From a virus, in the IMG/VR virus record IMGVR_UViG_3300028769_000027, positions 1-36,086 of that record: a stretch of DNA of 36,086 bases; one strand, given 5' to 3'. The notes below the pieces were generated by a model. It saw nothing but the letters and a program-made list of their open reading frames with translations. It made no database searches and was not told the DNA's origin. Position numbers and translations under genes: made by a program. This document shows, in pieces, positions 1 to 36,086 of the stretch. Every line of letters begins with the position of its first letter. Position 1 is the stretch's first letter.

Positions 1-126
1 CAACAAGCGCAACTTACCAAAAAAGACGAGCTTATCGAACAACAAGCAACGGTGATTAAAAATCTTACCAAACGCATAGCGGAGTTAAAAGCTAAGCCTA
101 TAAAAAGGAGACGGAAGAATGACAAC
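1..126 (+). repeat. 126-bp terminal direct repeat (left copy)
   Basis: This stretch is identical to 35954-36079. After base 126 the right-hand copy carries three extra bases (AAC) before both copies resume with TAAA. It falls inside coding sequence and closes a reading frame, so the simplest reading is a circular or circularly permuted molecule cut at an arbitrary point, not a biological end. Confidence 0.95.
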
Positions 127-129
127 TAA
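1..129 (+). CDS. C-terminal part of small charged protein (gene continues from window end)
   Basis: Reading from base 1 in frame 1 gives the last 42 residues of a small Lys/Gln/Glu-rich protein ending in KNDN and TAA. The missing start lies at 35921, because bases 1-126 are identical to 35954-36079; the complete 54-codon version is annotated there. The 3' end overlaps the start of the next gene (ATG at 119) by 11 bases in another frame, typical of the coupled genes here. The helix is probably amphipathic or coiled coil (LTKKDELIEQQATV), but no family is recognised. Confidence 0.75.
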   Translation, partial: QQAQLTKKDELIEQQATVIKNLTKRIAELKAKPIKRRRKNDN

Positions 130-436
130 AGAAGCAATACAAGCTATGCTTGATGGGAAAAAAGTAAGAGTTTGTGGGTGGGATACAAATTTTTATGTAT
201 ATATTTCTAGCGATGGATATATTCGTGATAATCTTGAACATTTGTATAATTTTGAAAATACTTTAGGATGGGAAATATACGAAGAGCCAAAGCCTAAAGA
301 AACGGTGACTATTGAAAAATGGTTATGCTGTGCCAAGGATGATATGTATTATGTTTTTGAAGCATCTTTGAGCCAAATAGAATATGCTTCACATAATAAA
401 ATAAAACTTCTTGACACATACGAGATAATACTATGA
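119..436 (+). CDS. small early protein with Tad2/DUF2829-like N-terminus (weak)
   Basis: 105 aa, starting at ATG 119 after the Shine-Dalgarno AAGGAGA. The first 20 residues (EAIQAMLDGKKVRVCGW) have the pattern of many small phage proteins and resemble the start of the DUF2829/Tad2 family, some of whose members sequester the Thoeris signal molecule. The remainder, with GWEIYEEPKPKE near residue 50, is less like that family, so the function is unproven. In the copy at the window end the gene would begin MTTTK instead of MTTK because of the extra triplet. It overlaps the preceding gene and its TGA overlaps the next ATG, so it is in the early operon. Confidence 0.7.
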   Translation: MTTKEAIQAMLDGKKVRVCGWDTNFYVYISSDGYIRDNLEHLYNFENTLGWEIYEEPKPKETVTIEKWLCCAKDDMYYVFEASLSQIEYASHNKIKLLDTYEIIL

Positions 437-621
437 TCTGTCCAGAATGTAAAAACATATACCCAGCACATTATAAAAAGTGCATTAAATGCAATGCAGA
501 GTTAGTGAAAGAAAAGTTTGCACCGCAAGACACGGAAGAGCAAGAAGTTAAGGAGCTAATCACTCCTTTTGTGGAATTTACGCCTTTAGATGATTTTGGA
601 GCATTGACAAATGAAATATAG
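433..621 (+). CDS. small zinc-ribbon protein
   Basis: 62 aa. Two CxxC knuckles near the N-terminus (C3-x2-C6 and C17-x2-C20) form a rubredoxin-like zinc ribbon followed by an acidic tail. The start codon overlaps the stop of the preceding gene (ATGA), and the 3' end overlaps the next gene by 11 bases, implying translational coupling. Such ribbons bind nucleic acid or protein, but nothing identifies a partner here. Confidence 0.7.
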   Translation: MICPECKNIYPAHYKKCIKCNAELVKEKFAPQDTEEQEVKELITPFVEFTPLDDFGALTNEI

Positions 622-835
622 TACAGAATTTTTATACGGCATAGACCCTAAAGACTTAGCAAACATGAGGTACTACGACGCGTTGCAAAAAGTAAGACAA
701 GGCGCAATTGCACATAAGGAAAGGCTTATCAATAGTAAGCCATTACATGAGCTAACAAGCGAAGAGCAAGCTATGGTTGCATACCTAGAAAAGACGATCA
801 AAGGTCGTGAATTTTTAATTGATGAAATGGAGTGA
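611..835 (+). CDS. hypothetical small early protein
   Basis: 74 aa, highly charged and predicted mostly helical, with no family recognised. ATG at 611 lies inside the end of the zinc-ribbon gene in another frame, and the next gene starts 3 bases after the stop. Its support is the tight overlap with both neighbours and lack of a competing frame. Confidence 0.65.
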   Translation: MKYSTEFLYGIDPKDLANMRYYDALQKVRQGAIAHKERLINSKPLHELTSEEQAMVAYLEKTIKGREFLIDEME

Positions 836-838
836 AAG

Positions 839-985
839 ATGTTTAAAAATGTTAAAAATTATTTGTATGCTTTTTGGTTAGGAGGTTCGTTAGCTTATGC
901 AGATTTAACAATATCAAACTATAAATATTGGATTATTATAGTTCCTACACTTGTTTTAGTTTCTTTTTTAAATGAAAGGAAATAA
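839..985 (+). CDS. small membrane protein
   Basis: 48 aa. ATG at 839 follows the previous stop by 3 bases. There are two hydrophobic stretches, roughly residues 8-21 (LYAFWLGGSLAYA) and 28-43 (YWIIIVPTLVLVSFL), separated by a short polar turn and followed by the basic end NERK. This would be a two-pass membrane hairpin. Position in a run of coupled early genes is the main reason to believe it; function unknown. Confidence 0.6.
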   Translation: MFKNVKNYLYAFWLGGSLAYADLTISNYKYWIIIVPTLVLVSFLNERK

Positions 986-987
986 CA

Positions 988-1143
988 ATGCTACAGAATA
1001 AGCCATTTAATGAGGCGTTTAGCTGGATTACTAATAGCGAGAGTCAGTTAATGGCTATTATGGATTTATTGGATACTACAGCGTGTAGAGATAAAAAGGG
1101 TGAAATGTTTAAGTTAGCAGATCAGATCGTGAGGGATATGTAA
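988..1143 (+). CDS. hypothetical small soluble protein
   Basis: 51 aa, starting at ATG 988 after AAAGGAAATAACA, whose AAGGA is a good ribosome-binding site. The protein is helical and polar, with an ITNSESQLMAIMDLLD segment. It is the last normal-sized gene of the early run before the terminase promoter. No family recognised. Confidence 0.55.
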   Translation: MLQNKPFNEAFSWITNSESQLMAIMDLLDTTACRDKKGEMFKLADQIVRDM

Positions 1144-1163
1144 AATTTATAAAGGAGGAAAAT

Positions 1164-1193
1164 ATGCAATTATTTGGCGTAAGGAGTCTTTAA
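1164..1193 (+). CDS. nine-codon leader-like ORF with very strong Shine-Dalgarno
   Basis: ATG 1164 is preceded by AAAGGAGG at 1151-1158, a near-perfect ribosome-binding site at ideal spacing. The frame encodes only MQLFGVRSL before TAA. A GC-rich hairpin begins six bases after the stop (1199-1220). This could be a leader peptide, a translation-dependent attenuator, or the stub of a deleted gene. The tiny size makes coding status uncertain; the ribosome-binding site is the real evidence. Confidence 0.35.
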   Translation: MQLFGVRSL

Positions 1194-1198
1194 TAAAA

Positions 1199-1220
1199 AG
1201 CCCTCCGATGAAAGAGGGCT
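1199..1220. terminator. hairpin between early operon and terminase promoter
   Basis: AGCCCTC (1199-1205) pairs perfectly with GAGGGCT (1214-1220) across an 8-base loop. It is flanked by A runs on both sides, so a U tract would follow the stem only on the leftward transcript (TTTTTATT). As a rightward terminator it lacks a U tract and would need a factor. Its position between the last early ORF and the late promoter suggests it separates the two transcription units. Confidence 0.5.
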
Positions 1221-1279
1221 AAAAGTGTAAGATGAAAGGACAATGTTATTATAGCATAAAAAATACTATTGTGTGTAAT

Positions 1280-1291
1280 TTATGGTATAAT
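1280..1291 (+). promoter_or_regulatory. extended -10 promoter upstream of terminase genes
   Basis: TTATGG followed by TATAAT (1286-1291) gives a TGn extended -10, 25 bases before the small terminase start. No good -35 is visible. It is the best match of a recurring element also at 3220, 5445, 10346, 17635 and 20860. Confidence 0.7.
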
Positions 1292-1315
1292 AATAGAAAA
1301 TGAAAGGCGTCAATC

Positions 1316-1834
1316 GTGGCTTTAACACCCAAGCAGGAACAGTTTTGCCTTGAATACTTAAAAGATGGTAACGCTTCACGTGCTTATCGTACAGCCTATA
1401 ATGTAACAACTACCAAAGATACAACTATTAACGTACAAGCTTTAAAAATACTTAAAAACCCTAAGGTAGCTACAAGGATAAATGAATTAGGCGAGAAACA
1501 CGCTAAAAAAAACGATGTAACAGCTGAACGTATTATAAAGGAACTTGCCGGCATTGCATTCTTTGATGTGCAAAATCTATATAACGATAATGGAACACTA
1601 AAGCAGATCACAGAACTTAGCAGCGAAGTTACAAGAGCTATTCACTCCACAAAACAACGCTTGGAAAAACAAGGCCCAGATCGTGAAGATTGGGCAGAGA
1701 TTAAAGAGATCAGAACCCACGATAAATTAAAAGCCCTTGAATTACTAGGCAAAACTCTTGCTATGTTTACAGATAAGAACGAGATAAGTGGCTCATTATC
1801 CCTTAAAGACTTTGTGGAACTACGTAAAAAATGA
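1316..1834 (+). CDS. terS: terminase small subunit
   Basis: 172 aa, Terminase_2-type (PF03592) by pattern. The N-terminal LTPKQEQFCLEYLKDGNASRAYRTAY (residues 3-28) is the classic DNA-binding helix-turn-helix start of this family, which recognises the pac site and feeds DNA to the large subunit. The C-terminal half contains HDKLKALELLGKTLAMF, the usual family ending. Start is GTG 1316 after GAAAGG. The stop overlaps the ATG of terL (ATGA), implying coupled translation. P22 gp3 is similar in size (162 aa) but belongs to a different small-terminase type. Confidence 0.93.
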   Translation: MALTPKQEQFCLEYLKDGNASRAYRTAYNVTTTKDTTINVQALKILKNPKVATRINELGEKHAKKNDVTAERIIKELAGIAFFDVQNLYNDNGTLKQITELSSEVTRAIHSTKQRLEKQGPDREDWAEIKEIRTHDKLKALELLGKTLAMFTDKNEISGSLSLKDFVELRKK

Positions 1835-3213
1835 CAGACATTGAAATGCTTACTCGTTGGGCTGATAGCATTGAATTATTTGTATCAGAAGCTTTATGCC
1901 CTAAAAGAATAACCACTCAACAACTAGGAGTATTACAAGACATAGATCAAGGCGTTAAAGACATAGCTATTAAATCTGGGCACGGTACGGGAAAAACTAC
2001 ACTGCTTGCTTGGGTTATCTTGTGGGTTGGGATGTTTAAGTACGATGCGAAGATACCAGCAACTGCACCAACTGCACCACAATTAATAAAACTGCTCATA
2101 CCTGAGGTAAGGAAGTGGAAAGACAGACTTCCACCTCAACTCTCAAATCAAATTACAATCAACAACGATGCAATAAAGTTTACAACAGGTAATGAATGCA
2201 CTCCTAGGACCGCAAGAAAAGAAGCGCCAGAAGGATTACAAGGTTTTCACGCCTCTTACTTAACATGGATAGTTGATGAGGCTAGTGGTGTGCCTAATAT
2301 AATCTTTGAGGTAATAGACGGTTCTTTAACTGGTGAAGACTATTTAAGGATTATGGCTGCCAATCCAACAAGAACAGAAGGATTTTTCTTTGATGCGTTT
2401 CACCGTAACAGTCAACTATGGAAAGTACACACATTTAACGCAGAAGAGTCTGAGAATGTATCTAAAGAATCAATAGAGCGTAAGAAGATACAGTATGGCG
2501 AAGATAGCGATGCGTATAGGGTAAGGGTTAAAGGGCAGTTCCCTCGTTCAAATAGTGATGCAGTAATTCCTTTACATGTAATAGAAGATGCAATTAATCG
2601 TGAAGAGTTTAATACCTTTGGTGCGGAAGTGTGGGCGGTAGATTATGCAGATGCTGGAGATGATAAAACAAAACTTGTTAAACGAAAAGGTAATTACTTC
2701 TATAAAGTTTTAGAATGTCCCGTAATCGGCTCTCATAGGCAAGTAGAAACAGCCAATTGGATAGCAAACCTTTACAATCTAGCAGAAGAAAAGCCTTTGG
2801 CTATTTTTGTGGATGCAATAGGCGAGGGTAGTGGCTTAGTGTCAGCGTTAAAGCAACCACACTATAAGAAGATACCAACCGTTGCAGTAAAAGGGTCAGA
2901 ACAAGCAGATGACTTTGAAACATACGGAAATAAACGAGCAGAGTTATACTACAAATTAAAGTATGCCTTAGAAGATGAGGGCAAAATGTTTAATGATGAT
3001 ATGGCTATAGGTGAGTTGTCAGCACAAAGATTTATTATATCAGAACGCGGTAAGCTTATGATAGTTCCAAAGAAAGAAATTAAAGAAGTACTGGGGCGCT
3101 CACCTGATATAGCGGATGCAATGAGCCTTACTTGCGCCAAGGTGGTTTACGATAAATCAAAACACCAAACGTCATCGGAGCCACAACAAGTAGATTCATG
3201 GATGGGCGCCTAA
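1831..3213 (+). CDS. terL: terminase large subunit (ATPase and nuclease)
   Basis: 460 aa. Packages DNA into the prohead at the portal and cuts it. Walker A is SGHGTGKTT at 49-57; Walker B ends in the acidic pair of YLTWIVDE (143-150); the coupling motif MAANPTRTEG is at 175-184. The RNase H-like nuclease domain supplies D271 (WAVDYADAG), D328 (IFVDAIGEG) and D426/D429 (SPDIADA). The order and spacing match headful-type large terminases, and P22 gp2 is 499 aa. The start overlaps terS by 4 bases. Terminal redundancy of the assembly is consistent with headful packaging but does not prove it. Confidence 0.97.
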   Translation: MTDIEMLTRWADSIELFVSEALCPKRITTQQLGVLQDIDQGVKDIAIKSGHGTGKTTLLAWVILWVGMFKYDAKIPATAPTAPQLIKLLIPEVRKWKDRLPPQLSNQITINNDAIKFTTGNECTPRTARKEAPEGLQGFHASYLTWIVDEASGVPNIIFEVIDGSLTGEDYLRIMAANPTRTEGFFFDAFHRNSQLWKVHTFNAEESENVSKESIERKKIQYGEDSDAYRVRVKGQFPRSNSDAVIPLHVIEDAINREEFNTFGAEVWAVDYADAGDDKTKLVKRKGNYFYKVLECPVIGSHRQVETANWIANLYNLAEEKPLAIFVDAIGEGSGLVSALKQPHYKKIPTVAVKGSEQADDFETYGNKRAELYYKLKYALEDEGKMFNDDMAIGELSAQRFIISERGKLMIVPKKEIKEVLGRSPDIADAMSLTCAKVVYDKSKHQTSSEPQQVDSWMGA

Positions 3214-3225
3214 TTATGGTACAAT
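3214..3225 (+). promoter_or_regulatory. extended -10 promoter before portal gene
   Basis: TTATGGTACAAT at 3214-3225 differs by one base from the terminase promoter element and lies immediately after the terL stop, 22 bases before the portal ATG. Confidence 0.55.
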
Positions 3226-3247
3226 ACAAAAAAATACGAGGTATAGC

Positions 3248-5431
3248 ATGGATATAATCGCAAAGCAAGAAATTGATATGCAAGAGGAAGGCGAAGAGGG
3301 ATTTATTAAGTTAGCAAAAGAGCGCTCACTTATAGGCTCTAAATACTGGCAAAGAACCTATGACATATCAAGGGAAGATACAGCTTTCATTTATGGTCAG
3401 CAATGGGACGATAAAGCCTTAGAAGCCAGAAAAGGAAGACCAACACTAACCCTTAACAAGATGGGACAGTTTATTGATGGTCTAGTCGGAGATCAACGTC
3501 AAAATGTTCAACAAATAAAATGTATCCCATCTGGCAACTTTGACGGAACCGTAAAGAATACAACAGCTTCCAAAGATTATAAGATCTCGGAAGTGTACGA
3601 AGGCTTAATTAAAAACATTGAGCTTGTCAGTAATGCTTCATACCAGTACAAGACATCCTTTCAGCACGCAGTGGAAGGTGGTTTCGGTTGGCTTCGTGTC
3701 CTTACTGATTACGCAACAAATGACAGCTTCGATTTAGATTTAAAAATACAAGCAGTTCGCCATAGATACACAGTAATCATTGACCCTGATGCAGTAGAGC
3801 CAGATGCTAGTGATATGAACTGGGCTTTTATCTCTGAAAGGATGAGCCAAAATGAATTTAGAAAAAGATACCCAGATGGCAAAATAGCTGATCTTGAAAG
3901 AGTGACAGCAGATCATGTATCGTTTTGGGGTGTTGATGATACCGTAGTTGTGTCTGAATACTTTATGCGTAAGCCAATCACTAGAACTCTTTTAATGATG
4001 AGTAATAGCGAAACGTATTGGAAAGATGAAGTTAAAGACATATTAGATGAACTCGCAAGCAATGGAGTTACTGTTCTTAGAGAGCGCAAAGTTAAAACGT
4101 ATAAAGTCCTTTGGCACAAAATGACAGCGGGCGGTATTTTAGAGGGACCTAAAGAATGGGTCGGTTCAACTATACCAATCGTGCCAGTATGGGGAAAAGA
4201 AGTAGATATCGAAGGCAAGCGTGAATTTCGTGGTTTAGTACATGACGCCAAAGACGCTCAACGTATGCACAATTATTGGATGAGCGCTGCCACCGAACGT
4301 GTGGCATTATCTCCCAAAGCTCCTTGGGTTGGTGCTGTTGAAAACTTTGAAGGGCACGAAGAAAAATGGAATACTGCAAACATTAAAAATTGGTCGTATC
4401 TTCCATATACCCCAACAGCTACAGGAGATAGACCACAGCAAACGCCGCCACCTCCAATGCCAGCGCAAGAGTTACAGATTGCAGCATTAAGTGAGCAAGG
4501 TATTAAATCTTCAATCGGTCGTTATGATGCAATGTTGGGCAACAGGAGTTCAGAGCAAAGCGGTATTGCTATCAACGCAAGAAAGCAACAAGGGGATAAC
4601 GCTTCTTTTGTGTTTATTGACAATCTTAATTTAGCTATCCAACGCATAGGAAAAATTTTAATTGAAGCAATCCCAGCAGTTTATGATGGGAATAGGGTTA
4701 TACGAATGCATTTTGCAGATGGCAACGGTGATTTTGTAGAGATCAATAAAACAATACGTGATGAGAAAAGTGGCAAAGACGTAGTTATTCACGATCTTGG
4801 TATGGGTAAATATGACGTAGCAATTACTACGGGACCACAATATGCAACACAACGCCAAGAAGCAGTTAACACTATGCTTGAAGCCGCAAGAGTAGTTCCA
4901 GCGATAGGACAAATTGCAGGGGATTTAATTGCTACAAACTTGGATATTCCAAATAGTGATGTGCTAGCCGAAAGACTTAAAAAAATGTTGCCACCTAACA
5001 TGCTCACACCCGAAGAGCAGCAAGAAGTGGCAAAGAACTCTCCACCTCCACAACCACCTCAACCAACGCCCGAGGAAAACATAGCGCAGATTGAAATGCA
5101 AGGCACACAGTCTAAACAGCAATTCGATATACAAATGCAACAGTTAAAAATACAAGAGGCTAATATCAAACTAGAAACTTCAAAGATCGAAGCACAAGCA
5201 AAAATACAAGGAGCAATAAATGAATCGCAGAGTAAAGAGGGAACAAGCAAAGGCACTCATGAAGATGCAACGCAAGATACAGAACTCATTAAAAGCATTG
5301 TGCACGATCAAGTAGCACAAGCAATGGCTGAACTGATAGCGCAAAGCAGACAACAAGCAATGCAACAATCACCGCAAGAAGAAGCAATGGAGCCAGTACA
5401 GAACATGCAAGAGGAAAATATTGAAAAATAA
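3248..5431 (+). CDS. P22-like portal protein
   Basis: 727 aa, almost exactly the P22 gp1 length (725). The portal is a dodecameric ring at one capsid vertex through which DNA enters and leaves. The N-terminal third has the family pattern FIYGQQWDDKALEARKGRPTLTLNKMGQF and then LVGDQRQNVQQI. The last 130 residues (about 598-727) are Pro/Gln-rich and then a long Gln/Glu/Lys helix, corresponding to the P22 barrel/crown region. ATG 3248 follows ACGAGGT. Position between terL and scaffold is the expected one. Confidence 0.95.
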   Translation: MDIIAKQEIDMQEEGEEGFIKLAKERSLIGSKYWQRTYDISREDTAFIYGQQWDDKALEARKGRPTLTLNKMGQFIDGLVGDQRQNVQQIKCIPSGNFDGTVKNTTASKDYKISEVYEGLIKNIELVSNASYQYKTSFQHAVEGGFGWLRVLTDYATNDSFDLDLKIQAVRHRYTVIIDPDAVEPDASDMNWAFISERMSQNEFRKRYPDGKIADLERVTADHVSFWGVDDTVVVSEYFMRKPITRTLLMMSNSETYWKDEVKDILDELASNGVTVLRERKVKTYKVLWHKMTAGGILEGPKEWVGSTIPIVPVWGKEVDIEGKREFRGLVHDAKDAQRMHNYWMSAATERVALSPKAPWVGAVENFEGHEEKWNTANIKNWSYLPYTPTATGDRPQQTPPPPMPAQELQIAALSEQGIKSSIGRYDAMLGNRSSEQSGIAINARKQQGDNASFVFIDNLNLAIQRIGKILIEAIPAVYDGNRVIRMHFADGNGDFVEINKTIRDEKSGKDVVIHDLGMGKYDVAITTGPQYATQRQEAVNTMLEAARVVPAIGQIAGDLIATNLDIPNSDVLAERLKKMLPPNMLTPEEQQEVAKNSPPPQPPQPTPEENIAQIEMQGTQSKQQFDIQMQQLKIQEANIKLETSKIEAQAKIQGAINESQSKEGTSKGTHEDATQDTELIKSIVHDQVAQAMAELIAQSRQQAMQQSPQEEAMEPVQNMQEENIEK

Positions 5432-5438
5432 ATTAAAT

Positions 5439-5450
5439 TTATGGTATAAT
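5439..5450 (+). promoter_or_regulatory. extended -10 promoter before scaffold and coat genes
   Basis: TTATGGTATAAT at 5439-5450 is identical over 12 bases to the terminase promoter element (1280-1291). It begins 8 bases after the portal stop and is 34 bases before the scaffold ATG. It could supply extra transcript for the abundant scaffold and coat proteins. Confidence 0.65.
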
Positions 5451-5484
5451 AAACAAAACCACGACCTTTGAAAGGGGTACGCAC

Positions 5485-6270
5485 ATGGATGACAATTTTA
5501 TTGTAGAGAGCAACAAGACACAACTAGAGGAAGTTATAGGAGCCGAAGCTAAAGAAGAAACTACAACTGAACCTTCGAGAAATGAGCCAGAAGTTAAAAC
5601 CGAACTAGAGGCAGAAGCCAATGAAGAAGTTAAACCAAAAGGCAAATCTCGCGCGCAAAAACGTATTGAAACTCTTGTACAAGAAAAACACGATTTGGCA
5701 AGGCAACTAGAGGAAGCTAAAGCTAGCAAAGTAACACCTAGTAAGTCCGAGTTAAACCCTGATGATTTTGAAGATTACGATGATTACCTTGAAGCAGTAG
5801 AAAAGACAAAGTCTAAAGAGGTAACGAAAGAGACTAAGACTATCGATGACGGGCAATTAGTTGTAGATCAAGCTAAAGAAAACTTTGAAGATGCTCGTGA
5901 GAAGTATGAAGATTTTGATGATAAGGTAAATGCAATGCCTATTCTCACTATCGACATGTTACGAGTTCTTAATGATAGTGAAGACGCTGGTGAATTAGCG
6001 TATTACTTAGCAAATAATCCAAAAGAGGCTAGACAGTTGTCACAGTTATCTCTTGGAAAAATGGCGATCGAAATTGGCAAGTTGGAAATTAAAATGACTT
6101 TGCCTAAAGCTGAAAAGCCTATTGTTAAAAAAGTAACAACAGCTCCAGACCCAGTTGACCCAGTTGGTGGTGCAAACATGCCAGCTAGAAGACCAGAAGA
6201 TGCAACTTCTCAAGCAGAATATGAAGCAATGAGATTAACCCAAACGTCTAACCGCAAAGGTTGGATTTAA
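5485..6270 (+). CDS. capsid scaffolding protein
   Basis: 261 aa, strongly acidic and charged, predicted largely helical. A coiled coil runs at about residues 54-80 (RAQKRIETLVQEKHDLARQL), followed by DDFEDYDDYLEAVEK, a pattern usual in phage scaffolds. The C-terminus (TQTSNRKGWI) is short and basic, like the coat-binding end of P22 gp8 (303 aa). Scaffolds diverge quickly, so the call rests mainly on composition and on position between portal and coat. Strong ribosome-binding site GAAAGGGG. Confidence 0.88.
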   Translation: MDDNFIVESNKTQLEEVIGAEAKEETTTEPSRNEPEVKTELEAEANEEVKPKGKSRAQKRIETLVQEKHDLARQLEEAKASKVTPSKSELNPDDFEDYDDYLEAVEKTKSKEVTKETKTIDDGQLVVDQAKENFEDAREKYEDFDDKVNAMPILTIDMLRVLNDSEDAGELAYYLANNPKEARQLSQLSLGKMAIEIGKLEIKMTLPKAEKPIVKKVTTAPDPVDPVGGANMPARRPEDATSQAEYEAMRLTQTSNRKGWI

Positions 6271-6285
6271 CCCTAGGAGAAATAT

Positions 6286-7563
6286 ATGCCTCAAACCAAT
6301 GGTATTGGAGGTAAATTACTTACCTCCGACCTCATCCTTAAAGAAGCGATGTGGCAGTTTAAAAATAACCTTGTTGCGTGTAAACGAGTTTATCGTGATC
6401 TTGAAAAAAAAGTTGTCAATGGCGTAGGTAATAGCGTATCGGTTAAAAAACCTTTCCGTGTTAAATCTACGGAAGGCAGAACAATTGGTATTCAGCCAAT
6501 GGTTGACAATACTGTTACGATTACAATCAATCGTCAAAGAAACGTAGGTCTTAAATGGACTATCCAAGATTTAACACTCTCTATTGAAGAGTTTAGTCAA
6601 CGTTATATCCAACCAGCAGTAGGCGAAATTGCGACTCAAATGGAGCTTTCAGTATTTGATGCAGCACAATCAGCATATTTTATGACTGGTACGGTAGGCA
6701 CTGATCTATCATACGGAACATTCGCGCTCACAAGAGCACAAATGAATGGAGTTGCTATCCCTGATGAAGGTACTGGCTTACGTTCAGCACTTATAAATGA
6801 TATTGATGCCGCAAACATTTCAACTTCACTTGCTACTGTATTTGCTGGCGGTGGTAGTCTTGCAAAAGATGCTATTCAAAAAGGATACATGGGACCATTG
6901 AGTGGTATGGAGTTTTATTCATCTCCAATTGTACCTACTCATACTGTAGGCGCATACGCAGGTACTCCTTTAGCAGATGGTGCAACGGCTCAGACTGGCG
7001 CTTCAATTTTAACAAAAGGCTGGACTGGTTCGATTACGGGCTTGCTTAAAAAATACGACATTATCACTTTTGCTGGGGTGTATGAGATTAACCCTATCAC
7101 TCGTCTAAGTACTGGCAGACTTCAAACTTTTGTTGTAACAGCAGACGTTAACTCCACAAGCGGTGCGGCTACAATTCCTATTAGCCCTTCAATTAATGAC
7201 GGTACTTTAACTACTACCGATATTGAAGGTACAACAGTTTCACTTGCTGCATACCAAAACGTATCTGCTGCAGTTGCTAACAATGCAGTCGTAACCGTAA
7301 TTGGAACAGCAGGTGGAATCTATCGCCAAAACTTTTACATGCACAAAAACGCTATTGCATTGTGTGTACCTCAATTAGAGTTGCCACGTTCAGCAGTTGT
7401 TGCGGAAAGAATTACAGACCCAGAGAGTGGCTTGTCTTTATCTCTAACAGAAGGATACACAATCGGAGATCACACAGAGACTACACGTCTTGATGCAGTA
7501 TGGGGCGTCCAATTAATAAACCCAGAGTTAATCTTCAAACAATATACTGGCAAATTAAACTAG
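6286..7563 (+). CDS. P22-like major capsid (coat) protein
   Basis: 425 aa (P22 gp5 is 430). The N-terminal pattern, with LILKEAMWQFKNNLV, VGNSVSVKKPFR and a later WTIQDLTLSIEEFSQRYIQPA, is that of the P22 coat family (PF11651), an HK97-fold shell protein with an inserted Ig-like domain. The region from about 230 to 345, rich in Thr/Val/Ala, probably corresponds to the insertion domain. Ribosome-binding site is TAGGAGAAA. The gene is followed by a hairpin (7571-7596), common after highly expressed coat genes. Confidence 0.96.
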   Translation: MPQTNGIGGKLLTSDLILKEAMWQFKNNLVACKRVYRDLEKKVVNGVGNSVSVKKPFRVKSTEGRTIGIQPMVDNTVTITINRQRNVGLKWTIQDLTLSIEEFSQRYIQPAVGEIATQMELSVFDAAQSAYFMTGTVGTDLSYGTFALTRAQMNGVAIPDEGTGLRSALINDIDAANISTSLATVFAGGGSLAKDAIQKGYMGPLSGMEFYSSPIVPTHTVGAYAGTPLADGATAQTGASILTKGWTGSITGLLKKYDIITFAGVYEINPITRLSTGRLQTFVVTADVNSTSGAATIPISPSINDGTLTTTDIEGTTVSLAAYQNVSAAVANNAVVTVIGTAGGIYRQNFYMHKNAIALCVPQLELPRSAVVAERITDPESGLSLSLTEGYTIGDHTETTRLDAVWGVQLINPELIFKQYTGKLN

Positions 7564-7570
7564 CCGTATG

Positions 7571-7596
7571 ATAGTCTCCACTAAGGTGGGGATTAT
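7571..7596 (+). terminator. hairpin after coat gene (partial terminator or mRNA stabiliser)
   Basis: ATAGTCTCCAC (7571-7581) and GTGGGGATTAT (7586-7596) form an 11-bp stem with two G-U pairs around the tetraloop TAAG. A discontinuous U-rich stretch follows. With no promoter before the next gene, it probably reduces rather than ends transcription, or protects the coat mRNA end. Confidence 0.6.
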
Positions 7597-7620
7597 TCAT
7601 ATTACTTTTAAGGAGATATA

Positions 7621-7872
7621 ATGAGTTATAGTAAAACAGCATTTTGGATGTATAACGTAGAAACTGGTGAAAGTAAATTATTTGAAAAAGAATCAGACTA
7701 CGATGCTAACGAATGGACAGATAGCCCAGCAAAAACAAAACTTGCTGCTATTGACGCTGAGGAAGTAGATCGTATTTCGTTAAAGGAAGAAGCCACATCC
7801 CTAGGATTAGAGTTCCCATCAAACATTAAAACTGATAAACTGATTGCTATGATTGCAGTTGCTAAGGAATAA
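7621..7872 (+). CDS. small capsid-adjacent protein with HeH/SAP-like C-terminus
   Basis: 83 aa. The last 30 residues (LKEEATSLGLEF, then IKTDKLIAMI) match the HeH/LEM/SAP-like helix-extension-helix pattern common in small phage head proteins. The N-terminal half (AFWMYNVETGESKLFEKESDY) is unassigned but typical of proteins encoded next to coat genes. The ribosome-binding site AAGGAGATATA is strong. A minor head or head-assembly role is inferred from position only. Confidence 0.75.
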   Translation: MSYSKTAFWMYNVETGESKLFEKESDYDANEWTDSPAKTKLAAIDAEEVDRISLKEEATSLGLEFPSNIKTDKLIAMIAVAKE

Positions 7873-7874
7873 AC

Positions 7875-8003
7875 ATGCCATTAAAAAAAGGGAATGATTA
7901 CAAAACTATTTCTTCTAATATTAAACAAGAAATAAAATCTGGAAAACCACAAAAGCAAGCTGTAGCAATTGCTATGAGCGTGGCTAAAAAAGTTAAAAAA
8001 TAA
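7875..8003 (+). CDS. small basic phage protein (MPLKKG family)
   Basis: 42 aa. Begins MPLKKGNDYKTISSNIK and continues KSGKPQKQAVAIAMSVAKK, the hallmark of a widespread tiny basic protein encoded beside podovirus and other phage structural genes. ATG 7875 lies 2 bases after the previous stop. Strongly basic, so DNA binding inside the head is possible but unproven. Confidence 0.85.
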   Translation: MPLKKGNDYKTISSNIKQEIKSGKPQKQAVAIAMSVAKKVKK

Positions 8004-8013
8004 GGAGATAAAA

Positions 8014-8736
8014 ATGCTCTTATCCAAAACTATTGACGGAGCATTACGCCTCCTAGGTGTTCTTGCAGCTGGCGAAGAGGCAAGCCCTACAGAACATGAG
8101 GATGCGTTAGATAGACTTAACGGCATGATTGATGGATTTAATATCCAAAACTTTACCGTTTCTCACCTACAAGAAAAAGTTTATAGCCCACCTTCCATAG
8201 GCTGGACTTCTAAAGTAACAATAGGAACAGATATTAACAACACGTTTGTCGAAGTAGCACCTATGTCAGTTCAAGCAGCGTTCTTTCGTGATATTGCTGG
8301 CGTTGATTTTAAAATGACACCTATAGGAATAAATGAATGGGCGGATATGGTATGGAAAAATATCGTAGCCCCACCTTTAAAATACTATGAGAATTACTAC
8401 GGTCACAACCTAGCGTTGCAGTTTGACACGGTACCTTATGCAAACTATACACTTCATTTGATTTGCAAACTGCCATACGTTGGAAACTATAAGCCTACAG
8501 ATAACATTGACTGGGATTATGGTTTTGAAGAAATGTTGCGCTATCAACTAGCGGTCAGACTTGCGCCAGAATATGGGATGCAACTAAGGGCTGATATTGC
8601 AGCAGCAGCGCAAAACCTTATGCAAAACATTAAACGAAGAAATGCAGACAACAAAACTCTTATTGTAGATGACGGCTTGCAACAAGGCACTAGAAGATAT
8701 GGATATTATGACATCATAAGTGGTGTTACAAGATGA
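8014..8736 (+). CDS. P22 gp4-like tail accessory / head-completion protein
   Basis: 240 aa. The N-terminal helix TIDGALRLLGVLAAGEEASPTEHEDALDRLNGMIDGF is diagnostic of the P22 tail accessory factor family (PF11650), which binds the portal ring and closes the head. It is longer than P22 gp4 (166 aa). The C-terminal half has LRYQLAVRLAPEYGMQLRADI, a helical pattern of related head-tail connectors. Ribosome-binding site TAAGGAGAT. Its stop overlaps the next start (ATGA), matching the P22 order 4 then 10. Confidence 0.9.
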   Translation: MLLSKTIDGALRLLGVLAAGEEASPTEHEDALDRLNGMIDGFNIQNFTVSHLQEKVYSPPSIGWTSKVTIGTDINNTFVEVAPMSVQAAFFRDIAGVDFKMTPIGINEWADMVWKNIVAPPLKYYENYYGHNLALQFDTVPYANYTLHLICKLPYVGNYKPTDNIDWDYGFEEMLRYQLAVRLAPEYGMQLRADIAAAAQNLMQNIKRRNADNKTLIVDDGLQQGTRRYGYYDIISGVTR

Positions 8737-10094
8737 CAGTTCCTTTTGCAATTGCTACATCACAAGCACGTAATAATAAAGGCAACAATGAAACACTTGT
8801 TAATATGTATGCTGTGGTCATGCCTCCAAATTCAAAAGCTGGTGTAGTTTTACTCGGAACTCCGGGGTGGACTTTATATACAACAATTGAAAACCCACCT
8901 ATTATAGGGATGTATTTTTTTAAAAATGATCTTTATATTGTAACAAAAACAGACTTCTACCAAATAAGACATTCTGATAATTTTATTACTAGAGTTGGTG
9001 ATGTAGATTTTAACACAGTAGATAGTGTATCAATAGCAGATAATGGTATAAATATGGTTATTGTTGGTGGGGATGGTTATTATTCTGACGGCACTACTAT
9101 TACAAAAATTACAGATGCCGCTTATTACCCGAGTGATACAGTAACTTTTCAAGACGGCTATTTAATTTTTAATAGATCAGGTACTAACCAATTCTTTTTA
9201 TCAGGGTTATATGCATTAACTTTTGACCCATTAATGTATGCAAGCGCGGAAGGATCTCCCGATGTTATTAATGGTCTTATTTCTTTAAACCAAAAGCTTT
9301 ATATTTTTGGCACACAATCAGTTGAGGTTTGGTATAACAGCGGGGATAGTTTATTTCCATTTGATCGCATACAAGGTTCTTTTTCATTACGAGGATGCAT
9401 TAACTATAAAACTATAGCCGCTACAAATAACACCGCATACTGGGTAGGAAACGATAACGTAGTTTATATGATGCAAGGATACACACCTACACGCATAAGC
9501 ACATCGGCTATTGAGTTCAGGTTAGGCACAAGAGGAACAAAAGACTTTAGAGCGTTTACATACAACGAAGAAGGCCATTATTTTTATGTTCTAACTATAG
9601 ACGGGGACACAACACTAGCGTATGATATGCTAACTGGACTATGGCATACTAGAGAATCTTTAGGTAGCACTTGGGGTTTGCGTAATATGGGTATGGATGA
9701 TCAAGGGAAATGGTATGGCGCAGATGTGGCGAGTGGAAACATTTACTATGTAGGCCTAGATTACCATACAGAAAATGGGCAAACAATTTTAAGGACAGCC
9801 GAAACATCACCATTTAGTAATGGAGTTGATTACTTTACCCTTAATAAATTTGAATTAGATATGGAAACTGGCAAGTCTCAACCAAACAAAGAAGACACAA
9901 TTTCGTTATCATTTTCAGATGATGGAGGGTTCGAGTTTAAAAATGAGCACACCATATCTCTTGGAGCGCAAGGGGAGCGCAAAAAACGTATTATTTGGAG
10001 AAGACTTGGAAGACACAGAAACTTAACTTTAAGAGTTACTACTCGTTGTAATTCACAAGTTAATATTATCGCTGCTCATGCAGAACTATCATGA
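8733..10094 (+). CDS. P22 gp10-like tail hub / packaged-DNA stabilisation protein
   Basis: 453 aa (P22 gp10 is 472). Starts MTVPFAIATSQARNNKGNNETLVNMYA and continues with repeated short beta blades (GMYFFKNDLYIVT, DGYLIFNR, LNQKLYIFGTQSVEVW), the seven-bladed propeller pattern of the P22 gp10 hub that holds tailspikes and needle. WYNSGD and SFSLRGCINYKTIAATN are also typical of the family. Coupled to the gp4-like gene by ATGA and to the next gene in the same way. Confidence 0.92.
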   Translation: MTVPFAIATSQARNNKGNNETLVNMYAVVMPPNSKAGVVLLGTPGWTLYTTIENPPIIGMYFFKNDLYIVTKTDFYQIRHSDNFITRVGDVDFNTVDSVSIADNGINMVIVGGDGYYSDGTTITKITDAAYYPSDTVTFQDGYLIFNRSGTNQFFLSGLYALTFDPLMYASAEGSPDVINGLISLNQKLYIFGTQSVEVWYNSGDSLFPFDRIQGSFSLRGCINYKTIAATNNTAYWVGNDNVVYMMQGYTPTRISTSAIEFRLGTRGTKDFRAFTYNEEGHYFYVLTIDGDTTLAYDMLTGLWHTRESLGSTWGLRNMGMDDQGKWYGADVASGNIYYVGLDYHTENGQTILRTAETSPFSNGVDYFTLNKFELDMETGKSQPNKEDTISLSFSDDGGFEFKNEHTISLGAQGERKKRIIWRRLGRHRNLTLRVTTRCNSQVNIIAAHAELS

Positions 10095-10345
10095 CATTAA
10101 AAACATCACCATTAGATCAATCACCAGTAGCAACACAACTTGTGGATGGTGATGGAATAGCAACACAATCTTTAGCTTTCTTTTTTCAAAAACTTGTTAA
10201 GAGACTTGCTATAAATCAAGATAATTTTACAACTATTGAAACGCAATTAAATCAAGGAATAACTCAAAACATTGTAGTTATGGTTACGTCTACAACATCA
10301 AAAACTTTAGTATTTAAAGATGGGTTGCTAACGCAAATAATATGA
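10091..10345 (+). CDS. small protein at the tail-needle position
   Basis: 84 aa, no family recognised. Starts MTLKTSPLDQSPVATQLVDGDG and ends in a short predicted helix and beta strand. In P22 the gene directly after gene 10 is the trimeric needle gp26 (233 aa), but this protein is too short to make a comparable needle. It may be a hub-binding adaptor. Coupled to the previous gene by ATGA. Confidence 0.7.
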   Translation: MTLKTSPLDQSPVATQLVDGDGIATQSLAFFFQKLVKRLAINQDNFTTIETQLNQGITQNIVVMVTSTTSKTLVFKDGLLTQII

Positions 10346-10351
10346 TATAAT
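10340..10351 (+). promoter_or_regulatory. extended -10 promoter
   Basis: TATGATATAAT lies at 10341-10351, where TGA plus TATAAT (10346-10351) is the extended -10 of the late class. It overlaps the TGA stop of the upstream gene (10343-10345) and is 19 bases before the next ATG. Confidence 0.55.
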
Positions 10352-10370
10352 ATATAAAATAGGAGTTACA

Positions 10371-10670
10371 ATGAATACACTTGAACCATTTACACCAAAC
10401 TTTGGAAGTGGAGTTACTGTTACCGCTTCTTCAACTTCCGCAAATATCACAGTACCTGAAAATGCTGAAAGTGTTTGTATTACAAATATTGGGGCAAACA
10501 TTGCATATATTAAAACCGGTGTTTTAGTAGGGGCTACGGCTTCTATTGCAGATTACCCAATTTTACCATACGCCCAAGCAATCATTACTAAATCTTCCAG
10601 CCATGGATATTTTGCTTATATTTCAGCAGCAGGTACGTCATTGCACGTAATGATAGGCGAAGGATTTTAA
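10371..10670 (+). CDS. small beta-rich virion protein
   Basis: 99 aa, rich in Ser/Thr/Ala/Ile with alternating strand patterns (VTVTASSTSANITVPENAESVCITNIG). This is the style of small single-domain beta-sandwich decoration or tail proteins. Has its own promoter element and the ribosome-binding site TAGGAG, which points to substantial expression. No specific family recognised. Confidence 0.75.
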   Translation: MNTLEPFTPNFGSGVTVTASSTSANITVPENAESVCITNIGANIAYIKTGVLVGATASIADYPILPYAQAIITKSSSHGYFAYISAAGTSLHVMIGEGF

Positions 10671-10671
10671 T

Positions 10672-11469
10672 ATGATTAAGCAATTTACATTACCCGATGC
10701 AAATGCTGCCAATATGCAAGCTTCCGTTCTTGGGTCAGTATATCCAGTCCCCACAATTTCAGCACCAGCAAGTGGCGCAACTGGCGTATCAGTAACCCCA
10801 ACATTGACAAGTTCGGAAGGGGTTGCATCATTATATACGCTAGCTAGAAGAGATACGTCAAATCAAACAGCAGTGGCTGTTAATACTGATTTAATTTTTA
10901 ATGCAGTATCCGATAATGATATTCCATTAAATACTTCTACGGGTGTATTTACTCTTAAAGCAGGAGTGGAATATGAACTTACAGGTTGCCCAAATTTAAC
11001 AACGTTTGATTTACCAACATCATACGCATATTTTAGATGGGTATTTGCTTCGGATAATTCAGCATTGCCATCAGGGCAATCGGGTAGCATAATTCCTTCT
11101 ACATTTGCAAGCAACTCGGGGTCACAGCCAGTAGCTACAGCTACATACAGACCTATTGTAGATACTGATGTTAAACTAAGAGTATGGCAAGGTTCGGGCA
11201 CATCAATATTGGCATTTGCTAACTCATGGGCGAGAGTAAGAACTACAGCAATAAAATATATTGATTATACTCAATCTGCTTCACGCTTTCAAGTTAGGTT
11301 ACACAGCACAGGCGTAGTGGTATTTGATTCTGGTGAAGTAGTTCCATTAACGGCTACAGTATCACCAGCATTAACCGCATCTACTTTATACGATGTTAGA
11401 GTAATGCACAAAAGTATGGAAGGATTTTGGACAAAGTGGAGCACATGGCAATCATTCACAACGGCGTAA
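10672..11469 (+). CDS. Ig/FN3-like virion protein
   Basis: 265 aa. An N-terminal linker is followed by an Ig-like start (PVPTISAPASGATGVSVTPT at about 22-41). The last 75 residues form a fibronectin type III-like unit (FQVRLHSTGVVVFDSGEV, LYDVRVMHKSMEGFWTKWS). Such modules are displayed on capsids or tails and often bind cell-surface glycans. Starts 1 base after the previous stop. Could be a decoration or short fibre protein; no catalytic motif seen. Confidence 0.75.
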   Translation: MIKQFTLPDANAANMQASVLGSVYPVPTISAPASGATGVSVTPTLTSSEGVASLYTLARRDTSNQTAVAVNTDLIFNAVSDNDIPLNTSTGVFTLKAGVEYELTGCPNLTTFDLPTSYAYFRWVFASDNSALPSGQSGSIIPSTFASNSGSQPVATATYRPIVDTDVKLRVWQGSGTSILAFANSWARVRTTAIKYIDYTQSASRFQVRLHSTGVVVFDSGEVVPLTATVSPALTASTLYDVRVMHKSMEGFWTKWSTWQSFTTA

Positions 11470-11888
11470 AAACCGAAAACAATTTACCACAGTTATTAAT
11501 GTCTTATGAAAAAGACATTCAAAAAGCAGAGCAATTAATGTCTTTAATGCCACAAGTGGAAACTCCATCCTTCCACCATTTTACGGATGGGCTATATACT
11601 AGAGAAACACATATGCCAAAAGGTTGTTTTGCAATAGGTAAATGCCATAAATTCAGAGTAACAAATATTTTATTAAAAGGTAAAATAAGCGTTTTAATGG
11701 GAAATGATGTTGTCGAATATGAAGCTCCTTGTATTTTTACTTCGGAAGCTGGAATAAAAAAAGTTGCTTATTTTCACGAAGACACTATTTGGCTAAATTG
11801 CCATCCTACCAATGAAACAGATTTAGAAAAAATAGAAGAAGAGGTAATTATGAAAGATAAAGATAAGGAAATTACATGGCTTGGGTAG
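11445..11888 (+). CDS. cupin-like phage protein
   Basis: 147 aa from ATG 11445, which has GGAG just upstream; a longer version from TTG 11427 is less likely. The single beta-barrel pattern is that of RmlC-type cupins widespread in podovirus structural clusters: YTRETHMPKGCFAIGKCHKF, NILLKGKISVLMG, APCIFTSEAGIKKVAYFHEDTIWLNCH and the family ending TDLEKIEEEVI. Possible metal-ligand histidines occur, but no enzymatic role is established. Overlaps the preceding gene by 25 bases and the next by 13. Confidence 0.8.
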   Translation: MAIIHNGVKTENNLPQLLMSYEKDIQKAEQLMSLMPQVETPSFHHFTDGLYTRETHMPKGCFAIGKCHKFRVTNILLKGKISVLMGNDVVEYEAPCIFTSEAGIKKVAYFHEDTIWLNCHPTNETDLEKIEEEVIMKDKDKEITWLG

Positions 11889-12547
11889 CAACGGCAATAG
11901 TTGGAGCAGCGGTGGTAGGTGGCGTAGCTTCCAATATGGCGGCTGGCAAACAAGCCAGTGCAGCTAATAACGCAGCAGGGCTACAAGCCCAAAGCGAAGC
12001 CGACTCTCTTGCTCTACAAAAACAAATGTTTGATAAGCAAGTAGAAATAAATCAACCTTGGCAAGATGCAGGGCTAAAAGCACTTGATAACTACGCAAGT
12101 AACCCAGCATTTAAATTTTCATACGATGACTTAACAGCAGACCCTTCTTATAAATTTAGACAGCAACAAGGCGTTAATGCTATGGATATGTCGGCAGCTT
12201 CAAAAGGTAAAATATTATCTGGCGCACAAGATAAAGCACTAGCTAATTATGGTCAAAATTTAGCAAGCGAAGAATATGGCAATGCATATAATAGATCGCT
12301 ACAAACATATAACACAAATGCAAATACGCAATTAAATATTGCAAATTTGGGTAGAGGGGCTGCTGCGCAAACTTCGACCGCTGCTGGTAATTATTCAAAT
12401 AACGCCGCCAATACTATGTCAAACTCTTCAAATTCTATAGCTAACTCACAAATTGCAGCGGGCAATGCATACGCAAGCGGAATAACTGGAACAGCAAACG
12501 CTGTTAACCAAGGCATAGGTAATGCATTGTATTACTATAAAAGCTAG
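11876..12547 (+). CDS. DNA ejection/transfer protein (P22 gp7-like position)
   Basis: 223 aa (P22 gp7 is 229). A hydrophobic Gly/Ala-rich N-terminus (AIVGAAVVGGVASNMAAG, about 7-24) could insert in membrane. The middle has DPSYKFRQQQGVNAMDMSAASKGKILSG and YGQNLASEEYGNAYNRSLQTYN, a recognisable pattern of podovirus DNA-transfer proteins. The C-terminal third is Asn/Ala-rich, low complexity and helical. Position before two further ejection-type genes follows P22 order 7-20-16. Confidence 0.85.
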   Translation: MAWVATAIVGAAVVGGVASNMAAGKQASAANNAAGLQAQSEADSLALQKQMFDKQVEINQPWQDAGLKALDNYASNPAFKFSYDDLTADPSYKFRQQQGVNAMDMSAASKGKILSGAQDKALANYGQNLASEEYGNAYNRSLQTYNTNANTQLNIANLGRGAAAQTSTAAGNYSNNAANTMSNSSNSIANSQIAAGNAYASGITGTANAVNQGIGNALYYYKS

Positions 12548-12555
12548 GAGATAAT

Positions 12556-13581
12556 ATGGCTAATGAATTTGCAAACCAATACGGGATAAATTTAGGTGCT
12601 ATTGATAATGCTATTTCTCAAAAGAAAACAGCAGAAGCAAATTTAGCATATAGAAATTTACAAAATAATGCCCTTCAAAGACAAGATACGAAAGAAGTAG
12701 CAGCCGACAAAGCAGAACAAGACTATATGCAAAATCCTCAAACAGCCGTAGCTGCCACAATAGCTCAAAAGATTCAATGGAATAATTTAAACGCTTCCGA
12801 AAGAGCAGATAAAACAGCAGCTATAAAAGAGCAGATAAACCAAAAAGGTATTGCAATCAATAATATTATGGGAATACAGGACCCGGAGCAACAAAAAGTA
12901 GCATTACAGCAAACAGTAGCTAAAATGTCTCCTGATGAACAAGCACAATTTTCACAAAAGTATGGAGCTAATCCTGACGAATGGCAACAGAACTTACCTC
13001 ACGTTATGAATGATTTGATTGTAGCCGATGGGGGGGTGAAGCTATTAGAAGATCAAGCGAAAGCAAAAACACAACACGGGTATAAAATTGAAGAAATACA
13101 AACAAAAGAAGATGCAGAAGCAAAACAAAGAACTAACCAAAATGCATTTGCTGCAGGGCAAGGGAATTTAAATAGACAAAATGCTATGGATATTGCAAAT
13201 ATAAGAACAGATTCAAATGACGCTAGCAGAGAAGTAGCAAATGCCATTAGACAGCAAAGTGTTGATACTGCAAAACAAAGAGCATCTGATGAACTAAGCG
13301 CAAAACAAGAGCAACAAAAGCAAACAAGAATTAAAAATGTTGAAAGATATGTAGCCGATGTTCCAAACTTTGATAGTTTAAGCAGTGAAGACCAGGCAAC
13401 AGCTAAACAGATATATATTGAAACTGGGAAAGTTCCAGATATAACATCTGAAGAAGGAAGTGTATCAAAGTTAACTGGTGGGAAAATAAGTTTAGGTAAA
13501 AACTATAAACTTAAAGGAAGCACTACAAATAACACCAATATGTCTAATACAACATCTCGACCACCGTTATCACAATTTTAA
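12556..13581 (+). CDS. internal virion / ejection protein (P22 gp20-like position)
   Basis: 341 aa, very rich in Gln, Ala and Asn, predicted almost wholly helical with coiled-coil stretches at about 170-290. No enzymatic motif. Composition and position between the gp7-like and giant ejection proteins support a role equivalent to P22 gp20 (471 aa), which leaves the head with the DNA and crosses the periplasm. Sequence itself is not recognised as gp20. Ribosome-binding site TAGGAG. Confidence 0.8.
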   Translation: MANEFANQYGINLGAIDNAISQKKTAEANLAYRNLQNNALQRQDTKEVAADKAEQDYMQNPQTAVAATIAQKIQWNNLNASERADKTAAIKEQINQKGIAINNIMGIQDPEQQKVALQQTVAKMSPDEQAQFSQKYGANPDEWQQNLPHVMNDLIVADGGVKLLEDQAKAKTQHGYKIEEIQTKEDAEAKQRTNQNAFAAGQGNLNRQNAMDIANIRTDSNDASREVANAIRQQSVDTAKQRASDELSAKQEQQKQTRIKNVERYVADVPNFDSLSSEDQATAKQIYIETGKVPDITSEEGSVSKLTGGKISLGKNYKLKGSTTNNTNMSNTTSRPPLSQF

Positions 13582-13590
13582 GGGGAAATA

Positions 13591-16500
13591 ATGGCATTTG
13601 ATTATTCTGGGGCTATAAGTGTGGGCTACACGCCAGATGAAATTGCTACAGAATTAAAAAATCGTGGCGTAGAGATGGATGTATCAGCTGCATTAAAGGC
13701 TGGGTATTCTGATGATGAAATAGCAAAAGAAATAGATAATAGATTTAATAGCAAAAGCTCTGTACCATCTCGACCTGCTGATTACGTTGAATACCAAGAA
13801 GAGCCAAAGCCTAAAGAGCAGCTAAAAGAAGAAGGCATTATCGATAAAATAGGTCATTTTGTGCAAATGCCTTCACAAGCCTTACAAGAGGCATTAAGCC
13901 GTAACCCTTCTGATACGGCAAGCGATGTAGTTAAGGGTGCCGCACAATCCAACCTAGTTAATAATGCTTTTTACGCTGGGGGGTTAGTACCAGCGGGCAA
14001 TATAGCTACAAACATTTATAACCAAGCTACAGACAGCAACGCACAAAATCCAGTACAAACATACCGAGAAGATCAACAGCAACAAGCACGAGCTATTGAG
14101 CAAGAAGCAATTAAAAACGGTCAGCCTAGCGCATCATACGAATTAGGAAACATGATAGGTGATTACAATAACCTAGCGTTTGGGGCTGGTGGTGCTGGTG
14201 AAAAAATAGCTGCTGAAAACTTGGTTAAAGAATACGGACGAAAAGCAGTTGAAGGTGGTGTGATAGGTTCAGGTTTTGGAGCTGGTAAATCAGTAGGAAT
14301 GGATGAACCGTTAAACACTAAAGACATTTTGGAAGGTGGCGCTACTCTTGCTATACTGAATCCTTTGCTACATGGCATCACTCAAAGCTATTCACGCGGG
14401 CTAAAAATTGCAGATGGAATGGGGCTTAAGGGTAATGAAGCTATAGACTTTGCAACACGCACAGCACAAGACGAGGCTATCGCTAAAACGTTCAATGAGC
14501 AAACTAAATCAATTGCAGATACGATAGATAAAAAGCTTGTAGATATGGGAGAAAAGCCTCAGTTTAAAACCGAGGAAGTAAAACCTATTTTGGATGCAGA
14601 TGAATTAAATATAGCCAAAGATATAAGCAAAGAAAATAATATTCCTATAGAAGAAGCTACAAAAATAGTAGAAGAAGCCAAAAATACTAATACTAACGAA
14701 ATTGATAAATCTTTAAATAAACAAGAATTACTAAAAGAAAATACTTTGCCACTGGAAGAACCAACAAGTAAAGGTGTTTCCGTTGACGAAGCACAAGAGC
14801 AAACTAAAAAGACTCTCGGGAAGCAGTTTGACAACTTAAAAGACGACATTAACATAGTCCAAAAGTACGAAGATTTACCACAAGACTTACAAGATCGTGG
14901 CGAGCAGTTTTCATCAGGCGGTAAAGTGCGTGGAGTATTTGACCCACAAGACGGTAAAGTCCACTTAATAGCAGATAGCATGGACGCGAAAGAAGTGCCA
15001 AGCGTTGTAGTGCATGAACTATTACACAAATCTATTGCTAACGGTTCAAAGCCTTTAGGAGAAGCACACGATACGTTTGTGCTACGCCTTAAACAGCTTA
15101 AGGATGAGCCTTTAGTTAAAGAGGCATTCCAATCAGTTAAAGACGCAGGGACTTTAGATAAACACGTCAATGAAGAAATGATGTCATATTTAGTAGAGAA
15201 ATATCAAGCTGGTAAAGATATGTCTCCACGGTTGAAACATTTTATATCAGACGTAATAGACAAAGTAAAAGTATTTGCTTCCGAAACAGCGGTAAAATTA
15301 GGAGTAGATGCAAAATGGTTAGTATCTAAAATGAACGAAAAAGACATAGCTTCACTTTTAAAAGCTTCCGCAATAAAATATTCATTAAAAAGTGGAACTA
15401 AAAAAGACGTTATGTTTTCAAAAGCCAAAGAAACTATAAAAGAAATACCAAACTCAGACCAATCGAAACCAGTGCAGGAAGCTATTAAAAAAGCACTCAA
15501 TAAAAACATGATTGAGGGAACACTAGACAAAGGCATTCAAAAGATTGTAGGCGGCGCAATGAAGTTAGCAGATGCAGTTACCGCACACAAAATAACCAAA
15601 GCCTATGATAAAGTAATGGATACTCAATTCATGGATAATATGTTCGGACATAAAATTTACAAAGCCATGGATTATATGGAACTTAGAGACACCACTTTGC
15701 AAAACATGAATAAATCCATGAGCAAAGCTATGGATATGCACAACCAGCTTAAAGACCTTAGCATGCAAGCACGTGAAGCAATGTATGACTATGCAACTGG
15801 CGATAAGTCAGTACAGCTTACGCCAGAGCTTAAAAAGGCTACGGACACCATGATAAACATGGTTGATGCTGCTGGTAAAAAACTTGTTGAAAATGGAACA
15901 CTATCCAAAGAAGCTTATGAAGAATGGCAAGGACAATACTTACATAGAAAATATATCTCTAAGCTTAAAAACGCACAAGATATTTTATATAAAAGTGGTG
16001 GCGGATTCAAAACAGAAGAGATCAAGGCTAGAGGTAAAATATGGGAAGCTACAAAAGATGATCTTAAGACACTTGAAGACAATGGCGAGATTGGAAAAGT
16101 TTCAGAAGGTAAAATTGAAGCTACAGAATTACCAAATGGCAAAATATCATTAAGGCGAGATTGGACTAAAGAAGAGCGTGCAAAGATGGGAGAGATCAGA
16201 GATATAGCGTTTGCATTTCCTGAAACATACGGACGTCTTGCGATGCTTGCAGAACACGGAAAACTTTTAGCTTCTATCCCTGAAAAGTATATTGCTAAAG
16301 AAGGAAAGTTTACCGATAGCCAACTTAAAGACTTTGGGTATAAAAAGCTAGATGGAAAAAAGTTTGGGGCGTTAAACGGTCGTTGGGTTAGCAATACGAT
16401 AGCAGATGACATTCACAGAACAGCTACAGAACTTAACGGTGATGAAACAATGAAAGCGTATAAAGAATACGTATCAATGCTTAAAGCAAGTCATACTATT

Positions 16501-17631
16501 TACAATACATCGTCACATGTTAACAATTTGCTATCCAACGTAGTAATGCAATTTACAGCAGGGCTTAACCCAGCTAAGGCTATAGTTTATGCAGTCCAAG
16601 GGGCAAGAACTTTAAAAGATGCAACAAGACTTCAAGAGTTAAACGCTAAAGAGTTAACAGGGTTATCTCATAATGAAACAAAAGAAATAGCAAAATTAAA
16701 AGCAGATAAGAATGTTTCTTTAATGGTTGAGGCGCAAGAGCTAGGGCTATTTGGGAGAAGCCAATTAAACTCTATCCTAAGAACTTATTTATCCCCATCG
16801 GTTGATGTTGGTGCTTCTGGGAAACTAGCAAAAGTTAAAGAAGGCTTTACTAAAGCATATGAGGGCGAAGATAATATGATGCGCTTTTCTGCTTTTAAAC
16901 AGCTAAGAGAACAGGGTATGAGTGCTAAAGAAGCCGTAACTAAAATAAATAACGACATTGTCCCTGACTACTCTAAACCCATGAGTAAATACGCAAGAGT
17001 TTTAAGAGATAGCGGATTTGTACCTTTTATGTCATGGATATACTACTCTACTCCTATGATCGTTCGCCAATTAAAACAATCTCCTTCAAGGACAATAGCT
17101 TTAATGGCTGGAATTTATGCCATTGACAATGCGTTTGGAATTAATCCGTATGATGCTAAAGACATGCCACAAGATGGATTTGCAAAAGACAATATGGTAA
17201 CAGGAAGAAATGGAAATAAGGTTGATGTAGCCAGGATATCTTCTATTCTTCCTCAATCACAATTATTATCGCCAGTAGATACAGTTAAAGGAATGCTTAC
17301 CGGTGGTATTCCTCAAACAGCAGTTGCAGCGTTGTTTAATATGGACCTATATAATAATAGACCAGTAACACAAGCAAAAGGCGGAAAGGCTGTTTATCAA
17401 TATAGCAAAAATTTAATTCAAAACGTTTTGCCTACTCCAGACGTTGCAGATCGTGCATATAACTTAGCAGAATCTCATATTCTACCAGCGAGAGTAAGAA
17501 AAAGTAACGAAGTCATTGAACCACGCACACCAACACAAGAGGCTTTGTCGTTTTTAGTAAATACCAAAACGTATGATAAAAGCAAACAAAGAGAAAAAGC
17601 TATAAATGATAAACTTAAAGATGAAAAATAA
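13591..17631 (+). CDS. giant ejection protein with HExxH metallopeptidase-like motif and LPD38-like C-terminus
   Basis: 1346 aa, the largest protein here and over twice P22 gp16 (609). It holds the gp16 position. N-terminal repeats SVGYTPDEIATELKNRG and KAGYSDDEIAKEI (about 8-48) are UBA-like. A region around 450-550 contains VVHELLH with H475, E476 and H479, and then NEEMMSYLVE (E528/E529) as a possible third zinc ligand, like a gluzincin. Beyond 600 it is helical. SGFVPFMSWIYYSTPMIV near 1140 resembles the LPD38 domain of phage polyvalent proteins. It presumably enters the cell with the DNA; peptidase activity is inferred from the motif only. Confidence 0.88.
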   Translation: MAFDYSGAISVGYTPDEIATELKNRGVEMDVSAALKAGYSDDEIAKEIDNRFNSKSSVPSRPADYVEYQEEPKPKEQLKEEGIIDKIGHFVQMPSQALQEALSRNPSDTASDVVKGAAQSNLVNNAFYAGGLVPAGNIATNIYNQATDSNAQNPVQTYREDQQQQARAIEQEAIKNGQPSASYELGNMIGDYNNLAFGAGGAGEKIAAENLVKEYGRKAVEGGVIGSGFGAGKSVGMDEPLNTKDILEGGATLAILNPLLHGITQSYSRGLKIADGMGLKGNEAIDFATRTAQDEAIAKTFNEQTKSIADTIDKKLVDMGEKPQFKTEEVKPILDADELNIAKDISKENNIPIEEATKIVEEAKNTNTNEIDKSLNKQELLKENTLPLEEPTSKGVSVDEAQEQTKKTLGKQFDNLKDDINIVQKYEDLPQDLQDRGEQFSSGGKVRGVFDPQDGKVHLIADSMDAKEVPSVVVHELLHKSIANGSKPLGEAHDTFVLRLKQLKDEPLVKEAFQSVKDAGTLDKHVNEEMMSYLVEKYQAGKDMSPRLKHFISDVIDKVKVFASETAVKLGVDAKWLVSKMNEKDIASLLKASAIKYSLKSGTKKDVMFSKAKETIKEIPNSDQSKPVQEAIKKALNKNMIEGTLDKGIQKIVGGAMKLADAVTAHKITKAYDKVMDTQFMDNMFGHKIYKAMDYMELRDTTLQNMNKSMSKAMDMHNQLKDLSMQAREAMYDYATGDKSVQLTPELKKATDTMINMVDAAGKKLVENGTLSKEAYEEWQGQYLHRKYISKLKNAQDILYKSGGGFKTEEIKARGKIWEATKDDLKTLEDNGEIGKVSEGKIEATELPNGKISLRRDWTKEERAKMGEIRDIAFAFPETYGRLAMLAEHGKLLASIPEKYIAKEGKFTDSQLKDFGYKKLDGKKFGALNGRWVSNTIADDIHRTATELNGDETMKAYKEYVSMLKASHTIYNTSSHVNNLLSNVVMQFTAGLNPAKAIVYAVQGARTLKDATRLQELNAKELTGLSHNETKEIAKLKADKNVSLMVEAQELGLFGRSQLNSILRTYLSPSVDVGASGKLAKVKEGFTKAYEGEDNMMRFSAFKQLREQGMSAKEAVTKINNDIVPDYSKPMSKYARVLRDSGFVPFMSWIYYSTPMIVRQLKQSPSRTIALMAGIYAIDNAFGINPYDAKDMPQDGFAKDNMVTGRNGNKVDVARISSILPQSQLLSPVDTVKGMLTGGIPQTAVAALFNMDLYNNRPVTQAKGGKAVYQYSKNLIQNVLPTPDVADRAYNLAESHILPARVRKSNEVIEPRTPTQEALSFLVNTKTYDKSKQREKAINDKLKDEK

Positions 17632-17640
17632 TGCTATAAT
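17629..17640 (+). promoter_or_regulatory. extended -10 promoter before tailspike adaptor
   Basis: AATGCTATAAT ends at 17640, with TGC plus TATAAT (17635-17640) as the extended -10. It overlaps the end of the giant ejection gene and is 24 bases before the tailspike ATG. Confidence 0.6.
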
Positions 17641-17664
17641 GGCAAATATTAAAGAGAGGTAAAA

Positions 17665-18210
17665 ATGTCTGGTTTAATTTTTACAGATGCAAATTTTCAA
17701 GGTATTGGGAATGATGGGCTAGTAGTACCGTATGGAAAATTATACATTTACGATACTATTACAGGGCTATATTCTACAACATATCAAGATAGCGCCTTAA
17801 CTGTTGCTAACACTAACCCAATTGTATTGTCTGCGTCTGGGAAAGCAAGAGTGTTTCTAAACTATGGGCAATATAATATAGAATTAAAAGATCAGTATGA
17901 TGCCGTAGTTTGGACTTTAAACAATTATATATCCTCTATAATGGATAATCAGACCATAGTTGATGCGGCTGCGGCTACAGCAGTATACGCAACAAACGCT
18001 AAAGCTTCTGCTGACATTGCAACATCACAAGCAAATATTGCTATTACAAACGGAAATAACGCATTGGGCTATTCGTTAATATGTGCTGCTTACGCAAATA
18101 TGTATTGGGCTGGTTTTAATGTTAACCAGGGTGACCTTATAGTGTCTTACTCTGACGGTGCAACGTCTTTGCCTTCTTTGATAGATGGCGATTTTATAAT
18201 AAATTACTAG
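17665..18210 (+). CDS. tailspike/tail-fibre adaptor with P22-type head-binding domain
   Basis: 181 aa. Residues about 1-95 have the tailspike head-binding pattern: VPYGKLYIYDTITGLYSTTYQD, NPIVLSASGKARVFL, YNIELKDQYDAVVWT. This is like the P22 gp9 N-terminal domain that docks on gp10. A short Ala/Asn coiled-coil-like stem follows (DAAAATAVYATNAKASADIA), and a small C-terminal module. There is no receptor-binding or endoglycosidase domain, so the next gene probably supplies it. Ribosome-binding site AGAGAGG. Confidence 0.85.
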   Translation: MSGLIFTDANFQGIGNDGLVVPYGKLYIYDTITGLYSTTYQDSALTVANTNPIVLSASGKARVFLNYGQYNIELKDQYDAVVWTLNNYISSIMDNQTIVDAAAATAVYATNAKASADIATSQANIAITNGNNALGYSLICAAYANMYWAGFNVNQGDLIVSYSDGATSLPSLIDGDFIINY

Positions 18211-18218
18211 GAGAATAA

Positions 18219-19967
18219 ATGCCTACTTTAAATTTAGGTCGTGTTGGGTTTGTAAATAAAGGCGCTTATGTTGATGCGACTACTTTAGCGCCTCATAAAG
18301 TTAACGACATTGTTCAATTAAATAGTGTCACGTATGCGTGTATTCAATACCACGAAACGGCACATTTGCCAACCGACACCCTATATTGGCAAAAATGGAC
18401 GGATTATGGCATCCATTCCGTATCTGACATTTCATCTTCCGTAACCGCTTCGGCAGATTCACAATATGTAAATTATTTTGCTGGGCCTGCTGGTGTAAGC
18501 ACTGGCGTAATGTCGTTAAAACTTACTGGTTTAGTTGCAGCAACTGCTTCTAATATTTGCAACGAGTATTTTGAAATTACTATTACGCAAGACGATCAAG
18601 ATTTAACTCTTGGAACAAACCCACCATCATATAAATTTATGATTAAAGGAGATATGAAAAACGGAATTTGGTACAATGCCCAAGCAGCGACACTAGGAGC
18701 TTCAATAGTGTCACCAATTAACGTTAGGTTTACGAGAAACGCAACAGACGCATTTATTGAAATTGGAGAAACTACCTCCACATGGAATTACCCTATTATT
18801 GAAGTTTCAAATCTTATCAATAATAACACTATTTCATACACGCCTATTTTTCTAGCTTCAATAAATGGTGCTCTGCTAGGCACTACGTCTGACTTTATTA
18901 TTTCAGCAACTCCTTATTACGAAGAAACAAAAGGTATAGATATTGCAAGTGCTTCGACAATTACAATTGGAACTGCAGGGCAAGGGAATTTAAGGCACAT
19001 TACGGGAACCACCACCATAACAAGCTTTGGAAATGCCATAGCAGGGACAAATAGAAAACTTGTATTTGACGGAATTTTAACATTAACACACAATGCCACT
19101 TCTTTAATTTTACCAGATGGAGCAAATATAACAACAGCTGTTGGAGATAGTGCAGAATTTGTTTGTGATAGCACAAACAATTGGAAGCTACTTAGATACA
19201 CAAAAGCGGCTACTTCAGTAGTAGATGGTTTTTGTGTATGCACATTTTCAAACCTTAAAGCTTCTGCAAATGGAACAAGCTCTAGCATATCCTTTACAGC
19301 AGATGAAATTGTTGTGGAAAATGCAACAAACACTTATAAAACATTAAGATCAGTTTCTTTAACAATAGCAGGCACAAGCGTCGGTGCTAACGGTATAGAT
19401 ACAGGTACCATTTCTCTTTCCACATGGTATTCATTATGGGTGATTTGGAACGGTACAACTACTGCAGGGCTTATGAGTTTAAGCGCAACAGCTCCAACTT
19501 TACCAAGTGGCTATACTTACAAAGCTCGCGTAGGTTGGATTAGAACCGACGGAACAGCAAACAAATATCCTTTGGGGTTTACGCAAATAGGTAGAAGAGT
19601 TCAGTATAAAGTAACTTCAGGGTCTAATGTTTTAAATGCTCCAATAATATCTGCAGGGGCAAATGGTAATCCAATTACCCCCACATGGACTGCCGTTAGT
19701 ATTTCTTCTGTTATTCCTATTACTGCAAATACAGCCAATGGAATTATACACAATGATACAGCATCAGGGGTAACAATTATTGCCCCAAATAATCAATATG
19801 GCTCTATTGTATCAACTTCTAATCCGCCAATAGCATCCACCGCATATGGAAGTGCTGGCGCTATTACTGTTCCATTTAATTTGGTTTTAGAAAGTACAAA
19901 TATTTATATAGCAGCGACCGGGGCTTCAAGTGTAGTTGCTATTTTAGGGTGGGAGGATTCACTATGA
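18219..19967 (+). CDS. receptor-binding tail fibre protein
   Basis: 582 aa. N-terminal 60 residues form a small carbohydrate-binding-like unit (GAYVDATTLAPHKVNDIVQLNS, YACIQYHETAHLPTDTLYWQKW), a module commonly found in phage fibres. The rest is Thr/Ser/Ile/Asn-rich beta structure typical of a fibre shaft and head, with TWYSLWVIWNGTTTAG and YKARVGWIRTDG near 410-460. It begins 8 bases after the adaptor gene, so the two are probably made and assembled together. Likely determines host range; no hydrolase motif noted. Confidence 0.85.
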   Translation: MPTLNLGRVGFVNKGAYVDATTLAPHKVNDIVQLNSVTYACIQYHETAHLPTDTLYWQKWTDYGIHSVSDISSSVTASADSQYVNYFAGPAGVSTGVMSLKLTGLVAATASNICNEYFEITITQDDQDLTLGTNPPSYKFMIKGDMKNGIWYNAQAATLGASIVSPINVRFTRNATDAFIEIGETTSTWNYPIIEVSNLINNNTISYTPIFLASINGALLGTTSDFIISATPYYEETKGIDIASASTITIGTAGQGNLRHITGTTTITSFGNAIAGTNRKLVFDGILTLTHNATSLILPDGANITTAVGDSAEFVCDSTNNWKLLRYTKAATSVVDGFCVCTFSNLKASANGTSSSISFTADEIVVENATNTYKTLRSVSLTIAGTSVGANGIDTGTISLSTWYSLWVIWNGTTTAGLMSLSATAPTLPSGYTYKARVGWIRTDGTANKYPLGFTQIGRRVQYKVTSGSNVLNAPIISAGANGNPITPTWTAVSISSVIPITANTANGIIHNDTASGVTIIAPNNQYGSIVSTSNPPIASTAYGSAGAITVPFNLVLESTNIYIAATGASSVVAILGWEDSL

Positions 19968-20344
19968 GTTATGCAGTAAGAAAAGACGCTTTGGGTTGGA
20001 GAGCAGTCGGAAGTAGCGCAGATGTGTTAGATACAGAAATATTTAGTGCAACTGTGCCTATTTTAACACCAACAGCAGAACAAATAGATTCTGAAAAAAA
20101 ATCTCAGCTTCAAAAATATTGGGATGGTTTAGAGATTACTATAAATGATAAAACATTTTTAGGAAATCAAAACAACTGCACGCTAATGGAACTTAAAAAA
20201 GCCACTTTAATGGATGCAGAGCAAACAACATTCCCTGCAAAATATGGTTTTGTGGACACAGACAAAATAGAGCTTCAGCAAGTTTTAAATAAAATATCTG
20301 TGCTTCTTGATGCCAAAAAAATAGAAATTTGGGGGGCTCAATGA
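19964..20344 (+). CDS. tail fibre assembly chaperone-like protein
   Basis: 126 aa from ATG 19964, which overlaps the fibre stop (ATGA) and has GGGAGG upstream. The opening YAVRKDALGWRAVGS is the recognisable start of many small fibre-assembly proteins, and the DUF4376-like helical C-terminus is also common. Located directly after a fibre gene, it probably folds or trimerises that fibre and may be exchanged with it. Confidence 0.8.
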   Translation: MSYAVRKDALGWRAVGSSADVLDTEIFSATVPILTPTAEQIDSEKKSQLQKYWDGLEITINDKTFLGNQNNCTLMELKKATLMDAEQTTFPAKYGFVDTDKIELQQVLNKISVLLDAKKIEIWGAQ

Positions 20345-20619
20345 AAATTTTAGCACTAAAAGAAATACCATCAATATTAAAACTTGGTTGGCAATATGAC
20401 ACAGAATTTACGGAAGAAATTAAAAAAATATTTGTTCAAAATGGATTTGCTTCGGAAGTAACAAGCGACAATTATCCAAAAGGCATTGATACATACGAAC
20501 CTAAATCATATGGTAAAAGTATGTTTGTTTTTAAATCAAACTCAGCCTACAAATCAAATTGCATAACCTCTGACACGTGGATATTAAGCGAGTGGGATTT
20601 AGCCCTACAAGGCGCATAA
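20341..20619 (+). CDS. hypothetical protein after fibre chaperone
   Basis: 92 aa from ATG 20341, overlapping the previous stop (ATGA) and preceded by GGGGGG. Two Trp-containing segments (LGWQYDTEFTEEIKK and DTWILSEWDLAL) are visible, but no family is recognised. Position suggests an auxiliary fibre or assembly protein, or the first gene of the lysis cassette. Confidence 0.65.
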   Translation: MKILALKEIPSILKLGWQYDTEFTEEIKKIFVQNGFASEVTSDNYPKGIDTYEPKSYGKSMFVFKSNSAYKSNCITSDTWILSEWDLALQGA

Positions 20620-20864
20620 TGTTTACAATTTTAAATCGATTACGTGGAACAGTAGGGGCATGGAGCAAGTTTAATGGCTTGCTACTTGCATATATAATAT
20701 ACGCCCTTACATGCAACCACTATGTAGCTTTAAGAGTAGGAATTGGTTATCAGACTGCAAAACTATGGGATTTTAAATATATGCACTTAGGATGGGAGCA
20801 TCAAGATGTATGGTATAGATTATTTCAAGACGTTGTGATAATTAGTTTATTGTTTATGCTATAA
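20619..20864 (+). CDS. small membrane protein, lysis cassette
   Basis: 81 aa from ATG 20619, which overlaps the previous TAA (TAATG). A hydrophobic helix at about 19-33 (NGLLLAYIIYALTCN), a second near residues 70-81 (DVVIISLLFML), and a Trp/His/Tyr-rich middle. It is one of several membrane proteins before the endolysin and could be a holin, antiholin or superinfection factor. Confidence 0.6.
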   Translation: MFTILNRLRGTVGAWSKFNGLLLAYIIYALTCNHYVALRVGIGYQTAKLWDFKYMHLGWEHQDVWYRLFQDVVIISLLFML

Positions 20865-20865
20865 T
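20854..20865 (+). promoter_or_regulatory. extended -10 promoter for lysis genes
   Basis: TTATGCTATAAT spans 20854-20865, with TATAAT at 20860-20865. It overlaps the end of the upstream gene and lies 21 bases before the next ATG. Confidence 0.6.
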
Positions 20866-20886
20866 TAGAAAAACATAAGGGTTTTT

Positions 20887-21258
20887 ATGGATTTAGAAAG
20901 TTTTGTCAGAGATGAATTTGCAAGGTTTAGCATAAAAATTACAAGCCTTGATGTAAAAGTTTCTGACATAGACAAAAAAGTACAGTACATAAACATTTTA
21001 GAGGAACGTCAAAAAAACGATAGAGCGTTTATGGAAAAACTAGACAAAACAGTTGATGACTTAAATGTCACAATGGATAAATTAAATATAACTTTAGCCA
21101 CAATGAGCGGTGAGAAAAAGGGGTCGTGGACAATTATAGGCTTAGTATGGACGGTTATTGTCTCAATAACTTTAGCCGCTGCTTCAATGGTTGTAAAGCA
21201 AAATTCAGATATTTCCGTACTACAAGAAAAGGCAAAAGATGATAGAACAAATAAATAG
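20887..21258 (+). CDS. XhlA-like coiled-coil membrane protein (holin partner)
   Basis: 123 aa. Residues 1-80 form an acidic/basic coiled coil (VSDIDKKVQYINILEERQKND and DKTVDDLNVTMDKLN), followed by a single transmembrane helix at about 82-102 (WTIIGLVWTVIVSITLAAASM). A short charged tail follows. This is the architecture of hemolysin XhlA and similar phage lysis proteins that work with a holin. Overlaps the next gene by 20 bases. Confidence 0.7.
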   Translation: MDLESFVRDEFARFSIKITSLDVKVSDIDKKVQYINILEERQKNDRAFMEKLDKTVDDLNVTMDKLNITLATMSGEKKGSWTIIGLVWTVIVSITLAAASMVVKQNSDISVLQEKAKDDRTNK

Positions 21259-21556
21259 CGCACTTTTAGCAGAACATATTTTGCTTTTAGCAGTAAAAAT
21301 AGCAATTGTTTACGTACTGTTTTTTCAAATAAAAGTAGAAAAATCACCAAAAATTAAAACCATTAGAATGGCTATTTATAAAGTAGGGTATAGAGCTATG
21401 CTAACATGGTCTATATTTTATTCAATAGTTCAAATATGTTTTATTTCAATATTTTTCGTAAACGTTGATGTTTGGTGGTATGAAGCATTATCGGTAGCAG
21501 ATCAATTAATTACGTCTTTATTTTTATTATATTATATTATTGTAAAGGAGGAATAG
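21239..21556 (+). CDS. integral membrane protein, holin candidate
   Basis: 105 aa with up to three hydrophobic helices: about 10-30 (LAEHILLLAVKIAIVYVLFF), 51-75 (YRAMLTWSIFYSIVQICFIS) and 85-101 (SVADQLITSLFLLYYII). A basic segment (KVEKSPKIKTIRM) lies between the first two. Could be a holin or membrane accessory factor. Not recognised as a named family. Start overlaps the coiled-coil gene. Confidence 0.6.
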   Translation: MIEQINSALLAEHILLLAVKIAIVYVLFFQIKVEKSPKIKTIRMAIYKVGYRAMLTWSIFYSIVQICFISIFFVNVDVWWYEALSVADQLITSLFLLYYIIVKEE

Positions 21557-21557
21557 C

Positions 21558-21611
21558 ATGGCAAAAGGCAGAGAAACTGGCGGAACACGTGGCGGCGGTA
21601 AAAAAAAATAG
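21558..21611 (+). CDS. 17-residue Gly/Lys-rich micro-ORF
   Basis: ATG 21558 follows AAAGGAGG at ideal spacing and opens one base after the previous stop. The product MAKGRETGGTRGGGKKK resembles other tiny basic, glycine-rich phage proteins. The TAG stop is part of the next terminator stem. The strong ribosome-binding site argues for translation. Confidence 0.5.
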   Translation: MAKGRETGGTRGGGKKK

Positions 21612-21630
21612 AGGGGTAAAACCCTCTTTT
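21610..21630 (+). terminator. intrinsic terminator within lysis cassette
   Basis: AGAGGG (21610-21615) pairs with CCCTCT (21622-21627) around a 6-base loop, followed by TTT. The stem overlaps the stop codon of the micro-ORF. It separates the first lysis genes from the endolysin, so readthrough would set endolysin level. Confidence 0.65.
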
Positions 21631-21643
21631 AAGGATTAAAAAA

Positions 21644-21928
21644 ATGATTGAAAATATAAAAAGAATGTGGGTTGAGCTTACTATAACTTTCTTGGTAACA
21701 GTTCTTTTTTTAACGCATGGTTATGAAGGCGTTCCAAACGCTACGCAACTTGTATTACTTAAAATAAACCTTGTAAGTATGGGTTTGTTACACGCTCACG
21801 TAGCTGGAAAATTGATTTTTAAAGGAAAACTTGATTGGCAAGTTCCTTGGGAAATGTCATCAACAGCTCATTTAATAAGAGGAGCATTGTATGTTACGAT
21901 TCCTTTTATGTACGCTATTGGCGGTTAA
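21644..21928 (+). CDS. membrane protein before endolysin, holin candidate
   Basis: 94 aa. Hydrophobic segments at about 10-26 (VELTITFLVTVLFLTHG), 38-58 (LLKINLVSMGLLHAHVAGKL) and 79-93 (IRGALYVTIPFMYAIG). The ending VPWEMSS..HLIRGALYVTIPFMYAIGG is shared with small membrane proteins encoded beside transglycosylase endolysins in other podoviruses. Ribosome-binding site AAGGAT. It overlaps the endolysin gene by 38 bases, a usual holin-endolysin arrangement. Confidence 0.65.
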   Translation: MIENIKRMWVELTITFLVTVLFLTHGYEGVPNATQLVLLKINLVSMGLLHAHVAGKLIFKGKLDWQVPWEMSSTAHLIRGALYVTIPFMYAIGG

Positions 21929-22511
21929 TACCTTTGCCCTAGATCGTTGTGCGTCTTATGTACAGGAGGTAAGACGCGCGCACTTTGCGGTGTTTGGAGT
22001 GGACTATCCGTATCAGTACGGTGTCGCTCAATTAAAAGAAGAATCAAATTGTAGAGATATTTTAAGCAATGATGGGTATGGGTCAGAAGGTGTAGCTCAG
22101 ATTACCATGAGTATGTGGGCGAAAACACTTAAAGAAAACGGAATTGAAGAAGTAAGAACTACGCGTAATAATTTAAGAGCCCAAGCGTTCATTATGAAAC
22201 AAAACTACAACGAAAAATATCCTCTTTGGGTGATGTACCAACGGTACAATGCAGGGTATTATGTCATGTGGGAAATTCAAAGAGCAGGTATTGCAGATTG
22301 GAATAAGGCGTATGATACATGTATAGACTACTATTATCGAAAGAAAAATGGTGAAAAATTAGAACATGCGCGCGGAGATTCAAAGTTTAATTTAAAAAGT
22401 GGCGTACAATACCGATCAAACTGCGATATAAATTACGAATATAGTCAAAAGATTTTTAAAACAGGAAAGGAGTATTCGAATGTGGGCAGTCCTAAGTTTA
22501 TTTACTGGTAG
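21891..22511 (+). CDS. lytic transglycosylase endolysin with N-terminal signal
   Basis: 206 aa. The N-terminus MLRFLLCTLLAVNTFA is a Sec-type signal or signal-anchor, so it may reach the periplasm without a canonical holin. The SLT-fold motif is EESNCRDILSNDGYGSEGVA at 50-69, with E51 as the probable catalytic glutamate, followed by the GVAQIT loop (67-72) and YQRYNAGYYVMW near 121-132. Cleaves peptidoglycan glycan strands. C-terminal 50 residues are lysine-rich. Overlaps both neighbouring genes. Confidence 0.9.
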   Translation: MLRFLLCTLLAVNTFALDRCASYVQEVRRAHFAVFGVDYPYQYGVAQLKEESNCRDILSNDGYGSEGVAQITMSMWAKTLKENGIEEVRTTRNNLRAQAFIMKQNYNEKYPLWVMYQRYNAGYYVMWEIQRAGIADWNKAYDTCIDYYYRKKNGEKLEHARGDSKFNLKSGVQYRSNCDINYEYSQKIFKTGKEYSNVGSPKFIYW

Positions 22512-22896
22512 TTCTAAATGGATATACATTGCACTGGTTGCTCTTTCATTAGCTTTTATAGGTTTATCTACACTCTCTATCTCTTTTTATGCTGATAGAG
22601 CTTCTTTAGCGCTACAGAGCAAACTACAAGGCGATGAAATTACTAAGCTAACATCTGATAACAAAGAATTGCTAAAACAAGTATCAGAAAAACGAAAAGA
22701 GATTGATTTAGTAAACGAGATAGCTAAACAAAATGCTATCGACAAAGAAAAAAATATGCAGATTGTCAAAGCTGAAAAAACAGAAATTGAGGCAAGATAT
22801 AAAAATCTTAGAGACTCATTAAACAACTGGCAAGGAGATAAAAATGCGACAAGTTGTCAAAACGCTGTTAATTTTGTTAATAGTATTAGCCGTTAG
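22480..22896 (+). CDS. inner-membrane spanin (Rz-like)
   Basis: 138 aa. One transmembrane helix near the N-terminus (about 14-33, WIYIALVALSLAFIGLSTLS), then a long periplasmic coiled coil (SDNKELLKQVSEKRKEIDLV to about residue 115). This is the topology of the i-spanin that bridges to an outer-membrane lipoprotein in the last step of Gram-negative lysis. Overlaps the endolysin by 32 bases and contains the o-spanin start in another frame. Confidence 0.85.
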   Translation: MWAVLSLFTGSSKWIYIALVALSLAFIGLSTLSISFYADRASLALQSKLQGDEITKLTSDNKELLKQVSEKRKEIDLVNEIAKQNAIDKEKNMQIVKAEKTEIEARYKNLRDSLNNWQGDKNATSCQNAVNFVNSISR

Positions 22897-23110
22897 TGGG
22901 TGCGGAATAGATCAGCCAAATACGCCAACCGATCAATACATAAGCGTTCAACAAAAGTGTATTCCTGATATTAAACCTCAACCTGACATATATTACCAAA
23001 CTTTTCAAGCTGGACAAGAAGAGTCTATGGTTAAATGGTTGTGGAGTGAATTACTAAAATTTAAAGAAGATGGTGAAAAAGTTAGAGCAGAAGTAAAAAA
23101 ATGCCAATAA
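22844..23110 (+). CDS. outer-membrane spanin lipoprotein (Rz1-like)
   Basis: 88 aa. Signal peptide with lipobox LAVSGC; the lipidated cysteine is C20. The mature part starts GIDQPNTPTDQYI and contains Pro and polar residues. The gene starts 52 bases before the end of the i-spanin gene in another frame, a common spanin arrangement. Ribosome-binding site is CAAGGAG. Confidence 0.88.
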   Translation: MRQVVKTLLILLIVLAVSGCGIDQPNTPTDQYISVQQKCIPDIKPQPDIYYQTFQAGQEESMVKWLWSELLKFKEDGEKVRAEVKKCQ

Positions 23111-23119
23111 GGAAACAAT

Positions 23120-23476
23120 ATGGAAAATTTAATATCAATACTTTTTTACTCACGAGAAATTGCACACAGAGAGCATTTAAAGACAACAAGTTTTGCACAG
23201 CATAAAGCATTAAATGAGTTTTACGATGGCATTATAGACCTAGCAGATAGTATTTCGGAGGCATATCAAGGTCGTAACGGAATTATGAAGTACATACCTT
23301 TTGCTGTGTTTAAAGTAGATGGTGCTAAAAATTGCGATAAGATAAAATTTTTGTTAAAAAAAGTTGAAGAAGAAAGATGCAAGTTGGATAAAAAAGATAC
23401 AGCTATTCAAAACATTATCGATGAGATTGTTGGGCTGTATCTTTCTACTATTTACAAGCTAGAATTTCTTTCTTAG
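23120..23476 (+). CDS. DUF5856-like protein
   Basis: 118 aa, all-helical. The pattern LFYSREIAHREHLKTTSFAQHKALNEFYD and IIDLADSISEAYQGRNGIM matches a widespread small phage protein family annotated as DUF5856, with conserved histidines in the first helices. Its role is unknown to me. It is the last rightward gene before the region of leftward genes. Ribosome-binding site AAGGAAAC. Confidence 0.75.
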   Translation: MENLISILFYSREIAHREHLKTTSFAQHKALNEFYDGIIDLADSISEAYQGRNGIMKYIPFAVFKVDGAKNCDKIKFLLKKVEEERCKLDKKDTAIQNIIDEIVGLYLSTIYKLEFLS

Positions 23477-23490
23477 CCTAATTTTGAATT

Positions 23491-23545
23491 ACTTTGGCTA
23501 CTGTGTTTACATCGTCGTTAAATAGATAACATAGTATCCAAAAGT
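23491..23545. terminator. long hairpin between convergent genes (bidirectional terminator candidate)
   Basis: ACTTTGG, then TACTGTG (arms starting at 23491) pair with CATAGTA and CCAAAAGT (to 23545), using one G-U pair, one mismatch and one bulge, around a 24-base loop. It sits exactly between the rightward stop at 23476 and the leftward stop at 23552. No long U tract, so termination is inferred from position. Confidence 0.4.
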
Positions 23546-23551
23546 CGTTCA

Positions 23552-23800
23552 TTAGTTAGCCTTATTATTATCAATCCAATCGCATGAGCGACACAATAAC
23601 TCATATCCTAAATTATGGCTTCCGTTCTCAAAAGCGTACATAGTATTTGAGCTTATCTTTGCTTCCTTGCATAGTCTTTGACGTGTAGCAATGATTGAGC
23701 CATGCACCCATCTACCGTCTTTATATCCTCGCTCACTTTTCGCGTAAATCTCTTTTAACTCTGCTCTAAGTTGTGCGTCTGTTTTTTGTACTGCGTTCAA
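23552..23800 (-). CDS. leftward Xre-like helix-turn-helix regulator
   Basis: 82 aa from TTG 23800; an in-frame stop just upstream rules out a longer form and no ATG occurs before the HTH. The C-terminal half (TRQRLCKEAKISSNTMYAFENG, then ELLCRSCDWIDNN) has the helix-turn-helix pattern of Xre/Cro regulators. It is encoded with a small membrane gene 10 bases upstream, and these are the only leftward genes. Probably binds the repeated GTTAAA sites at 23986-24059 and controls the divergent promoters; that link is inference. No good Shine-Dalgarno is visible, suggesting low or coupled translation. Confidence 0.65.
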   Translation of the reverse strand: MNAVQKTDAQLRAELKEIYAKSERGYKDGRWVHGSIIATRQRLCKEAKISSNTMYAFENGSHNLGYELLCRSCDWIDNNKAN

Positions 23801-23810
23801 TTAATTGTAC

Positions 23811-23924
23811 TTAATTTGATGTAGCAACAATATAAAGCAAAATCAAAGAAATAATAGTGTCGCATAAAATATACAAATTTGTACGCTCTGTTTTTGTAAA
23901 TAACCATTTTTTAATATTTTGCAT
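23811..23924 (-). CDS. leftward 37-aa single-pass membrane protein
   Basis: ATG on the minus strand at 23924-23922, with AAGGA eleven bases upstream. The product starts MQNIKKWLFTKTERTN and then has one hydrophobic helix (LYILCDTIISLILLYIVA). The basic start gives an N-in topology. It is the first gene of the leftward unit, before the HTH gene. Could be a superinfection-exclusion or regulatory membrane peptide, not recognised. Confidence 0.6.
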   Translation of the reverse strand: MQNIKKWLFTKTERTNLYILCDTIISLILLYIVATSN

Positions 23925-23948
23925 TTTATATCCTTATTCTTTTCAGTT

Positions 23949-23976
23949 ATTATACTATTTTTTTATAAATAAGTAA
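23949..23976 (-). promoter_or_regulatory. leftward promoter
   Basis: On the minus strand TATAAT lies at 23954-23949 and a TTACTT -35-like hexamer 16 bases upstream (23976-23971). Transcription would start about 18 bases before the membrane-peptide ATG. Good -10, weak -35. Confidence 0.6.
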
Positions 23977-23985
23977 GGGGGTGAC

Positions 23986-24059
23986 GTTAAATTATATTAA
24001 TATTGCATAATCAATCAACTTTAACGCAAAACGTGTTAAAATTAAGCTATGTTAAAGTT
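23986..24059. promoter_or_regulatory. operator-like cluster of GTTAAA sites between divergent promoters
   Basis: GTTAAA occurs at 23986, 24035 and 24051, and its complement TTTAAC at 24020. The outer pair AACTTTAAC (24017-24025) and GTTAAAGTT (24051-24059) is a perfect 9-bp inverted repeat. The last three sites are spaced 15-16 bases. The right arm ends 9 bases before the rightward -10, covering its -35 region, and the left-most site is just upstream of the leftward -35. This is what a switch operator region looks like. Confidence 0.55.
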
Positions 24060-24068
24060 ATATGGGTA

Positions 24069-24074
24069 TATAAT
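24069..24074 (+). promoter_or_regulatory. rightward early promoter (-10)
   Basis: TATAAT within GGGTATATAATAACGG. There is no convincing -35; the corresponding position is occupied by the operator-like inverted repeat, suggesting activated or repressed transcription. First start codon (24102) is 27 bases further. Confidence 0.6.
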
Positions 24075-24101
24075 AACGGTATTAAAACGAAAGGGGAAAA
24101 G

Positions 24102-24350
24102 ATGATAAGCGCAAAGATAATGACAGAAAAAGAAGCTAGAAGCTATATAGGTGTTAAATATGAAGTTCAAGGGAAAAGAAAAGATATTTATACAGTGACA
24201 GAAGTTTATTCTATTTATAATAGTAAAAATGAATTGGTATCTTTTATGTTTCAAAGCGAGCATACTTTTTTAGGTCAAAATTTAGTTAATAGTGACATAG
24301 CATTATCAAGTATTAAAAGAGGAATTATAAAGGAGAGTCATGAGTCGTAA
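24102..24350 (+). CDS. first early protein, unknown
   Basis: 82 aa from ATG 24102 after GAAAGGGGAAAAG; a longer frame exists but would start before the promoter. Looks like a small alpha/beta domain (IGVKYEVQGKRKDIYTVTEVYSIY, ELVSFMFQSEHTFLG). First gene behind the regulated promoter, so possibly regulatory or host-takeover. No family recognised. Confidence 0.7.
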   Translation: MISAKIMTEKEARSYIGVKYEVQGKRKDIYTVTEVYSIYNSKNELVSFMFQSEHTFLGQNLVNSDIALSSIKRGIIKESHES

Positions 24351-24516
24351 ACAATCACCCTCAATGCTATTGCTAGACCAACATCGGCAAGAGATAGAGG
24401 CATTACTAAATAACAAAGCTAGTGTAGCGTTACTGGTGCGGACGTTTGGAACTTCTGCTAACACGATGAAAAAGTATATTAAAAGTTTAAAAGGCGGAAA
24501 AGATGAGCGAAGTTAA
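24340..24516 (+). CDS. small HTH DNA-binding protein
   Basis: 58 aa starting at ATG 24340 with AAGGAGAG upstream, overlapping both neighbours (11 and 14 bases). Central segment VALLVRTFGTSANTMKKYIKS has the helix-turn-helix spacing of small resolvase-type or Xre-type DNA-binding units. As an early gene it is a candidate second regulator opposing the leftward HTH protein. Confidence 0.6.
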   Translation: MSRKQSPSMLLLDQHRQEIEALLNNKASVALLVRTFGTSANTMKKYIKSLKGGKDERS

Positions 24517-25258
24517 ACAAAAAACACCATTCCAAAAATTAAGCGAACCGTTAGACGTGCAAGATATTGAGTTTCGTATTGGTAACACAAGCCAAGGAAG
24601 TGGTTTTAGCCTCTTAGCGTATAAGACCGCAAGAGTTGACACTAAACGTCTTAACGATGTTTTTGGTGCTGGGTGGACTAATCGTTTTTACTACGATGAT
24701 AAAAGCCTTTTATGTTGTGAAATTTCTATTTACGTTCACGATCTTAAACAATGGGTTGGGCGCACAGATGTTGGAACTGAAAGCCAGACAGAAAAAGAAA
24801 AAGGCTCATATTCAGATGCGTTTAAACGTGCTGGTTTTAAATGGGGTATCGGAGCTGAATTATACGACTTTCCTTTTATGTGGGTTAAGTGGGATAATTG
24901 GGATGATCGGGGTGGAAAAAAATACCCTAAGTTTATGGCTGGAAACATTAAAGTCGAAGAATACTTACTACAAGATGGTGAAGTTAAAAAACTTAAATTA
25001 ACTTACGATAGTAAAGTAATTTACGAAATTGGCAAGAATGTAAAAGTTGAAGAAGAAAAAAAAGAAAAACCAGTTTTAACAGAAGAAGAAATGCAAAATA
25101 GAGTTTTGGAAATTGAGTCTTTAATTACTAAAAGCAACTCCGATAAACAAAAGTTTTTATTATTTTTTAAAGTAAAAACAATCGAAGATCTTCCATATGA
25201 AGATGCACTTAACGCTTTAAAATCAAAAATAGAGAAGGCAAACAATGGAACGAATTAA
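24503..25258 (+). CDS. Rad52-type single-strand annealing protein
   Basis: 251 aa. The Rad52/Rad22 core is visible: FSLLAYKTARVDTKRLNDVFGAGW, then KGSYSDAFKRAGFKWGIG at about 101-118, the most diagnostic motif of the family. Anneals complementary single strands in phage recombination, working with the exonuclease encoded next. The C-terminal third is acidic and helical, probably for SSB or exonuclease contact. ATG 24503 follows GGCGGAAAAG. The 3' end overlaps the exonuclease by 14 bases. Confidence 0.9.
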   Translation: MSEVKQKTPFQKLSEPLDVQDIEFRIGNTSQGSGFSLLAYKTARVDTKRLNDVFGAGWTNRFYYDDKSLLCCEISIYVHDLKQWVGRTDVGTESQTEKEKGSYSDAFKRAGFKWGIGAELYDFPFMWVKWDNWDDRGGKKYPKFMAGNIKVEEYLLQDGEVKKLKLTYDSKVIYEIGKNVKVEEEKKEKPVLTEEEMQNRVLEIESLITKSNSDKQKFLLFFKVKTIEDLPYEDALNALKSKIEKANNGTN

Positions 25259-26078
25259 CGTTGAGCAAGGCTCACAAGAGTGGCATGATCTTAGAGCCAA
25301 GTATTATAAAACAGCTTCAAGAACGCCAATTGTTTTGGGGCTATCTCCTTTTTCAAAAAATGAAGATTTAGCCAAAGAGCTTAAACATGGTATTAAGCCT
25401 TACTATAACAACGCTATGAGGCGTGGAAACGAATTAGAACCTATGGTAAGGGAATTAGCCAATAAGCATTTCAATGATGTTTTTGAGCCTGCAGTGGGCA
25501 TTAATGCTGACTTTTTAGCTTCTCTGGATGGTATCAACTTTGACGGTGATACAATTATAGAAATTAAAGTAAGCGAAAAAACGTATAATGAGATCAAAGA
25601 TGGAATTGTTCCGCCATATTATAAAGCTCAAATACTTCACCAGCTTTTTGTTTTTGAAGCTAAAGCGGCTTATCTAGTTGCATATAGCGAGATCAATAAC
25701 GATATTGCAGTTAGTGTCCCGATCAATGATGACTCAGTTTGGTTTTGGGACATGCTTAATGCTTGGCACCAATTTGATAAGTTTATGGAAAACTACGAAC
25801 TGCCTACCCAGCAAGAAATGACAGATAAAGAATGGAAGCGCATTTGCTCTAAGCTTATTAAAATTAATGAAAAAAAGAAAAAGATTGAAGCCGAAGAAAA
25901 GCAATATAAGGAACAATTAATTGAGCTTTCAAAAGGAGTTAAGTCTATTGGTTGTGGTGTTATGGTTTATCCTATAAATAAAAATAGCATTGACTATAAA
26001 AAGTTAATTCAAGATAAAAAAATAGATGTCGAACCATATCAAACAAAAAGCACATCATGGGGCGTTAAAATACAATGA
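25245..26078 (+). CDS. YqaJ/lambda-exo family recombination exonuclease
   Basis: 277 aa. N-terminal QGSQEWHDLRAKYYKTASRTPIVLGLSPF is the hallmark of YqaJ-like viral recombinases. The PD-(D/E)xK active site is R60-x-x-E63 in RRGNELEP, D95 (ASLDGINFD) and E106-x-K108 (TIIEIKVS), and IPPYYKAQILHQLFV follows the usual substrate-contact Gln. Resects double-strand ends to feed the Rad52-type annealer. Last 80 residues are Lys-rich coiled coil. Confidence 0.93.
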   Translation: MERINVEQGSQEWHDLRAKYYKTASRTPIVLGLSPFSKNEDLAKELKHGIKPYYNNAMRRGNELEPMVRELANKHFNDVFEPAVGINADFLASLDGINFDGDTIIEIKVSEKTYNEIKDGIVPPYYKAQILHQLFVFEAKAAYLVAYSEINNDIAVSVPINDDSVWFWDMLNAWHQFDKFMENYELPTQQEMTDKEWKRICSKLIKINEKKKKIEAEEKQYKEQLIELSKGVKSIGCGVMVYPINKNSIDYKKLIQDKKIDVEPYQTKSTSWGVKIQ

Positions 26079-26395
26079 AACGAAGCTACGAGCAGTTAAA
26101 ACTATACCATGGGTATATCAACCAACTGCGACAAGCGAACGAAATAACCGTAAACTTAGACGGTCAAGTTATGCAATTTAGATTTAGCGTGGTAAAAAAT
26201 CCTCGCTATCTTCTAAAAGCTTTAGATTTAGAGTTGCCGACTACTAACAATAAGTTTCCGTTGGAGTCGGCTAATAAAAACGAGTTTCATAAAACGGACA
26301 TGACAGATTTAACCCATCATATAAGCTTTTTAAGAGAGCTTTTGTGGGATAATAAAATCATTCCTTTTAATGAAGCTGAATTATATAAGGATTAA
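26075..26395 (+). CDS. hypothetical protein in recombination operon
   Basis: 106 aa, start overlapping the exonuclease stop (ATGA). Mixed helix and strand, with MKRSYEQLKLYHGYINQLRQANE and HHISFLRELLWDNKI recognisable as two helices, but no known family. Likely an accessory to recombination or replication by position. Confidence 0.65.
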   Translation: MKRSYEQLKLYHGYINQLRQANEITVNLDGQVMQFRFSVVKNPRYLLKALDLELPTTNNKFPLESANKNEFHKTDMTDLTHHISFLRELLWDNKIIPFNEAELYKD

Positions 26396-26398
26396 AAA

Positions 26399-26572
26399 AT
26401 GGATGACTTTAAAAGCTATATTTATGATGAATTTATAAGAGATATAGAAGATAAAATACAAGACGTAGATAATTATATTAATATTTCTCAATTAACTGAC
26501 GAACAAAAAAATAGTTTAAGAGATTATTTCAAATTAGAATTAAAACAAATTATGATTAACGAAGGATTTTAA
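26399..26572 (+). CDS. small acidic protein
   Basis: 57 aa from ATG 26399, four bases after the preceding stop. Starts MDDFKSYIYDEFIRDIEDKIQD and is almost entirely helical and acidic. Next gene (SSB) follows after one base. Function unknown; the tight fit in the operon is the main support. Confidence 0.65.
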   Translation: MDDFKSYIYDEFIRDIEDKIQDVDNYINISQLTDEQKNSLRDYFKLELKQIMINEGF

Positions 26573-26573
26573 A

Positions 26574-27008
26574 ATGGCATTACCAACAGTTTCAATTTTT
26601 GGAACGATCAGCAAAATTGAGTTAAAGTACACACAAGCAGGTAAGGCAATATGCTCATATCAAATTGAGTGTAGCGAAAAAAATCAAAAAAACGAATGGG
26701 AAAATTTGTATCTTAAAGGTGCTTCGCTTGAAAAACAAGCCGAGTTTATTAACCAGTATTTCAAAGATGGTGACGTATGTATTGCTACTGGCAAACTTGT
26801 AACAAAAAATTACACGAAGCAAGACGGCTCAAAAGTTTATGAAGTGCAACTAAAGTTTCCACAGATTCAATTTGCTCCAAAAAGCAAAAATGCACAAGAA
26901 GATCAAGGCGCACCTCAACCTAAACAGCCTAAGCCACAAGCGCAAAACAATTATCAAAGTAACGACATTCCAGAGTTTGACATTGACGAATCGGAGATAC
27001 CATTTTGA
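26574..27008 (+). CDS. ssb: single-stranded DNA-binding protein
   Basis: 144 aa. OB-fold of about 105 residues (TVSIFGTISKIELKYTQAGKAICS, LYLKGASLEKQAEFINQYFKDGD, ATGKL), a Pro/Gln linker, and the acidic C-terminus DIDESEIPF, which is the standard SSB hook for recruiting repair and replication partners. Coats single strands during replication and Rad52-type annealing. Consistent with being placed between recombination genes. Confidence 0.92.
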   Translation: MALPTVSIFGTISKIELKYTQAGKAICSYQIECSEKNQKNEWENLYLKGASLEKQAEFINQYFKDGDVCIATGKLVTKNYTKQDGSKVYEVQLKFPQIQFAPKSKNAQEDQGAPQPKQPKPQAQNNYQSNDIPEFDIDESEIPF

Positions 27009-27032
27009 TAATAATTATCAATAAGTAAAACA

Positions 27033-27212
27033 ATGGCTAAACAAAAACAAGAAGCAACTAAGCCACGTTTTCACGTTTATTGTCACGAGTGTAAAAACTC
27101 GTTTGACGTGGACGTGGTTTTTTACGTGTGCGAGTGTAAAGGCGTTGCGCTTACTATAACAGATCACGACAAGCTTACGAGTAGATATTTTTTAAATGGA
27201 GTTAAAAAGTGA
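27033..27212 (+). CDS. small zinc-ribbon protein
   Basis: 59 aa from ATG 27033. Two Cys pairs, HVYCHECKNSF and YVCECKG, suggest a zinc ribbon. The stop TGA overlaps the next GTG-start gene (GTGA). No specific family recognised; such ribbons are common next to NinG-type nucleases. Confidence 0.65.
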   Translation: MAKQKQEATKPRFHVYCHECKNSFDVDVVFYVCECKGVALTITDHDKLTSRYFLNGVKK

Positions 27213-27760
27213 AAAACAAAAAATGCAATTCATGCGGTGAGATATTTACTCCTGACCGACCATTCCAAACTACGTGTAACTATAATTGCGCTTTAGATTA
27301 TGCACGGTTAAAAGCTAAGCAAAAATTAACCAAAGACAAAAATAAAGCAGTTAAACAATTAAAGGACAATGACGTATCAGTTTTAAAGCGTCTAGCACAA
27401 ACGATAGTAAACAAATACATACGGGAGAGAGATAATCTACTCCCTTGTGTGTCGTGTGGCTTTATGCCTCATTATGATAAAAAAGGTAAGTATATTATTA
27501 GGCAATGGCATGCAGGTCATTATATGCCGATGGGCAATAATAGTTCTATCCGATACAACGAAGACAATATTCACAAGCAATGCTCAATTTGCAATAACCA
27601 TAAAAGCGGTAATTTAGTTCAATATCGTAAAAAGCTTATTAACCGAATAGGTCTTGAAAAAGTTGAATGGCTTGAAAGTCAAAAAGAGCTTAAAAAATGG
27701 AGCGTTGAAGAATTAAAAGATATTATTAAAATTTATAGGCAAAAATTAAAAGAAATGTGA
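27209..27760 (+). CDS. ninG: NinG-like recombination nuclease
   Basis: 183 aa from GTG 27209. Zinc knuckle C6-x2-C9 and C23-x3-C27 at the N-terminus is followed by the HNH-like part: LLPCVSCGF, QWHAGHYMPMGN and NIHKQCSICNNHKSGN. This is the lambda NinG/Rap pattern (PF05766), which helps resolve recombination intermediates. Sits in the operon with Rad52-type, YqaJ and SSB proteins. The TGA stop lies within an extended -10 promoter. Confidence 0.92.
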   Translation: MKNKKCNSCGEIFTPDRPFQTTCNYNCALDYARLKAKQKLTKDKNKAVKQLKDNDVSVLKRLAQTIVNKYIRERDNLLPCVSCGFMPHYDKKGKYIIRQWHAGHYMPMGNNSSIRYNEDNIHKQCSICNNHKSGNLVQYRKKLINRIGLEKVEWLESQKELKKWSVEELKDIIKIYRQKLKEM

Positions 27761-27766
27761 TATAAT
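27758..27766 (+). promoter_or_regulatory. extended -10 promoter overlapping ninG stop
   Basis: TGATATAAT at 27758-27766 provides TGn plus TATAAT; the TGA is also the ninG stop. No clear -35. It would give a leader of nearly 190 bases ahead of the HTH gene at 27961. Confidence 0.5.
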
Positions 27767-27779
27767 TTTGTTAACGAAC

Positions 27780-27816
27780 GGCAGTTGAACCTTATTTAGC
27801 TGATACTGCCTTTTTT
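27780..27816 (+). terminator. terminator-like hairpin with 19-nt loop
   Basis: GGCAGT (27780-27785) pairs with ACTGCC (27805-27810) around a 19-base loop, and is followed directly by TTTTTT. It could end the ninG transcript or attenuate the promoter at 27758. The loop has AACCTT (27788-27793), complementary to the AAGGTT ribosome-binding region of the next gene (27949-27954). Confidence 0.6.
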
Positions 27817-27822
27817 AAAATT

Positions 27823-27960
27823 GCAACTCTAAAAAGAAGTAGTTAGCACTTGACGGTCTCTCTCTACTTCTTTTTAGAGTTGCTAATTAGAGAGACCGTC
27901 AATCCCTCACAAAACAATTCCCAACTACTTAAAAGACTGACAATCGCAAAGGTTGAATGT
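27823..27960 (+). ncRNA. structured leader RNA, copy 1
   Basis: A perfect 20-bp inverted repeat (27823-27842 with 27864-27883) encloses a loop whose TTGACGGTCTCTCT (27850-27863) is perfectly complementary to AGAGAGACCGTCAA at 27889-27902. The two helices interlock and are too close to coexist fully, so they are probably alternative states. GAAGTAG/CTACTTC at the stem top, then CTCAC, AAA, ACAAT, CTTAAAA and ATCG..AAAGGT, recur with the same spacing in copy 2 (28465-28586). Leads into the HTH gene at 27961. Confidence 0.6.
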
Positions 27961-28164
27961 ATGTCACAAAACAACAGCATTTTAGAATACCTAAAACAAG
28001 GTAATTCCATAACAGCTTTAGAGGCTTTAAAATCGTTTCAATGTATGAGATTAGCTTCACGCATGAACGATATTAAAAACATGGGCTACGAAGTATGCTC
28101 ACAAATGGTAGAAATTTCTAGCGGTAAACGTGTTGCTTCTTATTGGTTAAGAAGTGTGAAATGA
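27961..28164 (+). CDS. HTH_39-type winged-helix protein
   Basis: 67 aa from ATG 27961, after AAAGG; an upstream in-frame TTG at 27850 would start inside the leader stem and is rejected. ILEYLKQGNSITALEALKSFQCMRLASRMNDIKNMGYEV matches the small HTH_39 domain (PF14090) common in phages, a winged helix with conserved C-R-L-A-S-R and GYE. Probably a transcription regulator, possibly acting at its own leader. Coupled by ATGA to the next gene. Confidence 0.8.
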   Translation: MSQNNSILEYLKQGNSITALEALKSFQCMRLASRMNDIKNMGYEVCSQMVEISSGKRVASYWLRSVK

Positions 28165-28403
28165 AAAAACTTACATATAAACAAGCCAGTAAAATAATTA
28201 ATAGCTTCGGAGGATTTGAAAAATTTGTTGAACTAAAGTTAAGTGAATTAAATATTAAAAAAAAATGTTTAGAAGACTTATTAATGGATGAAGTTCCAGA
28301 ATATGTTTTTATAAATTCTATAATTAACATTGTTGGGATAAATTATAAATTAAAAAAAATAGATGATGATATTTTATTTTTTAACAACCTATTAAAAAAA
28401 TAA
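28161..28403 (+). CDS. hypothetical helical protein
   Basis: 80 aa from ATG 28161 overlapping the previous stop (ATGA). Lys- and Ile-rich, mostly helical, ending in DDDILFFNNLLKK. No family recognised. It forms a two-gene unit with the HTH gene between the two copies of the leader RNA. Confidence 0.65.
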   Translation: MKKLTYKQASKIINSFGGFEKFVELKLSELNIKKKCLEDLLMDEVPEYVFINSIINIVGINYKLKKIDDDILFFNNLLKK

Positions 28404-28418
28404 CAATGAAAAAACTAA

Positions 28419-28447
28419 TAGACACTTCATAAAATTTACGCTATAAT
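28419..28447 (+). promoter_or_regulatory. sigma-70-like promoter of leader copy 2
   Basis: TAGACA (28419-28424) and TATAAT (28442-28447) with a 17-base spacer, only one base off consensus in total. Transcription should start about 28454, a short distance before the leader stem. Confidence 0.75.
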
Positions 28448-28464
28448 CAAAATAAGCTTTTAAC

Positions 28465-28586
28465 AAGTAGCATTACTCTTTGGTCGGACGGTGCTACTTT
28501 TTAAGACGCTTGAGTGAAAGTCCGACCGCACACTCTCACTAAATACAATCCTCTTAAAACCAATTAGCGGTATCGAAAGGTACAAA
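28465..28586 (+). ncRNA. structured leader RNA, copy 2 (possible kissing loop)
   Basis: AAGTAGCA (28465-28472) pairs with TGCTACTT (28492-28499), then TTTTA follows. The loop holds GGTCGGAC (28482-28489), perfectly complementary to GTCCGACC at 28520-28527, which itself sits in the loop of a GAGTG/CACTC hairpin (28512-28516, 28531-28535). The loops could kiss. The first stem plus T run could also terminate. Compared with copy 1, the P1 element, CTCAC, ACAAT, CTTAAAA and AAAGGT blocks keep their spacing (69/70 and 42/41 bases), while the loop pair differs but stays complementary. Confidence 0.65.
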
Positions 28587-29099
28587 ATGTTTGCTTGCAT
28601 AGATAGGAAATTAGATCAGAGAAGGCTTTATTTTTCTATTGATAAATTACTAAGAATTAGTGATGATAAAAAAATTGGTGGAATATATGTAATTTTTAAA
28701 GATGACATATGTTTATATGTTGGACAATCTAAAAATATAGCTAGCAGATTATCGACTCATTTATGTGGAAAATATAAAAATGTTGACAAAATTTTAATAT
28801 TTGAAGGGTATGAAGAAATAGAGGACTTAATACCGTCCGAAAAATGTGCTATTCAAATATTTAAACCAATTGAAAACATATTGGCTGATTATACTGAAAA
28901 AATAAACATGAAAAATATTATTTTTCAATTACATGATTTTTTATTAGGTGCTCCGCTATTTGAAGATTACCAATTGATAATAAATGACAGTAATATCTTA
29001 ATTTTTGATATTAATTTTAGTCTTGATTTAATAGACGAAAACAATAATAAAATACTTTCAAATGTTAAAAATGCGATTTTAGATGGTCGCTTATCATGA
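28587..29099 (+). CDS. GIY-YIG domain nuclease
   Basis: 170 aa. Residues 30-97 have the GIY-YIG fold: GGIYVIF (31-37), LYVGQSKNIASRLSTHL (43-59, with YVG replacing YIG, R54 and H58), E85 as likely catalytic Glu, and IFKPIEN (91-97). The C-terminal 70 residues are Asn/Asp/Ile-rich and unassigned. Could be a homing endonuclease or a defence/superinfection nuclease. It has its own promoter and leader, as an independent module would. Its stop overlaps the next start (ATGA). Confidence 0.8.
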   Translation: MFACIDRKLDQRRLYFSIDKLLRISDDKKIGGIYVIFKDDICLYVGQSKNIASRLSTHLCGKYKNVDKILIFEGYEEIEDLIPSEKCAIQIFKPIENILADYTEKINMKNIIFQLHDFLLGAPLFEDYQLIINDSNILIFDINFSLDLIDENNNKILSNVKNAILDGRLS

Positions 29100-29824
29100 G
29101 TATTAAATTTATGAACAGAGTATGGACAGATGAAAATTTAGAGCCTACCCAAAAATTAGTTTTACTGGCTATTTGTGACAATGCAAATGATGAGGGTTTA
29201 TGCTACCCATCTATTGATACTATTCAGCACAAAACAAGTCTTTCAAGACCAACTGTTATAAAAATAATTAATAAACTTGAAGAATTGCATATGCTTACAA
29301 AAACACAGAGGGCGAAAAAAAATGGTGGTAGATATTCTTCTTTATATTTAGTTTTTCCTGCAGAAACTTTTGAATTTTTAGATAGTGAATTTAAAGAAAA
29401 AATGAGCCAAAGTAAAACGGCTTTACTATATACCCAAAGTAAAGTGGGTTTACCACAAAACGACACCCAAAGTAAAGTGACTTTACCTAAACCATTACTT
29501 TCTTTATTTAATCATCACTTATTTATAGAATTATCTAATAAAGAAAGGGATTTATTTTTAGAATATATTTCTTTAAGAAAAACGCTTAAGTTAAAAACAA
29601 CTATGCAGATACAAAATAGGCTACTTGAAAAGTATTTTGAGTTTGGAAGAAATATAGAAGTTATTGAAAAAGCAATAATTTCAAATTGGAGAGATTTTTA
29701 CCAACCACCTTCTTGCAAGCCTACATACAAAAAGTCTTTAGCCGAAAGAAACCGTGAAGCGATGGACGAGTACGAACGAATAGCAAAGTATGGAAATGAT
29801 ATTATTACAGGAGAAATTGAATGA
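29096..29824 (+). CDS. replication initiation protein, HTH (O-like)
   Basis: 242 aa. N-terminal winged helix: MNRVWTDENLEPTQKLVLLAICDNANDEG and CYPSIDTIQHKTSLSRPTVIKIINKLEELHML, a pattern of phage replication initiators such as lambda O. The C-terminal half (FLEYISLRKTLKLKTTMQIQNRLLEKYFEFG) resembles primosome-type tails that load a helicase. No helicase or polymerase is encoded, so host DnaB is probably recruited. Overlaps its neighbours by 4 bases on each side. Confidence 0.8.
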   Translation: MSIKFMNRVWTDENLEPTQKLVLLAICDNANDEGLCYPSIDTIQHKTSLSRPTVIKIINKLEELHMLTKTQRAKKNGGRYSSLYLVFPAETFEFLDSEFKEKMSQSKTALLYTQSKVGLPQNDTQSKVTLPKPLLSLFNHHLFIELSNKERDLFLEYISLRKTLKLKTTMQIQNRLLEKYFEFGRNIEVIEKAIISNWRDFYQPPSCKPTYKKSLAERNREAMDEYERIAKYGNDIITGEIE

Positions 29825-30447
29825 AACCAATACTATTTAACACAGAGATGGTGAGAGCTATTTTAGATGGAAGAAAGACACAGACTAGACGAGTTTTTAC
29901 AAAAAAACAAGTTGAACTTTTTAAATATGCAATTATGGATGGAGAACTTAATAGCACATTGGAAGATTATAATAATGAGCATTGGCTTTGGGCTAAATAT
30001 AGAATAGGTGACATTCTATGGGTAAGGGAAACGTTTGTAGACGCTTTAAAATTTGGTTTTACATACGGAATTTATTACAAAGCAACAGATGAGCATATTA
30101 TTAAAGATAAGATGAAAGAGTGGGGAATCAAGTGGAAACCATCTATCCACATGCCAAAAGAAGCAGCGCGTATCTTCTTACGTGTAACGAATGTAAGAGT
30201 TGAAAGACTGCAAGATATAAGTGATGAAGATATACTCAAAGAAGGGATAATTGATTTAGAGTCATGGGTTTGCGGTGATATACCTGAATATCAATATTGT
30301 GTAACGATGAAATCTAAAAGATATGATAGCGCAGAAGAGGCATTTAAAGAGTTATGGAACTCAACCGCTAAAGAAAGCTATAAATGGGAAGATAACCCCT
30401 ATGTGTTTGTATATGAATTTGAAAAGGTAGATAAGCCATGCGACTAA
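29821..30447 (+). CDS. ASCH/PUA-like phage protein
   Basis: 208 aa. MKPILFNTEMVRAILDGRKTQTRRV, GDILWVRETFVDA and KPSIHMPKEAARIFLRVTNVRVERLQDISDEDIL, ending FVYEFEKV, are all diagnostic of a phage family with an ASCH-type RNA-binding fold. Role unclear; some are called morphogenesis-related without proof. Start overlaps the initiator stop (ATGA), stop overlaps the next gene by 10 bases. Confidence 0.85.
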   Translation: MKPILFNTEMVRAILDGRKTQTRRVFTKKQVELFKYAIMDGELNSTLEDYNNEHWLWAKYRIGDILWVRETFVDALKFGFTYGIYYKATDEHIIKDKMKEWGIKWKPSIHMPKEAARIFLRVTNVRVERLQDISDEDILKEGIIDLESWVCGDIPEYQYCVTMKSKRYDSAEEAFKELWNSTAKESYKWEDNPYVFVYEFEKVDKPCD

Positions 30448-31010
30448 AAATAGAATACATAGCTAACTACTTAGGCTTAGACATTAAAAACCCTTTAGTC
30501 CTTGCGGACATAGCAGAGATCAAAGACATTGAAGGTTTTATGGTGTTTATGAAAGACAACATAAAGAACACACTCCTTGATTATCTTAATGCGCTTCAAA
30601 AGTTAACGGAGCTTAAAAAAATGTATTTAGCCGAGGTTAACCGTGATCGTCTTGAAGGTGCAAGGAGCGAGTCGTTTAGGTTAGCGTTAAAGTTTAGAGA
30701 ATTAAAGCCAAGACTTAAAGAGTTGGACGGCAAGATTAATACTAGATATTTGGCTCAAAACATAGAGGGTGAGATGGTGAGGTGCTTTACCGACTTTGAG
30801 AATGCAACACTTGAAAAGGTAGGGAACTTAAAACGATTGATTTATCTTGATGATAATTTTAAATTAGAGGACGAACTCGACAAAGTGTTTTTTGGGATTG
30901 TATATAATAGCAATAGAACGCTTCAGTTGGCTCAAAAATCAACAAACGACAGCAAAGTAGTACAATCAGTCACGGCACTTGTTAATGTGGCTTTAAAGGG
31001 GGGGGAGTAA
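30438..31010 (+). CDS. hypothetical helical protein
   Basis: 190 aa, predicted almost all helical with coiled-coil potential (ALQKLTELKKMYLAEVNRDR, FRELKPRLKELDGKI). No motif or family recognised. Lies between the ASCH-like gene and the methylase, in the same transcription unit. Overlaps the previous gene by 10 bases; strong GGGGGG run at its end serves as ribosome-binding region for the methylase. Confidence 0.7.
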   Translation: MRLKIEYIANYLGLDIKNPLVLADIAEIKDIEGFMVFMKDNIKNTLLDYLNALQKLTELKKMYLAEVNRDRLEGARSESFRLALKFRELKPRLKELDGKINTRYLAQNIEGEMVRCFTDFENATLEKVGNLKRLIYLDDNFKLEDELDKVFFGIVYNSNRTLQLAQKSTNDSKVVQSVTALVNVALKGGE

Positions 31011-31014
31011 AAAG

Positions 31015-31941
31015 ATGGGCAAAGAGTTAGGAATACCTTACATGGGAAGCAAAAGAAAATTATCTTCTAAAATTGTAGATTATATACTTTCAAAAAATCG
31101 TGATTGTAAATATGTTTATGATTTATTTGGCGGTGGAGGTGCGATTAGTTTTGAGTTTTTACAGCGTAAACAAATTAAAAAAATAGTTTACAATGAGTTA
31201 AACACTGGAATATGTGAGCTACTTAAAAAGATACAAAAATACGGAGTTACTAAAGACTTTTATAAATGGGTGAGCCGTGAAGAGTTTAATGCACATAAAA
31301 ACGATAATAATTGGTACGGTGGACTTTTAAAGACTTGTTGGAGTTTTGGAAATAATCAAAGGGATTATTTATTTGCCACTGATTTAGAAGAAGATAAAAG
31401 ATTGTTACATGAAATTGTAGTCAACAAATGTGATACCTCGAGACAACTTTTTAAAGACAAATTTGATTTATTTATAGATGGTTTTTACCTAAAAAATGAT
31501 GATATACAATTAAGAAGATTAGATGTTATGCAAGTAGTAAAAGCACAAATAGGACGATTTGACTTACAGCGGTTACAGCAGTTAGAGCAGTTAGAGCAGT
31601 TACAGCAGTTAGAGCAGTTAGAGCAGTTAGAGCAGTTAGAGATAAGTAATAAATCTGCATTTGATGTTATTATTAAAACACCAATAAGCGAAACAATCTT
31701 ATACCTAGACCCGCCATATTTAAACACTGCCAAGTATGCAGAAAAAATGTGTTATACAGAATTAATGGATTATATTTTAAAGAGTCCATATAAGATTTAT
31801 GTGAGTAGTTATGAGTTTGATTTGCCTTGCGTGTTTGAGCTTAATCATAGAAGTTCTTTAAGTGCTACAAATAACGCAAAAAAAGTAGTTGAAAAGTTAT
31901 TCTGCAATAGAGAAGAAAATAGTTATGGGAGCTTATTTTAA
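31015..31941 (+). CDS. dam: DNA adenine methyltransferase (D12 class) with Leu-Glu-Gln repeats
   Basis: 308 aa. Motif order is that of D12/Dam-type N6-adenine methylases: PYMGSKRKL (8-16), AdoMet loop DLFGGGGA (36-43), and catalytic DPPY (232-235) in ILYLDPPYLNTAKY. Between them, 184-209 is eight copies of a 9-base unit coding for LQQ/LEQ. It may protect phage DNA from host restriction. The repeat lies in the usual target-recognition part and would be easy to lengthen or shorten in frame. Its stop overlaps the next start (TAATG). Confidence 0.93.
   Translation: MGKELGIPYMGSKRKLSSKIVDYILSKNRDCKYVYDLFGGGGAISFEFLQRKQIKKIVYNELNTGICELLKKIQKYGVTKDFYKWVSREEFNAHKNDNNWYGGLLKTCWSFGNNQRDYLFATDLEEDKRLLHEIVVNKCDTSRQLFKDKFDLFIDGFYLKNDDIQLRRLDVMQVVKAQIGRFDLQRLQQLEQLEQLQQLEQLEQLEQLEISNKSAFDVIIKTPISETILYLDPPYLNTAKYAEKMCYTELMDYILKSPYKIYVSSYEFDLPCVFELNHRSSLSATNNAKKVVEKLFCNREENSYGSLF
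31564..31641 (+). repeat. 9-bp tandem repeat within methylase gene
   Basis: Unit TTA(C/G)AGCAG: eight full copies (first ends CGG) and a final six bases. The two codon variants alternate as Q and E. Since 9 is a multiple of three, changes in copy number keep the frame. Confidence 0.95.
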
Positions 31942-32156
31942 TGCAAACCAAAACACACTCACTTATAGAAAGCCTCACAAACGTAGCAATTGGTTATGTG
32001 GTGGCACTATTGAGCCAAATAGTAGTATTCCCTATGTTTAATATTTATGTGCCATTAAGCGATAACCTATTAATTGGCTTATGGTTTACGGCTATAAGTA
32101 TAATTAGGTCGTACGTAGTTAGAAGATATTTTAATAAAAAGATTAACACCCCTTGA
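31941..32156 (+). CDS. DUF7220-like membrane protein
   Basis: 71 aa. SLIESLTNVAIGYVVALLSQIVVFPMFNIYVPLSDNLLIGLWFTAISIIRSYVVRRYFNK is the pattern of a widespread two-pass membrane protein family of tailed phages (DUF7220): two hydrophobic helices and the conserved SYVVRRYFN end. Role unknown. Coupled to the methylase by TAATG. Confidence 0.85.
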   Translation: MQTKTHSLIESLTNVAIGYVVALLSQIVVFPMFNIYVPLSDNLLIGLWFTAISIIRSYVVRRYFNKKINTP

Positions 32157-32181
32157 CTTTGTTTTCATTTTAGTATATACT
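32153..32181 (+). promoter_or_regulatory. sigma-70-like promoter
   Basis: TTGACT (32153-32158) and TATACT (32176-32181) with a 17-base spacer, the strongest classical promoter in the window. It starts inside the stop codon region of the membrane gene and drives the structured RNA at 32188-32310. Confidence 0.8.
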
Positions 32182-32187
32182 TTCAAC

Positions 32188-32310
32188 ATCAAACAAAGTT
32201 ACCCGCCTCACTGGGTTAAGGTCGAGGACGACTGAACATAATCAGTAAAATTATGGTTACTATAAACGTTACTTGCATACTAACGATTTAAAAATTGTAT
32301 GCATATTTTT
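32188..32310 (+). ncRNA. candidate small RNA with pseudoknot-like fold and terminator
   Basis: Starts just after a strong promoter and ends at a terminator. ACCC (32201-32204) pairs with GGGT (32213-32216), extendable by TT/AA; loop CCTC (32206-32209) is complementary to GAGG (32224-32227), giving an H-type pseudoknot. ACTGA (32231-32235) pairs with TCAGT (32242-32246). No open reading frame worth naming. It could be a free RNA or an attenuated leader of the next gene. Not a known riboswitch as far as I can tell. Confidence 0.55.
32274..32310 (+). terminator. intrinsic terminator of the small RNA
   Basis: TGCATAC (32274-32280) pairs with GTATGCA (32297-32303) around a 16-base loop, followed by TATTTTT. 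Confidence 0.7.
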
Positions 32311-32352
32311 AAGGGCTTATTGAAGCTTTTAAATAAAAATGAGGTGGATGAG

Positions 32353-32802
32353 ATGGAAGATAAAAAAAATAACACTGGCGACTGGAACACTGGCTACTGT
32401 AACACTATTACGCCAAAAGTTATGCTATTTAATAAAGAAAGCAATATTTGTTTTGATACAGATTTGTATTATAAAATTTACAACATTTTTTATAAATATT
32501 CAAAACCGTTATGCGAGTGGATTTCAGCAAATAACATGACCGATGAAGAAAAAGAAACCAACAAAACATGGGAAATTACACAAGGCTATTTAAAAGTTAA
32601 TGAAGAAAAAAACAATGGATTGAAAGTCGCGCCAGAAGATGAAGAATTTATCAAAGGACTTCCAAACTTTGACAATCAAATTTTGCTGGAATGTACTGGT
32701 ATCGATTTGACAAAAAAGAAAGTTAAAATATGTATCGATGGAAAAGATATTTTAATTTCTAAAGAAGAATTTGAAAGTATTAAAAAGCAATTTATGCAAT
32801 AA
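32353..32802 (+). CDS. pentapeptide-type phage protein
   Basis: 149 aa from ATG 32353 with GAGGTGG upstream; a longer form from 32299 would start inside the terminator. Residues 5-20 (NNTGDWNTGYCNT) are the degenerate end of a pentapeptide array found in many phage proteins as N-T-G-x-x units, here only two or three copies. VMLFNKESNICF follows, as in the family. The C-terminal half is charged and alpha/beta. Its role is unknown; some pentapeptide proteins mimic DNA. Followed by two hairpins. Confidence 0.75.
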   Translation: MEDKKNNTGDWNTGYCNTITPKVMLFNKESNICFDTDLYYKIYNIFYKYSKPLCEWISANNMTDEEKETNKTWEITQGYLKVNEEKNNGLKVAPEDEEFIKGLPNFDNQILLECTGIDLTKKKVKICIDGKDILISKEEFESIKKQFMQ

Positions 32803-32807
32803 ATAAA

Positions 32808-32860
32808 GCCCTATTAACTTAGGGCAATTTACTAAGCATTTAATGAGTGTTTAGTAAATT
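32808..32860 (+). terminator. tandem terminator hairpins
   Basis: GCCCTA/TAGGGC (32808-32813, 32820-32825) is a 6-bp stem, and AATTTACTAA/TTAGTAAATT (32826-32835, 32851-32860) is a perfect 10-bp stem followed by TTATT. They are back to back after the pentapeptide gene, ending the second early unit or separating it from the small-gene run. Confidence 0.65.
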
Positions 32861-32878
32861 TTATTAAAGGGGTTAAAG

Positions 32879-33192
32879 ATGAAAAATATTGAACATGTGT
32901 TTGAGCCGTTTTTTAATTTGCATAAAGAAAAAAAATAAGAAACGAATGTATTATTAAAGGAAGAATTTATTATTACGATTTTATGGGAAGCACTAGAAAA
33001 GCTTATGCCAAATATAATAATTTAAAAATTGTTTATCTTGGCCTTGGAGGTGTTTATTCTATAAAAGGAAACAAACAGCCAATGGGGTTAGTGGGTCATT
33101 TTTGGGTATATAAATGGAATTATGTTTCAAGAAAGGAAAAACATAAATTAGACATAACTTGGATTAGAAAAAAATACGGGTTAAAGGCTTAA
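32879..33192 (+). CDS. small protein interrupted by apparent -1 frameshift at an A8 run
   Basis: The first frame (ATG 32879, with AAAGGGG upstream) reads MKNIEHVFEPFFNLHKEKK and stops at 32936. A -1 shift on the run of eight A (32928-32935) joins IRNECIIKGRIYYYDF to the MGSTRKAYAKYNNL frame that runs to 33192. The joined protein would be 104 aa, beta-rich with aromatic residues (GHFWVYKWNYVS). No ribosome-binding site precedes ATG 32983. Programmed slippage, a real mutation or a homopolymer error could all explain it. Confidence 0.6.
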
Positions 33193-33194
33193 AA

Positions 33195-33431
33195 ATGCAT
33201 GACACACAAAGAGAATACGACACAGACAAAGTAATAATGAAAATGTTTGCAACTTCACCTACATTTTTAGAAAAATGTTTAACATGTGATCATTATGTGG
33301 GTTGTGATAAAGACGTAGGAGATCAGTTATGTGGTGTGGATAAAGACAAAATTGTGACGTGTTTGTCCGTTGAGATTGAAATGCAACTTGCAAAGCTTAG
33401 CGGTTGCGTAATGTTTGAGGAGATGAGATGA
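33195..33431 (+). CDS. cysteine-containing small protein
   Basis: 78 aa. Six cysteines, of which C28-x2-C31 and C37 (CLTCDHYVGC), C46 and C56 may bind a metal. The N-terminus is acidic and helical. Unknown function. Starts 2 bases after the preceding stop, and its TGA overlaps the next ATG. Confidence 0.65.
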   Translation: MHDTQREYDTDKVIMKMFATSPTFLEKCLTCDHYVGCDKDVGDQLCGVDKDKIVTCLSVEIEMQLAKLSGCVMFEEMR

Positions 33432-33691
33432 AAGTTTTAGGCATATCAGAAAATGGAAAATATATTGCGGAAATAACGCATACAGAAATTGAGCAGTATT
33501 TGAATTTATATTATGGAAAACTAGAAAAGCTAAGTGTTGGTAAAGAAATTGACTTAGGAGATGGCTATAAGCATTATGAAAACACAAGAAGAGCTTTAGA
33601 AAAAACACAAGATTTTTTTAAAGCAAATATTGAAAATATAAGCGCTATTACAAATGCAATGCTTTTAACATCAAAAAAGGAAACAAAATGA
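33428..33691 (+). CDS. hypothetical protein
   Basis: 87 aa. Short N-terminal strands (KVLGISENGKYIAEITHTEIEQYL), then helices (YGKLEKLSVGKEI; HYENTRRALEKTQDFFKANIEN). Typical of small phage proteins of unknown function. Coupled by ATGA at both ends. Confidence 0.65.
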   Translation: MKVLGISENGKYIAEITHTEIEQYLNLYYGKLEKLSVGKEIDLGDGYKHYENTRRALEKTQDFFKANIENISAITNAMLLTSKKETK

Positions 33692-33759
33692 CCTATTTAA
33701 CAGCAAAATACTTACAACGGTTACAAATTGTTATTTTAAAAAGAAGAGGTGTAAAATGA
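33688..33759 (+). CDS. 23-residue coupled micro-ORF
   Basis: ATG 33688 overlaps the preceding TGA, and its own TGA overlaps the next ATG at 33756. Encodes MTYLTAKYLQRLQIVILKRR and three more residues, basic and amphipathic. Preceded by AAAAGGAAAC. The double overlap makes translation plausible. Confidence 0.45.
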   Translation: MTYLTAKYLQRLQIVILKRRGVK

Positions 33760-33974
33760 CAAAATCACAATTTATGCAAGACTACATTAAACCTAACGAA
33801 ATAGTAACAGTTAATGCTAATTTATTGCAAGAGCAATTAAAATTAAATTTGCAATATGAACGTTTAGTTAAACAAAAAGACGATGAAATCAGACGTTTAA
33901 AAATTTGGCTAGATTATCTTAGGCAAGAAAATAACGAGTTAAAAAACGCACGTTATGTTGATTTAAGGGGATAA
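33756..33974 (+). CDS. coiled-coil small protein
   Basis: 72 aa. Residues 20-65 have a heptad pattern (LLQEQLKLNLQYERLVKQKD, EIRRLKIWLDYLRQENNELK). Function unknown; GAAGAGG precedes the start, and the next gene starts one base after the stop. Confidence 0.65.
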   Translation: MTKSQFMQDYIKPNEIVTVNANLLQEQLKLNLQYERLVKQKDDEIRRLKIWLDYLRQENNELKNARYVDLRG

Positions 33975-33975
33975 C

Positions 33976-34068
33976 ATGCAACAACCATTTAAAGCACTTT
34001 TTTGGGTTATAGGTATTTGTTGGCTTATAGCTATTGTAATTGGGTCTAATTACTGGGATTTGCCGTGA
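33976..34068 (+). CDS. 30-residue single-pass membrane peptide
   Basis: ATG 33976 with AAGGGG upstream. Sequence MQQPFKALFWVIGICWLIAI continues VIGSNYWDLP; one transmembrane helix of about 18 residues. Its stop overlaps the GTG start of the next gene (GTGA). Confidence 0.55.
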   Translation: MQQPFKALFWVIGICWLIAIVIGSNYWDLP

Positions 34069-34283
34069 GCAAAACAGATAGCTTGCAGCTAAGTTTTATT
34101 TATTCATATATGAAAAAAAAGAAAAAGACTTTAGTTTTATATACTAAATGCAACGTATGCAAGAAAAAGTTTAATAAATATGAATTTTACACAAATACAC
34201 ACGTTTGTAAGTCATGCTGGCTTGAATACGTTGGTATGACACGAGCAGAAAAAAGGAATTTGCAAGATGAAAAAATGGGTTAA
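34065..34283 (+). CDS. small zinc-ribbon protein
   Basis: 72 aa from GTG 34065. CNVCKKKF at 29-36 and CKSCW at 48-52 give a CxxC...CxxC zinc ribbon, preceded by a basic KKKKK stretch. Ends with an EKRNLQDEK helix. Overlaps the next gene by 17 bases. Possibly RNA or DNA binding. Confidence 0.65.
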   Translation: MSKTDSLQLSFIYSYMKKKKKTLVLYTKCNVCKKKFNKYEFYTNTHVCKSCWLEYVGMTRAEKRNLQDEKMG

Positions 34284-34653
34284 GTTTGGCGGGTTTTCTT
34301 ACTACTCCCGTGCGCTTGGAAAATCAGATAACTTTTTGTTAATGCTTAACAAAAATAGAGGACTAGGATTAGAGCCTAAACAATGCCTTGATTATTATGT
34401 CGCAACTATTAACAAGCAAAACGATTTTAAAAGTAAATTGCAAGAAATTTGTTATTGGTTAGAAGATAATAAACTTGTTTTTGAGTTTGGAAAATTGACC
34501 GTAGAACATAAAATATACAAAAACGAGAGATCAATTTATGTGTATTTAAGTCGCTGGTTTGAGTATAAACAAAATTTAGTAGATAAAGGCACATTTCAAA
34601 GATGGGCTGACGTCATAGAGTTGTTTGATAAATTTAAGAAGGAGAACCAATGA
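34267..34653 (+). CDS. hypothetical protein
   Basis: 128 aa starting MKKWVKFGGFSYYSRALGKS. Helical with several Trp/Tyr residues and VYLSRWFEYKQNLVDKG. Not recognised. Start lies inside the zinc-ribbon gene and its stop overlaps the following ATG (ATGA). Confidence 0.65.
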   Translation: MKKWVKFGGFSYYSRALGKSDNFLLMLNKNRGLGLEPKQCLDYYVATINKQNDFKSKLQEICYWLEDNKLVFEFGKLTVEHKIYKNERSIYVYLSRWFEYKQNLVDKGTFQRWADVIELFDKFKKENQ

Positions 34654-34889
34654 GTAAAGCACTAGAAATACTAAAAGAATTGGATAATCAAGATATTTGG
34701 GTGCTATTAGAACTAGGGTTAGAACACACAAATATAGCTAGTGCCATAGCCGAGCTTGAAGCACAAAAGGCTAAGAGTTGCGAGGGGTGTCAGTATTTTA
34801 ATGAAACGCAGATTTGCAATAATCTTGTAGCAAGAAGTGGATATAAAAGTAATACTTTTTATTGTAATCAACACGAGCCAAAGGCTTAA
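34650..34889 (+). CDS. small protein with C-terminal cysteine cluster
   Basis: 79 aa. Helical N-terminus (LEILKELDNQDIWVLLELGL), then CEGCQYFN, ICNN and FYCNQHE with four cysteines and a histidine, a pattern seen at the C-terminus of many small phage proteins and likely to bind zinc. Ribosome-binding site AGAAGGAGAA. Confidence 0.7.
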   Translation: MSKALEILKELDNQDIWVLLELGLEHTNIASAIAELEAQKAKSCEGCQYFNETQICNNLVARSGYKSNTFYCNQHEPKA

Positions 34890-34891
34890 CA

Positions 34892-35086
34892 ATGTACGAC
34901 CTACCCATACTATTAAGCTTCATGTCGATCTTTGCTTTATCCACCGTTAGTGCAGAATACGAAGCAAAAGTAAATCAAGAGTACGCAGAAATGCAAGAGG
35001 TAGTCGGTGAGGTGTTCCGCAGTGGAACTGAATTAACTTTGAGCTATAACGAGCTTAAGAGACAATGTAAAAGGGGGAAAAGATGA
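34892..35086 (+). CDS. small protein with N-terminal hydrophobic segment
   Basis: 64 aa. Residues 5-20 (PILLSFMSIFALSTVSA) look like a signal peptide or a membrane anchor, then a charged helical tail ending KRGKR. Coupled to the next gene by ATGA. Function unknown. Confidence 0.6.
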   Translation: MYDLPILLSFMSIFALSTVSAEYEAKVNQEYAEMQEVVGEVFRSGTELTLSYNELKRQCKRGKR

Positions 35087-35250
35087 TAATAGCGTGGGGT
35101 ATATTTATTTTAGGAATTGTTTTTACAGTAATTTGCCTTGCTCCATTAATGCAAGGGGTCAATAGTGGTAAATCTTTTACATGGGATTTTAAACCATTTT
35201 TAATATCTGTTATAGTTGTGTTGTGTTCAGCGCAATACATTTGGGGGTAA
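35083..35250 (+). CDS. two-pass small membrane protein
   Basis: 55 aa from ATG 35083, which has AAGGGGG upstream and overlaps the previous stop. Hydrophobic residues 2-20 (IIAWGIFILGIVFTVICLA) and 38-53 (PFLISVIVVLCSAQYIW) form two helices. Unknown function. Confidence 0.65.
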   Translation: MIIAWGIFILGIVFTVICLAPLMQGVNSGKSFTWDFKPFLISVIVVLCSAQYIWG

Positions 35251-35252
35251 AA

Positions 35253-35411
35253 ATGTGGCTCTTAATAGTATGGCAAATAAGCTTTACGCAACCAATAGTT
35301 AAAACACATTTTGATAATGAGCGTGAATGTTTATACATGGGCGCACAGTTTGAAGTTGCTTATAAAGAAAGTAAGCCAATAGAGTTTAAATGTTTTAAAA
35401 TGGGAGAGTAA
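35253..35411 (+). CDS. small protein with N-terminal hydrophobic anchor
   Basis: 52 aa from ATG 35253; the longer GTG frame at 35223 would overlap the previous gene. MWLLIVWQISFTQPI may be a signal or anchor, followed by a polar part with two cysteines (C26 and C47). Ribosome-binding site TTGGGGG. Function unknown. Confidence 0.6.
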   Translation: MWLLIVWQISFTQPIVKTHFDNERECLYMGAQFEVAYKESKPIEFKCFKMGE

Positions 35412-35921
35412 ATGTTCAAAGTATTAGAAGGTGCAACTGCACCAACAAGAGCGACAAAGTATTCAGCGATGATTGATCTATACGCTAACGCTGATGTGGT
35501 CATAGGGGCGGGGGAAACGGCTATAGTGCCACTTGGCATTATTATTGATTTAGAAGATTTATTTGATATTACAATTCCAAGTATGAACGTACCAATAGAA
35601 TGGATAAAACAAGAACGTAATCAATTTCTTGCTAGTCACTATTTGGAACTTCATCCTCGCAGTAGCTTGAGAGCTAAAGGTCTTATCATTGGAGTTGGGG
35701 TTATAGATTTGGATTATAAAGATGAGATTGGTTTGATTGTGCATAATCCGTTAACTATTGATCATTTACAAGTTGTTTATAAAACTGATTTAATTCCTTT
35801 TATAATTAACAAAGGTGACAAAATAGCACAATGCACACTCGTAGAGCATAAAGGATTCTTAATGGGTATTGAAAGCGAAACAGAGCGTACTGGTGGCTTT
35901 GGGCATAGTAGTGACAAATAA
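35412..35921 (+). CDS. dut: dUTPase
   Basis: 169 aa. All five trimeric dUTPase motifs are present: I YSAMIDLYA (17-25), II PRSSLRAKG (82-90), III GVIDLDYKDEIGLIV (96-110, with the base-binding Asp), IV KGDKIAQC (134-141) and V RTGGFGHSS (159-167). It converts dUTP to dUMP, limiting uracil in phage DNA. An insertion at about 48-77 separates motifs I and II. Immediately after the preceding stop; its TAA overlaps the next ATG. Confidence 0.96.
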   Translation: MFKVLEGATAPTRATKYSAMIDLYANADVVIGAGETAIVPLGIIIDLEDLFDITIPSMNVPIEWIKQERNQFLASHYLELHPRSSLRAKGLIIGVGVIDLDYKDEIGLIVHNPLTIDHLQVVYKTDLIPFIINKGDKIAQCTLVEHKGFLMGIESETERTGGFGHSSDK

Positions 35922-36085
35922 TGGAACACTTATTAAAAGCAACCATAGCAAACCAACAAGCGCAACTTACCAAAAAAGACGAGCTTATCGAACAACAAGC
36001 AACGGTGATTAAAAATCTTACCAAACGCATAGCGGAGTTAAAAGCTAAGCCTATAAAAAGGAGACGGAAGAATGACAACAACTAA
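35921..36085 (+). CDS. small charged helical protein (complete copy)
   Basis: 54 aa from ATG 35921 (TAATG overlap with dut). MEHLLKATIANQQAQLTKKD is helical; the end PIKRRRKNDNN is strongly basic. The part from base 35954 is repeated at the window start, where the product ends NDN rather than NDNN because a triplet is absent. Overlaps the next gene start (ATG 36072) in another frame. Confidence 0.7.
   Translation: MEHLLKATIANQQAQLTKKDELIEQQATVIKNLTKRIAELKAKPIKRRRKNDNN
35954..36079 (+). repeat. 126-bp terminal direct repeat (right copy)
   Basis: Identical to bases 1-126. The next bases, AACTAAA, contain one AAC more than the left copy. This marks the circle closure. Confidence 0.95.
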
Positions 36086-36086
36086 A
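36072..36086 (+). CDS. start of the gene at 119 (second copy, partial)
   Basis: ATG ACA ACA ACT AAA, the first five codons of the gene annotated at 119-436, cut by the window end. The left copy reads ATG ACA ACT AAA, so one Thr codon is missing there. Confidence 0.85.

Follow-up and report, generated by a model that had tools for sequence, protein, structure and literature searches.

Two segments of a phage genome, each placed directly before a gene, share a series of short motifs and differ in their loop sequences, and the question raised by this locus is whether they represent one type of regulatory RNA and in what way such an RNA would act. Only a few classical systems (P4, P1/P7) have provided examples of early phage genes regulated by RNA, and such regulators easily escape notice, since it is the complementarity pattern that is conserved while the pairing sequences themselves change rapidly. 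In the leader of phage P4, the CI RNA (seqB) pairs with seqA upstream and with seqC downstream and controls replication genes (PMC4825925), while C4 of phages P1 and P7 is a loop-complementary RNA aimed at the ribosome-binding-site region of the antirepressor mRNA, the pairing being phage-specific (PMC12197685). Translation of repZ, a gene of the IncI-alpha plasmid ColIb-P9, requires a pseudoknot to form ahead of the ribosome binding site (PMC8383071). Here, a complementarity pattern is shown in eight environmental phage records, where it is found without Rfam match and before antirepressor and replication genes.

Two leaders in the window

The analyzed stretch of DNA (hereafter, the window) is the 36,086-base IMG/VR virus record IMGVR_UViG_3300028769_000027, with the gene order Erf-like, YqaJ, SSB, NinG, HTH_39, GIY-YIG and O-like replication initiator; the leader features, the genes directly behind the leaders and the replication initiator gene lie on the plus strand. 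The first leader (W1) has a TATAAT box, TGATATAAT, at 27761-27766 as its probable promoter, followed by P0 (27780-27810, GGCAGT...ACTGCC), an additional 5′ hairpin between box and P1 similar to those of two other members of the family described below (G005a and G012). Hairpin P1 (27823-27883) contains a perfect 20-bp stem (27823-27842 with 27864-27883) and presents loop L1 (TTGACGGTCTCTCT, 27850-27863), of which L2 (AGAGAGACCGTCAA, 27889-27902) is the exact complement over 14 bp. Further downstream, the putative 3′ strand of a helix P3 (CTTAAAAGA, 27928-27936) could by analogy with other members pair with 27869-27877, one mismatch included, and GACTGAC (27935-27941), a weak candidate for the SD-proximal loop copy L1′, could pair with 27898-27904, again with one mismatch. 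Sequence and predicted fold place the SD (AAAGG, 27948-27952) within a hairpin CAATC-GCAAA-GGTTG (27941-27955), beyond which a 67-aa HTH_39 protein is encoded (27961-28164; Pfam PF14090, E 1.9e-12). An 80-codon open reading frame without Pfam or PHROGs match (28161-28403) lies between this gene and the second leader.

The second leader (W2) begins at about 28454, directly 3′ of the TATAAT box of a promoter-like site TAGACA-17-TATAAT (28419-28447), and its RNA, taken from this probable start to the base preceding ATG, would span 28454-28586. Hairpin P1 (28465-28499) has an inner stem pairing 28465-28472 with 28492-28499 (strands AAGTAGCA/TGCTACTT) and an outer strand, from 28454, which partly pairs with 28500-28511. 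Loop L1 (GGTCGGAC, 28482-28489) is complementary over 8 bp to L2 (GTCCGACC, 28520-28527), the latter carried by hairpin P2 (28512-28535) with the stem GAGTG (28512-28516) to CACTC (28531-28535). The 3′ strand of P3 (TCTTAAAA, 28552-28559) pairs with TTTTAAGA at 28499-28506, the L1′ candidate GCGGT (28567-28571) could pair with ACCGC at 28525-28529, and the SD (AAAGG, 28576-28580) is again found within a hairpin suggested by sequence and predicted fold (GTATC-GAAA-GGTAC, 28570-28583). The adjoining gene encodes a 170-aa GIY-YIG protein (28587-29099; Pfam PF01541, E 1.1e-6) and the next one an O-like replication initiator with HTH_36 (29096-29824; Pfam PF13730, PHROG 391). Beyond them, a 208-aa protein (29821-30447) matches PHROG 874, of unannotated function, very strongly and Pfam ASCH at best below threshold, and repeated Q-L-E/Q-Q-L-E units form a run, encoded at 31560-31660, in the protein of the Dam-like methyltransferase gene (31015-31941).

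A preliminary description of this DNA had presented both copies as structured leaders with shared motifs in the same order and at nearly the same spacing, which is confirmed: AAGTAG at 27837 (in the 20-bp stem), CTCAC at 27906 and AAAGGT at 27948 mark copy 1, CTCAC at 28535 and AAAGGT at 28576 mark copy 2, and the distances of 69/70 and 42/41 bases are correct. The loops indeed differ while each is complementary to its own partner, over 14 bp and 8 bp, and the Pfam matches agree with the HTH_39 and GIY-YIG genes that the copies were said to precede. Both had been located correctly, although the true leaders are longer than had been stated; the T run reported for them is present, yet it sits within a helix and is not a terminator tail. 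A terminator or attenuator reading of the AAGTAG/CTACTT stem with T run was rejected, this run being unconserved and internal to the helix, and a scan gave no terminator-like site near the window leaders, which would still leave room for factor-dependent termination. Among the shared motifs, CTTAAAA corresponds to the 3′ strand of the further possible helix P3 and AAAGGT to the SD; L1′, the competing helix P3 and the promoters had been overlooked. Scored by hairpin plus loop-partner energy, copy 1 reaches -36 and copy 2 -23 kcal/mol, and one of 100 first-order shuffles of the window has any site at or below -22 kcal/mol. Folding z-scores, in which the loop-partner pairing is ignored, are -4.9 for copy 1 and -1.6 for copy 2.

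A family with hypervariable kissing loops

The search with the HTH_39 protein led to a relative in another phage, 69% identical in the alignment, the leader of which has the same architecture and a third sequence pair, TCCTACGC and GCGTAGGA. Viral contigs were then scanned by pattern and whole records by structure, and with the members so obtained the family comprises 12 leaders in eight IMG/VR records, some of them fragments: W1 and W2 in the window and ten leaders in seven other phage records, namely G001 (3300020045_003819), G002a (3300026521_000280), G003a and G003b (3300032257_000076), G004a and G004b (3300011261_000032), G005a and G005b (3300033485_000049), G009 (3300032253_000026) and G012 (3300032253_000041). 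The window has only about two or three genes in common with any other leader-bearing record. Since exact patterns were used in the search, the family may be larger.

Each leader lies directly upstream of a start codon, and, counted from the 5′ base of P1 through this codon, its length is near-constant (130-150 nt). Eight of the 12 members have a TATAAT-like box, beginning 10-14 nt ahead of P1, which places the expected start of the RNA at or near P1. Hairpin P1 presents L1, and hairpin P2, closed by P3, presents L2; W1 is the most divergent member, with P2 not clear and L1′ mismatched. Throughout the family L2 is the exact complement of L1 over 7-14 nt, and the sequences of both differ almost everywhere between members. 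The mean energy of a leader's own L1:L2 duplex is -15.6 kcal/mol versus -4.0 for crossed pairs, a comparison independent of the structural alignment, although L1 and L2 themselves were picked by complementarity.

Direct MAFFT alignments put P1, P2 and P3 in wrong places, and for this reason sequences hand-cut or N-padded by structural register were used for the covariance model. In the resulting alignment of ten members, the preparation of which biases pair counts towards structure, 93% of pair cells are standard pairs, every one of the seven P1 and five P2 pairs shows double-sided changes, with G-U pairs among the compensatory changes, and the covariation score is 0.62 versus 0.23 for shuffled alignments and at most 0.24 in slid controls. 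Two checks proposed in the preliminary description, the search for further homologues with preserved pairing and that for covarying pairs, came out in favor of a structured RNA: ten further homologues retain the loop-partner pairing with different sequences, and P1 and P2 covary strongly. A particular case is the pair G003a and G004a: the 114 nt spanning P1 to P3 do not differ at all (L024:11579-11692 and L055:4760-4873 (minus)), against 54% identity in the 100 nt upstream, 73% in the remainder of the leader and 75% in the gene; apart from these two no identical leader copies occur among the members. The boundaries of this identity match the structure, suggesting either that the RNA is under strong selection or that precisely this piece has been exchanged.

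The covariance model built from ten members recovers those ten and G004a, scores W2 at only E 0.004, does not recover W1 and gave no additional match at E < 0.08 in the approximately 2.3 Mb of DNA searched; L019-L023, L051 and the G026 match (E 0.085) were judged to be chance or coding sequence. No family of Rfam 15 matches at gathering score, and two matches below it (E 2.5 and 3.7) were read as chance. A self-cleaving ribozyme or known riboswitch was set aside for want of any Rfam match; as to a riboswitch pocket, both loops are hypervariable and the bases invariant in the padded alignment fall mostly into helix strands, the SD and the start codon. The pattern scan of viral contigs for the GIY-YIG protein gave no relatives, and no relative was confirmed for the HTH_39 alignment in the genome-contig collection. 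Six matches to the leader DNA pattern in this collection, none of them combining promoter box, kissing loops and P2, were read as chance, and no bacterial genome in it was shown by the pattern scan to carry the leader. Comparison of leader DNA with isolate phages by blastn returned short chance matches only, and the search for trans targets, conducted with the leaders against the rest of the same genome, only scattered 12-mers. One hairpin at L237:12718-12850 (IMGVR_UViG_3300026521_000280), without P2 and the usual P3, was left out of the family; its loop TAGCCATTC is complementary to a downstream stretch, and it precedes ATGGCAAACAATAAAA.

The genes behind the leaders recur in type. HTH_39 is found twice (W1 and G001) and GIY-YIG twice (W2 and, as a truncated gene with sub-threshold match, G009), while AntA/AntB antirepressors with ORF6C domain occur three times (assigned through Pfam for G003b and G004b and through sequence resemblance for G012) and Rha with ORF6C once (G005b), placing AntA/AntB or Rha behind four of the 12 leaders. 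G005a precedes a replication-initiator-like gene with weak HTH_36 match, G003a and G004a the gene of an unannotated protein (about 147 aa) with a DUF6291 gene behind it, and G002a a 38-codon open reading frame. Several of these are core early phage genes (antirepressors, replication initiators), and the idea that the leaders tag mobile accessory modules, also raised at the outset, found no support. The best isolate matches of the antirepressor, Nitratiruptor phages (38% identity) and a Helicobacter prophage, suggest that the hosts are putatively Campylobacterota; in the Nitratiruptor phages with related antirepressor no such leader lies upstream of the genes checked, and none was seen by eye in the Helicobacter prophage.

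The SD-proximal element L1′ and the helices P1 and P3

A partial repeat of L1 occupies, in most members, the four bases that precede the SD motif GAAAG: GCTG for L1 GCTGAAGT, GTCG for GTCGAAT, TCCT for TCCTACGC, GTCT for GTCTAGGCTT, TGTC for TGTCATGCTT and TACC for ACTACCAATTCC. The L1′ of G004b retains three bases, and in W2 and G005a the sequence GCGGT, complementary to ACCGC at the 3′ end of L2, stands a few nucleotides before the SD. The complementarity of L2 to L1′ extends over about 4-6 bp at a site just upstream of the SD and is much poorer than that to L1. When own L2:L1′ pairs were compared with permuted ones, the observed sum was reached in 0, 6 and 65 of 50,000 permutations for three member sets, which are all the sets tried and were picked after the pattern had been noticed; taken singly, members give a weak signal (for W1, G005b and G009, P is only 0.1-0.24 versus shuffles). 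Because of this post hoc choice and the weakness of single members, the case for the L1 repeat beside the SD as a real feature of the leaders is considered good but not final. Judging from these complementarities, L2 could pair with either L1 or L1′.

The second potential competition concerns the stems. P3 uses the strand that could otherwise form the 3′ base strand of P1, and its variable position stays standard (G-C, A-U, U-A), whereas the base of P1 has there G-U wobbles or mismatches. For nine of ten members the energies of the isolated hairpins are about 3-7 kcal/mol better for the full P1 than for P3; in G003b the two are equal. Alternation between P1 and P3 appears plausible from the sequences.

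Proposed control of translation and competing explanations

That these elements are structured cis leaders may be regarded as nearly certain, and the initial suggestion of an undescribed phage cis-regulatory RNA is supported by the ten homologues, the covariation of P1 and P2 and the absence of an Rfam match. We propose that the leader would act as a structured 5′ untranslated region controlling the downstream phage gene in cis. The RNA, starting at or near P1, would fold into P1 with loop L1 and a P2/P3 hairpin with loop L2, and both would be joined by a kissing helix of 7-14 bp, the sequence of which is presumably free to drift as long as the pairing holds. L1 is transcribed first and pairs better, and by default L1:L2 would form, leaving the SD free and the gene expressed; should L1 become occupied or displaced, as by a protein or by L2 hairpins on other transcripts, L2 would pair beside the SD and hinder ribosome loading. 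Differing L1/L2 sequences would prevent cross-talk between tandem leaders in one phage, and the competition between P1 and P3 might set folding order or timing. It is inferred that L1 and the site beside the SD both draw on L2 and that the outcome governs translation; the direction of control, its trigger and any trans action are to be understood as equally conditional. The sign of control could be the reverse, since in repZ translation is activated by a pseudoknot lying ahead of the ribosome binding site (PMC8383071).

The fixed orientation between promoter-like box and start codon in 12 members from eight records speaks for such a switch; against it, isolated hairpins mostly favor P1 over P3 and L1′ pairs far worse than L1. 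Chances that the leaders are a translational switch, working in the proposed or in the opposite direction, are put at about even. Somewhat more tentative is the complete proposition, according to which L1, L2 and L1′ drift freely and swap partners to switch translation of early genes, with tandem leaders made orthogonal by their loop codes, and which would define a new class of phage gene-control RNA.

In layout the leaders look like seqA-CI-seqC of phage P4 and like plasmid repZ, membership of neither being claimed. As in P4 CI, a leader segment in the middle finds complements on both sides, one upstream and one downstream, L2:L1′ being short here; P4, however, uses premature transcription termination via a processed RNA in the lysogen, whereas in the present leaders, compared at the sequence level, the downstream site touches the SD and the loop sequences are many and unrelated. 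C4 (RF01695) is comparable in its complementary loop sequences, and the antirepressor genes behind four of the 12 leaders resemble its target, but it has another fold, L1 and L2 kissing here within one leader, and its covariance model matches none of the eight records at E ≤ 10. Because of this null result and of three family searches for lysogeny genes, in which phage integrase, ParA and resolvase (PF00589, PF13614, PF00239) had no match in the eight records, fragments included, the leaders are assigned to neither P4 CI nor C4 systems in spite of the resemblance. In repZ a loop pairs with a site upstream of the replication gene's ribosome binding site in competition with another pairing (PMC8383071); the competitor there is an opposite-strand antisense RNA and here L1 of the same leader, and the feature of repZ type, 4-6 bp of L2 complementarity just upstream of the SD, is significant across members and weak singly. 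IsrK of Gifsy-1 is likewise a prophage leader with alternative structures, where RNA pairing opens the ribosome binding site, yet it is a terminated small RNA acting in trans, and the part of PMC4825925 drawn on describes no hypervariable kissing-loop family for it.

By analogy with P4 CI and P1 C4, a stable P2/P3 small RNA might instead pair with L1 and L1′ of other transcript copies and stop their expression. This would provide feedback or superinfection immunity, to the specificity of which hypervariable pairing sequences would be suited; the order of elements is that of P4, where CI pairs with seqA upstream and seqC downstream (PMC4825925), and the downstream genes are alike in kind, with antirepressors corresponding to C4 (PMC12197685) and replication genes to P4. 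Such antisense action in trans is nevertheless unlikely given that integrase, ParA and resolvase gave no match in the eight records, some of them fragments, that the C4 model is silent and that the window leaders have no terminator-like site near them, and the intramolecular L1:L2 pairing should outcompete it. A structure beginning at the probable start site, with an additional 5′ hairpin in some members, might also serve as a 5′-end stabilizer or standby structure, the kissing hairpins blocking 5′ exonucleolytic decay or keeping the ribosome binding site open with no switching; sequence drift with retained pairing is just what a purely structural role predicts, and the tisB mRNA has a 5′ pseudoknot serving translation (PMC7708055). 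The SD-proximal copy of L1, the competing P3 and the near-constant distance to the start codon would then be left unexplained, which makes this role rather improbable.

The put RNA of phage HK022 is a two-hairpin RNA at the start of an early transcript which lets RNA polymerase pass terminators. Action of the leaders on RNA polymerase in a similar manner would fit their location at the start of early transcription units and the tandem copies in one unit; with the link between loop and SD unaccounted for and leaders that also directly precede single start codons, antitermination is highly improbable. Least credible, and barely so, is a DNA-level site for recombination, replication or mobility, with inverted repeats marking mobile modules: the repeats do exist in DNA, and genes of the same types stand behind the leader again in phages that otherwise differ, but its orientation towards promoter box and start codon is fixed, the compensatory changes include G-U pairs, the SD is linked to the loops, and identical copies are limited to G003a/G004a.

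The proposed switching of translation in cis makes the leader design testable, as complementary loops can be swapped and the outcome predicted; if the loops prove interchangeable and orthogonal, this RNA would be a useful model for kissing-loop switches. Apart from the family, two genes resembling freestanding homing endonucleases were noticed in IMGVR_UViG_3300033485_000049 (L243:8001-8900 (minus) and L058:2153-2900 (minus)), one GIY-YIG-like by eye and one with an AP2 match below cut-off, and before each of them lies a pseudoknot-like leader with a hairpin loop pairing the SD itself (TCCCCCGATC/GATCGGGGG and CCTCCACG/CGTGGAGG).
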